Below, piece by piece: positions 1 through 64,000 of a stretch of 64,000 bases of DNA (position 1 is its first letter; the number at the start of each line of letters is the position of its first letter). Made by a program: the position numbers and the translations under genes. This stretch comes from Demequina litoralis. Lineage in GTDB: Bacteria; Actinomycetota; Actinomycetes; Actinomycetales; Demequinaceae. The stretch covers positions 124,001 through 188,000 of the forward strand of contig NZ_JAUHPW010000006.1 in assembly GCF_030418455.1 (NCBI RefSeq), written 5' to 3'. The notes under the pieces were generated by a model. The model did no database searches and had not been told where the DNA came from. It saw only the letters and a program-made list of their open reading frames with translations.

Positions 1-340
1 CCACGTCGTAGGTCTCGAGCGGCGAGCCGAGCACGTCGCCGGCACGGTACGTGATCGACGCGGACTCGGCCGGCTCCTCCTCGGTCGAGGTGAGCAGCTC
101 GACGGTGTGCCCCTGCGCCCGCGCGCGGGCGATCGCGGCCGGGTCGACGTCGATGCCCGTGACCTCGAGCCCCCGCGCCGCGAGGCTGCGCGCGAGGTAG
201 CCCTCGCCGCAGCCCACGTCGAGGGCGGTGCGCGCGCCGTCCGGGATGCTCCCGAGCAGCGGCGACATGTAGTGGATGTTGTAGTTCCAGCGCTGGTGGT
301 CGGGCCGCTCCTTCGCGGCCTGCGGCGTCTCGTCGCTCAT
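1..340 (-). CDS. Class I SAM-dependent methyltransferase, partial
   Basis: Only the N-terminal ~113 residues lie in the window; the 3' end runs off the left edge. Residues 40-49 form glycine-rich motif I (LDVGCGEGYL), and an acidic strand end (GIDVD, about 63-67) follows, as expected for SAM ribose binding in a Rossmann-fold class I methyltransferase. The substrate cannot be inferred from this part. The ATG at 338-340 is taken as the start because the codons before it do not continue a recognisable domain. It is transcribed divergently from the membrane protein that begins 62 nt away. Confidence 0.85.
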   Translation of the reverse strand, partial: MSDETPQAAKERPDHQRWNYNIHYMSPLLGSIPDGARTALDVGCGEGYLARSLAARGLEVTGIDVDPAAIARARAQGHTVELLTSTEEEPAESASITYRAGDVLGSPLETYDV

Positions 341-402
341 GACGCACCATCATCCCCCACGCGGAGGGGGACCTCGGTCCCGATCGTGGGACAATCTCCC
401 GC

Positions 403-993
403 GTGAGCGAGGGCATGACGAGGTTGGGTCGCGCGGCGGGTGCCGCCGCGCTGTCCACGTTCTCCGCGCTCGCCCTCCACGTGCTCGCCGGCGGGCATGC
501 GCCGTCGCTGCTTGCCGTCGCGGTGCCGCTCGCCGCCTCGTTCGCCGTCGCCGCGCAGCTCGCGGGACGCCCGCTCGGCCGCTGGCGCCTCGCCGCGATC
601 CTCGCCGCGAGCCAGCTCGCCCTTCACACGTCGTTCTCGCTCGGCGCGGTCGAGGCCCCCGCGCTGACGGGCCACGCCGGCCACGATCCGGCCGCCCTCG
701 CGGCGGCGCTCGGCACACCCGCGGCACACGCGCACGCCGCGTCGATGCCGCTCGCGCACGTGCTCGCCGGCGCGCTCACCTTCGTCGGCATCCGCCGCGC
801 GGGCGCGCTGCTCCGCGCGCTCGCCCGCCTCGCCGCGCTCGTGGCGCGGGCGCTGCTCGCCGGCCTCTCCCTCTCTCCGGACGATGCGCCCGCCCCGGGC
901 CGCCGCATCGTCCCCGCGCCGCGCGCATCCGGCGCCGTCGTCTCCGCGCTGCTCGCCTCCCTCCCGAGCCGCGCGCCTCCCGTGGCCGCCTGA
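403..993 (+). CDS. His-rich multi-pass membrane protein next to copper genes
   Basis: This 196-residue protein is Ala/Leu-rich with about four or five hydrophobic segments. A loop at roughly residues 88-110 carries several histidines (HAGHD, HAHAASM) and could bind metal. I do not recognise a family. It lies directly upstream of a PCuAC copper-chaperone lipoprotein and a DyP peroxidase, so a role in copper handling is an inference from context. The GTG start is preferred because GACAAT (390-395) stands 7 nt upstream, matching the leaderless pattern of the window. Its C-terminal part contains an inverted pair of the GGACGATGC motif (879-887 and 905-913), read as DDA and RIV. Confidence 0.7.
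   Translation: MSEGMTRLGRAAGAAALSTFSALALHVLAGGHAPSLLAVAVPLAASFAVAAQLAGRPLGRWRLAAILAASQLALHTSFSLGAVEAPALTGHAGHDPAALAAALGTPAAHAHAASMPLAHVLAGALTFVGIRRAGALLRALARLAALVARALLAGLSLSPDDAPAPGRRIVPAPRASGAVVSALLASLPSRAPPVAA
879..913. repeat. Inverted pair of the GGACGATGC/GCATCGTCC motif
   Basis: GGACGATGCG at 879-888 is followed by CGCATCGTCC at 904-913, giving a 10-bp inverted repeat with a 15-nt GC-rich spacer. It lies inside the coding sequence of the His-rich membrane protein and could fold in the mRNA. It is one of about 35 copies of this motif seen in the window. Confidence 0.6.
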
Positions 994-1082
994 CACCCGC
1001 ATCCCCGCGCGAGGCCTCGCGCACCTTCAGGCAACCCCGTGCGCCTGCGCACCCGCGCGCGCACCCCACCCGCAGGAGAGTC

Positions 1083-1628
1083 ATGTCCATCCGTCCCCGC
1101 TTCCTCGCCACCGCCGCCGTCGCCCTCGCCGCCGCGACCGCGCTCGCCGGCTGCGCCTCCGACACCGCCTCGTCCGAGGCCGCGCTCACCGTCACCGACC
1201 CGTGGGTCAAGACCGCCGCGACGGAGGACATGATGTCCGCCGCGTTCGGCACCCTCGTCAACACGACCGACGAGGACGTCACCGTCGTCGCCGCCACCTC
1301 CGACCAGTACCCGGCGCTGGAGCTCCACGAGGTCGTCGACGGCGCCATGCAGGAGCTGGGCGACGGCATGGTGGTCCCGGCCGGCGGCGAGCTCGCCCTC
1401 GAGCCCGGCGGCTTCCACATCATGGTGATGGAACTGCCCGAGGCGATCGAGCCCGGCGACGAGGTCGACTTCACGCTCGAGCTCGCGGACGGCTCGACCG
1501 TCGGCTTCACCGCGACCGCCAAGGACTTCGACGGCGGCAACGAGGAGTACCACGACTCGGGCTCCGACGACATGGAGATGGAGATGGACATGTCCTCGGA
1601 CGCCCCCGAGGCGGAGCCGTCGCACTGA
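1083..1628 (+). CDS. PCu(A)C-type copper chaperone lipoprotein
   Basis: A 181-residue exported lipoprotein: a basic N-terminus, an Ala-rich hydrophobic core and the lipobox LAGC with Cys24. The mature part matches the PCu(A)C (DUF461) fold, which holds Cu(I) with His and Met ligands. Candidate ligands are H82, a following Met (M89 or M96), H112 and M114 in the FHIMVM strand. The C-terminus adds an acidic Met-rich tail (about residues 160-172) that could give extra copper binding. An AGGAGAG ribosome site ends 3-4 nt before the ATG. It is 2 nt from the downstream DyP peroxidase gene; in Streptomyces, copper chaperones of this type are also encoded next to DyP peroxidases. Confidence 0.9.
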   Translation: MSIRPRFLATAAVALAAATALAGCASDTASSEAALTVTDPWVKTAATEDMMSAAFGTLVNTTDEDVTVVAATSDQYPALELHEVVDGAMQELGDGMVVPAGGELALEPGGFHIMVMELPEAIEPGDEVDFTLELADGSTVGFTATAKDFDGGNEEYHDSGSDDMEMEMDMSSDAPEAEPSH

Positions 1629-1630
1629 TC

Positions 1631-2878
1631 ATGGGCGACACCCCGCGACGCGGCCCGAGCCGGCGGCAGCTCCTCCTCGGAGGGGCCGCCGTCGGCGCGG
1701 GCGCCGCCGCCACGCTGGGCGCCGAGCGGGCCGGGCTGCTTCCCGGCACCGGCCCCGCGGCCGACACCACCGGGGTGAACGGCGAGCGCATCGTCCCCTT
1801 CCACGGGGCGCGTCAGGCCGGCGTGACCTCGACCCCCGGCGCGTACGCGACCTACGTCGCCTTCGACCTGCTCGAGAGCACGGATCGCGACGGGATGCGC
1901 GCGTGGCTGAGCCTGCTGTCGGACGATGCGGCGCGCCTCACCCAGGGCCGCGGCGCCCTCGCCGACCTCGAGCCGGAGCTCGCCGTCCGCCCCGCGGGCC
2001 TCACCGCGACCTTCGGCCTGAGCCGCGAGGCCGTGCACCGCGCCGGAGCCGCCGCTCCCGACTGGTTGAGGCCCCTGCCCGCGTTCCCCAAGATCGACGC
2101 GCTCGAGGACCGCTGGTCCGGCGGCGACGTCGTGGTGCTGCTGCACGGCGACGACCCGACGTCGATCTCGCACCTGCTGCGCATGCTCGTTCGCGACTCC
2201 CGCAGCTTCGCGACGGTGCGGTGGCGCCAGGACGGCTTCCGGCGCGCGTACGGCTCGGATCCGCACGGCACCACGATGCGCAACCTCTTCGGGCAGGTCG
2301 ACGGCACCACGACGCCGCGTCCCGAGGACGCCGGCTTCGACGCGGCGGTGTGGGCCGGCCCCGAGGCCCCCGCGTGGCTGCGGGGCGGCACCTCGCTGGT
2401 GCTGCGCCGGATCGCGATGAACCTCGAGACGTGGGACGAGGTGGGCGTCGACGGGCGCGAGAACGCGATCGGACGACGCCTGTCGGACGGCGCGCCGCTC
2501 ACGGGCGGGACCGAGCACGACGACGTCGACCTCGAGGCGACCGACGCGAGCGGCTTCACCGTCGTCAACCCGGCCGCGCACGTGGCGCGTGCCCGCGTCG
2601 AGGACCCGTCCTCCCGCATCGTCCGCATCGGCTACAACTACGACGACCCTGTCGAGGCCGGCGCGGTCGACACCCAGGGCCGGCCCGCCGTGTCGAACGT
2701 CGGGCTGCTGTTCGGGTCGTGGCAGCGCGACGTCGACGCGCAGTACGTGCCGATGCAGCGCCGGCTCGCCGAGGCGGACCTGCTCAACACCTGGACCACG
2801 CCCATCGGCTCGGGCGTGTGGGCGATCCCGCCCGGCTGCGAGGAGGGCGGTTTCGTGGGCGAGACGCTGTTCGCATGA
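1631..2878 (+). CDS. Tat-exported DyP-type haem peroxidase
   Basis: A 415-residue dye-decolourising peroxidase precursor. The N-terminus has a twin-arginine motif (SRRQLL) and a glycine/alanine hydrophobic stretch, so it should be exported folded with haem. Hallmarks are present: the distal GxxDG motif (GQVDG, D224), the likely proximal haem ligand H317 in NPAAH, and the distal Arg R332 in RIVRIGY. Family members reduce H2O2 and oxidise dyes, lignin-type phenolics or partner metalloenzymes. The start lies 2 nt after the copper-chaperone stop, so translation is probably coupled. The pairing suggests a copper-dependent periplasmic or envelope oxidation route, but the partner oxidase is not in this window. 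Confidence 0.92.
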   Translation: MGDTPRRGPSRRQLLLGGAAVGAGAAATLGAERAGLLPGTGPAADTTGVNGERIVPFHGARQAGVTSTPGAYATYVAFDLLESTDRDGMRAWLSLLSDDAARLTQGRGALADLEPELAVRPAGLTATFGLSREAVHRAGAAAPDWLRPLPAFPKIDALEDRWSGGDVVVLLHGDDPTSISHLLRMLVRDSRSFATVRWRQDGFRRAYGSDPHGTTMRNLFGQVDGTTTPRPEDAGFDAAVWAGPEAPAWLRGGTSLVLRRIAMNLETWDEVGVDGRENAIGRRLSDGAPLTGGTEHDDVDLEATDASGFTVVNPAAHVARARVEDPSSRIVRIGYNYDDPVEAGAVDTQGRPAVSNVGLLFGSWQRDVDAQYVPMQRRLAEADLLNTWTTPIGSGVWAIPPGCEEGGFVGETLFA

Positions 2879-2918
2879 TCGGGTGGCGGCGCCCGGAGGG
2901 CACCCGTAGCCTCGTCGC

Positions 2919-3815
2919 ATGAGCACAACGGGGTGGTCTGCTCCTGCCGCCGACATCGTCGTCACTCCCGCGCTGGTCCGCTCGCTGCTCGAGCGCGACC
3001 ATCCCGACCTCGCGGCGCTCCCGCTGGGGGAGGCGTACGAGGGATGGGACAACGTCACGGTGCGGCTCGGCGACGCGCTCGCCGTGCGGATCCCGCGGCG
3101 CGCCCACGCCGCGCAGCTCATCGAGCGCGAGCACGTGTGGCTGCCTCGCCTCGCGCCGGCGTGGGGCTTCGCGGCACCCGTGCCGCAGCGGCTCGGAGGG
3201 CCGTCGGACGAGGTGCCGTGGGCGTGGGCGGTGGTCCCGTGGCTGCCCGGCGCCCGCGCCTACGACGCTCCGCTCGGCGGGCGGGGCGCCGCGGATCTGG
3301 GGCGCGCCCTCGCCCGGCTCCACGCGCCGGCACCGCTCGACGCCCCGCGCAACCCGTTCCGCTCGGCACCGCTGGCGGAGCGCGCCGAGCGCTTCGACGA
3401 CCGCATGGAGAGGCTGCTCGACGACGGCGTCGCGATCGACGCGGACCTCGCGCGCGAGCACTTCGAGGCCGGCGCGACGCAGCGCCGGCCGCTCGAGACG
3501 TGGGCGCACCTGGACCTCCACGGCGCGAACGTGCTGAGCGACCGCGGCCGCCTCGGCGGCATCCTCGACTGGGGCGACCTCGGGGTCGCCGACCCGGCCA
3601 CCGACCTGGGCCAGGCGTGGTGCCTGGTCGGGAGCTCGCGCATGCGCGACCTGCTCAAGGGCTACGACGACGCCGTCACGCCTCTCGACGAGGCGGCGCT
3701 GCTGCGGGCGAGGGCGGAGGCGCTCGCCTACGCGGTCACGCTGGCGTCGCTCGACGAGCAGCCGTACCGCGACGCCGGCAGGCGCGCGCTGGTCGACCTC
3801 GACGTCGTGGGCTGA
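2919..3815 (+). CDS. APH-family small-molecule kinase (active-site intact)
   Basis: A 298-residue aminoglycoside/homoserine-kinase-like phosphotransferase. The Brenner motif HLDLHGAN (H197, catalytic D199, N204) and the metal-binding DWGD (D217) are intact, followed by the typical DPATDL segment. The substrate is unknown: the family covers aminoglycosides, macrolides, hydroxyurea, homoserine and others, and nothing nearby selects among them. The start is supported by TAGCCT at 2907-2912, exactly 6 nt before the ATG, with no Shine-Dalgarno site, so the mRNA is probably leaderless. A diverged paralogue lacking these catalytic residues is encoded at 8123-9022. Confidence 0.88.
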   Translation: MSTTGWSAPAADIVVTPALVRSLLERDHPDLAALPLGEAYEGWDNVTVRLGDALAVRIPRRAHAAQLIEREHVWLPRLAPAWGFAAPVPQRLGGPSDEVPWAWAVVPWLPGARAYDAPLGGRGAADLGRALARLHAPAPLDAPRNPFRSAPLAERAERFDDRMERLLDDGVAIDADLAREHFEAGATQRRPLETWAHLDLHGANVLSDRGRLGGILDWGDLGVADPATDLGQAWCLVGSSRMRDLLKGYDDAVTPLDEAALLRARAEALAYAVTLASLDEQPYRDAGRRALVDLDVVG

Positions 3816-3863
3816 GCCCGGAGGCCGCGGCGCGCGCGATCGACCGGAACGGACCGGACGGGG

Positions 3864-4697
3864 TCAGGCGCCCATCTTCTGGAGGAACGGCTCGAGCTCG
3901 ACCCAGTTCTCCTCGTCGGAGCGGTCCTCGCGCCACAGGGACATGTACTCGGCCTTGGTCGCCTCGGAGGCCTCGTTCCACACGCGCAGCGCGTGCTCGA
4001 GGTCCTTGTGCCAGTAGCCGACGATGCGGAAGTGCGTGAGCGGCAGCCCGTACCCGCGACGCAGCATGGTGCGGATCGCGCGGGAGTCCTTCGCCTCGCA
4101 CGCGACCCAGATGTACGCCCCGGCCGCGGGGTCGAGGAAGCGGTCCTCGAGCGCGATCAGCGCGTCCTTGAGCCCCGAGGCACGCACACCGTTGCCGCCG
4201 AGGCGCCAGTCGATGGTCGCGGTCGCGGCGGTGGGCAGGTCGCGTGCCTCGGCCATGTCGGCGAGCTCGACGACCACGTGGAAGACCTCGTCCGGCCCGG
4301 CCTCGGCGAGCACGCGCGCGATCGCGGGCAGCGCGGTCGCGTCGCCGATGAGGACGCGCGTGCCCGCGCCCTCGGGCACCTTGTAGTAGCCCTTCGAGTC
4401 CGATACCTCGGTGCGGTCCCCGGGACGGGCGGTGCGGGCCCACGTGGCGCCCGGGCCGTCGCCGTGGATGAAGACCTCCATCTCGAAGCCGCCCTCGACG
4501 TGCCCGCTCACCGTGTAGTGGCGCGCGCTGTGACCGTCCGCGTCGGCGGTCTCCGCCCCCACCTCCACGTGCACGCACTCGTCGGGCGTGCCGTCCGAGA
4601 CCCACGCGCCGGGATCGTCCAGCCGGAGCCGCAGCCGCATCATGTGCGGGGTGACGACCTCGCTCGCGGTGATGGTGGCGGCGTGGATGGTCTCCAT
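3864..4697 (-). CDS. Siderophore-interacting protein (ferric-siderophore reductase)
   Basis: A 277-residue SIP/ViuB-type flavoprotein. The N-terminal FAD-binding barrel has RHYTVS; the following NAD(P)H half has GDATALPAIARVL and VACEAKDSR; and the C-terminal GYWHKD is the family signature. It would reduce Fe(III)-siderophore in the cytoplasm to release iron. The gene stands alone, without siderophore biosynthesis or ABC genes beside it. A near-perfect DtxR/IdeR box lies 36 nt upstream of its start (4733-4751), so repression by iron-loaded IdeR is expected. Confidence 0.93.
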   Translation of the reverse strand: METIHAATITASEVVTPHMMRLRLRLDDPGAWVSDGTPDECVHVEVGAETADADGHSARHYTVSGHVEGGFEMEVFIHGDGPGATWARTARPGDRTEVSDSKGYYKVPEGAGTRVLIGDATALPAIARVLAEAGPDEVFHVVVELADMAEARDLPTAATATIDWRLGGNGVRASGLKDALIALEDRFLDPAAGAYIWVACEAKDSRAIRTMLRRGYGLPLTHFRIVGYWHKDLEHALRVWNEASEATKAEYMSLWREDRSDEENWVELEPFLQKMGA

Positions 4698-4732
4698 GGG
4701 GCTCCGTTCGGGGATTCGCGGGTGCCGGCGAG

Positions 4733-4751
4733 GTAGGTGAGCCTCACCTCA
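4733..4751. promoter_or_regulatory. DtxR/IdeR-type iron box
   Basis: The 19-mer GTAGGTGAGCCTCACCTCA contains a palindrome with 7-bp arms (AGGTGAG/CTCACCT around one central base) and closely matches the actinobacterial iron-box consensus TTAGGTTAGGCTAACCTAA. It sits between the divergent siderophore-reductase gene and an acetyltransferase gene, close to the former, and most likely controls the former. Confidence 0.85.
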
Positions 4752-4848
4752 CCGTTGCAGTGTAGACCACATCCGCAACGGCGACGTTGCCTAATTCAAA
4801 CGGCCGAAATGCCGGGGTCACACTGTTATGCGCGGCTATCGTGTGGCC

Positions 4849-5415
4849 GTGGCCTTCACACCCCTTCGTACCTCCAGACTCGTGCTCCGCCCCTTCACCG
4901 AGGCGGACGCCGAGGACTTCGCCGCGCGTCGATCCGATCCCGAGACAGCCATGTACCAGGCGTGGCGCATCCCTTACTCGGTCGAGAAGGCGATGGCGCT
5001 GATCGAGGAGAGCGAGCGTCACGACGGCCCGATGCCGGGCCACTGGTACCAGCTCGACGTGCAGCGCATCGCCGACGAGCGCACCGTGGGCGATGTCGCC
5101 GTCTACCTGCACGAGCACGGCCACACCGCCGAGATCGGCTACACGCTCCACAGCTGGGCGCGCCGCAAGGGCTACGCGACCGAGGCCGCCGCCGCGCTCA
5201 TCGACCACCTGGTCGACGTGACGGGCGTGCACCGCGTCGAGGCCTCGACGCATCCCGACAACGAGCGCTCGATCCAGGTCCTCAAGCGCCTGGGCTTCGA
5301 GGCCGAGGGCGTCAAGCGCGAGGCCTTCTGGGTCGAGGACGAGGTGTCCGACGACGCGATCTTCGGCCTCCTCGCGCGCGACTGGCGGTCCCGCCGCGAC
5401 CTGCTCGGGATCTGA
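4849..5415 (+). CDS. RimJ/RimL-type GNAT acetyltransferase
   Basis: A 188-residue GNAT enzyme. It opens with the RimJ-like strand RLVLRPF, has the acetyl-CoA loop RRKGYATEA in motif A and ends with NERSIQVLKRLGFEAEG, the usual motif B. RimJ/L relatives acetylate protein N-termini or small molecules; the substrate here is unknown. GTG at 4849 is chosen because TATCGT (4837-4842) precedes it by exactly 6 nt, fitting a leaderless transcript. An in-frame ATG at 4828 would add seven residues but lies upstream of that hexamer. Direct repeats begin immediately after the stop codon and belong to the next gene. Confidence 0.85.
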   Translation: MAFTPLRTSRLVLRPFTEADAEDFAARRSDPETAMYQAWRIPYSVEKAMALIEESERHDGPMPGHWYQLDVQRIADERTVGDVAVYLHEHGHTAEIGYTLHSWARRKGYATEAAAALIDHLVDVTGVHRVEASTHPDNERSIQVLKRLGFEAEGVKREAFWVEDEVSDDAIFGLLARDWRSRRDLLGI

Positions 5416-5458
5416 CTTCACGAAACCTTCACGAACGCGCCGCACGGCGCTTCACACG
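5416..5458 (+). promoter_or_regulatory. CTTCAC direct repeats, likely OmpR-family operator
   Basis: CTTCACGAA occurs at 5416-5424 and again at 5427-5435, an 11-bp step, and CTTCACACG follows at 5450-5458, two helical turns on. Direct repeats with 11-bp phasing are typical of OmpR/PhoB winged-helix regulators. The array lies upstream of the DUF2202 gene, which is followed by an OmpR-family response regulator gene, so it is a good candidate for that regulator's own binding site. Confidence 0.6.
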
Positions 5459-5498
5459 CGGGCGATGGACTGGGGTCATCCGAGGGAAGGAGACCCCC

Positions 5499-6293
5499 AT
5501 GAACACGCGCACCACCCGCGTCGCGCTGACCGCCGCAGCCGGCGCCGCGCTCCTCGCCGTCCCCGTCGCCGCGTGGGCGGGGTCCGGCGGCGGCGATGAC
5601 GACGCGTCCGGCAGCGGGAACCAGGCCCGCATCGAGACAGGCATGGGCATGATGGGCGGCTGGGGCCACGCGGACGACGACGATGACGACGGCTACGGCC
5701 GCGGCGGCATGGGGATGATGGGCGGCCGCGGGGCGGGGGACGGCCGTGGCTACGGCGACGGCTCGTGCCTTGACGATGCGGTCGACGGCGAGGCCACGGA
5801 CGCGGACGCCGCGTCGCTCGCGGCGATGGCCGACGAGGAGCGCATGGCGCGCGACCTCTACACCGAGCTCGCGGACGCCTGGGACCTGCGCCTCCTCGAC
5901 GCGATCGCCGGCGCGGAGGACCGCCACCTCGACGCCGTCGTGCGGCTCGCCGAGGCCTACGGGCTCGAGGAGCCGTCCGCGGGCGCGGAGGCCGGCGTCT
6001 ACGCCGACGCGGACCTCCAGGACCTCTACGACGAGCTGCTCGCCCAGGGGTCCGAGTCCGAGACCGCGGCCCTGGGCGTGGGAGCGCTCGTCGAGGAGAC
6101 CGACATCGCCGACCTGCGGGACCAGGACGTCGACTCCGACGCGATCGCGGGCCTCTACGCCCGGCTCGAGCACGCGAGCGGCCATCACCTCACGGCCTTC
6201 GTCCGCGCGCTCGACGCGTCCGACGCCCCGTACGAGGCATCAGTCCTGGATCCGGCCGAGGTGGAGGACATCACCGGCGTGCCCGCTCCGTAG
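5499..6293 (+). CDS. Secreted DUF2202 ferritin-like protein with Met/Gly/Asp-rich region
   Basis: A 264-residue exported protein. The signal peptide (hydrophobic core about residues 8-26, then AWAG) is followed by a low-complexity region (about 46-86) rich in Met, Gly and Asp, with two MGMMGG repeats, a WGHA and a run of six Asp. Residues from about 105 to the end match DUF2202, a four-helix ferritin-like domain: EERMARDLYTELAD, then AGAEDRHLDAV and HHLTAFVRAL carry the Glu/His pattern. GGAAGGAG precedes the ATG. The function of DUF2202 is unknown. The Met-rich repeats, echoed in the sensor kinase two genes on, suggest a metal (perhaps copper or silver) connection, which is inference. Confidence 0.82.
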   Translation: MNTRTTRVALTAAAGAALLAVPVAAWAGSGGGDDDASGSGNQARIETGMGMMGGWGHADDDDDDGYGRGGMGMMGGRGAGDGRGYGDGSCLDDAVDGEATDADAASLAAMADEERMARDLYTELADAWDLRLLDAIAGAEDRHLDAVVRLAEAYGLEEPSAGAEAGVYADADLQDLYDELLAQGSESETAALGVGALVEETDIADLRDQDVDSDAIAGLYARLEHASGHHLTAFVRALDASDAPYEASVLDPAEVEDITGVPAP

Positions 6294-6294
6294 G

Positions 6295-6990
6295 ATGACG
6301 AGCGTGGGTGGGCGCACCGTGCTGGTGGTCGACGACGAGGAGAACATCCGCGACCTCGTCGGCGGCTACCTGCGCCGCGACGGCTTCGACGTCGCGGAGG
6401 CCGCGAGCGGCGAGGACGCCCTCGCGGCCCTCGCGCGCGGCCCCGTGGCGCTCGTCCTGCTCGACGTGCGGCTGCCCGGCATCGACGGCGTCGAGACCCT
6501 CCGCCGGATCCGGCGCACGTCCGACGTCCCGGTGCTCATGCTGACCGCACGCGCCGAGGAGGCCGACCGCATCGTCGGGCTCGAGGTGGGCGCCGACGAC
6601 TACGTGACCAAGCCCTTCAGCCCCCGCGAGGTGGTCGCGCGCGTGCGGGCGATATTGCGCCGCGGCGACGCGGGCGCGCGCGGCGCCGACACGATCGAGG
6701 TCGGCGACGTGTCGATCGACCTCGCCGGCCGCGAGGTGACGGTCGGCGGCACCGCCGCGACCCTCACCGCGCTCGAGTTCGACCTGCTCGCGGCCCTCGC
6801 CTCCGCACCCGGCCGGGTCTTCACCCGCCGCCAGCTCATCGAGCGCGTGTGGGGATGGGACTTCTTCGGCGACGAGCGCATCGTCGACGTGCACGTGCGC
6901 AAGCTGCGCCGCGCCCTCGGCGACGACGCCGACCACCCGCGCCTGCTCCACACGGTGCGCGGCGTCGGCTACAAGCTGGCGGCGCCGTGA
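6295..6990 (+). CDS. OmpR-family response regulator
   Basis: A 231-residue response regulator. The receiver domain has the acidic pair D13/D14, phospho-acceptor D57 (LLDVRLPG) and K106 (VTKPF); a winged-helix DNA-binding domain follows from about residue 135 (VFTRRQLIERVWG, VDVHVRKLRRAL, TVRGVGYKL). The ATG at 6295 falls one base after the upstream stop; an in-frame GTG at 6304 is also possible, since TAGGAT (6291-6296) lies 7 nt before it. It overlaps the histidine kinase gene by 4 nt (GTGA). Its likely operator is the CTTCAC repeat array upstream of the DUF2202 gene. Confidence 0.94.
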   Translation: MTSVGGRTVLVVDDEENIRDLVGGYLRRDGFDVAEAASGEDALAALARGPVALVLLDVRLPGIDGVETLRRIRRTSDVPVLMLTARAEEADRIVGLEVGADDYVTKPFSPREVVARVRAILRRGDAGARGADTIEVGDVSIDLAGREVTVGGTAATLTALEFDLLAALASAPGRVFTRRQLIERVWGWDFFGDERIVDVHVRKLRRALGDDADHPRLLHTVRGVGYKLAAP

Positions 6991-8066
6991 GGACCGTGCG
7001 CGCGCGGCTGCTCGCCTCCCACCTCGCGGTCGCGGCGGTCGGGGTGCTCGCGCTCGTCGCGGTCGGCACGGTGGTCGCGAACGTCACGGTCGAGCGGCGC
7101 ATGGGCATGACGCGCGGCGCGATGATGGGCCAGGAGAGCGCGCGCGAGCTGCTCGCCGATGCGCTGCCCGTCGCGCTCGGCTGGGGTGCCGCGGCGGGCC
7201 TCGCGGCGGCCGCGGCCGCCGCGCTGCTGATGACGCGCAGGATCGCGGGCCCGCTCGCCGCGATCCGCGAGGCGACCAGGGCGATCGCCGCCGGCGACTA
7301 CACGCGTCGCGTGCCGCGCCCGCCGGAGGAGGAGCTCGCCGCCGTCGCCGCCGACGTCGACGCGCTCGCCGCGCGGCTCGCCGAGGGCGAGGCGCGCCGC
7401 GTGCGCCTCATCGACGAGGTCGCGCACGAGATGCGCACCCCGCTGACGACCATCCGCGGCTCGATGGAGGGGCTCATCGACGGCGTCGTCGACGCGTCGC
7501 CCGAGGTCTACGAGCGGGTGGCCGCCGAGGCCGCCCGGCTCCAGCGCCTCGCCGAGGACCTGTCGACGCTGTCGCGCGCCGAGGAGAGCGCCCTCACGCT
7601 GCGCCCGGCCCCCACGGACCTCGCGACGCTGGTGCGCGAGGCCGCCGCGCGGCTGCAGCCCCAGTTCGAGCACCGCGGGGTGACGCTCGAGGTGTCGGCG
7701 GGTGCGGCCCCGACCGTGTCGGTCGACCGCGACCGGATCGCCCAGGTCCTCGTCAACCTGCTGGGCAACGCGCTCGCGCACAGCACGGACGGCGGCCGGG
7801 TGCGCGTGAGCGTCGACGCGGGCGCGCACGATGCGGCGGTCGAGGTCGCGGACGAGGGCGACGGGATCGCCCCCGAGGAGATCGACCGCGTCTTCGAGCG
7901 CTTCTACCGCGGCCCCGGCTCGGGCGAGCGGCCAGGGCGCGGCATCGGCCTCACGATCGCGCGCTCGCTCGCCCGCGCGCACGGCGGGGACGTCACGGCG
8001 CGCTCGCCCGGCCGCGGGCGAGGGGCGACCTTCGTGCTCACCCTTCCCCGCGCTCCCGAGGCCTGA
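6987..8066 (+). CDS. Sensor histidine kinase with Met-rich extracytoplasmic loop
   Basis: A 359-residue HAMP-containing histidine kinase. Two transmembrane helices (about 8-30 and 58-80) flank a short outer loop with the methionines RRMGMTRGAMMG. A HAMP linker follows (IAGPLAAIREATRAIAAGDY), then HisKA with phospho-acceptor H147 (DEVAHEMRTPLT), and the ATPase N box (NLLGNAL), G1 (DEGDGIAPEE) and G2 (GRGIGL). The start is the GTG overlapping the response-regulator stop. Such a small loop is typical of sensors that read membrane-proximal or metal signals. The Met repeats resemble those in the co-transcribed DUF2202 protein. Confidence 0.94.
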   Translation: MRTVRARLLASHLAVAAVGVLALVAVGTVVANVTVERRMGMTRGAMMGQESARELLADALPVALGWGAAAGLAAAAAAALLMTRRIAGPLAAIREATRAIAAGDYTRRVPRPPEEELAAVAADVDALAARLAEGEARRVRLIDEVAHEMRTPLTTIRGSMEGLIDGVVDASPEVYERVAAEAARLQRLAEDLSTLSRAEESALTLRPAPTDLATLVREAAARLQPQFEHRGVTLEVSAGAAPTVSVDRDRIAQVLVNLLGNALAHSTDGGRVRVSVDAGAHDAAVEVADEGDGIAPEEIDRVFERFYRGPGSGERPGRGIGLTIARSLARAHGGDVTARSPGRGRGATFVLTLPRAPEA

Positions 8067-8122
8067 ACGGCTGCGCGGACCGATGTGTGACGCGGCTCCG
8101 CGCCGCCGCTAGGGTGTCACGC

Positions 8123-9022
8123 ATGCTCCCTGGTACGCGGACGGAATTGCCCCTGGTGGTGACGGACGAGACGGTCCGCGCGCTGATCGACGACCAGTTC
8201 CCGCACCTCGCGGACGTCGAGCTCGGACGCCGGTACACGCTCGAGGACCACTTCGCGATCCGCATCGGCGACCACCACGGCGCGCTGTTCCCCCGCCTCG
8301 CGGAGGACGATGCGCTGTTCGAGCGGGTCACCGACGTGCTCGCGCCGCACCTCGACACGTGGGGCTTCCCCGTGAGCGCGCCGATCGAGCTCGGCCTCCC
8401 GGGCCGCGGCTTCCCGTACCACTGGGCCCTCGTCGACTGGGTGTCGGCCTCGACGGCCGCCTTCGTGCCGCTGCACTCGGCCTCGGCGCGGGACCTGGGT
8501 GCCGCGCTGCGCGAGGTCCACGCGCTCGCGCCGGCCGGCGCCCCGGACAACCCGCGTACCGCGCCTCCGCTGACGACGCTCGTGGAGCAGTGGGAGCGGC
8601 TGCTGGTCTTCGCGTCGCTCCGCGGCGCGCCGGAGAACCGTGTGCTCGACGTCGAGGCGGCCGACGCGGTGTTCCGCACCGGCGTCGCGACCCGCGTCGA
8701 CGTGCCGCCGACGTGGACCCACGGGCGCCTCGAGCCCCGCTCGATCCAGTCGGACCGCGGCCGCTTCGCGGGGCTCCTCATCTGGCACAACTTCGGCGCC
8801 GGCGATCCTGCCGCCGACCTGGGCGGCGCCGCCACCGTGGTGCCGCTCGACATGCGCGACGAACTCTACGCGGGCTACGGCGACGTGAGCGCCGCGACCG
8901 CGTGGCGCGCGCAGTCGTACCAGCTGCTCGCGGCGGTGCAGCACATCGAGCTCGACGACCCGTTCCTCGCCCGCATGGCGTGGGAGCGGCTCATCGAGCT
9001 CGGCCTCGCGCACGAGGCCTGA
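8123..9022 (+). CDS. APH-fold pseudokinase (catalytic residues lost)
   Basis: A 299-residue protein alignable with the intact APH kinase at 2919-3815, including the shared downstream segment SDRGRxxGLL and GDPAADL. The catalytic loop reads HGRLEPRS instead of HLDLHGAN, so the catalytic Asp is Arg202 and the Asn is Ser207. The metal-binding DWGD reads IWHN. Phosphotransfer by the usual mechanism should not be possible; the reading frame is long and undamaged, so it is probably kept as a binding or regulatory protein rather than decaying. TAGGGT (8110-8115) stands 7 nt before the ATG, supporting a leaderless start. Confidence 0.75.
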   Translation: MLPGTRTELPLVVTDETVRALIDDQFPHLADVELGRRYTLEDHFAIRIGDHHGALFPRLAEDDALFERVTDVLAPHLDTWGFPVSAPIELGLPGRGFPYHWALVDWVSASTAAFVPLHSASARDLGAALREVHALAPAGAPDNPRTAPPLTTLVEQWERLLVFASLRGAPENRVLDVEAADAVFRTGVATRVDVPPTWTHGRLEPRSIQSDRGRFAGLLIWHNFGAGDPAADLGGAATVVPLDMRDELYAGYGDVSAATAWRAQSYQLLAAVQHIELDDPFLARMAWERLIELGLAHEA

Positions 9023-9107
9023 CCCGCACCCGCACCCGCACCCGCACCCACGACCACGCCCACGCCCACGCCCACGCCCACGCCCACGCGCACGCGCACG
9101 CGCACGC
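9023..9107. repeat. Compound hexanucleotide tandem repeat
   Basis: Directly after the pseudokinase stop codon there are four CCCGCA units, then a run of CCCACG-type units and then a run of CGCACG-type units, ending in a copy of GCATCGTCC (9108-9116). The units differ by single bases, as expected of slippage and point change from one ancestral hexamer. It lies in the short gap before a lipoprotein gene and could vary in copy number. Confidence 0.8.
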
Positions 9108-9175
9108 GCATCGTCCCGCCGCGGGCCGCGCCGTCTCCCCTCGACAGGCGCCCTATCAGGCGCGATGCTGGGGAG

Positions 9176-9607
9176 ATGGGCGAGGCGACGATGCGGCGGG
9201 CCGGGCGCGCGCTGCTGGTCGCGTCCGTCGCGGGCCTGCTCGGCGCGTGCGGGATCCTGTCGGGATCCGACGAGCCGTGGGACGAGCCCGCCGACTACAC
9301 GTACGACGCGACCATCACCGTCTTCGGCCCGTCAGCGGGCGAGTGGCGGATCACGGTGCGGGACCACGCGGTCGCGGGCGCCCGGCCCCTCGACGACACC
9401 GCCCTCGGCTCGTCCGCCACGCTCGACGACTTCGCGACGTTCGCCGAGTACGAGGCGGGGCACGCGCAGGCGCAGGAGCGGGGCGACGCCGTGAGCCGCC
9501 TCGTGCGCACCCGTGACGGCGCGCTCAAGAGCTACGAGCACGACGGCTCGAAGGACGCCGTCGACGACGAGTACCTCATCGTCGTGTCGCAGGTCACCGT
9601 CCCCTGA
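9176..9607 (+). CDS. Small lipoprotein, possibly DUF6174-like
   Basis: A 143-residue predicted lipoprotein. After a basic start it has a hydrophobic core ending in the lipobox LLGAC; the Cys would be acylated. The mature part has the pattern DYTYDATITVFGPSAGEWRIT followed by a second strand block (LIVVSQVTV), which resembles DUF6174 proteins; that match is from memory and uncertain. The ATG at 9176 follows a GGGGAG ribosome site; an ATG at 9191 is an alternative that trims five residues. No function can be assigned. Confidence 0.7.
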   Translation: MGEATMRRAGRALLVASVAGLLGACGILSGSDEPWDEPADYTYDATITVFGPSAGEWRITVRDHAVAGARPLDDTALGSSATLDDFATFAEYEAGHAQAQERGDAVSRLVRTRDGALKSYEHDGSKDAVDDEYLIVVSQVTVP

Positions 9608-9657
9608 TGCGCGTGCATCCTCGCCGGTAGAGGCCCGGACGTGGGACAGTAGGCCGC

Positions 9658-10137
9658 ATGGACATCTTCGAGACCCCGCTCCCCGGAGTCGGCGTCCGCT
9701 ACGAGTTCACCGCGGAGGGCGGAGACCACGTCGGCGTGGTGGTCCGTCGTGACGGGAAGCGCGACCTCGCGTTCTACGACCGTGAGGACCCGGACGCGTG
9801 CCGCGGCACCGTCGAGCTGTCCGAGGGCGACTCGGGCAAGCTGGCGGACCTGCTCGGCGGGACGAACATCATCGCCAGGCTCGAGGACCTGCGCCACACG
9901 ATCGTGGGGCTGGCGATCGAGTGGGTGACGATGCCCGCGGTCGGCGGCCTCGTCGGCCGGTCCCTCGCGGAGGGGCGCATCCGCACGGAGACGTCGGCCT
10001 CGATCGTCGCGGTCATCCGCGGCGACCAGGGCATCCCCGGCATCGAGCCGTCCTTCATCTTCGAGCCGGGGGACGTGGTGCTGGTCCTGGGCTCCGACGA
10101 GGCCGTCGACCGCGCGGCCGCCATCCTCACGGGCTGA
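9658..10137 (+). CDS. khtT: KhtT-like RCK_C regulatory subunit of K+/H+ antiporter
   Basis: A 159-residue soluble protein. The first ~70 residues form a small N-terminal domain; residues about 80-158 match a TrkA-C (RCK_C) domain, with EGRIRTETSASIVAVIRG and FIFEPGDVVLVLGSDEAV. In Bacillus, KhtT binds the antiporter KhtU, responds to pH and can bind c-di-AMP. The transporter gene follows after 3 nt, which supports this assignment. GACAGT (9645-9650) lies 7 nt upstream of the ATG, so the operon is probably leaderless. KhtT-type subunits gate K+ efflux for alkaline and osmotic balance. Confidence 0.87.
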   Translation: MDIFETPLPGVGVRYEFTAEGGDHVGVVVRRDGKRDLAFYDREDPDACRGTVELSEGDSGKLADLLGGTNIIARLEDLRHTIVGLAIEWVTMPAVGGLVGRSLAEGRIRTETSASIVAVIRGDQGIPGIEPSFIFEPGDVVLVLGSDEAVDRAAAILTG

Positions 10138-10140
10138 CCG

Positions 10141-11382
10141 ATGGACGCCGCGACCGCACCCATGACGGGCCTGCGCGTCGCAGTGGAGGGCGCCCACGGC
10201 GATACCGCGCTGGTGTTCATCGAGCTCGGCATCGTCTTCATCGTCCTCGCACTGCTGGGCAGGCTCGCGGGCCGCATCGGGATCCCCTCGATCCCGCTGT
10301 ACCTGCTGGCGGGCCTCGTCATGGGCGAGGGCGGGTTCATCCCGATCCGCGCGGGCGAGGAGTTCCTGTCCATCGGCGCGCAGATCGGCGTGGTCCTGCT
10401 GCTCCTGCTCCTCGGCCTCGAGTACTCGCCGGACGATCTCCGGGTGGGCATGCAGACCACCTGGAAGGCCGGCATCCTCGACCTGGTCCTCAACGCGACC
10501 CCGGGCTTCGTCGTCGGGCTCCTCATGGGCTGGTCCGTCACGGCGTCCGTCCTGCTCGCGGGGGTCACGTACATCTCCAGCTCGGGCATCATCGCGCGCC
10601 TGCTCGACGACTTCGACCGCCTGGCGAACCGCGAGACGCCGGTGATCCTCAGCCTGCTCGTGATGGAGGACATCGCGATGGCGCTGTTCCTCCCGATCCT
10701 CGCGGTCATGCTCGTCGGCGCGACGCTGCTGCAGGGAGCCGTCGCCGCGGCCATCGCGATCGCGATCGTCGCCGTGGCCTTCCTGTTCGCGATGCGCTTC
10801 TCGCGGCAGCTGTCGACCGCGGTCCACTCGCACTCCCGCGAGCTGCTGCTGCTCAGCGTGCTCGGGCTCGCCTTCCTCGTCGCCGGCCTCGCGGAGGCCG
10901 TGCAGGTGTCGGCCGCGGTCGGGGCGTTCCTGCTGGGGCTGACGCTGTCGGGCAACGTCGCCGACCAGCTCCGCGGGCTCATGCCGCCGTTGCGCGACGT
11001 GTTCGCGGGGATCTTCTTCGTCTTCTTCGGGATCACCATCGACCCGCGCGACCTGGGCCCGGTCGCTCTGCCGGCCCTGGGACTGGCCGTCGTCACGCTC
11101 ATCACCAAGGTCATCACCGGGGTGTGGGCGGCCCGCCGCGCAGGCATCGGCCCCAAGGGTCAGTGGCGCACGGGGCTCTCCCTGGTGCCTCGCGGCGAGT
11201 TCTCGATCGTCATCGCCGGCCTCGGCGTCGCCGGCGGCGCGCAGCCGCTGCTCGGACCGTTCGCGGCCGCGTACGTGCTCATCCTCGCCGTCGCGGGTTC
11301 GGTGCTCATGCGCTACGCCGACCAGATACCCCACCCCCTCAAGGCCGCCGCGGCACGGTCACGACCACGACCGGCCGTGTGA
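10141..11382 (+). CDS. khtU: KhtU-like CPA2 family K+(Na+)/H+ antiporter
   Basis: A 413-residue membrane protein with about 11-12 transmembrane helices of the Na_H_Exchanger (CPA2) family. Features include the early helix with PSIPLYLLAGLVMGEGG, the GVTYISSSGIIARLL segment and ETPVILSLLVMEDIAMAL, where the conserved acidic pair of the ion path lies. It lacks the cytoplasmic TrkA-N domain found in KefB/C, consistent with control by the separate KhtT-like subunit encoded just upstream (3-nt gap). It would exchange K+ for H+ across the cytoplasmic membrane. Confidence 0.9.
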   Translation: MDAATAPMTGLRVAVEGAHGDTALVFIELGIVFIVLALLGRLAGRIGIPSIPLYLLAGLVMGEGGFIPIRAGEEFLSIGAQIGVVLLLLLLGLEYSPDDLRVGMQTTWKAGILDLVLNATPGFVVGLLMGWSVTASVLLAGVTYISSSGIIARLLDDFDRLANRETPVILSLLVMEDIAMALFLPILAVMLVGATLLQGAVAAAIAIAIVAVAFLFAMRFSRQLSTAVHSHSRELLLLSVLGLAFLVAGLAEAVQVSAAVGAFLLGLTLSGNVADQLRGLMPPLRDVFAGIFFVFFGITIDPRDLGPVALPALGLAVVTLITKVITGVWAARRAGIGPKGQWRTGLSLVPRGEFSIVIAGLGVAGGAQPLLGPFAAAYVLILAVAGSVLMRYADQIPHPLKAAAARSRPRPAV

Positions 11383-11503
11383 GACGATGGGCCATCGTCC
11401 CGGCGGGCCTCACCCGAAGGACGATGCGCCGGCCACGTCGCGCAGTTGGCGTGGCTTCCGCGCGAGGACGCGCGAGATGTCTTTCTCCTTGTGAGGTTCC
11501 GTC

Positions 11504-12844
11504 ATGCTCACCCCTTATCGGGGCATCCTCGCCCTGCCCGGCGCCCGTGCGTTCACGGCCTGGGGACTGATCGCGCGCATCCAGATGGGCCTCACCGGCC
11601 TCGCGACGTTCCTGCTCGTCCAGATCGAGTACGGGCGGTACGAGTACGGCGGCATGGTGGTCGCCGCCATCGCCGTGTCCTACGCGGTCGTGTCGCCGCA
11701 GGTGGGCCGGCTCGTGGACGCGTACGGGCAGTCGCGTGTGCTGCGCATCGGGTACGCGATCGCGATCATCGGCCGCGTCGCGATGATCGTCGCGGCTCTC
11801 ACCCACCAGCCGATCTGGGTGCTCATGCTCCTCACCCCGCTGTTCGCGGCGGGCGGCACGCAGTCGACGCATACGCGTGCCCGGTGGACGCACATCGTCC
11901 CCGACAAGGACGCGCTCAACACGGCCTTCTCGCTCGAGTCCTCCCTCGAGGAGGTGCTGTTCATCGCGGGTCCCGCGCTCGCGACGGTGCTCGCCACGCA
12001 GGTCGACTCGTGGGTGCCGTCGGTGATCGCCGTGGTGACGCTCGCGATCGGCGGCTACGGCTTCCTCGCGCTCACGTCGACGGAGCCGCCCGCCCGGCGC
12101 GCGGACGCCCGCCGCATCCAGGCGGAGCGCGAGCACAGCACCGCGCTCGTCATCGACGGCACGCTCGAGCGCATCGGCCTGCCGCCGAAGCCTCGCGGCA
12201 TGCGCCGCTACCGCGGCGCGCTGCGCGGCCACCTGCTGGTGACGACGCCCGCGCTCGTCGTCACCACCGTCATCTTCGGCACCCAGGGTGCGATGTTCGC
12301 CTCCGTGGATGCCGCCACCGTCGCGTTCGCCGAGGAGCTGGGGCACAAGGACATGGCGGGCCTCGTGCTGGCCGTATGGGCGGTGGGCTCGCTCGTCGGC
12401 GGCCTCGCGTACGGCTCGCGCGTGTGGGCCCGCACCCTTGCCTCGCGCCTGCTGTGGGGCGTCTCGGTCACCGGCGTCGGCGCCGTGTCGTTCATGTTCG
12501 CGCCGGGGCTCCTCGCGCTCGGCGTGATGATGTTCCTCACGGGCCTCGCGATCGCGCCGACCATGGCCGTGGGCGACGGCGTCACGCATGCGCTCGTGCC
12601 CCGCTCGCGCCTCACCGAGGGCATGACGTGGACGCGCACCGGCATGGATCTCGGCATCGCCTCGGGCGCGTGGATCGCGGGCGCGATCATCGATCGGCAC
12701 GGGGCGCAGGGCGGCTTCCTCGTCACCGCCTGCGCGGGCCTCGCGGGCGTCGCGATCGCCGCCGCATCGTGGCGCTACCTCCGCTCGCGCCGCGCCTACG
12801 AGGAGATGGTCGCTCGCGACGACGCGCTCCCCGTCGCGGCGTAG
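11504..12844 (+). CDS. MFS transporter of unknown substrate
   Basis: A 446-residue protein with 12 predicted helices in two halves separated by a basic loop (about residues 195-240, rich in Arg). Typical MFS features are seen, such as GRLVDAYGQSRVLR between helices 2 and 3. It looks like a drug/metabolite efflux-type carrier rather than a sugar symporter, but the substrate cannot be told. The 121-nt gap before it holds one GGACGATGC copy at 11419-11427 and no other recognisable site. The ATG is preceded by a weak GAGG ribosome site. Confidence 0.88.
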   Translation: MLTPYRGILALPGARAFTAWGLIARIQMGLTGLATFLLVQIEYGRYEYGGMVVAAIAVSYAVVSPQVGRLVDAYGQSRVLRIGYAIAIIGRVAMIVAALTHQPIWVLMLLTPLFAAGGTQSTHTRARWTHIVPDKDALNTAFSLESSLEEVLFIAGPALATVLATQVDSWVPSVIAVVTLAIGGYGFLALTSTEPPARRADARRIQAEREHSTALVIDGTLERIGLPPKPRGMRRYRGALRGHLLVTTPALVVTTVIFGTQGAMFASVDAATVAFAEELGHKDMAGLVLAVWAVGSLVGGLAYGSRVWARTLASRLLWGVSVTGVGAVSFMFAPGLLALGVMMFLTGLAIAPTMAVGDGVTHALVPRSRLTEGMTWTRTGMDLGIASGAWIAGAIIDRHGAQGGFLVTACAGLAGVAIAAASWRYLRSRRAYEEMVARDDALPVAA

Positions 12845-12880
12845 CCGCTCGGCCGCGCGGCGCGGACCGATAATGGGCGC

Positions 12881-13387
12881 GTGATCAGAGACGCCGTCCC
12901 CGCCGCGGACGCGGCCCGCATCGCCGAGATCTACGGCCACTACGTGACCCACGACACGGCGACCTTCGAGACCGAGCCGGTCTCCGCCGACGACATCTGG
13001 GCGCGGATCGCGGGCGTCCAGGACCGCGGGCTGCCGTGGATCGTGGCGGAGACGGACGGCCGCGTGGTCGGCTACGCGTATGCCGCGCCGTTCCGCGACC
13101 GCGCCGCCTACCGCCACACGCTGGAGACGACCGTCTACCTCGATGCGGATGCCCGCCGGGCGGGCACCGGCAGCGCCCTGTACGCCGCGCTGCTCGACCG
13201 CCTGCGCACCCTCGAGGGTTCGGCGCACGCACCCGTGCACTCGGTCATGGCTGTCATCGCGCTGCCCCATCCGGGGTCGGTCGCGTTGCACGAGCGGCTG
13301 GGCTTCCAGCACGTCGGCACCGTCGCGGACGCGGGCTTCAAGCTCGACCGCTGGATCGACGTGGGCTACTGGCAGCTCATGCTCTGA
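12881..13387 (+). CDS. GNAT acetyltransferase, Pat/MddA-like
   Basis: A 168-residue GNAT similar in layout to phosphinothricin/methionine-sulfoximine acetyltransferases: it opens with IRDAVPAADAARIAEIYGHYV, has the substrate-side strand TATFETEP, the acetyl-CoA loop ARRAGTGSALY and the C-terminal FKLDRWIDVGYWQ. Enzymes of this group protect against toxic amino-acid analogues such as methionine sulfoximine. GATAAT (12869-12874) is 6 nt before the GTG start, so the mRNA is probably leaderless. Its last 11 nt overlap the 3' end of the convergent AbiEi-like gene. Confidence 0.87.
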   Translation: MIRDAVPAADAARIAEIYGHYVTHDTATFETEPVSADDIWARIAGVQDRGLPWIVAETDGRVVGYAYAAPFRDRAAYRHTLETTVYLDADARRAGTGSALYAALLDRLRTLEGSAHAPVHSVMAVIALPHPGSVALHERLGFQHVGTVADAGFKLDRWIDVGYWQLML

Positions 13388-14108
13388 GATCGGGATCCCG
13401 AACCCACCGGCCCAGCCTCTGGAACCGGATGCGCTCGGCCGCGGAATGTCGGCGTTGCCCCCGCGCCACCGGGTCGATCTCGGCGTCGGCGATGCCACGC
13501 AGCAGCCTCCCGACCGCTTCTCGCGCCCTGTCGGGGCTGCCCGACCTCCAGGGGCTGTGCAGCAGGTCCAGCACGGTCTGGACGGGGCTGGCGACCCGGA
13601 AGATCCCGAGCTCTCCGACCATGCCGATGACGTCTAGTCCGTACGTGCGCTCGTCGCGGCGGCGCAGGTGCCACAGGGGGTTGCCGAGTACGCGCTCGTC
13701 GCGTGTGTGGAACTCGAGCAGGGTGCCGAGCGCATCCAGGCGCCGTGCTCGCACCTGCCGAGGCACCGTCACGTGGACGAGGGCGCTCGACCGCGCCGTC
13801 GCACCGTGGAGCGACGCGGCTGTGAGGCCCGACACGTACGGCACATCGAGGCCGAAGCGGGCTGCGGCCACGCGCCATCCCACCTCCTCGGCACCGGGCA
13901 GCCACGAGCGGTCCGCCCCATCAGGCACCACGACGTGCACACCCCGCGCGATCGTGACGATCCTCCCGTCCGCGCGGAGCGCTCGCAGGCGGCGGTCGGG
14001 GTCGCCGAGCAACCCGCGCAGGTCCGCAGTCGCGAAGAGCGGGTACGCAGGCGGCACCGAGAACACCTCGACGCCGCACAGCTCCGCCCATCCTTCGTCG
14101 TCGCGCAT
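13377..14108 (-). CDS. AbiEi-type antitoxin/transcriptional regulator (orphan)
   Basis: A 243-residue protein. Residues about 18-60 make a winged helix of the AbiEi_4 type (FATADLRGLLGDPDRRLRALR, then GRIVTIARGVHVVVPDG); a longer mixed domain follows, ending in a basic tail. AbiEi proteins are antitoxins and autorepressors of type IV toxin-antitoxin systems, usually paired with an AbiEii nucleotidyltransferase. No such partner is adjacent, so this is an orphan or acts as a regulator only. The ATG at 14108 is chosen over farther upstream starts because a purine-rich AAGGGGGGG site precedes it. The gene is less biased in codon use than its neighbours. Confidence 0.75.
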   Translation of the reverse strand: MRDDEGWAELCGVEVFSVPPAYPLFATADLRGLLGDPDRRLRALRADGRIVTIARGVHVVVPDGADRSWLPGAEEVGWRVAAARFGLDVPYVSGLTAASLHGATARSSALVHVTVPRQVRARRLDALGTLLEFHTRDERVLGNPLWHLRRRDERTYGLDVIGMVGELGIFRVASPVQTVLDLLHSPWRSGSPDRAREAVGRLLRGIADAEIDPVARGQRRHSAAERIRFQRLGRWVRDPDLRA

Positions 14109-14159
14109 CGCCCCCCCTTCGGCGTGGGCGCCCGAGACTGTGTACGGCAGGCTCCCGTC

Positions 14160-14281
14160 ATTTATGCACGATGGCGCGGGGCCGCCCGTCCTGCCCAAGC
14201 GGGCCCCGTACCCGGGGACGACGGTCGCACCCGAAGGGCAGGGGACATCACCCCTCGCCCGCCGTCGCTTCGTGCATAAAT
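14160..14281. promoter_or_regulatory. Perfect 12-bp AT-rich inverted repeat around AbiEi/pilin intergenic region
   Basis: ATTTATGCACGA (14160-14171) and its exact reverse complement TCGTGCATAAAT (14270-14281) bracket a 98-nt GC-rich segment. The arms are far more AT-rich than the surroundings. They lie 52 nt upstream of the AbiEi-like gene, between it and the divergent pilin gene. AbiEi proteins bind inverted repeats in their own promoters, so the arms may be operator sites. A recombination or insertion footprint is an alternative. Confidence 0.55.
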
Positions 14282-14362
14282 AGCGGGAGCATCTGCACTG
14301 CACACTCGGCCTGCCGATCAGGAAGCGACAAACCGGGCGCAAAAGTGCTGGTCAGGGCTAGG

Positions 14363-14815
14363 ATGCGAGAGTGCCCCACGGGGCGCGGAACCTTGAGGGG
14401 GGTTCTCAGGAGGGGGAAGTTCACGCGCGCCGACGGCGGTTTCACGCTGGTCGAGCTGCTGGTGACCATGGTGATCATCGCGGTGCTGGCGGCGATCGCG
14501 CTGCCGCTGTTCCTGGTGCAGCGCCAGAAGGCCAACGACACCGCCGCGCGGGCGGACCTGTCGTCGCTCGGCACCGCGATCGCCGCCGAGTACACGGAGC
14601 CGAGCGCCTCGCCGTCGGTGGGGATCGAGGCCGGCCAGTACAAGGTCGACGCGAACTACGTCGCGAACGTCTCGGACGGCGTGGTGCTCCAGGGCTTCAC
14701 GCCAGGAACCGAGACCACCTGGTGCGTGTGGGTCAAGCATCCCGAGGGCGACGTCGCCGCCACCGGGATCCGGTACTCCGCGGACGGCGGCCTCGAGCCC
14801 GGCACGTGCCCGTAG
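14363..14815 (+). CDS. Type IV pilin/pseudopilin-like prepilin (orphan)
   Basis: Encodes a prepilin with the cleavage signature GG|FTLVELL (Glu at +5) followed by a hydrophobic helix (VTMVIIAVLAAIALPLFLV) and a short globular C-terminus of about 110 residues with two cysteines (TTWCVW and GTCP) that could form a disulfide. A prepilin peptidase and assembly ATPase would be required, and none is in the window. The start is uncertain. The ATG at 14363 gives a 26-residue leader; a TTG at 14393 gives a more usual leader of about 16. TAGGAT (14359-14364) overlaps the ATG, so the transcript may begin just after it, which favours the TTG. Confidence 0.75.
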   Translation: MRECPTGRGTLRGVLRRGKFTRADGGFTLVELLVTMVIIAVLAAIALPLFLVQRQKANDTAARADLSSLGTAIAAEYTEPSASPSVGIEAGQYKVDANYVANVSDGVVLQGFTPGTETTWCVWVKHPEGDVAATGIRYSADGGLEPGTCP

Positions 14816-14823
14816 CGCTGTAG

Positions 14824-15258
14824 CTATGCGGAGGCCGCGGCGCGGGCGACGAGCTCCGCGATCATCGCCTCCTCGTCCTCGCCGAGGGTGACGAGCGCAT
14901 AGGAGGTGGCCCACATCGCGCCGTCGTCGAGCGCGGCGACATCCTCGAAGCCGAGCGTCGCGTAGCGGGACTTGAACTTCTCCGCGGGCTTGAAGAAGCA
15001 CAGCACCTTGCCGTCCTTCGCGTACGCCGGCATGCCGTACCAGGTACGGGGCGCAAGCTCCGGGGCCACCCGGGTGACGATGGCGTGCACCCCTTCCGCG
15101 AGCGCGCGGTCAGCGTCGGGCATCGCCGCGATCTTCTCCAGCACGTCCGCGAGATCCGCGGCCGCCTTGTCGGCGCCCTTGGCCCGCTTCGCAGCCGCGC
15201 GCCGCTCGGCCGCGGTCTCCTTCATCGCGGCGCGCTCCTCCTCGGTGAACTCGCTCAT
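14824..15258 (-). CDS. DUF1801/YdhG-family protein
   Basis: A 144-residue protein. A charged, Lys/Ala/Glu-rich N-terminal helix (about 1-45) precedes a DUF1801 fold: LAEGVHAIVTRVAPELAPRT, WYGMPAYAKDGKVLCFF and the closing helix EEAMIAELVARAA. The family includes proteins annotated as iron chaperones (YdhG/frataxin-like), but this role is not established for this subgroup. CACGAT (minus strand, 15266-15271) is 7 nt upstream of the ATG, in line with leaderless starts elsewhere. It is followed by 8 nt and then the convergent pilin gene stop. Confidence 0.82.
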   Translation of the reverse strand: MSEFTEEERAAMKETAAERRAAAKRAKGADKAAADLADVLEKIAAMPDADRALAEGVHAIVTRVAPELAPRTWYGMPAYAKDGKVLCFFKPAEKFKSRYATLGFEDVAALDDGAMWATSYALVTLGEDEEAMIAELVARAAASA

Positions 15259-15323
15259 GGCTCCGATCGTGCCACGGCCCGGGCCTCGCGGGGAGGTCCG
15301 GGCCGTGGCGACGAGCGCGGGAG

Positions 15324-17648
15324 CTACGCGCGGACGGCGCGCGTCGCCTCCATCATGTGCTCGAGCGTCGCGGTCGTCTCCGCGTACGCGCGGGTCTTGA
15401 GGCCGCAGTCGGGGTTGACCCACAGCTGCTTGCCGGGGATCGACTCCTTGGCGAGCGCGAGGAGCTCCGTGATCTCCTCGGTCGAGGGGACACGCGGCGA
15501 GTGGATGTCCCACACGCCCGGGCCGATCTGGCGCTCGTAGCCGTGGCCCTTGATGGCGGGCAGCACCTCCATGCGCGAGCGGGCCGCCTCGATCGAGGTG
15601 ACGTCGGCGTTGAGGCCGTCGATCGCGTCGATGATCTCGCCGAACTCCGAGTAGCACAGGTGGGTGTGGACCTGAGTGTCGTCGTGCGCGCCCGAGGTGG
15701 CGAGGCGGAACGAGTTCACGGACCACTCGAGGTAGGCCGCCTGGTCCTTCCTCTTGAGCGGCAGCAGCTCGCGCAGCGCGGGCTCGTCGACCTGGATGAT
15801 GCCGATGCCGGCCGCCTCGAGGTCGCGGATCTCGTCGCGCAGCGCGAGCGCGACCTGGTTCGCGGTGACACCCAGCGGCTGGTCGTCGCGCACGAACGAC
15901 CACGCGAGGATCGTCACCGGGCCCGTGAGCATGCCCTTCATCGGCTTGTCGGTGAGGGACTGCGCGTACGTGGTCCAGCGCACCGTCATGGGCTCGGGCC
16001 GCGTGACGTCGCCCCACAGGATCGACGGGCGCGTGCAGCGCGAGCCGTACGACTGCACCCAGCCGTTGACGGTCACGTCGAAGCCGTCGAGCAGCTCCGC
16101 GAAGTACTGCACCATGTCGTTGCGCTCGGCCTCGCCGTGCACGAGCACGTCCAGGCCCAGGTCCTCCTGCAGCTGCACGACGCGCGCGATCTCGGCCTTC
16201 ATGGCCTCCTCGTACGCCGCATCGTCGACCTGGCCCTTGGCCCAGGCCGCGCGGGCCTTGCGGATGTCGGGCGTCTGCGGGAAGGAGCCGATGGTCGTGG
16301 TCGCCAGCTCGGGAAGCGCGAAGCGCGCGTCCTGGGCCGCGGCACGGACCGCGTACGACGGGCGGTCGAGGTCGGCCGGGGTGACCGCCGCGAGGGCGTC
16401 CCGGACGTCCGCCTTGTTCGTTCCCGGGTGCGCCTTGCGCGACGCGAGCGCAGCACGGGCGGCGGCGAGCGCATCGGCCACCGCCTCCTCGCCCCGGGCG
16501 CGCGCGGTCGCGAGGGTGACGACCTCCGCGACCTTCTCGTCCGCGAACGCGAGCCAGCTGAGCAGCTCCTCGCCCAGGTGCTCCTCACCCCGCAGCGTGT
16601 GGGGCACGTGGATCAGGGACGTCGAGGTGGAGACGGCGACCGTCGCGCCGAGCGCCTCGATCTCCTTGGCCTTGCGCAGCGCCGCATCGAGGTCGGTGCG
16701 CCAGATGTTGTGGCCGTCCACTACGCCCGCGACCACGGTCACGCCCGACAGGTCCGTGCCCGAGGGCACGCTGCCGCGGACGAGGTCGAGGCCGATTGCC
16801 TCGACGCCGGAGTCCTTGAGCACCGGCAGCGCGTCGTCGAGCGCGTTGTAGGGCGCCGCCACGAACAGCGCGGGCCGGTTGGCGAGGGCCGCGAGCGAGC
16901 CGTAGACCTTCGCCGCGTTCGCGAGGACCTCGTCGCGGTCCGCGTCGATGTCCGCGACCAGGATGGGCTCGTCGATCTGCACCCACTCGGCGCCGGCGGC
17001 CTTGAAGGCCTCCACCAGGTTGCCGTAGACCTCGAGGGCGTCCTCGAGCCGGTCGATCGGGCGGAAGCCCTCGGGCGCCTCGTCGCTGGCCTTCGACAGG
17101 TACAGGAACGTGAGCGGGCCGGTGATCACCGGACGCGTGAGGTAGCCGGCCTCCTTGGCCTCGACGAACTCGTCGACCCAGCGCGTGCTCGACTGCGCGA
17201 ACACGGTCTCGGGACCGATCTCGGGGACCAGGTAGTGGTAGTTCGAGTCGAACCACTTGGTCATCTCGAGCGGGGCCTTGTCGCCCACGCCGCGGGCGAT
17301 GGTCGAGTAGCCGGCGAGGTCGACCCCGCCGTCGGCGTCGCGCAGGTCCGCGAAGCGGGTCGGGATCGCGCCGAGGGTCACCGCGGCGTCGAGGACGTGG
17401 TCGTAGAACGAGAAGTTGCTGGGGATCGCGGACGCGTCCTTGTCGAGCCCGAGCTCCGCGAGGCGGGCCAGGTTCGCGAGCCGGAGCTCCTTCGCGGCCG
17501 TCTCGAGCTCGGACGCGCTCGTCGCGCCCTTCCAGAACGACTCGAGCGCCTTCTTCAGCTCGCGCATTCGGCCGATGCGGGGGTAGCCCAGGATGGTGCC
17601 GCCCGGGAAGGTGTGCGCAGGGACAGAGACGTTGTTCTGCTCAGTCAT
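15324..17648 (-). CDS. metE: Cobalamin-independent methionine synthase
   Basis: A 774-residue 5-methyltetrahydropteroyltriglutamate-homocysteine methyltransferase, full length for the family. The N-terminal half-barrel begins with GYPRIGRMRELKKALE. The catalytic half has VHGEAERNDMVQYF, GWVQSYGSRC and VDEPALRE; the zinc/homocysteine ligands are supplied by HTHLC and PDCGLKTR. It uses 5-methyl-THF made by MetF, encoded nearby at 18765-19661. An AGGAA ribosome site precedes the ATG. The 159 nt upstream contain no motif I can identify as a SAM or cobalamin riboswitch. Confidence 0.97.
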   Translation of the reverse strand: MTEQNNVSVPAHTFPGGTILGYPRIGRMRELKKALESFWKGATSASELETAAKELRLANLARLAELGLDKDASAIPSNFSFYDHVLDAAVTLGAIPTRFADLRDADGGVDLAGYSTIARGVGDKAPLEMTKWFDSNYHYLVPEIGPETVFAQSSTRWVDEFVEAKEAGYLTRPVITGPLTFLYLSKASDEAPEGFRPIDRLEDALEVYGNLVEAFKAAGAEWVQIDEPILVADIDADRDEVLANAAKVYGSLAALANRPALFVAAPYNALDDALPVLKDSGVEAIGLDLVRGSVPSGTDLSGVTVVAGVVDGHNIWRTDLDAALRKAKEIEALGATVAVSTSTSLIHVPHTLRGEEHLGEELLSWLAFADEKVAEVVTLATARARGEEAVADALAAARAALASRKAHPGTNKADVRDALAAVTPADLDRPSYAVRAAAQDARFALPELATTTIGSFPQTPDIRKARAAWAKGQVDDAAYEEAMKAEIARVVQLQEDLGLDVLVHGEAERNDMVQYFAELLDGFDVTVNGWVQSYGSRCTRPSILWGDVTRPEPMTVRWTTYAQSLTDKPMKGMLTGPVTILAWSFVRDDQPLGVTANQVALALRDEIRDLEAAGIGIIQVDEPALRELLPLKRKDQAAYLEWSVNSFRLATSGAHDDTQVHTHLCYSEFGEIIDAIDGLNADVTSIEAARSRMEVLPAIKGHGYERQIGPGVWDIHSPRVPSTEEITELLALAKESIPGKQLWVNPDCGLKTRAYAETTATLEHMMEATRAVRA

Positions 17649-17807
17649 GATTCCTCATGGGGGTGGTGCGCGGCGGGCTCGCCATTGCGCTTGGTCGACG
17701 CGCGCAGCGCCGAGTTGCGCCGCGAGTCTAACTCTGCTCTTCGCACTTCGCCAAGGGGGCATGTCCGAGAGGTGGACAGCCGGTCCCACTTCGTGGACGC
17801 CTGTCGA

Positions 17808-18305
17808 TCAGTCGGCGGCGGCCTCGACGTCGCGCATCTCGACCACCTGGAGCAGCGCCCCGGTACGGCTCACGCGCTCGCCGCGCGCCGTCACCTCCAT
17901 GCCGAGTGCCTGGTAGACGGCGATGTTGCCGTGCTCCTCGGCGCGCACGAGGCAGCTCAGGCCGGACCGGCCCCTGGCCCGCGCATCGTCCCGCAAGGCG
18001 CGCACGAGCGCGGCGGCGAGCCCCGCCCCCCTGGCCTCCGGCACCACGCCGAGGCGTCCGAAGTAGAGGCTGCCGTCGTCCGCATCGTGATACTTGGCGA
18101 CCGCGACCACCTCGCCCGCGACACGCGCGAGCGCGATCCGGATGCCGGCGCGCATCTCGTCGCGCAGGGTCTCGGCGGTCTCCGTGAGGGCGCCCGAGGG
18201 CTGACCCTTGAGCGAGTACTCCGCGAAGGCCCGATGCATCGCGTCGATCGCGGGCCCGGCCTCGTCGGGTCCGGCGTCGAGGTCGATCTCGACGGGCGCG
18301 GTCAC
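17808..18305 (-). CDS. GNAT acetyltransferase
   Basis: A 165-residue GNAT. It opens with a strand (APVEIDLDAG) and an MHRAFAEY helix, and carries the acetyl-CoA motif A (GRLGVVPEARGAGLAAALV) and motif B (GNIAVYQALGMEVTA). The substrate is unknown. The GTG start overlaps the last 4 nt of the OsmC gene (GTGA), so the two are translationally coupled. They form a short operon with metF just upstream on the same strand. A GCATCGTCC motif copy at 17981-17989 is read here as DDA. Confidence 0.85.
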   Translation of the reverse strand: MTAPVEIDLDAGPDEAGPAIDAMHRAFAEYSLKGQPSGALTETAETLRDEMRAGIRIALARVAGEVVAVAKYHDADDGSLYFGRLGVVPEARGAGLAAALVRALRDDARARGRSGLSCLVRAEEHGNIAVYQALGMEVTARGERVSRTGALLQVVEMRDVEAAAD

Positions 18306-18739
18306 GCCTGCGGCGCGTCGGCCTCGACGAGCGCGACCGGGACCCCGCCCTCGACGGTGCGCGACACGGTGCAGTGCTTCTCGTGCGAGGCGCGCAGCGC
18401 CGCGCCGATGCGCTTGCGCGCCGCATCGCCCTCCTCGCCCTCGGGGAAGGCGAGGTCGAAGAGCACGCGAATGTTCTCGAGGATGTTGGCGCCGTCCTCG
18501 GTCACCTTGTCGGCCGAGGCCGTCACCTCGAAGCGGTCCGGCGTCGCACGACGGGAGGTCATCGCGTCGACGTCGATCGAGGAGCAGCCGGCGATCGCGG
18601 CCAGCATCAGCTCGACGGGGCCGAGGAGGCCCTCGCCGCGGCCGAAGCGCAGCTGGGCGCCGTCGGCGTTGGTGGCGACGTAGACGCCCTCGGACTCGCG
18701 GGTGAGGGTCACGGATCGGGGGGTGGCGGTGCGCGTCAT
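18302..18739 (-). CDS. OsmC-family organic hydroperoxide-reducing protein
   Basis: A 145-residue OsmC/YhfA-like protein. The two catalytic cysteines are seen: the first in the central helix (MLAAIAGCSSIDV) and the second near the C-terminus (HEKHCTVSRTVEGG). Members reduce organic hydroperoxides with thiol help, although the YhfA branch has unclear substrates. GACCAT on the minus strand (18746-18751) is 6 nt before the ATG, so it may have its own leaderless promoter. It lies between metF and a coupled GNAT gene. Confidence 0.9.
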   Translation of the reverse strand: MTRTATPRSVTLTRESEGVYVATNADGAQLRFGRGEGLLGPVELMLAAIAGCSSIDVDAMTSRRATPDRFEVTASADKVTEDGANILENIRVLFDLAFPEGEEGDAARKRIGAALRASHEKHCTVSRTVEGGVPVALVEADAPQA

Positions 18740-18764
18740 GGGTCGATGGTCGCACGCGCGCGCG

Positions 18765-19661
18765 TCAGTCGCGGACCAGGCCCATCGCGTCGACGAGCTC
18801 GAGCGCGGCCCGATGCTGGTTGAAGGTGATGATGTGGATGCCCGGGGCACCCGCGTCGAGGAGGTCGCGCGACAGGCGTGCGGCATGTCGCACGCCGGCG
18901 GCGCGCGCATCGTCCGTCCCCCCGGCCTCCTCGGCGGAGTCGAGCTCGGAGAACAGCCCGTCGGGCGTGCGGACGCCGGTGAGACCCTCGACGCGCACGG
19001 CGCGCCGCACGCTCGTGAGGGGCAGCACCTCGGGGATGACGGGCAGCTCGATGCCCTGCGCGGCGGCGTCCTCGATGAGCGCGACGTACTGGTCGGCGCG
19101 GTAGAACACCTGCGTGATCGCGAAGTCGGCGCCCGCGTCGCGCTTCGCGCGGAGCACGTCGAGCCCGGTCTGGCGGAAGCGCTCGATCGCGTGCTGCGCG
19201 GGGAAGGCCGCGACGCCGACGCTGAGGTCGTCGACCCCGTGGGCGTGGGCGACCTCCCGGAGCAGCACGACGAGGTCCGAGGCGTAGAGCAGGCCGTCGG
19301 GATGCGGGCGCCAGTCGGGCTGGCCCTGGGGCGGGTCGCCGCGCAGCGCGAGGAAGTCCCTCACCCCGTCCTCGAGGTAGGCCTCGATGACCTCGACGAG
19401 CTCGGCGCGCGACTGGTCCACGCACGTGAGGTGCGCGAGGGCAGGGATCCCGTGGCGCGCCCCGACGCGGTGGACCACGTCGAGCGACGTGCCGCGCGTG
19501 GTGCCGGAGGCGCCGTAGGTGATCGACATGAAGTCGGGACGGGTCGCCGCGAGCAGCGTCATCGTCTCCTCGAGCGTCGACTCGGCCGCGGGAGTACGCG
19601 GCGGGAACAGCTCGTACGACAGGGTCGGACGACCGGCGGCGAGGAGGTCACGGATGGTCAT
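18765..19661 (-). CDS. metF: Methylenetetrahydrofolate reductase
   Basis: A 298-residue MetF-type enzyme that reduces 5,10-methylene-THF to 5-methyl-THF with FAD. Signatures are YELFPPRT near the N-terminus, FMSITYGASG, ALRGDPPQG, GVAAFPAQH, GADFAITQVFY and the end segment APGIHIITFNQ. The length is typical of bacterial MetF. It feeds MetE (15324-17648); the glycine cleavage genes and threonine aldolase in the same window supply upstream C1 units. A GCATCGTCC copy at 18907-18915 lies inside the gene. Confidence 0.96.
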   Translation of the reverse strand: MTIRDLLAAGRPTLSYELFPPRTPAAESTLEETMTLLAATRPDFMSITYGASGTTRGTSLDVVHRVGARHGIPALAHLTCVDQSRAELVEVIEAYLEDGVRDFLALRGDPPQGQPDWRPHPDGLLYASDLVVLLREVAHAHGVDDLSVGVAAFPAQHAIERFRQTGLDVLRAKRDAGADFAITQVFYRADQYVALIEDAAAQGIELPVIPEVLPLTSVRRAVRVEGLTGVRTPDGLFSELDSAEEAGGTDDARAAGVRHAARLSRDLLDAGAPGIHIITFNQHRAALELVDAMGLVRD

Positions 19662-19795
19662 GGCGCGCTCACCATACCCGGCGCCCGCGGGACCGGCCAG
19701 AGGGGCGATGACCCCGGTCCCGGCCGTCCGCGAAGTGCTCCCCCGTGCCGAAACCGGGTGCCGGCGGTGTCGGATCCCGCCTGCACACTGGACGC

Positions 19796-20368
19796 ATGAT
19801 CACCGAGACGAACGACCTCGTGCGATGCTTCGGCGCCGGCGACCCGCTGTACGAGCGCTACCACGACGAGGAGTGGGGGCTGCCGGTCCACGGCGATGCC
19901 GCGCTGCTCGAGCGCATCGTGCTCGAGGGGGCCCAGTCCGGGCTCGCGTGGATCACGATCCTGCGCAAGCGCGAGGGCTACCGGGAGGCCTTCGCCGGCT
20001 TCGAGCCGGAGGCCGTCGCCGCGTTCGGGGAGGCCGACGTGGACCGGTTGATGGAGGACGCCGGGATCGTCCGCAACCGGCGCAAGATCGAGTCCGCGAT
20101 CGTGAACGCGCGGGCGACGGTGGCGCTGCGCGACGCGGGCACCAGCCTCGACGCGCTGTTCTGGTCGTTCGCGCCCGAGCCGCGCGCCGCGGCGCCGTCG
20201 TCGTGGGCCGACGTGCCGGCATCGACGCCCGAGTCCGTGGCCCTCGCCAAGGAGCTCAAGCGCGCCGGCTTCGTCTTCGTGGGTCCCACCACGATGTACG
20301 CCGCGATGCAGGCGTGCGGCCTGGTAGACGACCACATCGCGGGCTGCGTCGCCGCACGCGACGACTGA
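19796..20368 (+). CDS. tag: DNA-3-methyladenine glycosylase I
   Basis: A 190-residue Tag enzyme that excises 3-methyladenine from DNA. The family opening VRCFGAGDPLYERYHDEEWG is present, and the zinc site can be formed by the N-terminal Cys, the His in YHDEEW and the C-terminal His and Cys in DDHIAGC. The helix-hairpin region EGAQSGLAWITILRKRE and the catalytic-pocket Glu are conserved. CACACT (19784-19789) lies 6 nt before the ATG, so the message is probably leaderless. Confidence 0.95.
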   Translation: MITETNDLVRCFGAGDPLYERYHDEEWGLPVHGDAALLERIVLEGAQSGLAWITILRKREGYREAFAGFEPEAVAAFGEADVDRLMEDAGIVRNRRKIESAIVNARATVALRDAGTSLDALFWSFAPEPRAAAPSSWADVPASTPESVALAKELKRAGFVFVGPTTMYAAMQACGLVDDHIAGCVAARDD

Positions 20369-20457
20369 GGCGCCGGACCCGCTTCGAGGCGGAACCACGC
20401 CCGTCACACCGCGCCACGTCCATCGCACTGGCACACGGGACCTTCGCCCGTCGCGAG

Positions 20458-20490
20458 TTGTCCACATTTGTATCCACTTGATGTGGATAT
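20458..20490. promoter_or_regulatory. AT-rich island with DnaA-box-like sequences and a palindrome
   Basis: TTGTCCACA at 20458-20466 is a perfect high-GC actinobacterial DnaA box. TATCCAC (20471-20477) and GTGGATA (20483-20489) form an inverted repeat with a 5-nt spacer, and the right arm read backwards gives ATATCCACA, one base from TTATCCACA. The cluster is in the 174-nt gap between two convergent genes (tag and a Nudix gene), so it is not a normal promoter position. Confidence 0.55.
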
Positions 20491-20542
20491 GTCCGATTCG
20501 GCGCGCGCATACGCGCGGAACGTGCGCGGAGCCGTCGACGGG

Positions 20543-21055
20543 TCAGCAGTATGCGCGGCGGTGGCGTTCGATCGCGTCGTCGAGCAGCGCCTCGACGATG
20601 CGCTTGTCGGCGGGCAGCCACGGCACGTCGCGCCAGCCGCCGGGCTCGAGCCAGCGCAGCTCGTCGTGGTCCTCGAGGGGACGCGGCTCGACCGCGGCGC
20701 CGTCCGCGCCGGGCAGGATCCGCGCCCACCACACCCGCATCACGAGCCTCTCGAGGTCGGCGTCGCCGGGGCGCAGCATCCACACCGGGTCGTCGCCGCA
20801 CGAGTCCTCGACGCCGTGACCGTCGTCCGGGCCGATCACCTCGTCGCCGATCTCGACCTCGACGCCGAGCTCCTCGCGCAGCTCGCGCCGGAGCGCGTGC
20901 TCGGGCGTCTCGCCGCGTTCGACCTTGCCACCGGCGAACTCCCACAGCCCCGCCAGCGCGGACGGGGCGCTCCGGCGCGCGGCCAGCAGCCGGCGCGGGG
21001 CCTCGAGGGAGTCGGTGATCGCCGCGGCGACCACGAGGCGGGTGTTGACAGGCAC
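20543..21055 (-). CDS. Nudix hydrolase (MutT-like)
   Basis: A 170-residue Nudix protein. The Nudix box GGKVERGETPEHALRRELREEL-G is complete, with all metal-binding glutamates. The flanking pattern (RLVVAAAITD, LLAARRS, LAGLWEFAGG) resembles MutT and related CTP/8-oxo-dGTP pyrophosphohydrolases, but a 35-residue insertion between the box and WARILPG makes the exact substrate uncertain. The GTG start lies 16 nt downstream of gcvH, so it is probably read as part of the gcvT-gcvH transcript. Confidence 0.9.
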   Translation of the reverse strand: MPVNTRLVVAAAITDSLEAPRRLLAARRSAPSALAGLWEFAGGKVERGETPEHALRRELREELGVEVEIGDEVIGPDDGHGVEDSCGDDPVWMLRPGDADLERLVMRVWWARILPGADGAAVEPRPLEDHDELRWLEPGGWRDVPWLPADKRIVEALLDDAIERHRRAYC

Positions 21056-21071
21056 GGGGACCGCCCGCCGT

Positions 21072-21455
21072 CTACGCGGTGAGCGCCGCGTACGCCTCGG
21101 CGTCGAGCAGGTCCGTCGCGGTCTCGGAGATCTCGACCTTGAAGATCCAGCCGTCGCCGTAGGCGTCGGAGTTGAGGGTCTCGGGGGCGCTCTCGAGCGC
21201 CTCGTTGACGGCGATCACGGTGCCGGACACCGGGGAGTACAGCTCGCTCACGGCCTTGGTCGACTCGAGCTCGCCGCAGACCTCGCCCGCGACGACCGTG
21301 TCGCCGACGCGCGGGGCCTCGACGTAGACGATGTCGCCGAGCGCCTGGGCGGCGTGCTCGGTGATCCCGACGGTGACCTCGGCGCCCGCGTCGGGCTCAC
21401 CGGAGACCCACTCGTGCTCGGCTGAGTAGGCGAGCTCCTCGGGAACGTTCGACAT
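21072..21455 (-). CDS. gcvH: Glycine cleavage system H protein
   Basis: A 127-residue lipoyl carrier protein. The lipoylation site is K67 in ESTKAVSEL, preceded by GEVCGELE and followed by the standard [14 protein letters not shown] strand. It shuttles the aminomethyl group between GcvP, GcvT and the L protein. It lies 66 nt downstream of gcvT on the same strand, and GAGAGGGG precedes the ATG. gcvP is not adjacent; it is found at 38027-40876. Confidence 0.97.
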
Positions 21456-21521
21456 GGCAACCCCTCTCTGGGGACGGCGACTGTGCAGCGATGGTGCCGG
21501 CGGCCCGGCCCTGGGACGAGC

Positions 21522-22652
<1,131 letters not shown>

Positions 22653-22695
22653 GCTGCTCAGCGTATCCGCGCGCGACGGCGGACCGGTGCCGCCG

Positions 22696-23232
22696 CTACA
22701 GCAGCGCGAGCGCGACCGCGACGGCGGCTGCCAGCGCGCCGATGCCCCCCGCGACCGCGAGCGCCCGACGCCGGTGCCGGGACCTGGACGCGGCGAGCCG
22801 CCGGTCCTCGCGGCCGGACTCGTCGAGCACCTCGGGACCCTCGTCGGACGTGCGCGGCGGCTCGGGCCACACGCCCGCACCGCGCGCGTCCTGGGTGTGG
22901 CGGATGCGCGGGTAGTAGTGCTGCGGCGAGTGCCCGAAGGCGCCGGCCCGGGCGGGCGGGACACCGTCGGCGGCGTCGATCCGCGCGGCCAGGTCCGGCG
23001 GCGGCCGCAGCACGTCGTCCTCCCGCCGCCGCGGCGCATCGGCCGCCGGTCGCGTCGAGATCTCGGCCGGATCGGGCGCGGCGGGCTGGGTCGCGCTCTC
23101 CGCGATCCGGCGCCGCGACATGCGTGTCGAGTCCGCCGTGGCGCGGTCGGAGACCGCGGTGTCGTCGGCGGGAGCGTCCTGGCCGTCGCGCGCGCGACGT
23201 GCCGAGACCCGGGTCTCGTGGTCCTCGGTCAC
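22696..23232 (-). CDS. Tail-anchored acidic/Arg-rich protein, end of envelope-signalling operon
   Basis: A 178-residue protein with no family I recognise. Residues 1-150 are hydrophilic and probably disordered, rich in Arg, Asp, Pro and Ala; the last ~25 residues (RRRALAVAGGIGALAAAVAVA) form a single transmembrane helix, giving a tail-anchored, cytoplasm-facing protein. The GTG start overlaps the PP2C stop by 4 nt. Ser/Thr residues in the disordered part (for example TRVSARR, STRMSRR) could be kinase targets, which is inference from operon context. Confidence 0.7.
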   Translation of the reverse strand: MTEDHETRVSARRARDGQDAPADDTAVSDRATADSTRMSRRRIAESATQPAAPDPAEISTRPAADAPRRREDDVLRPPPDLAARIDAADGVPPARAGAFGHSPQHYYPRIRHTQDARGAGVWPEPPRTSDEGPEVLDESGREDRRLAASRSRHRRRALAVAGGIGALAAAVAVALALL

Positions 23233-24050
23233 GCGCCGCCCCGCCTCCTGGCGCTCGGCGTCGTGTCCTCGTGCGCGTCGGCGCCCCAGACCGGCCACGG
23301 TGCGGGGTCGGCGTCGCGGGGCGTGGTCGACGTGGCGTCGGCGATCACGACGGTGACGTTGTCGGTCGCGCCGCGGCCCACGGCCAGGTCGACCAGCGCC
23401 GCGGCGGCCGTCCCTGCGTCGCCGATGAGCCCGGCGACCTCGCCGATCTCGCGGTCCTCGACCTCCTTCATGAGGCCGTCGCTCGCGACGATCAGCCGCC
23501 GCCCGGGCACCTGCGGCACGAGCCATGCGTCCATCTCGAGGATGTCGTCGCCTATCGCCCGCGTGAGGATGTTGCGGTCGGGATGGACGAGCGCCTGCGC
23601 GGCGGTGATCCGGCCCGCGTCGACCAGGTCCTGCACGTGCGAGTGGTCCACCGTGACCTGGCGGAGCTCGCCGCCGTCGAGCGCGTACGTGCGCGAGTCG
23701 CCCACGTTCACCACCATCCACCACGGGCTGCCGCCGTGCACGACCGCGATCGCGCCGGTGAGGGTGGTGCCGGACGCCGCCCCGACGTCGCTCTGCACGG
23801 CCGCGACGTTGCGCCGCGCCTCGAGATGCGCGCGGGCGACGTCGTCCGGGGTCAGCGTGCTCGACCCGGCCAGCGGCTGGAAGGCCGCGATCGCCGCCCA
23901 GGCGGCCTCCGCGCCGGCGACGTGGCCGCCCATGCCGTCGGCCACCACGAACACGGGGGCCTCGGCGATGAACGCGTCCTCGTTGCGGGCCCGTCCGCCG
24001 ACGGCGGTCACGCCCGCGCCCGCGACATCCGGTGCGGCGTCGGGGCTCAC
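23229..24050 (-). CDS. PP2C-type Ser/Thr protein phosphatase
   Basis: A 273-residue PPM/PP2C phosphatase. Metal-binding motifs are in order: GGRARNEDAFI, ADGMGGHVAGAEA, NVGDSRTYALDGG, ASDGLMKEV and ATDNVTVVI. It is soluble, with a Pro-rich C-terminal tail of about 35 residues. It should reverse phosphorylation by the kinase encoded at the head of the same operon. Its GTG overlaps the stop of the FHA gene by 4 nt and its stop overlaps the next start in the same way. Confidence 0.94.
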   Translation of the reverse strand: MSPDAAPDVAGAGVTAVGGRARNEDAFIAEAPVFVVADGMGGHVAGAEAAWAAIAAFQPLAGSSTLTPDDVARAHLEARRNVAAVQSDVGAASGTTLTGAIAVVHGGSPWWMVVNVGDSRTYALDGGELRQVTVDHSHVQDLVDAGRITAAQALVHPDRNILTRAIGDDILEMDAWLVPQVPGRRLIVASDGLMKEVEDREIGEVAGLIGDAGTAAAALVDLAVGRGATDNVTVVIADATSTTPRDADPAPWPVWGADAHEDTTPSARRRGGA

Positions 24051-26029
24051 GCGGTGCTCCGGCGGCGGATCTCCACCTCGACGTCGCCGAGGATGAGCCG
24101 CCCGGCGACCGGGGTCGGCACGCCCTCGGCCACCTGCGCCTCGCGGCCGTCCGCGTCGACGAGGTAGGTGCCGTTGGTGGAGCCGAGGTCCTCGACCCAC
24201 CACGTGCCGCGCTGCAGCACGAGCCGCGCGTGCGACTTCGACACGGTCCGCGTCGAGTCCGCCAGGTCGAGGCGCCGCGTGCCGTCGATCGGGGGCATGC
24301 CGCCGAGGCGGCCGAGCAGCACCGACGAGGAGTCGAAGCGGTGGGTGCCGCCCTCGGACGTCACCAGCTCCCAAGCCTCGCGCTGGCGTGTCGAGACCTG
24401 GGTGCGGTCGTCGTGCTCGGGCTCCGGCGCGGGGGACGATGCGGCGGGCACCGGGGCGGGCTCGGGGCGGGCTGGCGCGGCGGGCGGCGGGGTGATGACG
24501 AACGGGTGCGCGGCCGGCTCCGCCGCGGGGGGCGCCGGGGGCGCCGCGAGGTCGGCGGGCGGCACGGGCTCGGCGACAGGCGCGGCGGCGGGCTCGGCGA
24601 CCGGCTCGGCGACGGGCTCGGGCTCCGCGATGGGCTCGGGCGCCTGCGGCATCTCGAACGTCGGCACGGAGGACGGGACGCGGGGCGGTGCCGCCGCGCC
24701 GCCCCGCATGTACGGGCTGATCGGCATGGTCGGCGTCGGCTCGACGAAGGCGGGCGCCTCGGGCCGCGCCGACTCCGGCTCGGGCTTGGGCTCCGACTCC
24801 AACTCCGGCTCCGGCTCGCGATCCGCGGCGGCCGGCCGGGCCTCGTCCGCGGGAGCGGACGGCTGGGCCGGCGTGGGGGACGATGCGGCGGGCGGCTCCG
24901 CGGGCGCGGCGTCCTCGCCGACTGCGGCGGTCCATGCCGCCTCCTCGGACGGCAGGGCGCGGGGAGCGAGGTCTGCGAACGGGGAGCGACGCTCGACGGC
25001 GGGGGTCTCGTCCGCGAGGTCGCGCGGCGCGAGCGAGGCGTACGGCGAGCGGCGGGTCGGGAGCGGCTCGGTGGTGGGCGCGGGCTCCGTGGCGGAGGCC
25101 TCCGACGGCTCCGGGACGGGCTCGTCCGCGATCGCGGCGGCGGGCTCCTCCGGCGCCGGTTCGGGTGCGGCGGCCTCGGATGCGGCGACGTCCACGGCGG
25201 GCGCCTGCTCGGGCTCCGCCGCGGTCGGCGCACGCTCCGGCTCCGCCTGCGAGGTCGCCGCCTCCCGCTGTCGCACGCCGGCGGAGCCCGGCATGGGCTC
25301 GTCCTCCGGGTAGCCGTCGCTGCCGGTGAAGGGCTCGACGGGGTACATCGCGGCGACGTCGGGGCGGTCCTCGGGCGCTCGCGCCCACAGCGCGGCCGCA
25401 GGGGTCGCGCCCCACGCCGGCGCCTCGACCGCGGCCTCCGCATGGCCGTCGCCCGCGGGCACGGTGGCGAGCACCGCATCGTCCGCGGCCTCGGCGGCCT
25501 CCTCGTCGGCCTGCGGCGCCCGCACCGGGACGGTGCCGGAGATCGGGCGCACCATCGACGACCAGCCGACGACGGCGGCCCACAGGCCGGGGGCGATCGC
25601 GGCGAGCACCGGGAGCGCGCCGGACAGGGAGTGGTCGAGGCCGAAGCGGTGGGTCTGCACGATCCAGAGCGTCCAGGCGGTGACGGCGGCGACGGAGGCG
25701 ATGGCGACGCCCGTGAGCGCGACGGGCGCCGATCCGGCGAGGTAGGCGCCGTAGCACCAGACCGCGAGCCCGATCGCGGTCGCGACGCGGGCCGCGACGG
25801 TGCCCGCGACGGTCGACTGCGTGAGCTGCGCGAGCTCCGCGTAGCGCGCGACGGGGATCCAGGCGCGCGCCTGGCGAGCGCCGACCTTGCGGTAGATCGC
25901 GCCGAGCGCGAGGCCCATCCACACGAGTCCGGCGGCGTACGCGAGAACCGCGGCGCCGACCACCGCGATGCCCGTGGCACCGCGCATCGTCGCCTCGCCC
26001 ACCACCTCGGTCAGGACCCCTGCCGTCAT
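24047..26029 (-). CDS. Membrane-anchored FHA-domain protein
   Basis: A 660-residue protein. The first ~150 residues contain four hydrophobic helices (for example VVGAAVLAYAAGLVWMGLALG and LPVLAAIAPGLWAAVVGW). A long disordered linker follows (about 160-550), rich in Pro, Glu and Ala, with repeated SPYASLAPR / SPFADLAPR motifs. The C-terminal ~100 residues are an FHA domain with GRLGG, SKSHARLVL and STNGTYL, which bind phosphothreonine. It would read kinase output at the membrane. AAGGAG lies ahead of the ATG. The Pro/Glu linker carries two AASSP segments made by the GGACGATGC motif (24434 and 24878). Confidence 0.9.
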   Translation of the reverse strand: MTAGVLTEVVGEATMRGATGIAVVGAAVLAYAAGLVWMGLALGAIYRKVGARQARAWIPVARYAELAQLTQSTVAGTVAARVATAIGLAVWCYGAYLAGSAPVALTGVAIASVAAVTAWTLWIVQTHRFGLDHSLSGALPVLAAIAPGLWAAVVGWSSMVRPISGTVPVRAPQADEEAAEAADDAVLATVPAGDGHAEAAVEAPAWGATPAAALWARAPEDRPDVAAMYPVEPFTGSDGYPEDEPMPGSAGVRQREAATSQAEPERAPTAAEPEQAPAVDVAASEAAAPEPAPEEPAAAIADEPVPEPSEASATEPAPTTEPLPTRRSPYASLAPRDLADETPAVERRSPFADLAPRALPSEEAAWTAAVGEDAAPAEPPAASSPTPAQPSAPADEARPAAADREPEPELESEPKPEPESARPEAPAFVEPTPTMPISPYMRGGAAAPPRVPSSVPTFEMPQAPEPIAEPEPVAEPVAEPAAAPVAEPVPPADLAAPPAPPAAEPAAHPFVITPPPAAPARPEPAPVPAASSPAPEPEHDDRTQVSTRQREAWELVTSEGGTHRFDSSSVLLGRLGGMPPIDGTRRLDLADSTRTVSKSHARLVLQRGTWWVEDLGSTNGTYLVDADGREAQVAEGVPTPVAGRLILGDVEVEIRRRSTA

Positions 26030-26045
26030 CCTCGTGCTCCTTCCC

Positions 26046-28583
26046 TCAAGCCCCACGCCGTCGTGCCGAGGACGAGCCGGGCCCCGTGGAGACGAGGCGC
26101 CAGCGCTCGTCGACGTGCACGCCCTCATGTCCCGGCGCGGCCGTCGTCACGTCCCTCCGACCCAGCAGCGAGCGGGTCGAGAGCCGTGCGCCGAGCCTAC
26201 GCCACCACCCCTGGCGCGCCCGGAGCTCCGCGCGGTCGGCCGCAAGCATGTCCCACGCGCGGCGCGCATCGTCCTCCTCGACGCCCTCCCGCGTGAACGT
26301 CGCCTGGTCCGCGAGCGCCGCGAGCGCGACGCCGTTGGCCGTGCCGTAGGCCTCCGCGACCTCGTGGCGGGTCGCGAGCGGCATGAGCGCGAGACCGGCG
26401 TCGATGCCGAGGTCGACGTACTCGTCCCAGCCGCCCTCGGCCGCGGCACGCGGCGCGGCGCGGCGGCGCCGGGAGCGGCGCACCGCCTTGGCGACGAGGA
26501 TCGCGAGCAGCGGGCCCAGGAGCAGCGCGAGCACGAGCGCGCCGCCGAGCACGGCCCGCACCCACCCGGTGAACCACGAGGCGCCCGACTCGACGACGGG
26601 GGCGGCCTCCCCGCCGCCGCTGCGACCCTTGAGCGCCGCGACGGCGTCGATGGGCTCGGCGCGGTCGGGGTCGGTCGCGGTCGGCAGCTCGGGCTCGCGC
26701 TGCGTGGCGACCGTGGGCGAGACGGGGTTCTCGTGCTGCGGGCTCACGTCGACCGGGATCCACGCGCCCGTGCCCGACCGCACCTCGGTCCACACGCTCA
26801 TGTTGCGGCCGCGGCACACCTCCTGGCATACGGGCGGCGTCCAGCCGTGCACGTCGGTGTCGGCGACGCGCACGCCCACGACCACGCGCGCGGGGAAGCC
26901 CAGCTCGGCGGCGAGCAGCGCGACCGCCGCGGCGAACTGCTCGTCGTCGCCGACGGCCGCGACCAGCTGCGCGTCCGACGCGCCGGGCCCCGCCTCCGCC
27001 TCCCTCTCGACGAGCGCCGCGAAGAGGCGGTCGATGCGGTCGTACGAGTGGCCCGCGGCGGAGGGCTGGAAGGCGTATCCGCCCAGGTCCGTGACCCAGC
27101 GGGGCGCGCCGTCGGCGGTGAGCGCATGGCTGAGGTAGCCGCGGGCGCGGAGCCGCTCGACCAGGGACGCGAGGCCCGCCCCGTCGCGTGTCACGCCCTG
27201 GTCCTCGACCCACGCGCGGAGCGACTCGGGGATGAGGTCGGCCGGCACCCCGGAGGATCCGGGCGAGGCTCCCGCCTCCGCGAGCGTCGACGCCTCGACG
27301 AACGCCGCCGTGATGCGCAGCTCGTCTCCGGCCGCGACGCCGCCGTCCACCGTCACCACGCCCGCGGCCGCCTCTGGCGCGAAGTAGAAGCCGTCGGCGA
27401 GGGCGGCCGCGCGCGGACCGCCGAAGGCGGCGCTGCCGAGCGGTCCCGGGAGCGGCGTCCAGGGTCCCTCGAGGCCCTCGATGGTCACGGTGAGCGCGAC
27501 CGTCTGCTCCGAGGCCATGGGCAGGGCCGAGGGCACGCGCTGGAACCTCAGGGGCGTGTACCCGTCGGGCGCCACCGCGGTGAACTCGCTGCCGTCGAAG
27601 AACGGCAGCGTCGCGACCCGGATCCGGCTGGCGTCCCCCGAGACGCCGGTCACGGTGAACAGCGGCGCGTCGTAGCGCTCGTCGGTGAGGTACGCGCGGT
27701 AGGTCGACAGCGGCGACACGGAGCGGTCGACCACGAGCCGCGGCTCGATCGTGGTGCGGGCGACATCCCGGGAGCTCGACTGCGCCGCCGGCACCGCGAC
27801 GGCGGTGCCGACCACGACGGCGACCACGAGCACCGAGACGCCGAGGACGGCACGGCCGAGCGCCCGGCCGGGCGCACGCTCGCCGCGGATCCCGCCGCCC
27901 GCGGCGCGGAGGGCGCGGCGGCGCTCGTCCGCCATCCGCCACAGCATCCACGCGAGGGTCGCGCCGAGCGCGCCGAGCCCGATGAGGATCTCGCGGCTCA
28001 GCCCGGCGAAGGGCCCGGGCAGCGCCTCGAGGTCGGTGCGCGCCGCGGGACCGATCGCGATCGCGACGGCGAAGGCGCCGCCGCCGACGGCCGCGGCGGA
28101 CCCCCACCAGCGCGGGCGCGTGCCGAGCCACACGATGCCCGCGGCGGTCGTGACGGTGAGCGCGAGCGGGACGGCGAGGGTGGCCCCGTACTCGCCGAGC
28201 GGGACGGGCAGCGTCACCACGTCCTTCCAGCCCGTCACGGGCGCACGGACGGCCTCGACGAGGGCCGCGGCGAACGCCTCGGGCCCGGCGGTCGCCCCGG
28301 GGATGGCCACGAGCACGGCTGCGGCGAGGTAGCCCGTGCCGGCGAGCGCGAGCAGCAGGACGGGACCGCGGCGGGCGAGGACCGTGACGACCCCCGCGAG
28401 CAGGCCGATCGCGAGGCCGACGACGACGACCAGGCCGTAGCGCGACACCACCGCATCGGTGGGCAGGTAGACGCGGCGCAGGGTGAGCCACACGACCTCG
28501 ATCATCGTGGCCGCGTACATGCAGGCCGCGACGAGCACCGCGGTGGGCACCTTGCGCCGGGCGTCGCCCTCGATCGCGCTCAT
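26046..28583 (-). CDS. TgpA-like transglutaminase-fold membrane protein, catalytic residues replaced
   Basis: An 845-residue protein. The N-terminus has about seven transmembrane helices up to residue ~270, then an extracytoplasmic region with a transglutaminase-like core near residues 580-660, one further transmembrane helix (VRAVLGGALVLALLLGPLLA) and a cytoplasmic tail. The core aligns as DEQFAAAVALLAAELGFPARVVVG, then SVWTEV, then PVDVSP. The usual nucleophilic Cys is absent (DEQF where GxC is expected) and the usual His (HAW) is Ser-Val-Trp; only the Asp remains. It is therefore probably non-catalytic. The stop of the DUF58 gene overlaps its ATG. MoxR-DUF58-transglutaminase triplets are a known module. 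Confidence 0.88.
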   Translation of the reverse strand: MSAIEGDARRKVPTAVLVAACMYAATMIEVVWLTLRRVYLPTDAVVSRYGLVVVVGLAIGLLAGVVTVLARRGPVLLLALAGTGYLAAAVLVAIPGATAGPEAFAAALVEAVRAPVTGWKDVVTLPVPLGEYGATLAVPLALTVTTAAGIVWLGTRPRWWGSAAAVGGGAFAVAIAIGPAARTDLEALPGPFAGLSREILIGLGALGATLAWMLWRMADERRRALRAAGGGIRGERAPGRALGRAVLGVSVLVVAVVVGTAVAVPAAQSSSRDVARTTIEPRLVVDRSVSPLSTYRAYLTDERYDAPLFTVTGVSGDASRIRVATLPFFDGSEFTAVAPDGYTPLRFQRVPSALPMASEQTVALTVTIEGLEGPWTPLPGPLGSAAFGGPRAAALADGFYFAPEAAAGVVTVDGGVAAGDELRITAAFVEASTLAEAGASPGSSGVPADLIPESLRAWVEDQGVTRDGAGLASLVERLRARGYLSHALTADGAPRWVTDLGGYAFQPSAAGHSYDRIDRLFAALVEREAEAGPGASDAQLVAAVGDDEQFAAAVALLAAELGFPARVVVGVRVADTDVHGWTPPVCQEVCRGRNMSVWTEVRSGTGAWIPVDVSPQHENPVSPTVATQREPELPTATDPDRAEPIDAVAALKGRSGGGEAAPVVESGASWFTGWVRAVLGGALVLALLLGPLLAILVAKAVRRSRRRRAAPRAAAEGGWDEYVDLGIDAGLALMPLATRHEVAEAYGTANGVALAALADQATFTREGVEEDDARRAWDMLAADRAELRARQGWWRRLGARLSTRSLLGRRDVTTAAPGHEGVHVDERWRLVSTGPGSSSARRRGA

Positions 28584-29947
28584 CCGCGTGCCGCCCCTCG
28601 CGCGAGCAGCTGACGCAGGTCCTCGAGCACGCCGAGGCTGACGAGCTGGAGGCCGCCGAGCACGTGCGTGCGCGGCTCGGAGGCCGGGTCGCACACCACC
28701 GCGCCGACGGCGACGTCGGCGGGGAAGCGCAGCGCGGCCGTCCGCAGCCGCTCGTGCGCGAGCGCGGAGCCTGTGACGAGCACCGCGAGCGACGTGCCCG
28801 GGTCGTCCTCCGCGACCATCCGCGTCACGGTCGCGAGATCCATCGCGGCGTGGGTGGACCCGACCGCGGTGAGGTCGTCCAGCAGCGGGCGCGGCGCGTC
28901 GACCCGCAGCGCGCGCAGCGCGCGCACGGAGGCCCGCGCGAACTCGGGGACCTCGCCGCTGATGACGGCCCGCACCTCGCGCCCGTCGCGGATCGCCCGC
29001 GTGCCGAGCGACGCGAGCGCGCTCACCGCCATCTCGAACTCGTCGTCGTCGCGGTACGAGTCGGGATCGACGTCGAGGACGAGCATGAGGAGCGAGCGGC
29101 GCGTCTCCTCGAACTGGCGCACCATGAGCGTGCCGGTCTTCGCGGTCGAGCGCCAGTGGATGTGCCGCTGCGCGTCGCCGCGCTGGTACTCGCGGACGGC
29201 GTGGAACGAGATGTCCTCGTTGGTGAGGATGCGCACCGCCTGGCCCTCGAGGTCGCGGATCCACCCGAGCGACGTGCTGGGCACCTCGACGGTGCGCGGA
29301 TGGACGTACAGCGGCCGCATCTCGTCCCATGCGAGGTGGCGGCGCAGCAGCCGCAGCGGGTCGGTGCGGGTCGAGGCCGCGGGGCCCACCTCGACGATCC
29401 CGCGCGGGCGAGGCGGGATCACCACCCGCTCGGACCAGCGGGCGCCGGCCCGCAGCAGCGGCACGTGAAGCTCGACGAGCGCGTCGCCGACGGGCAGCTC
29501 GACGCTGCCCGGCAGCGCCGCATGCCGGCCCGCGTTCTCGACGACGATCTCGCCGCCGGCCTCTTCCCCGGCGACGACGGCGTCGCGCTCGAGGGCGAAC
29601 TCGACGCGGTAGCGGACGTCGCCGAGCAGGAAGGGCACGGCGGCGACGAGCAGCACCGCGCCGACGATCCCGCCGACGAGCGCCTCCTCCCAGCCGAGCG
29701 CGAGCCCGAGCGTCAGCCCCACCGCGGTCCATCCCGCGACGGCCCAGCCGGCGGGCGTCACCACGGACCGCGCCGCGGCCCACCACCGCTCGAGCACGTC
29801 CGCCGCCGCGCGCGCGGCGCTGTCGACCCGCAGGCGCGCCCCGACCGCCCTCGCGCGCGGCACGTCGGCGACCTCCGTGCGCGTCGAGTACGTCCCGGTC
29901 GCGCCGCTGCGCGTCCGGGTCGCGGTCCGGTCGGGGCGCTCGCTCAC
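28580..29947 (-). CDS. DUF58 membrane protein (MoxR-associated)
   Basis: A 455-residue protein with two N-terminal transmembrane helices (about 78-125) and a DUF58 domain. The diagnostic segment REYQRGDAQRHIHWRSTAKT followed by LMVRQFE is present, and LLMLVLDVDP begins the vWA-like fold. DUF58 proteins act with MoxR AAA+ ATPases, often in assembly or activation of envelope complexes. The GTG start overlaps the moxR stop by 4 nt and its own stop overlaps the next ATG. Confidence 0.92.
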   Translation of the reverse strand: MSERPDRTATRTRSGATGTYSTRTEVADVPRARAVGARLRVDSAARAAADVLERWWAAARSVVTPAGWAVAGWTAVGLTLGLALGWEEALVGGIVGAVLLVAAVPFLLGDVRYRVEFALERDAVVAGEEAGGEIVVENAGRHAALPGSVELPVGDALVELHVPLLRAGARWSERVVIPPRPRGIVEVGPAASTRTDPLRLLRRHLAWDEMRPLYVHPRTVEVPSTSLGWIRDLEGQAVRILTNEDISFHAVREYQRGDAQRHIHWRSTAKTGTLMVRQFEETRRSLLMLVLDVDPDSYRDDDEFEMAVSALASLGTRAIRDGREVRAVISGEVPEFARASVRALRALRVDAPRPLLDDLTAVGSTHAAMDLATVTRMVAEDDPGTSLAVLVTGSALAHERLRTAALRFPADVAVGAVVCDPASEPRTHVLGGLQLVSLGVLEDLRQLLARGAARG

Positions 29948-30903
29948 GCGAGGTCCTTCTGGCTGGGCGGCGGGGTGTCCAGCAGGATCTGGCCGATCAC
30001 GGCGCCCTGGGTGACGCCGTCGAACTCCGCCTCGGGATCGAGGATGAGGCGGTGCGCGAGCACCACCTCGGCGAGCACCTTGACGTCGTCCGGCACCACG
30101 TAGTGGCGGCCGTGCGCGAGCGCCCACGTGCGGCTCGCGCGGGCGAGGGCGAGCCCGCCGCGCATCGACGCGCCGAGGCGCACCTGGGTCGCGCCGCGGG
30201 TCGCGCCCACGATGCGCGCGATGTAGTCGGAGATCAGGGGGTGCTGCTGCACGTCGTGCGTGAGCGCGGACATCGCCGTGATGGCGTCGAGCTCCGCGAT
30301 GGCCGGGACGGTGACGCGCGTGGGACGCCCCGGCTCGAGGATGCGCAGCGTCGCGGCGTGGTCCGGGTAGCCGAGCGAGGTGCGCATGAGGAAGCGGTCG
30401 AGCTGCGCCTCCGGCAGCGCGTACGTGCCGGCCTGCTCGACGGGGTTCTGGGTCGCGATCACCATGAACGGCGCGCCCACCTCGCGTGTGACGCCGTCGA
30501 CGGTGACCTGCCTCTCCTCCATCACCTCGAGCAGCGCCGACTGGGTCTTCGGCGAGGCGCGGTTGACCTCGTCGGCGAGCACCACGTTCGCGAACACCGG
30601 ACCGTGGTGGAACTCGAACCTCCCCTGGTCGTACACCGTGACGCCGGTGACGTCGCCGGGCAGCAGGTCGGGGGTGAACTGGATGCGGGTGCTGGTGCCG
30701 CGCACCGTCTCCGCCATCGCGCGCGCCAGCGACGTCTTGCCCGTGCCGGGCACGTCCTCGAGCAGGAGGTGGCCCTCCGCGATCATCGCCGTGAACGCGA
30801 GCTCAACCACGTGGCGCTTGCCCACGACCGCGCGTTCGACGTTGTCGGCGAGCTTGCCGAAGGTGGTCTCGAACCACTGCGTGTGCTCGGAGGTCAGGGC
30901 CAC
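29944..30903 (-). CDS. MoxR-type AAA+ ATPase
   Basis: A 319-residue MoxR ATPase. Walker A is EDVPGTGKTSLA, Walker B is VVLADEVNRA, sensor 1 is FMVIATQNPVEQ and the arginine-finger region is LPEAQLDRF. The C-terminal lid (ASMRGGLALARASRTWAL) is typical. MoxR proteins work as chaperone-like motors for partners with vWA/DUF58 domains, here the next gene. A strong AAGGAGG ribosome site precedes the GTG start, and the giant Ig-like gene ends 44 nt upstream. Confidence 0.95.
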   Translation of the reverse strand: MALTSEHTQWFETTFGKLADNVERAVVGKRHVVELAFTAMIAEGHLLLEDVPGTGKTSLARAMAETVRGTSTRIQFTPDLLPGDVTGVTVYDQGRFEFHHGPVFANVVLADEVNRASPKTQSALLEVMEERQVTVDGVTREVGAPFMVIATQNPVEQAGTYALPEAQLDRFLMRTSLGYPDHAATLRILEPGRPTRVTVPAIAELDAITAMSALTHDVQQHPLISDYIARIVGATRGATQVRLGASMRGGLALARASRTWALAHGRHYVVPDDVKVLAEVVLAHRLILDPEAEFDGVTQGAVIGQILLDTPPPSQKDLA

Positions 30904-30946
30904 AGCGGCCTCCTTTCGTGTGGGCCCCGGCGGGGCCGGACGCCGC

Positions 30947-33900
30947 TCATGGCGCCACCGTCGTATCGGGGTCGGGGTCGGGCGGGGCGCCGTCGCAGGC
31001 GACGTCGGCGCTGGTCCATTCGGCGATGCCGGCGAGCGCGGCCTGGAACGCGACCGTCACCCGGGCGGTGCGCATGAGCGCCGCGTCCGTGGTGGGAGCT
31101 CCGGACCCGTCCAGCATCGTCACGGTGGCCGCGAAGTCCGCGGCGGCGCCGCCGAGGGAGACGGCCGGGGCGGTGCCGACGGTGCAGGACGCGAGCTCCA
31201 CGGTCGGGCGGTAGCGGGCGCCGGACTCGGGCGTCACGGGCGTGGTCTGGTCGGAGCACGTGCGCTCGCCGCCGCCGAAGTCGACGCAGTAGTACGCGAC
31301 CGCCGACACCGCGCGGCCCGGCACCATGACGTCGGCGAACGACGTCGACGTCGACCCGTCGGACCCGCGGTACCAGAGCTCGAGCCCGGCGCGCGGCTGC
31401 CACTGCGGCTCGCGCTCGAGCGCGGTGGTGCACGAGCTCCCGGCCCCGTCGCACGTCGACGCGACGCGGTAGCCGCGCTGCAGGACGGGCGCCCCGGGGT
31501 CCGTGAACGCGGCGAACACGACGTCGCGCGTCTCCGCCTGGCCGAACACCTGGCCGTCGGCGCGGCTCTCCGCGCACACGGTGACGGTGTTCGTCGCGTT
31601 CGCGTCGACGGGAACGGTGAACGATGCGGTGCCGCCCGACGCCTGGGTGGTCGCGTCGCAGCGGCCGCCGACCATGCGCCCCACCCACGTGGCGGACCCC
31701 GCGCCGCCGGCGGTGACGTCCGCGGTGATGGTGGCCTGGCCCGCCCCGGAGGTGTAGGAGTGGCTCGCCCCGTCGATGGTGGGCCGTCCGATGCCGTGCG
31801 CCGTGATGGTGACGGACGTGCCCGCGGCGGCCGCGCCGTCGACTGGCGGCAGGTCGAACACGGTGAGCGGGGTGAGGACCACGTCGACGGGCGTGTTGGA
31901 GCCGATCGCGATCCCCTCGATCCGCTGCGTGCCGGTGCCGACCGGGACGGTCTGCTCGGTGCCCGCGGTGGCGATGCGGACCTCGCTGGTCGACCCGTCC
32001 GTGACGTCGAGCACGAGGTCGATGCGGCCGCCGTCGCCGGACGTCACCGACGGCTGCCACGACACGACCGTGGGCGGGGCGGGCGGGGCGTAGGCCCACG
32101 CGGTCGCGGAGGCCGCCGCCCGCGAGCGCCCGACCGAGTTCACCGCGTAGACGGCGTAGGTCGCCTTCGCCCCGTTCGCGAGCCCGGTGATCGGCGCGCA
32201 CACGCCGCCCGCGGTGCACGTCGTCACGGTGACGCCGCCTGACACGACGTCGAAGCGCTGGAGCGCGGGATAGGCCCCCGCGGCGCCGCCCGGCGCCACG
32301 GCGAGCGTGACCGAGCCGTCGCCGTAGTCCACCTGCGACACCTCCGCGGGCGCGCGCGGGAAGCCCTGCAGGTCGAGGCTGATGCTCCCGGAGCGGTCGG
32401 CGGCGCTCACGCGGCCCTGGGCGTCGCGCACCCGGAACACGGCGTCGCACACCCCGCCCGCGGCGTCGGCGGTCCAGGTGACGCGCACCCGGTCGCCGCC
32501 CGCGGCCTGGAAGCGCACGTCGGGGCAGTCGCCCGCGGCCTTGACGTCGACCACCTCGAGGGGGGTGCCCGGCAGCGGGTTGACCTCGCCCGCCGCCCCG
32601 ACGACGGTGAGGGTGCAGCTGTCGCCGTCGGCCTGCGAGCAGCGCTCCACCACGGAGCCGCCCTTGGGGAGCTCGGACGGCGCGGGGCCGACGACGAGCG
32701 ACAGCACGCGGGGCTGCACCTCGGGATGGTCGGGGAGCGACACGGTGACGGACTCCGCGCGACCGGGCGCCGCATCGTCCCTCGCCACGATGGAGAGGCG
32801 CGCGCCGTCGCGCCGCACGTCGAAGAGCTGCCCGGAGTAGGTGGCTACGACCTGGACGTCCGTCGCGGCGGCGCCCTCGGGCCAGCGCACCATCCGGCCG
32901 AGGTCGAAGCCCGCGGTGTCGCCGGGGGAGATCTCGAGCGAGGCGCTCACCAGCGTGGGCACCGGATCCGCCGGCACGATCGTCACCGGCACCGGCAGCA
33001 CCGTCCACGCGTCCTGCCCCGCCAGCCGGACCGCGACCAGGCACGTGTCGGTGTAGGGCGCGCCGGCCCCCGCCTCGTACCGCACGGTGGTCCCGGCGAC
33101 GGCGGCGCAGGACGCCTGGTCGCGCGCCCCGCCGGCACGCACCTGGGCGCCGTCGAGCTCGATCGCGGTGCCGTCGGGCGCCGCCAGCAGCGGGGCCACG
33201 TCGACGGTCACCGCGCCGCCCTCGTCCACGGACACGTGGGCGTCCTCGCGCAGCGCGAGCCGCAGGTCCTGACCGCCGAGGACCCGGAGGAAGCCGTAGC
33301 CGACGGCGGTGTCGCCCGCGAAGTCCGTGCCCTCGACACGGAACGGCACGATGCGGGTCGCGTCGGGCAGCGGGCCGGAGATCTCCGAGCCGGACACCGC
33401 GAGGTCGTCCTGCTCGCCCCAGAGCGACAGCCCCAGGGTCGCGGCGTCGCCGCTGGCCCAGGCGACGGTGCCGGCGAGCACGTCGACACCCGTCGGGAAG
33501 GCGTCCCTGGTCTCGAGGGTGAGGACGGTGTCCGCGACGATCGGGGTATCGGTGACCCGCTCGCGCACGGCCTTGAGGACGATGCGGCCCTGCGCGAGCG
33601 AGCCCGTCGCGTTGCGGACGGTGTAGAGGTAGGCGTAGGTGCCCACGTCGGCGCCGACCTCGAAGGTCACCAGCCCCTCGGCGAGCGCCTCGGCCGTGTT
33701 GAGGTCCGCGGGCAGCAGCGCCGCGAGCGCCGCGCGCTCGTCGGTGCCCTCGGCGGCGTCGGGTCTCACGTCGACGAGCTCGAGGTCGCCGCCCGTGAGG
33801 TCGAGGTCGTTGGCCAGCGGCTGGACCACCACCTTGCGCCCGGTCCCCGCCTGGACCTGCACGAAGTCGGTGTAGGTGACCGGCGCCGGGTCGGCCTCGA

Positions 33901-36853
33901 CCGCGACGACGCCCACGCGGGCGGTCGCGGTCGCGGTGCGGCCACGCGCGTCGATGACCTGGAAGTCGAACTCGTCCTGCCCGGCGAAGCCCGCGATGGA
34001 CGCGTAGACGAGGGCGGCGCCGTCCGCGCTCACCCGCGCCGAGCCCTGCGCGGGCTGCGACACGACCGCGTCGAGGCGCACCTCGTCGCCGTCGGGGTCG
34101 AGGCCGGTGCCGTCGAGCTCGAGGCGCACCTCCTCGCCCGACGAGGCGCGCACGGCGAGGTCGCGGGGCGTGGGGGCGGCGTTCTCGGAGCCGTCGGTGA
34201 CGGTGACGACGATGACCCCGGTGTCGCGCTGCGATGGGAAGCCGAGCACGTAGGACGCGTAGGGGATCCGATACGTGCCGGCGCTGTCGGGCGCGAGGAT
34301 GCGCACGAGCGGACCGGCGGCGAACGCGAGCCCGCCCCCCGCAGGCGCCTCGACCGACCCCGCGTCGAGCGCGATGACGGCGCCCGCCGTGGCGACGTCG
34401 TTGTCGAGCACCCGGACGTCCACCTGGCCGCCGGCGCGCACCGTGACGGCGTCATCCGCGACCAGCGGCGGCGCGGGCACGGCCGAGTCGAGCAGCACCA
34501 CGGTGATCTCGCCGCGGACCGTCATCGCGGCCCGGCCGGAGCCGTCGGAGACGGTGTACGACACGACGCCGAGCAGGCCGGGCTGGCCGTCGCCCGTCGT
34601 GCCGGACAGGCGCAGCGCCCCATGTCCCACGATCGAGGCCTCGACGCGGGCGCCGTTGGACGAGTCGACCGAGGCATCCGACAGCAGCAGCACGCGGCCG
34701 CCGGGGTTGGTGACGGCGTCGAGGACGTCGACGGTGACGTCCTCGTGCGGCCGCACGAAGGCGGTCAGCGGCACGGTCGCGAGCGCCTCGTCCTGCGGCG
34801 CGAGCACCGTCACCCGCGCGGTCCCACGCGCCTGGACCGCACCGTCCACCACCGTCACGTCGACCGTGTAGGTGCCCGGCTGGCCCGCCTCGAAGAGGAC
34901 GCCGGACGCGTCGGGCGAGACCTCCACGCTCGCGCCGTCGGCCGGGTCCACCGTCGCCTCCGTGACCTCCGGGGCGCCGGCGCCACCCGCGACCCGGTCC
35001 GCGAAGGCGATCGAGGTGCGCACGCCGGCGAGCGCCGTCACCGCGAGGGGCTCGAGCGTGAGCCGCGGCTCGCCGACCACCCCCACGCGCATCGTGCGCG
35101 TCGCCGTCGCCCCCCGCGCATCGGCGACCGTGACCTCGACCTCGACCTCCCGCGCGGTGCCCCCGTGGCGGACCACCACGGAGCCCTCGGGCGAGGCCGC
35201 CACCGCGACCTCCGCATCGGTCGTCACGGCGCTCCGGACGTAGACCGGGTCGCCCTCGGGGTCCACCCATCCGTCGAGGACGTCGACGGTGACGGTGCCG
35301 TCCGCCTCGACCTGGGGTGCGGGCCACTCGGCGACGCAGCCCTCGACGCCGCACCAGGCGGGCGCGGAGTTGCCGCGCGCGGCCGCGAGCGTGACGGTCG
35401 CCGGCTCGGACAGGCCCTGCGGTCCGGAGCCGTCGGAGATCGCGTACATGAACGACGCCGAGCCCTTCGCACCGGGCGCGACGGTGGCGACGAGCGACTG
35501 GCCGTCGTCGCCGATCGCCACCGTGGCGAAGGCGTCGTCGGGCTGCGTGAGGCTCGCGGCGTCGATCGTGAGCAGGTCGCCGTTCGCGTCGTGGTCGTTG
35601 AGGAGCACCGGCAGGCGGACCTGGCGGCCGGCGCGCACGCCGAGCGCATCGTCCTCCGCGACGGGCGGGCGCGGGTCGCGCACCTCGGCGGAGACGTCCT
35701 GCTGCTCCTCGGTGGCCGTCGTCTGCTCGTCGGGCACCCAGTCCTGCGACGAGCGGACGAGCGTGCCGGAGGGGACCTCCCACACCCAGCCCGAGCGCAC
35801 CTCGTTGAGGACCATGCGCGCGCCGTTCGAGCGCAGCACCGGCTCGCGGCGCTCCCCGAGCGTGCCGCCGCCGTAGGCGAGCGGGATGGTCGGTCCGGCG
35901 GAGCTCCACAGCGTGCCCTCGCCGTCGCCGTCGGGCAGCCACGCCGCGTAGACGACGCCGTCGAGCTCGGCGGGCGCGGCCGGCACGCCCGCCGCGGCGT
36001 CCGAGCCGAACACGCGGCCCGCGGCGCCGTCCGCCGGCACCACCACGAGCCCGCGGCCGTCCGCGATCCGCACGTCGCCGCCCGTGCTCGGGCGCTGCAG
36101 GCGCGCATCGCCGTCGGTGTCCGTGACGGTCGCGCCGTCGACGCCCTCGCGCCACAGCTCGGCGGTCTGAGCCTCGAGCAGCACCCACGCGGAGCCCGCG
36201 AAGGACACCTGGTAGGTGCCGGTCTCGGGGGCGTCCGGCACCGGGTCGATGCCCGCGACCGCCCCGTCGGCGTCCGCGCGCACCACGCCGCCGAGGGTGG
36301 GGGAGTACGCCGCGAGGTCGCCGTCGGCGGTGACCGCCACGGCCACCGCACGCAGCCCGTCGCCCGAGTCGAGGACGATCTCGCGCGGCTCGAGCGCGGT
36401 GCCGTCGGAGATCCGGCCTGCCAGCACGTCGCCGTCCGCGGCGAGGTAGGCGACGACGTCGCCCTCCGCGGCGATCGCCGTCGTGCCGGCGGGGGTGTCG
36501 ACGGCCCCCTCCGCGCCGGCCTCGAGATCGACCGGGTGCCCGGCGTCGAGCTCGGTGACCGCCGTGTACCCCGCCGACAGCACGAGCAGGCTGCCGTCGT
36601 GCTGGAGGATCTCGGACGGCGCGTCGACCTCCTTGACGGTGTCGACCTCGGCGAGCTCGGTGTTGACGCGCGCGTAGCGCTCGCCCGCTCCCGCCTGCAG
36701 CGCCCACACCGTCGGGTCGACCGCGACCGCCTCGCGCTCGTCGAAGCCCGGCGCCACGATCGCGCCGACGGTCGCGACGGCGAGCACCGCGCCCGCGACG
36801 ATGCGCGCCGTGCGGCGGCGCCGCGCGGCCGTCGCGCGGCCGACGTCGGTCAC
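30947..36853 (-). CDS. Giant exported Ig/cadherin-like and FN3-repeat protein
   Basis: A 1,968-residue protein. The basic N-terminus and single helix (IVAGAVLAVATVGAIVAPG, about 17-36) serve as a signal anchor. Residues about 45-390 have regular hydrophobic/Gly-Asp repeats suggestive of a beta-propeller. From about 395 to 1,450 there is a string of Ig/cadherin-like modules of the tandem-95 type, recognised by recurring AEDDALGVRAG, VLDNDV and GxxxFxYxVxDG motifs. Residues about 1,600-1,700 hold an FN3 module (PRAPAEVSQVDYGDGSVTL), followed by cysteine-containing Ig-like modules to a Pro/Asp tail. No sortase motif is seen. Its GTG overlaps the kinase stop by 4 nt. It is likely to extend from the membrane and act in adhesion or sensing. 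Confidence 0.88.
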   Translation of the reverse strand: MTDVGRATAARRRRTARIVAGAVLAVATVGAIVAPGFDEREAVAVDPTVWALQAGAGERYARVNTELAEVDTVKEVDAPSEILQHDGSLLVLSAGYTAVTELDAGHPVDLEAGAEGAVDTPAGTTAIAAEGDVVAYLAADGDVLAGRISDGTALEPREIVLDSGDGLRAVAVAVTADGDLAAYSPTLGGVVRADADGAVAGIDPVPDAPETGTYQVSFAGSAWVLLEAQTAELWREGVDGATVTDTDGDARLQRPSTGGDVRIADGRGLVVVPADGAAGRVFGSDAAAGVPAAPAELDGVVYAAWLPDGDGEGTLWSSAGPTIPLAYGGGTLGERREPVLRSNGARMVLNEVRSGWVWEVPSGTLVRSSQDWVPDEQTTATEEQQDVSAEVRDPRPPVAEDDALGVRAGRQVRLPVLLNDHDANGDLLTIDAASLTQPDDAFATVAIGDDGQSLVATVAPGAKGSASFMYAISDGSGPQGLSEPATVTLAAARGNSAPAWCGVEGCVAEWPAPQVEADGTVTVDVLDGWVDPEGDPVYVRSAVTTDAEVAVAASPEGSVVVRHGGTAREVEVEVTVADARGATATRTMRVGVVGEPRLTLEPLAVTALAGVRTSIAFADRVAGGAGAPEVTEATVDPADGASVEVSPDASGVLFEAGQPGTYTVDVTVVDGAVQARGTARVTVLAPQDEALATVPLTAFVRPHEDVTVDVLDAVTNPGGRVLLLSDASVDSSNGARVEASIVGHGALRLSGTTGDGQPGLLGVVSYTVSDGSGRAAMTVRGEITVVLLDSAVPAPPLVADDAVTVRAGGQVDVRVLDNDVATAGAVIALDAGSVEAPAGGGLAFAAGPLVRILAPDSAGTYRIPYASYVLGFPSQRDTGVIVVTVTDGSENAAPTPRDLAVRASSGEEVRLELDGTGLDPDGDEVRLDAVVSQPAQGSARVSADGAALVYASIAGFAGQDEFDFQVIDARGRTATATARVGVVAVEADPAPVTYTDFVQVQAGTGRKVVVQPLANDLDLTGGDLELVDVRPDAAEGTDERAALAALLPADLNTAEALAEGLVTFEVGADVGTYAYLYTVRNATGSLAQGRIVLKAVRERVTDTPIVADTVLTLETRDAFPTGVDVLAGTVAWASGDAATLGLSLWGEQDDLAVSGSEISGPLPDATRIVPFRVEGTDFAGDTAVGYGFLRVLGGQDLRLALREDAHVSVDEGGAVTVDVAPLLAAPDGTAIELDGAQVRAGGARDQASCAAVAGTTVRYEAGAGAPYTDTCLVAVRLAGQDAWTVLPVPVTIVPADPVPTLVSASLEISPGDTAGFDLGRMVRWPEGAAATDVQVVATYSGQLFDVRRDGARLSIVARDDAAPGRAESVTVSLPDHPEVQPRVLSLVVGPAPSELPKGGSVVERCSQADGDSCTLTVVGAAGEVNPLPGTPLEVVDVKAAGDCPDVRFQAAGGDRVRVTWTADAAGGVCDAVFRVRDAQGRVSAADRSGSISLDLQGFPRAPAEVSQVDYGDGSVTLAVAPGGAAGAYPALQRFDVVSGGVTVTTCTAGGVCAPITGLANGAKATYAVYAVNSVGRSRAAASATAWAYAPPAPPTVVSWQPSVTSGDGGRIDLVLDVTDGSTSEVRIATAGTEQTVPVGTGTQRIEGIAIGSNTPVDVVLTPLTVFDLPPVDGAAAAGTSVTITAHGIGRPTIDGASHSYTSGAGQATITADVTAGGAGSATWVGRMVGGRCDATTQASGGTASFTVPVDANATNTVTVCAESRADGQVFGQAETRDVVFAAFTDPGAPVLQRGYRVASTCDGAGSSCTTALEREPQWQPRAGLELWYRGSDGSTSTSFADVMVPGRAVSAVAYYCVDFGGGERTCSDQTTPVTPESGARYRPTVELASCTVGTAPAVSLGGAAADFAATVTMLDGSGAPTTDAALMRTARVTVAFQAALAGIAEWTSADVACDGAPPDPDPDTTVAP

Positions 36854-37929
36854 CCGCCGCCCGCCAGCGTCATCACCAGGACGGTCGTGACGGTCGCCGC
36901 CGCGGCCGCGCCGAGGGCCCACGCGACGATCGTGCGCGGAGTCGCGTGCGGCGGCCGGGCCAGGGTGCCGGTCACGGTCCCCCGCCGGCGCTGCGCCACG
37001 GGCACGTGCGAGCGCACCGGGCCGCGCGGCGCATCGTCCACCGTCACCCGCGACGCCTGCGCCCACGCGTCGGTGGGCACCTCGAGGGGCGTCACGGGCA
37101 GCCCGAGGTCCCGCTGCACCGCCTGCAGCGCCTGCCCGAAGGCGAGCGCGCTGGGGAAGCGGTCGCCGGGGTCGCGGCGCATGCCGCCCGCGAGCGCCTC
37201 CTCGAGCGCGGCGGGGACGTCGTCGCGTCCGGTCGCGCGGTACCGCGCCTTGAGGATCCGCGCCTTGAGCTGCGCCGGCGGCAGGCGCCGGTCGGACTCG
37301 TCGAACGGGCTGTGCTGCGCGATCAGGGTGTACACGGTCGCCGCGAGCGACCACACGTCGGATGCCACGGTGCCCGAGCTCATGCGGTCGATGACCTCGG
37401 GCGCGCTCCAGGGCGGGCTCATGGCGACGTCGTCGGCGTCGCCTGCCATCACGGCGGTCGCGACGCCGAAGTCCGACAGGACGGGGTGGCCGAACTGCGT
37501 GACGAGGATGTTGGACGGCTTGATGTCGCGGTGGAGCATGCCGATGCGGTGGGCCGCCTCGACGGCGGAGGCGATCTGGACGCCGACGGCGAGCACGTCC
37601 GCGACCGGGATCTGCTCGGCCCGGTACCGGTTCGCGAGCGAGCCGGGGCAGTACTCGACCACCATGAACGGGCGCCCGTCGCCCGAGACCGACGCCTCGT
37701 GCACCGTGAGGATCGACGGGTGGGCGCTGAGCGCCGCCATGACGTCCGCCTCGACGCCGAGCGCGCGGGCCGCGGCGTCGTGGACGCGCGCGTGGAGCAC
37801 CTTGACCGCCACCTGCCGCCGCGGCATGTCCTGCTGGAACAGGAACACGTCCGCGAAGCCGCCCTGCCCGAGCGGGCGCACGTACGTGTACCCGGGCAGC
37901 ACCGGCGGCTGGAGGGGCTGTCGGCTCAT
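36850..37929 (-). CDS. PknB-type membrane Ser/Thr protein kinase
   Basis: A 359-residue kinase. The N-terminal catalytic domain has the Gly loop GQGGFADVF, ATP-anchoring Lys in VAVKVL, catalytic HRDIKPSN, DFG (LSDFGVAT) and WSAPEVI in the activation loop. A juxtamembrane Arg-rich linker follows, and a single transmembrane helix (about 332-354) ends with only a few outer residues, so it has no PASTA or other sensor domain of its own. The giant Ig/FN3 protein encoded next, with a 4-nt overlap, may supply the outer input. GGAGGG precedes the ATG, and the ATG itself overlaps the stop of a 15-codon leader. Confidence 0.93.
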   Translation of the reverse strand: MSRQPLQPPVLPGYTYVRPLGQGGFADVFLFQQDMPRRQVAVKVLHARVHDAAARALGVEADVMAALSAHPSILTVHEASVSGDGRPFMVVEYCPGSLANRYRAEQIPVADVLAVGVQIASAVEAAHRIGMLHRDIKPSNILVTQFGHPVLSDFGVATAVMAGDADDVAMSPPWSAPEVIDRMSSGTVASDVWSLAATVYTLIAQHSPFDESDRRLPPAQLKARILKARYRATGRDDVPAALEEALAGGMRRDPGDRFPSALAFGQALQAVQRDLGLPVTPLEVPTDAWAQASRVTVDDAPRGPVRSHVPVAQRRRGTVTGTLARPPHATPRTIVAWALGAAAAATVTTVLVMTLAGGG

Positions 37930-37973
37930 GGCCCTCCGAGCCCGGGGTGGCGGCGGGAAGGCGACGGGCTCAT
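37926..37973 (-). CDS. 15-codon leaderless leader peptide coupled to the kinase gene
   Basis: ATG at 37973 begins a 15-residue open frame (MSPSPSRRHPGLGGP) whose TGA (37928-37926) overlaps the kinase ATG (37929-37927) as ATGA. TACGCT lies exactly 6 nt before it on the minus strand (37980-37985), so the mRNA would start at or next to this ATG. The kinase ribosome site GGAGGG lies inside the leader. Translation of the leader would bring ribosomes to the kinase start, a simple coupling device. It has no known homologue. Confidence 0.55.
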   Translation of the reverse strand: MSPSPSRRHPGLGGP

Positions 37974-37979
37974 GCCGAC

Positions 37980-37985
37980 AGCGTA
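37980..37985 (-). promoter_or_regulatory. -10 element of the kinase/Ig/MoxR operon
   Basis: TACGCT on the minus strand fits the TAnnnT -10 consensus and stands 6 nt from the leader ATG. No clear -35 is seen. It is the only good promoter-like hexamer upstream of the roughly 15-kb operon, whose later genes overlap one another. A second start before moxR, where a 44-nt gap occurs, cannot be excluded. Confidence 0.5.
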
Positions 37986-38026
37986 GCCATCGGACCGCCC
38001 GCCACGGCGGTGCGCGGCGCCGTGCC

Positions 38027-40876
<2,850 letters not shown>

Positions 40877-40983
40877 CGGCCCATTCTTGCGCATCGTGCC
40901 CGGTGCCCCGCCGAGGTGTGGCGCACCGGACACCACGGACGGCCTGCGAGATCCCCTCCAGGCACGGGCACTAGCCTGAGGGC

Positions 40984-42084
40984 GTGAAGGTGACCATCCA
41001 GATCCCGTGCCTCAACGAGGAGACGACCCTCCCGCTCGTGCTCGGGTCCATCCCGGCCTCTCTGCCGGGCGTCGACGAGGTCGAGGTGCTCGTCATCGAC
41101 GACGGCTCGTCCGACCGCACGGCGGAGGTCGCACGCTCGCACGGCGCGACGGTGATCCGGCACGCGCGCACGATGGGCCTGGCCCGGTCGTTCCGCGACG
41201 GCGTCGACCACGCGCTGCGCCACGGGGCGGACATCGTGGTCAACACGGACGGCGACAACCAGTACCCGCAGGAGCGGATCGGCGACCTGGTCGCACCCAT
41301 CCTCGCGGGCGAGGCGGAGATCGTCATCGGCGACCGCCAGACCCACAAGATCGAGCACTTCTCGGCGTTCAAGAAGACGATGCAGCGCTTCGGGTCGTGG
41401 GTGGTCAACCGGGCGGCGGGCACCGACCTGCCCGACGCCGCCTCCGGCTTCCGCGCGTACTCGCGCTTCGCGCTGTACCGCCTCAACATCGTCACGCAGT
41501 TCAGCTACACGATGGAGACGATCATCCAGGCGGGCAGCAAGCGGCTCGCCATCACCTCGGTGCCGATCGACACCAACCCCAAGACGCGCGAGTCCCGCCT
41601 GTTCTCGAACATGTTCGAGCACATGCTCAAGTCGGGGCAGGCCATCCTGCGCTCGTACATCATGTTCCGGCCGTGGGGCATCTTCGCCTCGCTCGCGACG
41701 CTGTTCGGCGTGCTGGGCGTCTTCCCGTACGTACGGTTCGCCGTCCTGCGCGCGCTCGGCGACGACGGCAACCACATCCAGTCGCTCATGCTGGGCGGCG
41801 CGCTGATCTCGGGCGCCCTCATCTCGGTCGCGCTCGGCGTGCTGTCGGACCTGCTCAAGACCAACCGCATCCTCGCGGAGGACCAGCTGGAGCGGCTCAA
41901 GGAGCAGCAGTACGGTCCGGTGCGGCCGGCGGTGCGCGCTACCGCGGCCGAGGCCGCCGAGAAGGCGCCGGCGGAGCCTGCTCCGGCGCCCACCGCGACG
42001 ACCCGGGAGGAGCCCGCCGTCAGCCCGGCGGAGGAGCCGACCCGCGCCGCGGGCGCGCGGCGTCCGGACGCCGCGCGCCGATAG
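40984..42084 (+). CDS. GT2-family glycosyltransferase with C-terminal membrane segments
   Basis: A 366-residue GT-A enzyme of the polyprenyl-phosphate sugar transferase type. The N-terminus [13 protein letters not shown] leads to [13 protein letters not shown] and the metal motif [21 protein letters not shown] is the acceptor-side segment. Two transmembrane helices (about 238-260 and 270-292) follow, then an Ala/Pro/Glu-rich tail. It probably moves a sugar to a lipid or cell-wall acceptor at the inner membrane. TAGCCT (40972-40977) lies 6 nt before the GTG start. Its last 65 nt overlap the convergent UPF0104 gene. Confidence 0.9.
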
Positions 42085-42946
42085 CGATCCCGATCCCCAG
42101 GCCCGCGACGTCGGCCGCGGTCATGAGGAAGCGGCTCACGAGCGCGAGGCTGAGCGCCTGCGCGGGGGTCGCGACGGGCGCGAGCGCGAGCACGAGCGCC
42201 CACTCGCGCGCGCCGGCTCCGGCCGGGGCGACGACGACGAGGAAGCCCACGAGCCACGCGAAGGCGAACGCACCCGTCACGACCGCGAGGCCCGCGCCGG
42301 GGGCGAGCTCGCGCAGCAGCAGCCAGGCGTGCACGCCGAGCACGACCCACATGAGCGTCGACCACGCGGCCGACGCGAGCAACGCGCGTCCGCCGATGTG
42401 CGCCGGCTCCTCCGCGCGCCGCGTCACCCGGAACGCCAGCGCCACCACCCGCTTCAGCACCGCCGGCACCAACACGACCGCGAGCGCCGCGGCCACGGCG
42501 AGCACCCACCAGTAGGCCGCGAGCGCGTCCGGCACGGCGAGCACGAGCCCCACCGCGCCGACGACGGCGGACGTGACGACGCCGACGACCATCGCGACGA
42601 TGGACCCGGTCATCGCGCGCGGCCGGCTCACACCGTGGTCGCGCGCGAACTCCGCCTGCGCCAGCACCGGCCACACCGATCCGGGCACGTACTTGCCCAC
42701 CTGCGACAGCAGGAAGACCCGCATGGCCTCGGCCACCGTCGTGTCGAGCCCGATCGCGCGCATCACGGCGCGCCACGACATCGCATTGACGCCGAGCGCG
42801 ATCATGCACGCGACAAGCGAGCCCGCGATCGCGCCCCAGGTGAGGTCGCGCAACGCGGTGGAGACCTGGTCCCAGTTCGACACGACCGCCCAGCCGAGCA
42901 GGCCGGCCGCGACCGCGAGGAATCCCCAGCGCAGCGCCGTCCTCAT
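42020..42946 (-). CDS. UPF0104/LPG-synthase-TM-family membrane protein
   Basis: A 308-residue protein with about eight transmembrane helices, matching the UPF0104 flippase-like family related to the membrane half of lysylphosphatidylglycerol synthase. Family features are MSWRAVMRAIG, FLLSQVGKYVPGSVWPVLAQAEFARDHG and the late segment AGAREWALVLAL. No aminoacyl-transferase half is present. In sugar clusters these proteins often accompany polyprenyl-linked glycan genes, which fits the adjacent GT2 and epimerase genes. Its ATG overlaps the epimerase stop, and its 3' end overlaps the GT2 gene by 65 nt. Confidence 0.87.
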   Translation of the reverse strand: MRTALRWGFLAVAAGLLGWAVVSNWDQVSTALRDLTWGAIAGSLVACMIALGVNAMSWRAVMRAIGLDTTVAEAMRVFLLSQVGKYVPGSVWPVLAQAEFARDHGVSRPRAMTGSIVAMVVGVVTSAVVGAVGLVLAVPDALAAYWWVLAVAAALAVVLVPAVLKRVVALAFRVTRRAEEPAHIGGRALLASAAWSTLMWVVLGVHAWLLLRELAPGAGLAVVTGAFAFAWLVGFLVVVAPAGAGAREWALVLALAPVATPAQALSLALVSRFLMTAADVAGLGIGIAIGARRPDAARPRRGSAPPPG

Positions 42947-43812
42947 CGCGGCTGACGCTCCCACATGTCGGCGATGCCCGCGGCGAGCGGCACGCGCGGC
43001 TCCCAGCCGAGGGCCTCGCGCGCGAGGGCGATGTCGAGCCAGGTGGAGTCCGGGTCGACCCCGCGGGAGGGGCGGCGGTCGACCCGCATGCGGTCCGGAC
43101 CGACCGCGTCGCCGAGCAGCTCGAGGAGCGCGGCGAGCGAGGTCGGCGTGCCCGAGCCGACGTTGACCACCGGCGGCGGCTGCGGCGCGTCGACGATGCG
43201 CGCCACCGCGTCGACCACGTCGTCGGCGTGGACGTAGTCCCGAGCGACCGCGCCGTCGCCGTGCAGCGCGATCGCCTCGCCGGCCCGGATGGCGCGCATC
43301 CAGATCGCGAGCACGCCCTGACCGTGCGCGCCGCGCTGGCCTGGGCCGTACGCGTTCGCGATCCGCATCACCGTCGCGGGCAGCCCGGCAGCCGCGAGGA
43401 CGCGCTCCTGGGCGAGCTTGTACGCGCCGTACGCGTTGGGCGGGGCGGGTGCGTCGGTCTCGGCGTACGGCGGCACGGCCGGACGGCCGTAGACGGCGCC
43501 GCCCGAGGACAGCAGGACGATGCGCGGCGGGGCCGGGCGCGCCGCGGCGGCGGCCGCGAAGGCACGGAAGGCGCCGAGCTCGGCCGCGACGGCGTCGGGA
43601 TCCTCGGCCGCGACGGTCGGGGTGATGCCTCCGGCGGCCCACACGATCACGGGGACGTCGGCCGCCCGCGGGGACAGCGCATCGTCCACGAGGACGGGAT
43701 CCTGCCTGGTGAAACCCGTGACGCGGGCGCTGCGGGAGGTCAGGCCGGCGACGATCGCGGAGCCCAGGAAGCCGCCGGAGCCGACGACGGCCGCGTCATA
43801 CACTGTGCTCAC
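42943..43812 (-). CDS. NAD-dependent epimerase/dehydratase (extended SDR)
   Basis: A 289-residue extended short-chain dehydrogenase. The nucleotide motif is GSGGFLGSA, the active-site Ser lies in LLSSGGAVYG and the catalytic pair in YGAYKLAQE; DYVHADDVVDA is the usual sugar-nucleotide segment. It probably epimerises or dehydrates a nucleotide sugar for surface glycan. GTG at 43812 is preferred; an ATG at 43842 would start only 4 nt from the divergent glycosyltransferase ATG. The stop overlaps the UPF0104 start. Confidence 0.88.
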   Translation of the reverse strand: MSTVYDAAVVGSGGFLGSAIVAGLTSRSARVTGFTRQDPVLVDDALSPRAADVPVIVWAAGGITPTVAAEDPDAVAAELGAFRAFAAAAAARPAPPRIVLLSSGGAVYGRPAVPPYAETDAPAPPNAYGAYKLAQERVLAAAGLPATVMRIANAYGPGQRGAHGQGVLAIWMRAIRAGEAIALHGDGAVARDYVHADDVVDAVARIVDAPQPPPVVNVGSGTPTSLAALLELLGDAVGPDRMRVDRRPSRGVDPDSTWLDIALAREALGWEPRVPLAAGIADMWERQPR

Positions 43813-43845
43813 CCACCCGCCCCTCGACGTATCGGATGTCATCCT

Positions 43846-45027
43846 ATGGCCGCGCCTCGCGTGCTCGTCCTGACCTCGACGCTGCCCGCCCGGATCGGCG
43901 ATGGGACCCCCGCGTTCGTGGCGGACCTGTCCCGCGAGCTGGGGCGCGAGTTCGACGTGCGGGTGCTCGCGCCGGCGGTGCCCGGCGGCGCCGCGCGCGA
44001 GCGGCTGAGCGAGGCGGTCGAGGTGGTGCGGTACCGCTACTTCCCGGCGCGCTGGGAGGACCTCGCGGACGGCGCGATCCTCGAGAACGTGCGGACGCGG
44101 CGCTCCCGGATGGCGCAGGTGCCTTTCCTGCTGGGCGGCATGGCCGCCGCGGTGCGGCGCGAGATGCGCGAGTTCCGTCCCGACGCGGTCCACGCGTTCT
44201 GGATCATCCCCCAGGGGATCGTCGCGCATCGCGTCGCGCGCTCGGTGCCCACGGTGGTGACGACGCTCGGCGGCGACCTCTACGCGCTCGACAACGCGCC
44301 CGCCCGCGCCGAGAAGTCCCGCGTGGTGCGCGACGCCGCCGCGGTGACCGTGATGAACGCGGACATGCGCGAGCGCGTGCTGGCGCTGGGCGCGGACCCC
44401 TCGACCACGCACGTCATCCCCATGGGCGCACGCTTCGTGCAGGTGGACCACGACGACCGCCAGGTGTCGAAGCCCGCGACGTGGAAGCACCCCGTGCACC
44501 TGCTCGCGGTGGGCCGGCTGGTGGAGAAGAAGGGCTTCGACGTGCTGCTCGAGGCCATGCGCCGCTCCCATGCGCGCATCGACCTCACGATCGTGGGGGA
44601 CGGCCCCGAGCGCGCGCGGCTCGAGGCGCTCGCCGAGGGCCTGCCCGTGACCTTCCGCGGCCAGCTGAGCCGCATCGAGCTGGACCAGGCCCTGTCGCGG
44701 GCGGGCATCGCGGTGTTCCCGTCGCGTCGCGCCGCGTCCGGCGACCAGGACGGGCTGCCGGTCGCGATGCTCGAGGCGATGGGCGCCGGCTGCGCGGTGG
44801 TCGCGTCCGACCTGCCGGGCCTCAACGAGGCGATCGAGCCCGGCCGCTCCGGCGTGCTGGTGCCCGAGGGCGACGCCGACGCGCTGGCCCGCAGCCTCGA
44901 GGTGCTGGCCGAGGACCAGGAGCTGCGCGCCGGGCTGGGCACCGCGGCGCGGGAGCGCTCGCGCCGCTACTCGGTCGAGGCCGTGGGCGAGGACTACCGG
45001 GCGCTGTTCCGGTCCGTGCTGGGCTGA
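43846..45027 (+). CDS. GT4-family glycosyltransferase
   Basis: A 393-residue GT-B glycosyltransferase. The N-terminal Rossmann half begins RVLVLTSTLPARIGDGTPAF; the C-terminal half has VGRLVEKKGFDVLLEAM, GDGPERARLE and the donor-binding PVAMLEAMGAG after a QDGLP loop. It is divergent from the epimerase/UPF0104 pair. Together with the GT2 enzyme and rmlBA it suggests a wall-linked polysaccharide or glycolipid. The exact sugar is unknown. Confidence 0.9.
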   Translation: MAAPRVLVLTSTLPARIGDGTPAFVADLSRELGREFDVRVLAPAVPGGAARERLSEAVEVVRYRYFPARWEDLADGAILENVRTRRSRMAQVPFLLGGMAAAVRREMREFRPDAVHAFWIIPQGIVAHRVARSVPTVVTTLGGDLYALDNAPARAEKSRVVRDAAAVTVMNADMRERVLALGADPSTTHVIPMGARFVQVDHDDRQVSKPATWKHPVHLLAVGRLVEKKGFDVLLEAMRRSHARIDLTIVGDGPERARLEALAEGLPVTFRGQLSRIELDQALSRAGIAVFPSRRAASGDQDGLPVAMLEAMGAGCAVVASDLPGLNEAIEPGRSGVLVPEGDADALARSLEVLAEDQELRAGLGTAARERSRRYSVEAVGEDYRALFRSVLG

Positions 45028-45049
45028 GCCGCCCCGGTTGCGGTGCGGC

Positions 45050-49565
<4,516 letters not shown>

Positions 49566-49575
49566 CCCCCGCACA

Positions 49576-49678
49576 CCGATTCCCAATGACAAGAGTGACA
49601 GGTGTGACGGGGAGGGGCGCGGCGGCCGTCGCCGCCGTCCCACCCGTCACGTTCGTCACAAGCGTCATGGGGAGTCGG
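49576..49678. repeat. Inverted pair of a 36-bp dispersed repeat after glgP
   Basis: Copy 1 (49576-49611) reads CCGATTCCCAATGAC, then GTGA- and GTGAC-spaced blocks and GGG; copy 2 (49639-49678, opposite orientation) is about 70-75% identical to it. Between them is a further GC-rich palindrome (GGCGGCCGTCGCCGCC at about 49621-49636), so the whole can fold into a hairpin of about 100 nt. It could terminate both glgP and the convergent phosphatase gene. Copy 2 includes the phosphatase stop codon. Confidence 0.65.
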
Positions 49679-50171
49679 AGAGGGCGCGCCTGACCTCCTC
49701 GATCACGCCCACCACGCCCGCCTCGACCTGCGCGAGCGTGGCGCGGAAGTCCTCGAGGCCGCCGTACCAGGGGTCGTCGATGTCGAGGAGGTGCTCGTCG
49801 AGCCGGTCGACGGCGGGCGCTTCCGGGTCGAACTCCCGGTACATCCGCACCACGGGCCTGTCGGTGAGGTCGCGCAGGCGGCGCGCGTGCCCGGCCGTCA
49901 TCGCGAGCACGAGGTCGGCGGAGCCGAGGTCCGCGGCGCTCACGCGGCGGGCCGAGCGGCGCGGCACGGTGTAGCCGGCGTCGCGCAGCACGGACGCGGC
50001 GCGGCGGTCGATGGGGTTGCCGTGCTCCTCGGAGCTCACGCCCGTCGACCACACCTCGACCGCGTCGCCGAGGCCGGCGTCCGCGAGGCGCGCCTTGAGC
50101 ACTACCTCCGCCATCGGGGAGCGGCAGATGTTGCCGGTGCAGACGGTCATGATGCGGAACGGGGACGCCAT
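49665..50171 (-). CDS. Low-molecular-weight protein-tyrosine phosphatase
   Basis: A 168-residue LMW-PTP. The P-loop is CTGNICRS with Cys11 near the N-terminus, and the general-acid region IDDPWYGG is near residue 130. Such enzymes control capsule kinases (Wzb/PtpA type) or resemble arsenate reductases; the nearby glycan genes favour a surface-polysaccharide role, as inference. GATGAT on the minus strand (50178-50183) is 6 nt before the ATG. The gene is bracketed by two same-orientation copies of a 36-bp repeat, one of which forms its C-terminal codons and stop. Confidence 0.9.
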   Translation of the reverse strand: MASPFRIMTVCTGNICRSPMAEVVLKARLADAGLGDAVEVWSTGVSSEEHGNPIDRRAASVLRDAGYTVPRRSARRVSAADLGSADLVLAMTAGHARRLRDLTDRPVVRMYREFDPEAPAVDRLDEHLLDIDDPWYGGLEDFRATLAQVEAGVVGVIEEVRRALSDSP

Positions 50172-50218
50172 GGCCCCATCATCCCCCGGGCCGGTACCCG
50201 TCCGGCCGGGCGCCCGCA

Positions 50219-50259
50219 TCCCACCTGTCACTTCCTTCACCCATGTCATTGGGAGTCGG
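50219..50259 (-). repeat. Third copy of the 36-bp dispersed repeat
   Basis: Read on the minus strand this copy gives CCGACTCCCAATGAC, a 4-nt spacer, GTGA, a 5-nt spacer, GTGACAGGTGGGA. It matches the copy at 49639-49678 nearly everywhere except the two spacers. It lies in the gap between the S4-protein and phosphatase genes, upstream of the latter. Confidence 0.7.
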
Positions 50260-50282
50260 TGCCGCACCCCTGCCAGGGGGCG

Positions 50283-50657
50283 TCAGCGCGGCGCGCGGCC
50301 CCTCAGGCGGTCGATCTCGCGCCGCTCCTTCTTGGTGGGCCGGCCCGCGCCGCGGTCGCGCTTGCCGAAGGGCGAGGCCAGCTCCTTCGGCGGGGGCGGC
50401 GGGCTGTGGTCGAGGTAGGCGGCCTGGGCCACGGGCGCCCCCACGCGCTTGGCGAGCAGCTGGCGCACCTCGACGATGCGCACCCGCTCCCCGCCGCGCA
50501 CCTCGACGGTGCTGCCGAGGCCGACCTTCTGCGCGGGCTTGGCCCGTTCGCCGTCGATGCGGACGTGGCCCGCGCGGCACGCCGCGGTCGCCTGGGAGCG
50601 CGTCTTGTACAGGCGCACCGACCACACCCACGCGTCCACCCGCACCGCATCCGCCAT
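50283..50657 (-). CDS. S4-domain RNA-binding protein, HSP15-like
   Basis: A 124-residue protein. Residues about 5-70 form an S4 domain (VRVDAWVWSVRLYKTRSQATAACRAG, then VRIDGERAKPAQKVG), as in heat-shock protein 15, which rescues stalled 50S subunits carrying nascent chains. The C-terminal half is Pro/Lys/Arg-rich (PPPPPKELASPFGKRDRG) and ends in a basic helix. TACCCT on the minus strand (50664-50669) lies 6 nt before the ATG, so the mRNA is probably leaderless. Confidence 0.9.
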   Translation of the reverse strand: MADAVRVDAWVWSVRLYKTRSQATAACRAGHVRIDGERAKPAQKVGLGSTVEVRGGERVRIVEVRQLLAKRVGAPVAQAAYLDHSPPPPPKELASPFGKRDRGAGRPTKKERREIDRLRGRAPR

Positions 50658-50713
50658 CCGTCGAGGGTACGCCCGGAGCGCATCGTCCCTGCACCGCGCC
50701 TACGCTGAGGGGC

Positions 50714-51340
50714 ATGGACACCGTGCTCGAGGTGATCGGCTGGATCGGCACCATCCTCGTGGTGCTGTCGCTCACGCAGTCGCGCGTGATGCGCTTCCGC
50801 TGGATGAACCTCATCGGCTCGCTGCTCGCGACGCTCTACAACGGGGTGATCGGGATCTGGCCGTTCTTCGCGATGAACCTCGCGATCAGCGTCATCAACA
50901 CGTACTGGATCCTCCGGCTCAACCGCGAGCGCCACGACCCCGGCGTGTACAAGGTGCTCCCCATGGACCCCGAGGACCCGTTCCTCCAGCATGTGCTTGC
51001 CGTGCATGCCAAGGACATCGCGGCGCACCAGCCGGACTTCACGGCGAAGGCGCTCGGCGCCGCGCGGCGCGCCACGTTCCTGGTGACCCGCGGCGACGAG
51101 GCGGTCGGCGTGGTCGCCGTGCGCGACGAGGGCGGCGGCACGGGGCTGGTCGAGCTCGACTGGGTCAAGCCGCGCTTCCGCGACTTCACCCCCGGGGAGT
51201 TCGTCTACCGCGACTCGGGCGTGCTCACGGCGGCCGGCTTCCGGCGCGTCGAGATCGACACGCACGAGGCGCTCGACCGCGAGTACCTCCGCAAGGTGGG
51301 GTTCAGCACGCAGGGCACCCGCTGGGTGCGGGACCTGTAG
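50714..51340 (+). CDS. YgjV-like membrane domain fused to a GNAT-like domain
   Basis: A 208-residue protein with two parts. Residues 1-75 have three hydrophobic helices and resemble the YgjV/Imp inner-membrane family (GWIGTILVVLSLTQSRVMRFRWMN, AMNLAISVINTYWI). Residues about 85-208 look like a reduced GNAT fold (TFLVTRGDEAVGVVAVRD, LDWVKPRFRDFTPGEFVY, REYLRKVGFSTQGTRW). The function is unknown. TACGCT (50701-50706) is 7 nt before the ATG, and the gene is divergent from the S4-protein gene. Confidence 0.75.
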   Translation: MDTVLEVIGWIGTILVVLSLTQSRVMRFRWMNLIGSLLATLYNGVIGIWPFFAMNLAISVINTYWILRLNRERHDPGVYKVLPMDPEDPFLQHVLAVHAKDIAAHQPDFTAKALGAARRATFLVTRGDEAVGVVAVRDEGGGTGLVELDWVKPRFRDFTPGEFVYRDSGVLTAAGFRRVEIDTHEALDREYLRKVGFSTQGTRWVRDL

Positions 51341-51495
51341 CGCGCCGCTTCACTGCGCACGGTCTGCCCGGGGACGATGCGGCGTGTCGGCCGATCTGGT
51401 CCGCTCGGCCCGGCGCGGCGCGGACGGGACCGTGCTGAGCGAATGCGGGACGGCTCCGGGGCCGGCGCGGCCCGAACGCGTGACACACTTCTGAG

Positions 51496-52581
51496 GTGAA
51501 CCGCACCGTCCACTTCGCCTCCGACAACTACGCCGCCGTCCACCCCGAGGTCATGGCCGCCATGGCCGCGGCCAACGAGGGTCACGACGTCGCGTACGGC
51601 GCCGACGCCGCCACCGCGGCCTTCGACGCGGCCATCGCCTCCACGTTCGGCGAGCACGCCCTCGGCTTCCCCGTCTTCAACGGCACCGGCGCGAACATCG
51701 TGTCGCTCATGGCGCTCAGCCCCCGCTGGGGCGGCGTCGTCGCGTCCGAGCACGCGCACATCAACGTCGACGAGAACGGCGCCCCCGAGCGCGTCGGCGG
51801 GCTCAAGGTCCTGCCGCTGCCGTCCGTCGACGGCCGCCTGCACCCCGAGCAGCTCGCCCGCTACGCCGGCGACCTCGGCGACGAGCACCGGGCACAGCCC
51901 GTCGTGCTCTCCGTCACGCAGTCGACCGAGCTGGGCACCGTGTACCCGCTCGACCAGATGGCCGACCTCACGTACGCGGCGCACGAGCTCGGCATGCGCG
52001 TCCACATGGACGGCGCGCGCATCGCCAACGCCGCCGCGGCCCTCGGCGTGAGCCTGCGCGAGGCGACCGCCGGCGCGGACATCCTGTCCTTCGGCGGCAC
52101 GAAGAACGGCGCGATGCTCGGCGAGGCCGTCGTGATCCTCGCCGAGGACCTGCACACACGCCTCGCGCACGACCTGCCGTACCTGCGCAAGTCCACGATG
52201 CAGCTCGGCTCGAAGATGCGCTACGTGTCCGCCCAGCTCACCGCGCTGCTCACCTCCACGGACGTGGCGGGCGAGCCGCTGTGGCTGCGCAACGCCCGCC
52301 ACGCGAACGCCATGGCCGCCCGCCTGCGCGGCGCCCTCGCGCCGCTCGCGCAGTCCGGCGCGCTGCGCTTCACGCAGCCCACCGAGTCCAACGCGGTCTT
52401 CGTCGAGCTGCCCCGCGCCGCCGCGGACGCCGTGCGCGCCGCGTTCCGCTTCTACGACTGGCAGCCGGGCGCCGCGCCCGACAGCGTCGAGGCCCGCTGG
52501 ATGTGCTCGTGGGACACCACCGTGGAGGACGTCGACGGCTTCGCCCAGGCGATCGCCGGGGCGCTCGAGGCGGCCCGCTGA
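51496..52581 (+). CDS. ltaE: Low-specificity L-threonine aldolase
   Basis: A 361-residue fold-type I PLP enzyme. It begins with FASDNYAAVHPEVMAAM, binds PLP through K203 in FGGTKNGAM, and has HMDGARIANAAAALGVS, the aldolase hallmark. It splits threonine to glycine and acetaldehyde, so it can feed the glycine cleavage genes of this window. CACACT (51484-51489) lies 6 nt before the GTG start. Its stop shares one base with the next ATG (TGATG). The 155-nt gap upstream holds one GGACGATGC copy at 51372-51380 and nothing else recognised. Confidence 0.92.
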   Translation: MNRTVHFASDNYAAVHPEVMAAMAAANEGHDVAYGADAATAAFDAAIASTFGEHALGFPVFNGTGANIVSLMALSPRWGGVVASEHAHINVDENGAPERVGGLKVLPLPSVDGRLHPEQLARYAGDLGDEHRAQPVVLSVTQSTELGTVYPLDQMADLTYAAHELGMRVHMDGARIANAAAALGVSLREATAGADILSFGGTKNGAMLGEAVVILAEDLHTRLAHDLPYLRKSTMQLGSKMRYVSAQLTALLTSTDVAGEPLWLRNARHANAMAARLRGALAPLAQSGALRFTQPTESNAVFVELPRAAADAVRAAFRFYDWQPGAAPDSVEARWMCSWDTTVEDVDGFAQAIAGALEAAR

Positions 52582-52967
52582 TGGCCGCGGCCTGCCCCTG
52601 CGGCTCCGGCGCATCGTTCGCCGACTGCTGCCGCCCGTACCTGCGTGGGCAGGCCGAGGCGCCCACCGCCGAGGCGCTCATGCGCTGCCGCTACACGGCG
52701 TACGTGCGCCGCGACGCCGGCTACCTCGCCCGCACCTGGCACCCGTCCACGCGCCCGCTCGACCTGGGGGCCGGGCTGGACGAGGTCGAGTGGCGCGGGC
52801 TCGAGGTGCTCGCCACCGAGGCCGGTGGCGAGGGGGACGATGCGGGCACCGTCACCTTCGTCGCGCACCACGCGACGGGCGTGCTCGCGATGGACGCGCT
52901 GCGCGAGACCAGCCGGTTCGTGCGCGAGGACGGCCGCTGGCTCTACGTCGACGGCGACGTCGCGTAG
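52581..52967 (+). CDS. YchJ/UPF0225-family SEC-C zinc protein
   Basis: A 128-residue protein. The N-terminal SEC-C motif CPCGSGASFADCC (Cys6-Cys17 region) should bind zinc. The remaining part is a YchJ_M domain with EALMRCRYTAYVRRDAGYLARTWH, WRGLEVLATEAGG and the closing RWLYVDGDV. The role is unknown. It overlaps the threonine aldolase stop by one base, so it is probably translationally coupled. Confidence 0.88.
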   Translation: MAAACPCGSGASFADCCRPYLRGQAEAPTAEALMRCRYTAYVRRDAGYLARTWHPSTRPLDLGAGLDEVEWRGLEVLATEAGGEGDDAGTVTFVAHHATGVLAMDALRETSRFVREDGRWLYVDGDVA

Positions 52968-53029
52968 ATCACATCCGACGCATCGTCCCAGGTCAACCCG
53001 CCAACCCGTCCGAAATCGGACAAGTCGGA

Positions 53030-53047
53030 GGTGCCCCCGGGGGCACC
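53030..53047. terminator. Perfect 18-bp palindrome after the YchJ-like gene
   Basis: GGTGCCCCCGGGGGCACC is a perfect palindrome, able to form a GC stem with a minimal loop. It lies 63 nt after the YchJ-like stop and 40 nt before the phosphate-transporter -10 hexamer. There is no U-run, so it may be a terminator of the high-GC type or a protein-binding site. Confidence 0.5.
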
Positions 53048-53099
53048 CTGTGACGATGTGCCCACGCATCACCCCTGAAGTTCCCTCACAATGGAGTCC

Positions 53100-54317
53100 G
53101 TGACCGAACCCCTGCTTCTCGCGGTCGTGGTGCTGACCGCGCTCGCCTTCGACTTCACCAACGGGTTCCACGACACCGGCAACGCCATGGCGACCTCGAT
53201 CGCCACGCGAGCACTCAAGCCCAAGCAGGCCGTGCTCCTCTCCGCGTCGCTGAACCTCGTGGGCGCGTTCCTGTCGCTGACCGTCGCCGCGACCATCGCC
53301 AAGGGCATCGTCGACGCCGGCATCATCACGCTCGACGTGGTCCTCGCCGGACTGGTCGGCGGAATCGTGTGGAACCTCGTGACCTGGCTGTTCGGCATAC
53401 CGTCGAGCTCGTCGCATGCGCTCATCGGAGGTGTGGTCGGCGCGGCGCTCGCTGCCGCGGGCACCTCCGGCGTGCTGTGGTCCGGGCTCGCCGCCAAGGT
53501 CCTCATCCCCGCGCTGGTCGCGCCGCTCGTCGCGATCGCCGTCGGTTCGGTCGGCACGCGCCTGGTCATGCACTTCACGCGCGACGTGCCGGAGGAGCAG
53601 AACGACCGCATGTTCCGCTGGGGCCAGATCGGCTCCGCCTCGCTCGTCTCGCTCGCGCACGGCACCAACGACGCGCAGAAGTCGATGGGCATCATCCTTC
53701 TCGCGCTCATCGCCGCGGACGCGGTCCCCGAGGACTCCGGCGTCCCGTTCTGGGTGGTGCTCTCGTGCGCCCTCGCCATGGCCTTCGGCACCTACCTGGG
53801 CGGCTGGCGCGTCATCCGGACGCTCGGCAAGGGCCTCGTGGAGCTCGAGTCCCGCCAGGGCATGGCCGCCGAGACGTCGTCCGCCGCCGTCATCCTGCTG
53901 TCGAGCCACTTCGGCTACTCGCTGTCGACCACGCACGTGGCGACCGGCTCGATCCTGGGGTCCGGCGTGGGCAAGAAGGGCGCCGCGGTCCGCTGGTCGG
54001 TCGCCGGGCGCATGTTCATGGCGTGGCTCATCACGGTGCCCGCGGCCGCCCTGGTGGGCGCCGCCGCGTACGGCCTCGACGTGCTCGTCGGCGGCACCGC
54101 CGGCTCGTACGTGGTGTTCGCCGTCCTCGTCGCGGTGTCGTTCGGCATCTGGCTGTGGTCGCGCCGCGAGCCGGTGGGCCACCACAACGTCAACGACGAG
54201 TGGGAGCCCGAGACCGACAACGAGTCGATCGTCGCGGAGTCCGTGGTCGACCACGACATGGAGCTCCTGACGGTCGCGGCCGACGGTGAGCAGCAGCCGC
54301 GGGAGGAGCAGCGATGA
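53100..54317 (+). CDS. pit: Pit-type inorganic phosphate transporter
   Basis: A 405-residue PiT (PF01384) transporter with about ten transmembrane helices. The two signature repeats are FDFTNGFHDTGNAMATSIAT at the N-terminus and SLAHGTNDAQKSMGI in the second half; FGIPSSSSHALIGG is also typical. It imports phosphate (often as a metal-phosphate) with protons. GTG 53100 is chosen since CACAAT (53087-53092) is 7 nt upstream; ATG 53091 is an alternative but overlaps that hexamer. The cytoplasmic tail is acidic. A small membrane protein gene overlaps its end. Confidence 0.94.
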   Translation: MTEPLLLAVVVLTALAFDFTNGFHDTGNAMATSIATRALKPKQAVLLSASLNLVGAFLSLTVAATIAKGIVDAGIITLDVVLAGLVGGIVWNLVTWLFGIPSSSSHALIGGVVGAALAAAGTSGVLWSGLAAKVLIPALVAPLVAIAVGSVGTRLVMHFTRDVPEEQNDRMFRWGQIGSASLVSLAHGTNDAQKSMGIILLALIAADAVPEDSGVPFWVVLSCALAMAFGTYLGGWRVIRTLGKGLVELESRQGMAAETSSAAVILLSSHFGYSLSTTHVATGSILGSGVGKKGAAVRWSVAGRMFMAWLITVPAAALVGAAAYGLDVLVGGTAGSYVVFAVLVAVSFGIWLWSRREPVGHHNVNDEWEPETDNESIVAESVVDHDMELLTVAADGEQQPREEQR

Positions 54318-54550
54318 GCGAGTTCGTGGAGTGGGGCGCGCTGGGCCAGGTGGTCCTCTTCGGCCTCCTCGTGGGCGCGGGACTGCCGGCCCTGTTCGCG
54401 CTCGGCGTGCGCACGCTCGCCGGACCGGGCGCGCGCGGCGCGGACGGCGAGGTGACCATCGCCCGCAAGGTGGTCGCGTACGCGTGCTTCGGTGCCGTGG
54501 TGCTGGCCGTGCTCGGCGCGGTCGCGTACATCGCCGCCGGCGGCCACTGA
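54314..54550 (+). CDS. Small two-helix membrane protein coupled to pit
   Basis: A 78-residue protein with two transmembrane helices (about 10-36 and 52-74) and a short charged loop. The ATG overlaps the pit stop (ATGA), so it is co-translated with the transporter. It may be an accessory subunit. I do not recognise a named family. Confidence 0.8.
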   Translation: MSEFVEWGALGQVVLFGLLVGAGLPALFALGVRTLAGPGARGADGEVTIARKVVAYACFGAVVLAVLGAVAYIAAGGH

Positions 54551-54557
54551 GCCTTCG

Positions 54558-55112
54558 GTGACCGGCACGTTCGCGGTCCGCGACGCGACCCTCGCGGACG
54601 TCCCCGCGCTCGTCGCCGTGGCCGCCGAGACGTTCCCCCTCGCATGCCCGCCGGGCACCGACCCGGAGGCGATCCGCGTGCACCTCCGCGACCGGCTGAA
54701 CGCCGATGCGTTCGCGGCCTGGGTCGCGGACCCGACGGCGTCGCTCGTGGTCGCGGAGGACGATGCGGCGGTCCAGGGCTACGCGCTCGTCCTGACGGGA
54801 CGATGCGGGGACGACCTCGCGGCCGAGTCGCTGGCCGGCCTCGGCGTCGACACCTCGCGGATCCACGAGCTGTCCAAGATCTACCTGCGCGCCGACGCCC
54901 AGGGCGGCGGCGCGGCCGGCGCGCTGCTGGAGGCCGCGACGAGCGCCGCATCGTCCGCCCACGGCGCCCTGCCGATGTGGCTCGGCACGAACGTCGCGAA
55001 CGAGCGCGCGCAGGCCTTCTACCGCCGCAGCGGCTTCGAGGTCGTGGGCGGTCGCACGTACCGCGTGGGAGGCCAGGACCACACCGACGTGGTGATGCTG
55101 CGCCGGGCCTGA
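54558..55112 (+). CDS. GNAT acetyltransferase
   Basis: A 184-residue GNAT. It opens FAVRDATLADVPALVAVAAETF, has ELSKIYLRADAQGGGAAGALLEAA as the acetyl-CoA motif and NERAQAFYRRSGFEVVG as motif B, ending with VVMLRRA. The substrate is unknown. GTG at 54558 begins 8 nt after the small membrane gene stop, so it may be read with the pit operon. Three GGACGATGC-type motif copies lie within it (54758, 54798, 54948), each in a different reading context. Confidence 0.87.
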   Translation: MTGTFAVRDATLADVPALVAVAAETFPLACPPGTDPEAIRVHLRDRLNADAFAAWVADPTASLVVAEDDAAVQGYALVLTGRCGDDLAAESLAGLGVDTSRIHELSKIYLRADAQGGGAAGALLEAATSAASSAHGALPMWLGTNVANERAQAFYRRSGFEVVGGRTYRVGGQDHTDVVMLRRA

Positions 55113-55175
55113 CCCTCGCATCGTCCTGCCGCGCTGCGCCCGATGTGAGATCGGACACTTCATGCCACAAACGGC

Positions 55176-55191
55176 GCGGGGGCACCCCCGC
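55176..55191. terminator. GC hairpin after acetyltransferase gene
   Basis: GCGGGGGCACCCCCGC forms a 7-bp GC stem with a CA loop, 64 nt after the acetyltransferase stop. It is followed by no U-run. It may end the pit operon before the nuclease promoter. Confidence 0.45.
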
Positions 55192-55203
55192 GGCCGCCTA
55201 GCA

Positions 55204-55224
55204 TCTCTCGACCCCTTCGAGAGA
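55204..55224 (+). promoter_or_regulatory. 8-bp inverted repeat in nuclease leader
   Basis: TCTCTCGA (55204-55211) and TCGAGAGA (55217-55224) form a perfect inverted repeat with a CCCCT spacer. It begins within a TAGCAT hexamer (55199-55204) and ends just before the AGGAA ribosome site of the nuclease gene. It may be an operator or an mRNA hairpin that affects ribosome access. Confidence 0.55.
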
Positions 55225-55237
55225 TCCAGGAACACCC

Positions 55238-56104
55238 ATGAGACGAGCCCTGTCCGCCCTCACCGTCGCCGTGCTCACGGCGGGCGCGGTGATCGTGCCC
55301 GCCTTCGTCGACGCCGGCGCGACCGCGGAGGCCACCACGAAGGTGGGCGTCCGCACGCTGCTGCGCCAGCTCGACGTCAAGGCCGAGACCAACGCGGGCT
55401 ACGACCGCGCCAAGTTCCGGCACTGGATCGACACCGCGGACGCCGACGTCTGCAACGCCCGCTACGAGGTCCTCATCGCCGAGGCGGTGCGCAAGCCGTC
55501 GGTGTCGTCGTCCTGCAAGCTGTCGAACGGCAAGTGGCGCTCCAAGTACGACGGCAAGGTCACCACCAACCCCTCGACCTTCGACGTCGACCACATGGTC
55601 CCGCTGGCCGAGGCCTGGGGCTCGGGCGCGAAGCGGTGGACCGCCGCCACCCGCAGGGCGTACGCGAACGACCTCGGCTACGGCGCGTCGCTCATCGCGG
55701 TGAGCGCGTCCTCCAACCGGGCGAAGGGCGCGAGGGAGCCCGGCCAGTGGATGCCCGCCACGAAGTCGTACCGCTGTGCCTACGTGAAGAACTGGATCGC
55801 CGTGAAGTGGCGCTGGAACCTCGCCGTCGACCGCGCCGAGAAGACCGCGCTGTCCAACGCCATCACGCGCCACTGCGCGTCCTCGAGCACCACCGTGACC
55901 AAGCCCAAGCGGGCGACGGTCAAGCTGGCGTCCAGCTCGGGCTCGTCGACGTCGTCGAGCCGCCCGCAGGCAGACGCCGCGTGGAACAAGCCGGGCCCCG
56001 ACCTCGACTGCTCCGACATCCGCAAGAAGGTGCGCGTGTACCCGCCGGACTACCACCGGCTCGACGCGGACGGCGACGGCTGGGGCTGCGAGTCGTACGG
56101 ATGA
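55238..56104 (+). CDS. Secreted HNH nuclease with excalibur calcium-binding domain
   Basis: A 288-residue exported protein. A signal peptide (about 1-30) precedes a nuclease domain of the GmrSD/DUF1524-type HNH family: FDVDHMVPLAEAWGSG near residue 115-130 holds the catalytic Asp-His, and SSNRAKGAREPGQW supplies the downstream Asn. A Ser-rich linker follows, then a C-terminal excalibur motif (DADGDGWGCE) that binds calcium. It probably degrades extracellular DNA for nutrient or phosphate capture; it lies just after the phosphate transporter operon. AGGAA precedes the ATG. Confidence 0.92.
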   Translation: MRRALSALTVAVLTAGAVIVPAFVDAGATAEATTKVGVRTLLRQLDVKAETNAGYDRAKFRHWIDTADADVCNARYEVLIAEAVRKPSVSSSCKLSNGKWRSKYDGKVTTNPSTFDVDHMVPLAEAWGSGAKRWTAATRRAYANDLGYGASLIAVSASSNRAKGAREPGQWMPATKSYRCAYVKNWIAVKWRWNLAVDRAEKTALSNAITRHCASSSTTVTKPKRATVKLASSSGSSTSSSRPQADAAWNKPGPDLDCSDIRKKVRVYPPDYHRLDADGDGWGCESYG

Positions 56105-56110
56105 TCCGGG

Positions 56111-56158
56111 GGACGATGCGCGGGTGACGGTGCGCCGGGCCCGATCCGCGCATCGTCC
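56111..56158. repeat. Intergenic inverted pair of the GGACGATGC motif
   Basis: GGACGATGCG (56111-56120) and CGCATCGTCC (56149-56158) form a 10-bp inverted repeat with 28 nt between, located 6 nt after the nuclease stop codon and before the PCMT-like gene. Such a hairpin position is that of a terminator or REP-like element. The right copy continues as TGCCGCGCCGCGCCCG, nearly identical to the flank of the copy at 55118. Confidence 0.65.
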
Positions 56159-56192
56159 TGCCGCGCCGCGCCCGTCGTGATGGACTGGACGG

Positions 56193-56822
56193 GTGTACGG
56201 CGCGAGCCCCGACGGGGCGCCGCCGGAGGACGCCGACGCGCGCGCCCGGGTCGACGCCGCCTTCGCGGCGCAGCCACGCACCCGCTTCCTGCCGCCGGGC
56301 TCCCGCTACGCGGCCGACGTCGACGCGCCGCTGCAGATCGGGTACGGGCAGACCAACAGCCAGCCGCGCACCGTGAGGGACATGCTGCTCCTGCTCGACG
56401 TGGAGCCGGGCATGCGGGTGCTCGACGTGGGCGCCGGCTCGGGCTGGACGACCGCCCTGCTGGGCGAGCTGACCGGGCCCTCGGGGTCGGTGCTCGGGAC
56501 GGAGATCGTGCCGGCGCTCGTCGACTTCGGGGCGGGGAACCTGGGCGGCGCCGGCGTGCCGTGGGCGCGGCTCGTGGCGGCGCAGCCCGACACGCTCGGC
56601 GCGCCCGCCGAGGGCCCGTTCGACCGCATCCTCGTGTCCGCGATGGCGCACGGGCTCCCGACGTCGCTGGTGGAGCAGCTGGTGCCCGGCGGGATCATGG
56701 TCGTGCCGGTCGACGGCACGATGCTGCGGGTGGCGCGCGGGCGGGCACCGTTCGACGCGCCGGCCGATGCGGTGGTCACCGGGCACGGCGAGTACCGGTT
56801 CGTGCCGCTGCTGGGCGGGTGA
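56193..56822 (+). CDS. PCMT-like protein-L-isoaspartate O-methyltransferase family protein
   Basis: A 209-residue methyltransferase. Residues about 33-62 have RFLPPGSRYAADVDAPLQIGYGQTNSQP in short pieces typical of PCMT (the IGYGQTNSQP block binds the isoaspartyl substrate), and VLDVGAGSGWTTALL is SAM motif I. The C-terminal strand YRFVPLLGG is also family-like. It would repair isoaspartyl residues in aged proteins. The GTG start has TGGACT 6 nt upstream, a weak match to the leaderless pattern. Confidence 0.88.
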   Translation: MYGASPDGAPPEDADARARVDAAFAAQPRTRFLPPGSRYAADVDAPLQIGYGQTNSQPRTVRDMLLLLDVEPGMRVLDVGAGSGWTTALLGELTGPSGSVLGTEIVPALVDFGAGNLGGAGVPWARLVAAQPDTLGAPAEGPFDRILVSAMAHGLPTSLVEQLVPGGIMVVPVDGTMLRVARGRAPFDAPADAVVTGHGEYRFVPLLGG

Positions 56823-56909
56823 CTGCCCGGCCGCCCGCGCAACTCCGAACGCCCCGCACTCCACGCTCGCGAACCCGCGAAGCGGAACGAGGAGGCGGTG
56901 CAAGCCGAA

Positions 56910-56945
56910 GGGGTGAGGCCGCGGCATCCGCCGCGACCCCACCCC
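56910..56945. terminator. Hairpin between convergent PCMT and GPH-symporter genes
   Basis: GGGGTGAGGCCGCGGC and GCCGCGACCCCACCCC pair over 16 positions with two mismatches and an ATCC loop. It lies in the 145-nt gap between convergent genes and could terminate both. The rest of that gap shows nothing recognisable. Confidence 0.6.
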
Positions 56946-56967
56946 GTCAGGCGCCTGGGTACGAGGG

Positions 56968-58377
56968 TCAGTCCTCGCGCCCCGCCGCCGTCTTCGCATC
57001 GAGGCGTGCCCGGACCTCCGCATACCGCTTCTCGGTCAGCGGGTAGAGCGCGAGCGGGATGAACGCGAGCAGGGTGATGATCACCGGGAAGATGTTCGTC
57101 ACCAGGTTGATGCCGTTGAGCGTCTCGATGGACTGCTCCTGGTTCGCGATGAAGCCGAAGGCGCCGATCGCCATGACGCCGACCGCACCACCGACCGCGG
57201 ACGCGGCCTTGGTGGCGAGGCTGACGGTGGCGAACGCGGAGCCGTCGGTACGCACACCGGTCTTCTCAGCCGCGTAGTCGATGCACTCGGGGATCATGCC
57301 GAAGAAGATCGGCGAGCCGAAGTTGGCGACACCGTAGAAGAACGAGAGCACCAGCACGAGGGTCGGATTGTCCCAGCCGACGAGGTACAGCGCCACCAGG
57401 AAGGCCGACTGACCCACGAGCGAGATGGCAAGGCCCTTCTTCTTCCCGAGGCGGTTGACCATCGGGGTGAAGGCCGCGATACCGATGATCGCGCCGATGG
57501 ACGGGAGCGCCATCGCCGGCGCGATCAGGTCGTAGCGGCCCACGTTGTAGATGAGGTAGAAGACCGCGACACCGAGGCGCCCGAAGAAGCCGGTCAGCAC
57601 CAGGAACATCATCGCGAAGACGAGCATCAGCGGCTTGTTCGTCGCGACGGCGGCGAAGGTCTGCTTGAGCGAGACGCCACGCGTGGGGTTCTTCACGACC
57701 TCCTTGCAGCGCCACGCCACGAGCAGGAACAGCGCGAGCGCGACCACGGCGAAGATCGCGACGGCGCCGGTGTATCCCTCGATGGTCGGGGTGCCATCCG
57801 TGCTCTTCGAGAGCGCGAGGATCAGCGGCATGGTGCCCAGCGAGAGACCCACGACACCGATGTTCATGCCGACCATGCGGAAGGAGCCGAGCTCCATGCG
57901 CTCCTTGGGGTCGGTGGTCATCACGGTCACGAGCGAGCCGTAGGGCACGTTGACCATCGAGTAGACGATGCCGAGCAGGCCGTAGGTGACGATCGCGTAG
58001 ATGAACTTGACGGTGGTGCTGCCCGGCACCGTCATGAAGGTGAGGACCATCAGGATCGAGAGCACGGGCGAGAAACGCAGGATCCACGTGCGGAACCGTC
58101 CGAAGCGGCTCTGTGTACGCTCGGCCGCCGCTCCGACGAAGGGGTCGATGAAGGCATCGACGATGCGGGCGAGGAGGATCAGCAGACCGACCGAAGCCGC
58201 GCTCAGGCCGACCATGTCGGTGTAGAAGACCGCGAGGTAGCTGGACGTCGTGGTCCAGACCAGCTGCGAGGCCAGGTCGCCGGTGCCGAAGGCGACCTTG
58301 TCGAGGAGTGAGAGCTTCTTGGGAGCGGACGTAGCCAGCGTCGCTGCCGCCTTGTCTGAGTTCTCGAGGGTTGTCAT
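56968..58377 (-). CDS. GPH-family glycoside/sugar:cation symporter
   Basis: A 469-residue MelB/XynB-type symporter with 12 transmembrane helices. Family traits are FGTGDLASQLVW in helix 1, the acidic cation site DAFIDPFVG in helix 2, the loop SRFGRFRTWILR and the later DGSAFATVSLATKAA. It would bring a glycoside or sugar into the cell with Na+ or H+. It lies in the island with a Gfo/Idh oxidoreductase and C-glycoside-deglycosidase-like subunits, so a plant glycoside is a reasonable guess. AGGAAGAG precedes the ATG; the upstream 160 nt has its own regulatory half-sites and the terminator of the previous gene. Confidence 0.92.
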   Translation of the reverse strand: MTTLENSDKAAATLATSAPKKLSLLDKVAFGTGDLASQLVWTTTSSYLAVFYTDMVGLSAASVGLLILLARIVDAFIDPFVGAAAERTQSRFGRFRTWILRFSPVLSILMVLTFMTVPGSTTVKFIYAIVTYGLLGIVYSMVNVPYGSLVTVMTTDPKERMELGSFRMVGMNIGVVGLSLGTMPLILALSKSTDGTPTIEGYTGAVAIFAVVALALFLLVAWRCKEVVKNPTRGVSLKQTFAAVATNKPLMLVFAMMFLVLTGFFGRLGVAVFYLIYNVGRYDLIAPAMALPSIGAIIGIAAFTPMVNRLGKKKGLAISLVGQSAFLVALYLVGWDNPTLVLVLSFFYGVANFGSPIFFGMIPECIDYAAEKTGVRTDGSAFATVSLATKAASAVGGAVGVMAIGAFGFIANQEQSIETLNGINLVTNIFPVIITLLAFIPLALYPLTEKRYAEVRARLDAKTAAGRED

Positions 58378-58391
58378 TGCTCTTCCTTTGT

Positions 58392-58478
58392 ATTGCGTCC
58401 TTGCAACACGAGGCTCCGAGGGTATCCGGGTTCCGGAGTGTCGTGCGACATTGCACTGTCGGGATGGGGCACTGCAAT
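58392..58478. promoter_or_regulatory. ATTGCA/TTGCAA half-sites upstream of the GPH symporter
   Basis: ATTGCG (58392-58397), TTGCAA (58401-58406), ATTGCA (58450-58455) and its inverse TGCAAT (58473-58478) occur in the 160-nt gap ahead of the symporter. The third is preceded by CGAC, giving CGACATTGCA, similar to CGACATATTGCA in the promoter of the oxidoreductase gene. They are candidate sites for the ROK repressor encoded in the same island. Confidence 0.45.
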
Positions 58479-58497
58479 CCGGGCGCGGGGCCCGTGG

Positions 58498-58533
58498 CCT
58501 GGGGAGGCCGGTGAGTGCTCCGGCCTCCCCAGG
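58498..58533 (-). terminator. Strong hairpin terminator after the oxidoreductase gene
   Basis: CCTGGGGAGGCCGG and CCGGCCTCCCCAGG form a perfect 14-bp stem with an 8-nt loop, 4 nt beyond the stop codon of the Gfo/Idh/MocA gene on the minus strand. No U-run follows. It separates the oxidoreductase from the symporter gene downstream, so the latter needs its own promoter. Confidence 0.8.
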
Positions 58534-58537
58534 ACGT

Positions 58538-59686
58538 CTAGACGGTCGCCGGCTCCGTGGAGTCGATGCCCGCGAGCTGGTTGAACACCACCGGCTGGCC
58601 GGTGCGCGCCGAGGTGTAGATGGCGTCGAGGATGTCCGTCACCACCGCTGCCTGGTCCGCCGTCACGTACGGGTCGGTGTCGTTGATGATGCAGTTCAAC
58701 CACGCCTCCGCCTCGAGGCCACCCATGTAGGTGAAGCCGTCGGGCGCGCCACCCGGAGCACCGAAGTAGGCGGCGCCGGGCTCGGGGGACGTCTTGACGA
58801 GCTCGCCTCCCTGGACGTTGTTCAGCGTCACCTTGAGGTCGTTCTTGCCAGGAAGCATGTCCGTGTCGGCTCCACCGTCGGTGCCCATCAGCGTGACGCA
58901 GCCCTCGCGGGAGTCCTGGACATTGAGCGCCCAGGCGGCCTCGACAAACAGCGAGGCGCCGTTCGTGAACTTCACGAAGCCGAAGGCGGAGTCCTCCACT
59001 GTGTAGGTCTCGGGGTCCCAGGGTCCGGCCATGTTGCCCTCGGGCTTGTCGCCGAGCTTGTAGTTGACGACGCCGGTGACGGACTCGATCTCGTAGTTGT
59101 TCATGAACCACAGTGCCTGGTCGATTGCGTGGCCACCGAGGTCGATCAGCGGGCCGCCGCCCTGCTTGGTCTCGTCCGTGAAGACGCCCCAGATCGGGAC
59201 GCCGCGGCGACGGACGGCGTGTGCCTTGGCCGCGTAGATCTCGCCCAGGCGACCCTCGTCGATCGCCTTGCGCAGGAACTGCGCCTCGTTGCGGAAGCGG
59301 TACTGGAAGCCCACCGACAGCTTCTTGCCGACGCGCTTCGCGGTCTCAGCCATCTCGTGCGCGTCCGCGCCGGTCACAGCCATCGGCTTCTCGACGAGGA
59401 CGTGCTTGCCGGCCTCGAGCGCCGCAATGGTGATCTCCTTGTGGCTGACATTCCACGTGCACACGTGGACGACGTCGATGCTGGGGTCGGCCAGCAGCTC
59501 CTTGTAGTCAGTGGTCGCGTAGGCACCCTCGGCGCCGTGCGCGGCGAGCGCCTTCTCGGCGCGGTCGATCTCGTAGTCGCAGAAGGCGACGACCTCCGCC
59601 TTGTCCTGGTGCTGCGCGAGGCCGACCAGGTGCTTCTGGGTGCCGATGAATCCGAGGCCGATGATGCCGACCCTGAGCTTGGCCAT
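58538..59686 (-). CDS. Gfo/Idh/MocA-family sugar oxidoreductase
   Basis: A 382-residue NAD(P)-dependent oxidoreductase. The Rossmann motif is GIIGLGFIGTQ, the family EKP is at residues 99-101 with K100 as catalytic candidate, and GGGPLIDLGGHAIDQ supplies the Asp and His of the active site. Relatives oxidise ring hydroxyls of sugars or inositol; DgpA of the puerarin C-deglycosylation pathway is of this family and forms a 3-keto-glucoside. The adjacent alpha/beta lyase-like subunits make such a role plausible here. A canonical promoter and GAAGGAG ribosome site precede it, unlike most genes of the window. Confidence 0.92.
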   Translation of the reverse strand: MAKLRVGIIGLGFIGTQKHLVGLAQHQDKAEVVAFCDYEIDRAEKALAAHGAEGAYATTDYKELLADPSIDVVHVCTWNVSHKEITIAALEAGKHVLVEKPMAVTGADAHEMAETAKRVGKKLSVGFQYRFRNEAQFLRKAIDEGRLGEIYAAKAHAVRRRGVPIWGVFTDETKQGGGPLIDLGGHAIDQALWFMNNYEIESVTGVVNYKLGDKPEGNMAGPWDPETYTVEDSAFGFVKFTNGASLFVEAAWALNVQDSREGCVTLMGTDGGADTDMLPGKNDLKVTLNNVQGGELVKTSPEPGAAYFGAPGGAPDGFTYMGGLEAEAWLNCIINDTDPYVTADQAAVVTDILDAIYTSARTGQPVVFNQLAGIDSTEPATV

Positions 59687-59742
59687 GTCGCTTCTCCTTC
59701 GAAACGGTGAACTGTCCCGGCCGCTATGCCGGATTGCGACCT

Positions 59743-59771
59743 AACTTAAGGCGAGAATCGACATATTGCAA
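59743..59771 (-). promoter_or_regulatory. Promoter of the Gfo/Idh/MocA gene
   Basis: On the minus strand TTGCAA (59766-59771) and TAAGTT (59743-59748) are spaced by 17 nt, a good sigma-A arrangement. TTGCAA is inside the sequence AATCGACATATTGCAA, of which AATCGACAT recurs near the window end at 63968-63976; a repressor bound there would cover the -35. Confidence 0.6.
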
Positions 59772-60124
59772 GCCGGAATCCGACGACGGGTCGATTTCGG
59801 CCGCCAACCTGGGCCCTTGACCGCCTCGATACCGCTCTGCGACCCCCGTCCCGGCCCGCTCGTCAGGGCGGCGGCAGCGCACGTTTGAGCGGGAATCCCG
59901 GTGCAGGCCCGCCTTGCGACTGTTGCCGACGTAAGTCAGTGTGCTACCGTCGGAAGTACCGAGGCCGGCACAGGAGCCGGGCTCATCCCGAGTCACCACC
60001 AGTGGCGACGAGGCGAAGGTGACGGCCCAGCGCAGCACGACGGAGCGCGGCGAGCCGGTCGACACCCTGGCCCCGCGCGAACAGCCGCCGCGGTTTCGCT
60101 CCTCATTGGGTGAAGGAGGCACAC
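59772..60124. other. Divergent intergenic region with long leader, no gene seen
   Basis: This stretch lies between the divergent oxidoreductase and TIM-barrel genes. It contains a second TTGC cluster (59914-59928) and a plus-strand promoter candidate, TTGCCG (59923-59928) and TACCGT (59945-59950) with a 16-nt spacer. That would give a leader of about 170 nt before the TIM-barrel gene. Short open frames in it have no protein-like composition. I could not identify a riboswitch or small RNA. Confidence 0.5.
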
Positions 60125-61150
60125 ATGACCACCGCATCGCAGAGCTCTCGACTTCCCGTGACGCTGTTCACGGGGCAGTGGGCCGACATGCCCTTCGAGG
60201 AGGTGGCGCGCCGGGCGGCCGAGTGGGGCTACGACGGTCTCGAGATCGCCGCGTCGGGCGACCACCTCGACCTCAAGCGCGCCGACGAGGACGACTCCTA
60301 CGTGAAGTCCCGCCTCGACATCCTCGACCGACACGGCCTGAAGGTCTTCGCGATCTCGAACCACCTCACCGGTCAGGCCGTGTGCGACGACCCCATCGAC
60401 TTCCGCCACCAGGCCATCGTGCGGGACTACACGTGGGGCGACGGCGACCAGGAGGGCGTGCGCCAGCGCGCCGCGGAGGACATGAAGCGCTCCGCACGGG
60501 TGGCCCGCAAGCTCGGCGCCGACGTCGTCACAGGCTTCACCGGCTCCAAGATCTGGAAGTACGTCGCGATGTTCCCGCCCGTGGGCCAGGACGTCATCGA
60601 CGACGGCTACGAGGACTTCGCCCGCCGCTGGAACCCCATCCTGGACGTGTTCAACTCCGAGGGCGTGAAGTACGCCCAGGAGATCCACCCCGGCGAGATC
60701 ACCTACGACTACTGGACCACCGTGCGCGCGCTCGACGCGATCGGCAACCGTCCCGAGTTCGGAATCAACTGGGACCCCAGCCACATGTTCTGGCAGGGCA
60801 TCGACACCGTCGCGTTCATCATCGACTTCGCCGAGCGGATCTACCACGTCGACTGCAAGGACACCCGCACGCGCCCCGCCACCGGCCGTGCGGGCATCCT
60901 CGGCTCCCATCTGCCGTGGGGCGACCCCCGCCGCGGCTGGGACTTCGTGTCCACGGGTCACGGCGACGTGCCTTGGGAGGACGCGTTCCGCACCCTGTCC
61001 TCCATCGGCTACACCGGCCCCATCTCCATCGAGTGGGAGGACGCCGGCATGGACCGTCTCCACGGCGCCGCCCAAGCCGTCGACTACATCCGCAGCCTCC
61101 TGTGGAAGCTCCCCGACGGCGCCTTCGACGCCGCCTTCTCGAACCAGTGA
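60125..61150 (+). CDS. Sugar isomerase/epimerase-type TIM-barrel protein
   Basis: A 341-residue xylose-isomerase-like TIM barrel. Candidate divalent-metal ligands follow the family pattern: Glu in YAQEIHPGE, Asp in NWDPSHM, His in YHVDCKDTR and Glu in SIEWEDAG. It would isomerise or epimerise a sugar or keto-sugar in the cytoplasm. Strong ribosome site GAAGGAGG precedes the ATG. It is the first gene of an operon with the DUF6379-type small subunit and a second TIM barrel; in such clusters one barrel usually acts on the freed 3-keto-sugar, which is inference. Confidence 0.88.
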
Positions 61151-61174
61151 CCCACCCGCCAGCAAGGAGTTGAC

Positions 61175-61576
61175 ATGCCATCCATCACCCAGTTCTGCAT
61201 GCGCGAGCCCTTCGAGGCGCGCGTCGCGGACGACACCCTCGCGTTCCAGGTCTTCGAGCCCTGGTACCGCAGCCTCCCGGTGTCGTGCCTCGCAGGTCTC
61301 GACGTGACGCTCGACGGCGAGCCCGTCGCCGCGGACGCCGTGACGGTCGAGATCGACGGAGTCGAGCGCACCCTCGCGGAGTGCGACGCCGCGGTCGATG
61401 ACGTGTGGTTCATCCAGGACCCCGCCACGGTGCGCGTCAAGGGCGCGACGCCGGCGGACCAGGTCCGCATCGGGGTGCACATGAACTCGCGCATCCCCTA
61501 CATCATGGTGGGCCCGGAGGTGGCCCTCCCCAAGCACACGGTCCAGGAAGAGCTCTTCACGGTGGTGAACGCATGA
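61175..61576 (+). CDS. DUF6379 / C-glycoside deglycosidase beta-subunit-like protein
   Basis: A 133-residue beta-rich protein. The layout (MREPFEARV, then FQVFEPWYRSLPVSCLAGLDVTLDG split over short strands, LAECDAAVDDVWFIQDPATVRV and VHMNSRIPYIMVGP) matches the small subunit of C-glycoside deglycosidases such as DgpB/CarC-type proteins (DUF6379). The small subunit completes the active site of the TIM-barrel partner. The stop overlaps the ATG of that partner (ATGA), as expected for subunits made in equal amounts. AAGGAG precedes the start. The identification rests on recall of the family and its gene pairing; no alignment was run. Confidence 0.75.
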   Translation: MPSITQFCMREPFEARVADDTLAFQVFEPWYRSLPVSCLAGLDVTLDGEPVAADAVTVEIDGVERTLAECDAAVDDVWFIQDPATVRVKGATPADQVRIGVHMNSRIPYIMVGPEVALPKHTVQEELFTVVNA

Positions 61577-62568
61577 TCAAGCAGGGACTGACCCTCTACT
61601 CGGCGACGAACGAGTGGGTTACCGGAAAGTACAACCTCGAGTCGATCGTGGCGAAGGTCGCGGAGGCCGGCATCGGCCCCGGCGTCGAGGTGGTCGGCTA
61701 CCAGAGCCTCCGTGGCTTCCCCGAGCTCACGCCAGGCTTCGCGGACTGGTGGCAGAACCTTCTCGCGCGCTACGAGCTGGTGCCCACCTGCCTCGCGTCG
61801 AACATCGACGTCGCGCTGCGGTCGGACCGCCTGCTTACCGACGACGAGATGACCGAGTCGCTCACCCGCCAGATGAAGGTGGCGAAGGAGCTGGGCTTCG
61901 GCATCGTCCGCACTCAGATCGGCGCCTCCCCCGTGGTGCTCGAGCGGGTCGCCCCGCTCGCCGAGGACTGGGGGCTGAAGCTCGGCATGGAGCTGCACGC
62001 TCCGGAGGGTCCGCGCACCGCGGCGATCCTGCCCGTGCGGGACCTCTACGAGCGCGTCGACTCCCCCGCGCTCGGGTTCATCCCCGACTTCAGCGCGACG
62101 ATGCGCGAGATCCCGACCGGCCTGCTCGACACGCTGCGCGCGGCGGGTCTCGAGGAGCGCTTCATCGTCTCGCTCGACGAGGCGTGGAAGGGGGAGGGCG
62201 CCCCGTTCGAGCGGTACGGCCGCTGGGCAGGCGCCACCGAGGCGGCCGGCGCGCCCAAGAAGGCGATCCAGGCGGCGATGCTCGTCTTCACCATGTTCGG
62301 TCGTGAGCCGATCGAGAGCTGGTACGACATCGCGGACCGCATCGTCCACGTGCACGGCAAGTGCTACGGCTTCGATGAGGCGGGCGACGAGCCCAGCATC
62401 GACTATCCCGCGCTCATCGGGATCCTCGAGGACATCGGCTACGACGGCTACATCTCCACAGAGTGGGAGGGCCACTCCTATCTCGGGCCGGACGAGGCCG
62501 ACTCGTTCGCCGAGGTCGCGAAGCAACAGGCCCTCGTGCGCCGCATCGTCGGAGCGCGGGTCGGCTGA
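61573..62568 (+). CDS. TIM-barrel C-glycoside deglycosidase alpha-subunit-like protein
   Basis: A 331-residue TIM barrel of the sugar isomerase/epimerase superfamily. Candidate metal ligands are E140 (GMELHAPEG), D172 (FIPDFSA), H261 (HVHGKCYGF) and E297 (STEWEGHSY). With the DUF6379-like subunit it matches the alpha/beta pair that cleaves the C-C bond of 3-keto-C-glycosides by a lyase mechanism. Related proteins may instead act on O-glycosides or on free 3-keto-sugars, so the substrate is open. A hairpin terminator follows between this gene and the convergent ROK repressor. Confidence 0.82.
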   Translation: MIKQGLTLYSATNEWVTGKYNLESIVAKVAEAGIGPGVEVVGYQSLRGFPELTPGFADWWQNLLARYELVPTCLASNIDVALRSDRLLTDDEMTESLTRQMKVAKELGFGIVRTQIGASPVVLERVAPLAEDWGLKLGMELHAPEGPRTAAILPVRDLYERVDSPALGFIPDFSATMREIPTGLLDTLRAAGLEERFIVSLDEAWKGEGAPFERYGRWAGATEAAGAPKKAIQAAMLVFTMFGREPIESWYDIADRIVHVHGKCYGFDEAGDEPSIDYPALIGILEDIGYDGYISTEWEGHSYLGPDEADSFAEVAKQQALVRRIVGARVG

Positions 62569-62597
62569 CCCCACCTCGGCACGCCCGCAACGCGACG

Positions 62598-62630
62598 GAG
62601 CCCGGCGCCCTCGACCAGGGTACCGGGCTC
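62598..62630. terminator. Bidirectional hairpin terminator after the deglycosidase-like operon
   Basis: GAGCCCGG (62598-62605) pairs with CCGGGCTC (62623-62630), and CCCT/AGGG pairs inside the loop. It lies between the convergent alpha-subunit and ROK genes and can serve both. Confidence 0.7.
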
Positions 62631-62649
62631 TGTGGCGTGAGGGCCGACG

Positions 62650-63783
62650 TCAGGCGAGGATCTCGTCGAGCACGATTCGCGCGGCGCCGACGACTCCGCC
62701 CCGGTCCGGGTGCTGCACCGTGCTCACGGCGAGCTGTCGCGTCGCCAGCGGCTGAGAGCGCTGGTAGATGGCCTCACGGATGCCGGCGAGGAGGGTCTCG
62801 CCCGATTCCGCCATCTCGCCGCCGATGACGATCTGGCCGGGGTTGAGGATCGAGACGCAGGTGGCGAGGACCTCCCCGATCATACGGCCGGCCTCGCGCG
62901 AGACGCGTGTCGCGAGCGGGTGCCCCGCGCGGACCAGCCGCACCACGTCGTCCGCGGAGGCCGCCTCGACACCCTCGGCCCGCAGGCTCTCGGCGATCCC
63001 GCGGCCCGAGGCGTAGGCCTCGAGGCAGCCGGTCTGACCGCATCGGCACAGTCGCGGCTGCGCGCCGACCACCTGGATGTGCCCGATGTCGCCCGCCGCG
63101 CCCTGCGCACCGCGCGTCAGGCCGCCGCCGCTGATGATGCCCGCGCCGATGCCGGTCGCGACCTTGACGACCACCAGGTCGGACTCGTCCGGGAAGCGCG
63201 TGGTCCACTCGCCGAGGGCGAGCAGGTTGACGTCGTTGTCGACCACGACGGGGACGTCGAACACCTTGCGGATCCTCCCGCGCACGTCGACTCCGTCCCA
63301 GCCAGGCATGATCGGCGGGCTCACCGGCATGCCGGTCGAGTGCTCGACCGGACCCGGGAGGCCCACGCCGGCGCCCCACACCGCGGCGGCGACCCCAAGC
63401 TCCCGCAACTGGGACTCCCATGCCTCGAGCACCGCCGACAGGACGGCGTCGGGACCCGCCGCGATATCGATGTCCTCCCGGCGATGGGCGAGCACCGTGC
63501 CCCCGAGGTCGACCACCGCGAGGTACGCGTGGCGAGCTCCGAGGTCGGCTGCGAGCACCACGCCGCCGGCGGCGTTGAACTCGTAGGTGACGGACGGTCG
63601 CCCGCCGGTCGAGACCACCCCGTCGCTCTCGCGCACGAGGCCGCGACCGGTGAGCGAGTCGAGGCGCATCGCGATCGTGGATCGCGCCTGCCCGGTGAGC
63701 TGCGCGAGCTCGCTCTTGGTCCTCGGCTCGCCCTCGCGCAGGATCGCGAGCACATCGGACGGTGCGGAAGCGGGTCGGGCCAC
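62650..63783 (-). CDS. ROK-family transcriptional repressor
   Basis: A 377-residue ROK regulator (NagC/XylR type). A winged helix at about residues 18-55 (TKSELAQLTGQARSTIAMRLD) precedes the sugar-kinase-like ROK domain with DNDVNLLALGEW, GIGAGIISGGGL and the zinc motif CRCGQTGCLEAYASG. It probably senses the island's sugar and releases the promoters. GTG 63783 is chosen because a GAGAGGGGG ribosome site precedes it. Candidate operators are AATCGACAT at 59756-59764 and 63968-63976 and CGACATTGCA at 58446-58455. Confidence 0.93.
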   Translation of the reverse strand: MARPASAPSDVLAILREGEPRTKSELAQLTGQARSTIAMRLDSLTGRGLVRESDGVVSTGGRPSVTYEFNAAGGVVLAADLGARHAYLAVVDLGGTVLAHRREDIDIAAGPDAVLSAVLEAWESQLRELGVAAAVWGAGVGLPGPVEHSTGMPVSPPIMPGWDGVDVRGRIRKVFDVPVVVDNDVNLLALGEWTTRFPDESDLVVVKVATGIGAGIISGGGLTRGAQGAAGDIGHIQVVGAQPRLCRCGQTGCLEAYASGRGIAESLRAEGVEAASADDVVRLVRAGHPLATRVSREAGRMIGEVLATCVSILNPGQIVIGGEMAESGETLLAGIREAIYQRSQPLATRQLAVSTVQHPDRGGVVGAARIVLDEILA

Positions 63784-63962
63784 CGTTGGCCCCCTCTCGG
63801 TTCGTCGACGTTTGTCAGCCCATCTTAGGGCGATGCGCGCCACGGTTATGGCGACGCCGGTTCGCAGATAGGCGACGATCTGTCGCGCTCGAGACCAGGT
63901 AGGACACGCGGGCTGCCCGCTTCGTCCCCGCGCGCACTCGTGGAGAGATCACCCTCGATATG

Positions 63963-63990
63963 GTGGTAATCGACATTAGTGATGCTAGAC
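63963..63990 (+). promoter_or_regulatory. Promoter candidate at the right edge
   Basis: TGGTAA (63963-63968) and TAGACT (63985-63990) are 16 nt apart in an AT-rich patch, pointing to a gene starting beyond the window. The same patch carries AATCGACAT (63968-63976), shared with the oxidoreductase promoter. The gap from 63784 contains no gene I can support. Confidence 0.4.
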
Positions 63991-64000
63991 TCTCGCAAAA

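Follow-up and report, generated by a model that had tools for sequence, protein, structure and literature searches.

A conserved leaderless-type mini-ORF putatively coupled to a protein kinase start in Demequina

Why should an open reading frame of only 15 codons stand between a promoter-like hexamer and the start of a protein kinase gene, and by what route would ribosomes then reach the kinase? This question is raised by a locus in the genome (3.02 Mb) of Demequina litoralis, a member of a genus that belongs to an actinobacterial order other than that of the mycobacteria; the 64,000-nucleotide stretch analysed here is referred to as the window. A preliminary description had proposed that the short frame converts leaderless initiation into coupled initiation dependent on a Shine-Dalgarno (SD) site. 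The arrangement on which the proposal was built is indeed present, on the minus strand. A −10-like hexamer of the TANNNT type, TACGCT (37980..37985), is followed by a 6-nt spacer, GTCGGC (37974..37979), and by the ATG of a 15-codon leaderless-type mini-ORF, MSPSPSRRHPGLGGP plus TGA (37926..37973), the stop codon of which lies within the kinase start. Transcription would presumably begin at A37973, in the mini-ORF ATG.

Layout of the kinase locus

The mini-ORF TGA (37928-37926) overlaps the kinase ATG (37929-37927) within the tetranucleotide ATGA (37926..37929, minus strand), so that the two codons have two bases in common. An SD-like site of the kinase, GGAGGG, lies inside the mini-ORF at 37937-37932 (minus strand), as had been noted, and varies among relatives. 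The kinase itself (36850..37929, minus strand; Pfam PF00069, Pkinase), which has its closest named counterparts in Demequina rhizosphaerae (98%) and D. maris (97%), is the first gene of a likely operon. According to domain and start calls, the rest of this operon (22696..36853, minus strand) comprises an Ig/cadherin-repeat protein, a MoxR ATPase (AAA), DUF58, transglutaminase, FHA and PP2C proteins, and one more gene. With the start calls made here, 4-nt RTGA overlaps occur at five of the seven junctions of the run from the kinase down to 22696. The protein adjoining the kinase (30947-36853, minus strand) is 1968 amino acids long and carries bacterial Ig and cadherin-like domains. A further leaderless-type start at 22652 (minus strand; TACGCT, 7 nt, ATG), located inside the long gene run 43 nt past the preceding stop, suggests an internal promoter.

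On the other side of the locus, the upstream gene (38027..40936, minus strand), which we take to be gcvP-like and whose start may lie further in, ends 41 nt before the −10 hexamer. Neither a −35 element nor a match to the sigma-70 consensus was found at the putative kinase promoter. TANNNT promoters of Mycobacterium tuberculosis are likewise described as devoid of a conserved −35 element (PMC3898074). Coupled mini-ORFs can also mislead start prediction, as exemplified by a simple codon-bias gene caller that misplaced the kinase start by 27 nt into the gene.

Leaderless-type starts, chance, and conservation

Leaderless promoters look real in this genome, given that TANNNT-N6-ATG occurs 228 times genome-wide as compared with 51 times for the reversed pattern. 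Among 395 called genes in 464 kb, in-frame RTGs stand most often 6 or 7 nt after a TANNNT (41 and 32 cases versus 10 and 8 in the reversed control), and a leaderless-type start was recorded for 128 of 723 called genes in 864 kb versus 6-38 for eight decoy hexamers. Within the window, TANNNT stands 6-7 nt before an in-frame RTG in 9 of 56 called genes, against two non-gene frames behind such a hexamer—the kinase mini-ORF and a 2-codon frame—in agreement with the earlier remark that most starts of this type open the gene directly. Coupled mini-ORFs behind TANNNT show no such excess in the 864-kb sample: six were counted versus 2-7 for eight decoy hexamers, and a stricter count yielded three versus a decoy mean of 1.46, with at least three in 14 of 59 decoys. 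Of the mini-ORFs behind TANNNT, three of six are coupled, compared with 197 of all 668 upstream mini-ORFs (p=0.25, with only six mini-ORFs counted). A search with the reverse-written pattern returned 18 places versus one in the control. Thirteen of these open frames of at least 75 codons with ATGA further in; of the remaining five, two overlap and represent one 21-codon frame, one returned no entry, and two are coupled cases, namely the kinase and a GTPase-like gene. From this genome alone, the mini-ORF arrangement could be accidental. What places the locus above chance is its conservation in all 12 closest relatives, with six invariant diagnostic bases.

This conservation emerged from a comparison of 43 kinase copies, four of them second copies, from 39 of the 44 genomes of the genus; no close copy was found in G011, G026, G036, G039, and G040 as judged by best E-value. 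The scan covered TANNNT at a spacing of 5-8 nt within 160 nt of the kinase, so that other promoter types would be missed. In all 12 copies with at least 82% identity, TAC[GC]CT is followed at exactly 6 nt by ATG. The mini-ORF comprises 15 codons in five of these copies, 17 in five, 16 in one, and 13 in one, and the distances involved (44, 47, and 50 nt) leave it in the same frame relative to the kinase start. ATGA ends the mini-ORF in 11 of the 12; in the twelfth, G035, the kinase starts with ATGC and an in-frame TGA leaves 5 nt before the kinase ATG. No coupled mini-ORF was detected within the limits of the scan in any of the other 31 copies. Two of them contain unrelated TANNNT-RTG frames, one in G038 with its stop ~21 nt upstream and one in G012 with a spacing of 8 and its stop outside the RTGA register. 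By eye, many of the 31 combine a strong purine-rich SD with a TANNNT-like hexamer located upstream at very roughly 65-90 nt; no such hexamer was seen in G009 and G017, the latter of which has GGGGGAG before the kinase start.

Two peculiarities were encountered among the kinase copies. In the complete genome of D. sediminis (L012/L038), the aligned kinase frame is without an in-frame start codon and appears to be broken in its first dozen codons, be it by sequencing error or in reality. The second kinase copies of G042 and G006 (L077, L078) are ~60-63% identical to that of the window and have a different upstream region.

When changes were mapped on the midpoint-rooted tree of these 12 kinases, none fell on the T, A, and T of the TANNNT hexamer or on any base of the mini-ORF ATG, as compared with 116 changes (~2.8 each) at 42 ungapped upstream sites, none of which was unchanged. 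In three gapped alignments, the unchanged upstream columns numbered 0-2 of 64-67 (Fisher 6e-9 to 2e-7). The mini-ORF interior accumulated 1.0-2.6 changes per site and no excess at third positions; the corresponding values for codon positions 1, 2, and 3 of the kinase are 0.33, 0.21, and 1.93. The change counts thus indicate that the start, the frame, and a stop codon on or close to the kinase start have been kept and that the peptide has not. No run of one residue is kept in the mini-ORF peptides of the 12 genomes.

Shine-Dalgarno strength and other coupled loci

SD energies were computed with the usual anti-SD sequence, which was assumed rather than taken from the 16S gene. In the 12 kinases preceded by a mini-ORF they range from −3.5 to −8.9 kcal/mol with a median of −6.2; for random positions in the window, the median is −3.0 and the 10% point −7.0 kcal/mol. 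Five of the 12, namely this genome and four of its relatives, have a good site (−8.9), one has an intermediate site (−7.0), and the other six have weak sites (−3.5 to −5.3). Hence, the proposal of the preliminary description divides into two parts: a putative handing-on of ribosomes from a leaderless start on the mini-ORF to the kinase is supported by the comparison, since the −10 hexamer, the spacing, the ATG, and the frame are kept in 12 of 12 copies and the stop/start overlap in 11, whereas its dependence on the SD is not. In the aligned sequences, the conserved part is the stop/start overlap and not the SD. Seventeen kinase copies without a mini-ORF, obtained from the 31 by leaving out the four second copies and ten copies at no more than 54% identity, have stronger sites (−6.2 to −14.2, median −11.5 kcal/mol). 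The difference between the 12 and the 17 copies has a p-value of 6e-5, and of 5e-6 to 3e-4 over 12 parameter settings; these p-values ignore shared ancestry, and few independent changes underlie the comparison. The nearest kinases without a mini-ORF, those of G009 (−6.2) and G017 (−8.6), are also weaker than most, which speaks against a simple relation between mini-ORF and SD.

Four coupled loci were checked in relatives, one of which, encoding a 126-aa protein, is poorly conserved. A parallel to the kinase is provided by a GTPase-like gene (L108; G000:C18, minus strand, gene start at 231252), the sequence of which contains a P-loop, GAGKS, and which is preceded by the coupled mini-ORF MLWNGCVVA. 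Of the 44 genomes, 41 were searched and 40 compared, G010 having been dropped as fragmentary. The mini-ORF occurs in 19 of the 40 (12 of 12 close and 7 of 28 further genomes) and in all 19 it has 9 codons, lies 26 nt ahead of the gene, and ends in ATGA. The SD has a median of −7.3 kcal/mol (range −10.1 to −5.7) in the 19 genomes with the mini-ORF and of −11.1 kcal/mol (range −13.0 to −6.9) in the 21 without it (p=8e-7, ignoring shared ancestry). On the tree, the mini-ORF is found in two clades, beside one of which stands G037, a genome with no mini-ORF and an SD of −13.0; this distribution is compatible with two gains as well as with one gain and a loss. A stretch near GTGCCGCCTGGTA, upstream of the −10 hexamer of this locus, also appears well kept by eye in the close genomes.

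The remaining loci differ in their degree of conservation. Ahead of a gene that is presumably a methyltransferase (L122; G000:C1:121240, minus strand; present in 11 of 12 genomes, with a weak match only in G035) lies a coupled mini-ORF that starts with GTG. It comprises 21-33 codons and ends in RTGA in 9 of the 11 genomes; in G008 the stop begins 7 nt upstream, and in G022 no mini-ORF was found. Residues 7-9 read RIV in all ten mini-ORFs found, and five of the ten share the full VIGPHPRIV, so that part of this peptide may be constrained, unlike that of the kinase mini-ORF. The gene for the 126-aa hydrophobic protein (L136; G000:C1:10064, minus strand), where a −10 spacing of only 5 nt precedes a 13-codon mini-ORF, was found in 8 of 12 genomes; the mini-ORF is present in five of these eight relatives and absent in two, and the locus is incomplete in G013. 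At G000:C12:146559 (L161), TAGGCT, 6 nt, and an ATG open the 8-codon frame MPAMPDPT, the stop of which overlaps the start of a 339-codon gene, and a 2-codon coupled case lies at G000:C1:225301 in the 864-kb sample.

The kinase and GTPase loci both fit a reading in which the same gene of Demequina can be started interchangeably by a leaderless mini-ORF with a terminal ATGA or by a 5′ leader that carries an SD. Lineages would switch between the two whenever an ATG at the transcript start is acquired or lost, and the SD would decay once a mini-ORF is present. This generalization is put forward tentatively, as one that may well turn out to be wrong.

Possible explanations and known systems

From the observed elements and their conservation we infer a transcript start, translation of the mini-ORF, and re-initiation on the kinase. 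In the explanation considered probable, the TANNNT promoter would direct transcription to begin at, or no more than one base from, the mini-ORF ATG, and the mRNA would be leaderless. A ribosome would load on the 5′ AUG, translate 15 codons, terminate at the UGA sharing two bases with the kinase AUG, and re-initiate on the kinase; the SD would be an optional aid varying between species, such that a strong one is not needed. The mini-ORF would then be a ribosome-loading device whose peptide sequence is without a specific task. Alternatively, the mini-ORF might be incidental, the kinase being initiated de novo from GGAGGG on a 44-nt 5′ leader that merely happens to carry an ATG at the transcript start. 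The SD energy of −8.9 kcal/mol found here and in four relatives and the failure of single-genome coupled counts to exceed the decoys are in favor of this view. It is nevertheless unlikely, since no letter of the ATG varies among the 12 genomes, the reading frame relative to the kinase start is retained despite differences in length, the stop of G035 is merely displaced to a site close by, and the SD reaches only −3.5 to −5.3 in six of the 12. Rather improbable, too, is that the kinase is expressed mainly by read-through from the gene 41 nt upstream, with TACGCT as a minor promoter: the gap is short and a 301-nt scan revealed no terminator-like site, but the −10 hexamer and the ATG remain invariant in an intergenic sequence that otherwise turns over, and in many more distant relatives the kinase is preceded, by eye, by its own TANNNT-like hexamer.

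Two further possibilities assign a role to the peptide or to its translation. The speed of the ribosome on the mini-ORF, or a hairpin melted by it, might tune the operon to a signal, as in an attenuator or a stalling peptide. Polycysteine leaderless short ORFs of mycobacteria, as cited in PMC13236596, provide a precedent, and the sequence analysed here contains GAGCCCG, which could base-pair with CGGGCTC immediately ahead of the SD. Yet the mini-ORF is free of codon-position constraint; across the 12 genomes it contains no conserved peptide, no kept residue run, and no codon run matched to a signal. Moreover, the 12 sequences fold no more stably than mononucleotide shuffles (z −1.4 to 1.8), their predicted structures differ, and Rfam returns no family at gathering score in 37800-38200, all of which makes attenuation improbable to a high degree. 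Conservation of start and frame would also be expected if the mini-ORF encoded a small protein acting in trans, an idea that is hardly credible because the residues change freely and third positions have no excess of changes. Ribosome loading by a leaderless mini-ORF, followed by termination-reinitiation, thus remains the preferred reading. The locus offers a natural test case for the replacement of an SD leader by leaderless loading.

Each step of the inferred course is backed by work on other systems. Overlapping gene pairs of Haloferax and Escherichia coli have been dissected in a study whose first author we take to be Huber. According to that study (PMC6728339), the share of the SD in re-initiation varies between such pairs, being essential at one extreme and absent at the other; the pairs resemble the kinase locus in their ATGA overlap and differ from it in being full gene pairs rather than leaderless mini-ORFs. 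Short ORFs that 'deliver' ribosomes feature in a 2025 review (PMC12548453), and 268 leaderless novel short ORFs with ribosome profiles are listed for M. tuberculosis in PMC9094748. According to Shell 2015 (PMC4633059), an RTG at the transcript start is sufficient for initiation in mycobacteria and is also necessary for it in M. smegmatis, and RTGA-coupled small ORFs of the leaderless kind are over-represented. By its sequence features, the kinase locus belongs to this class already described in mycobacteria. A limited literature search found no report joining Demequina and leaderless starts, nor one of an association between mini-ORF and weaker SD; what may be new is that the presence of the mini-ORF is tied to a weaker SD at two loci. 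Coupled leaderless mini-ORFs are also extended from mycobacteria to Demequina, where selection can be seen across a dozen species.

The coupled leaderless small ORFs of M. tuberculosis and M. smegmatis, as characterized in Shell 2015 (PMC4633059), have an RTG start, a length of 5-50 codons, and a TGA/RTG overlap, and some members keep the linkage while the peptide diverges. The kinase mini-ORF has 15 codons here and 13-17 in the 12 genomes, an RTGA overlap here and in 11 of 12 (the stop of G035 lying 5 nt before the ATG), and the same retained linkage with a diverging peptide; for the transcript start at RTG, TANNNT located 6 nt upstream in 12 of 12 serves as a promoter proxy. It departs from the class as presented there in its occurrence in Demequina, its kinase/MoxR operon, its 12-genome conservation, and the comparison of SDs, and in being known from sequence. 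In M. tuberculosis, expression of PPE2 requires an AUGA uORF that acts mainly by termination-reinitiation, as reporters demonstrated (PMC11260477). Like the kinase mini-ORF, uPPE2 is a short, out-of-frame uORF with an AUGA overlap; the downstream gene there is described as devoid of an SD. In contrast to the kinase mini-ORF, with no Rfam family at gathering score in 37800-38200, the uORF of PPE2 is leadered, has its own SD, and is under the control of a B12 riboswitch. The polycysteine leaderless short ORFs (Canestrari 2020, as cited in PMC13236596) likewise head operons; the kinase mini-ORF differs in that it contains no Cys run and its peptide is not conserved.
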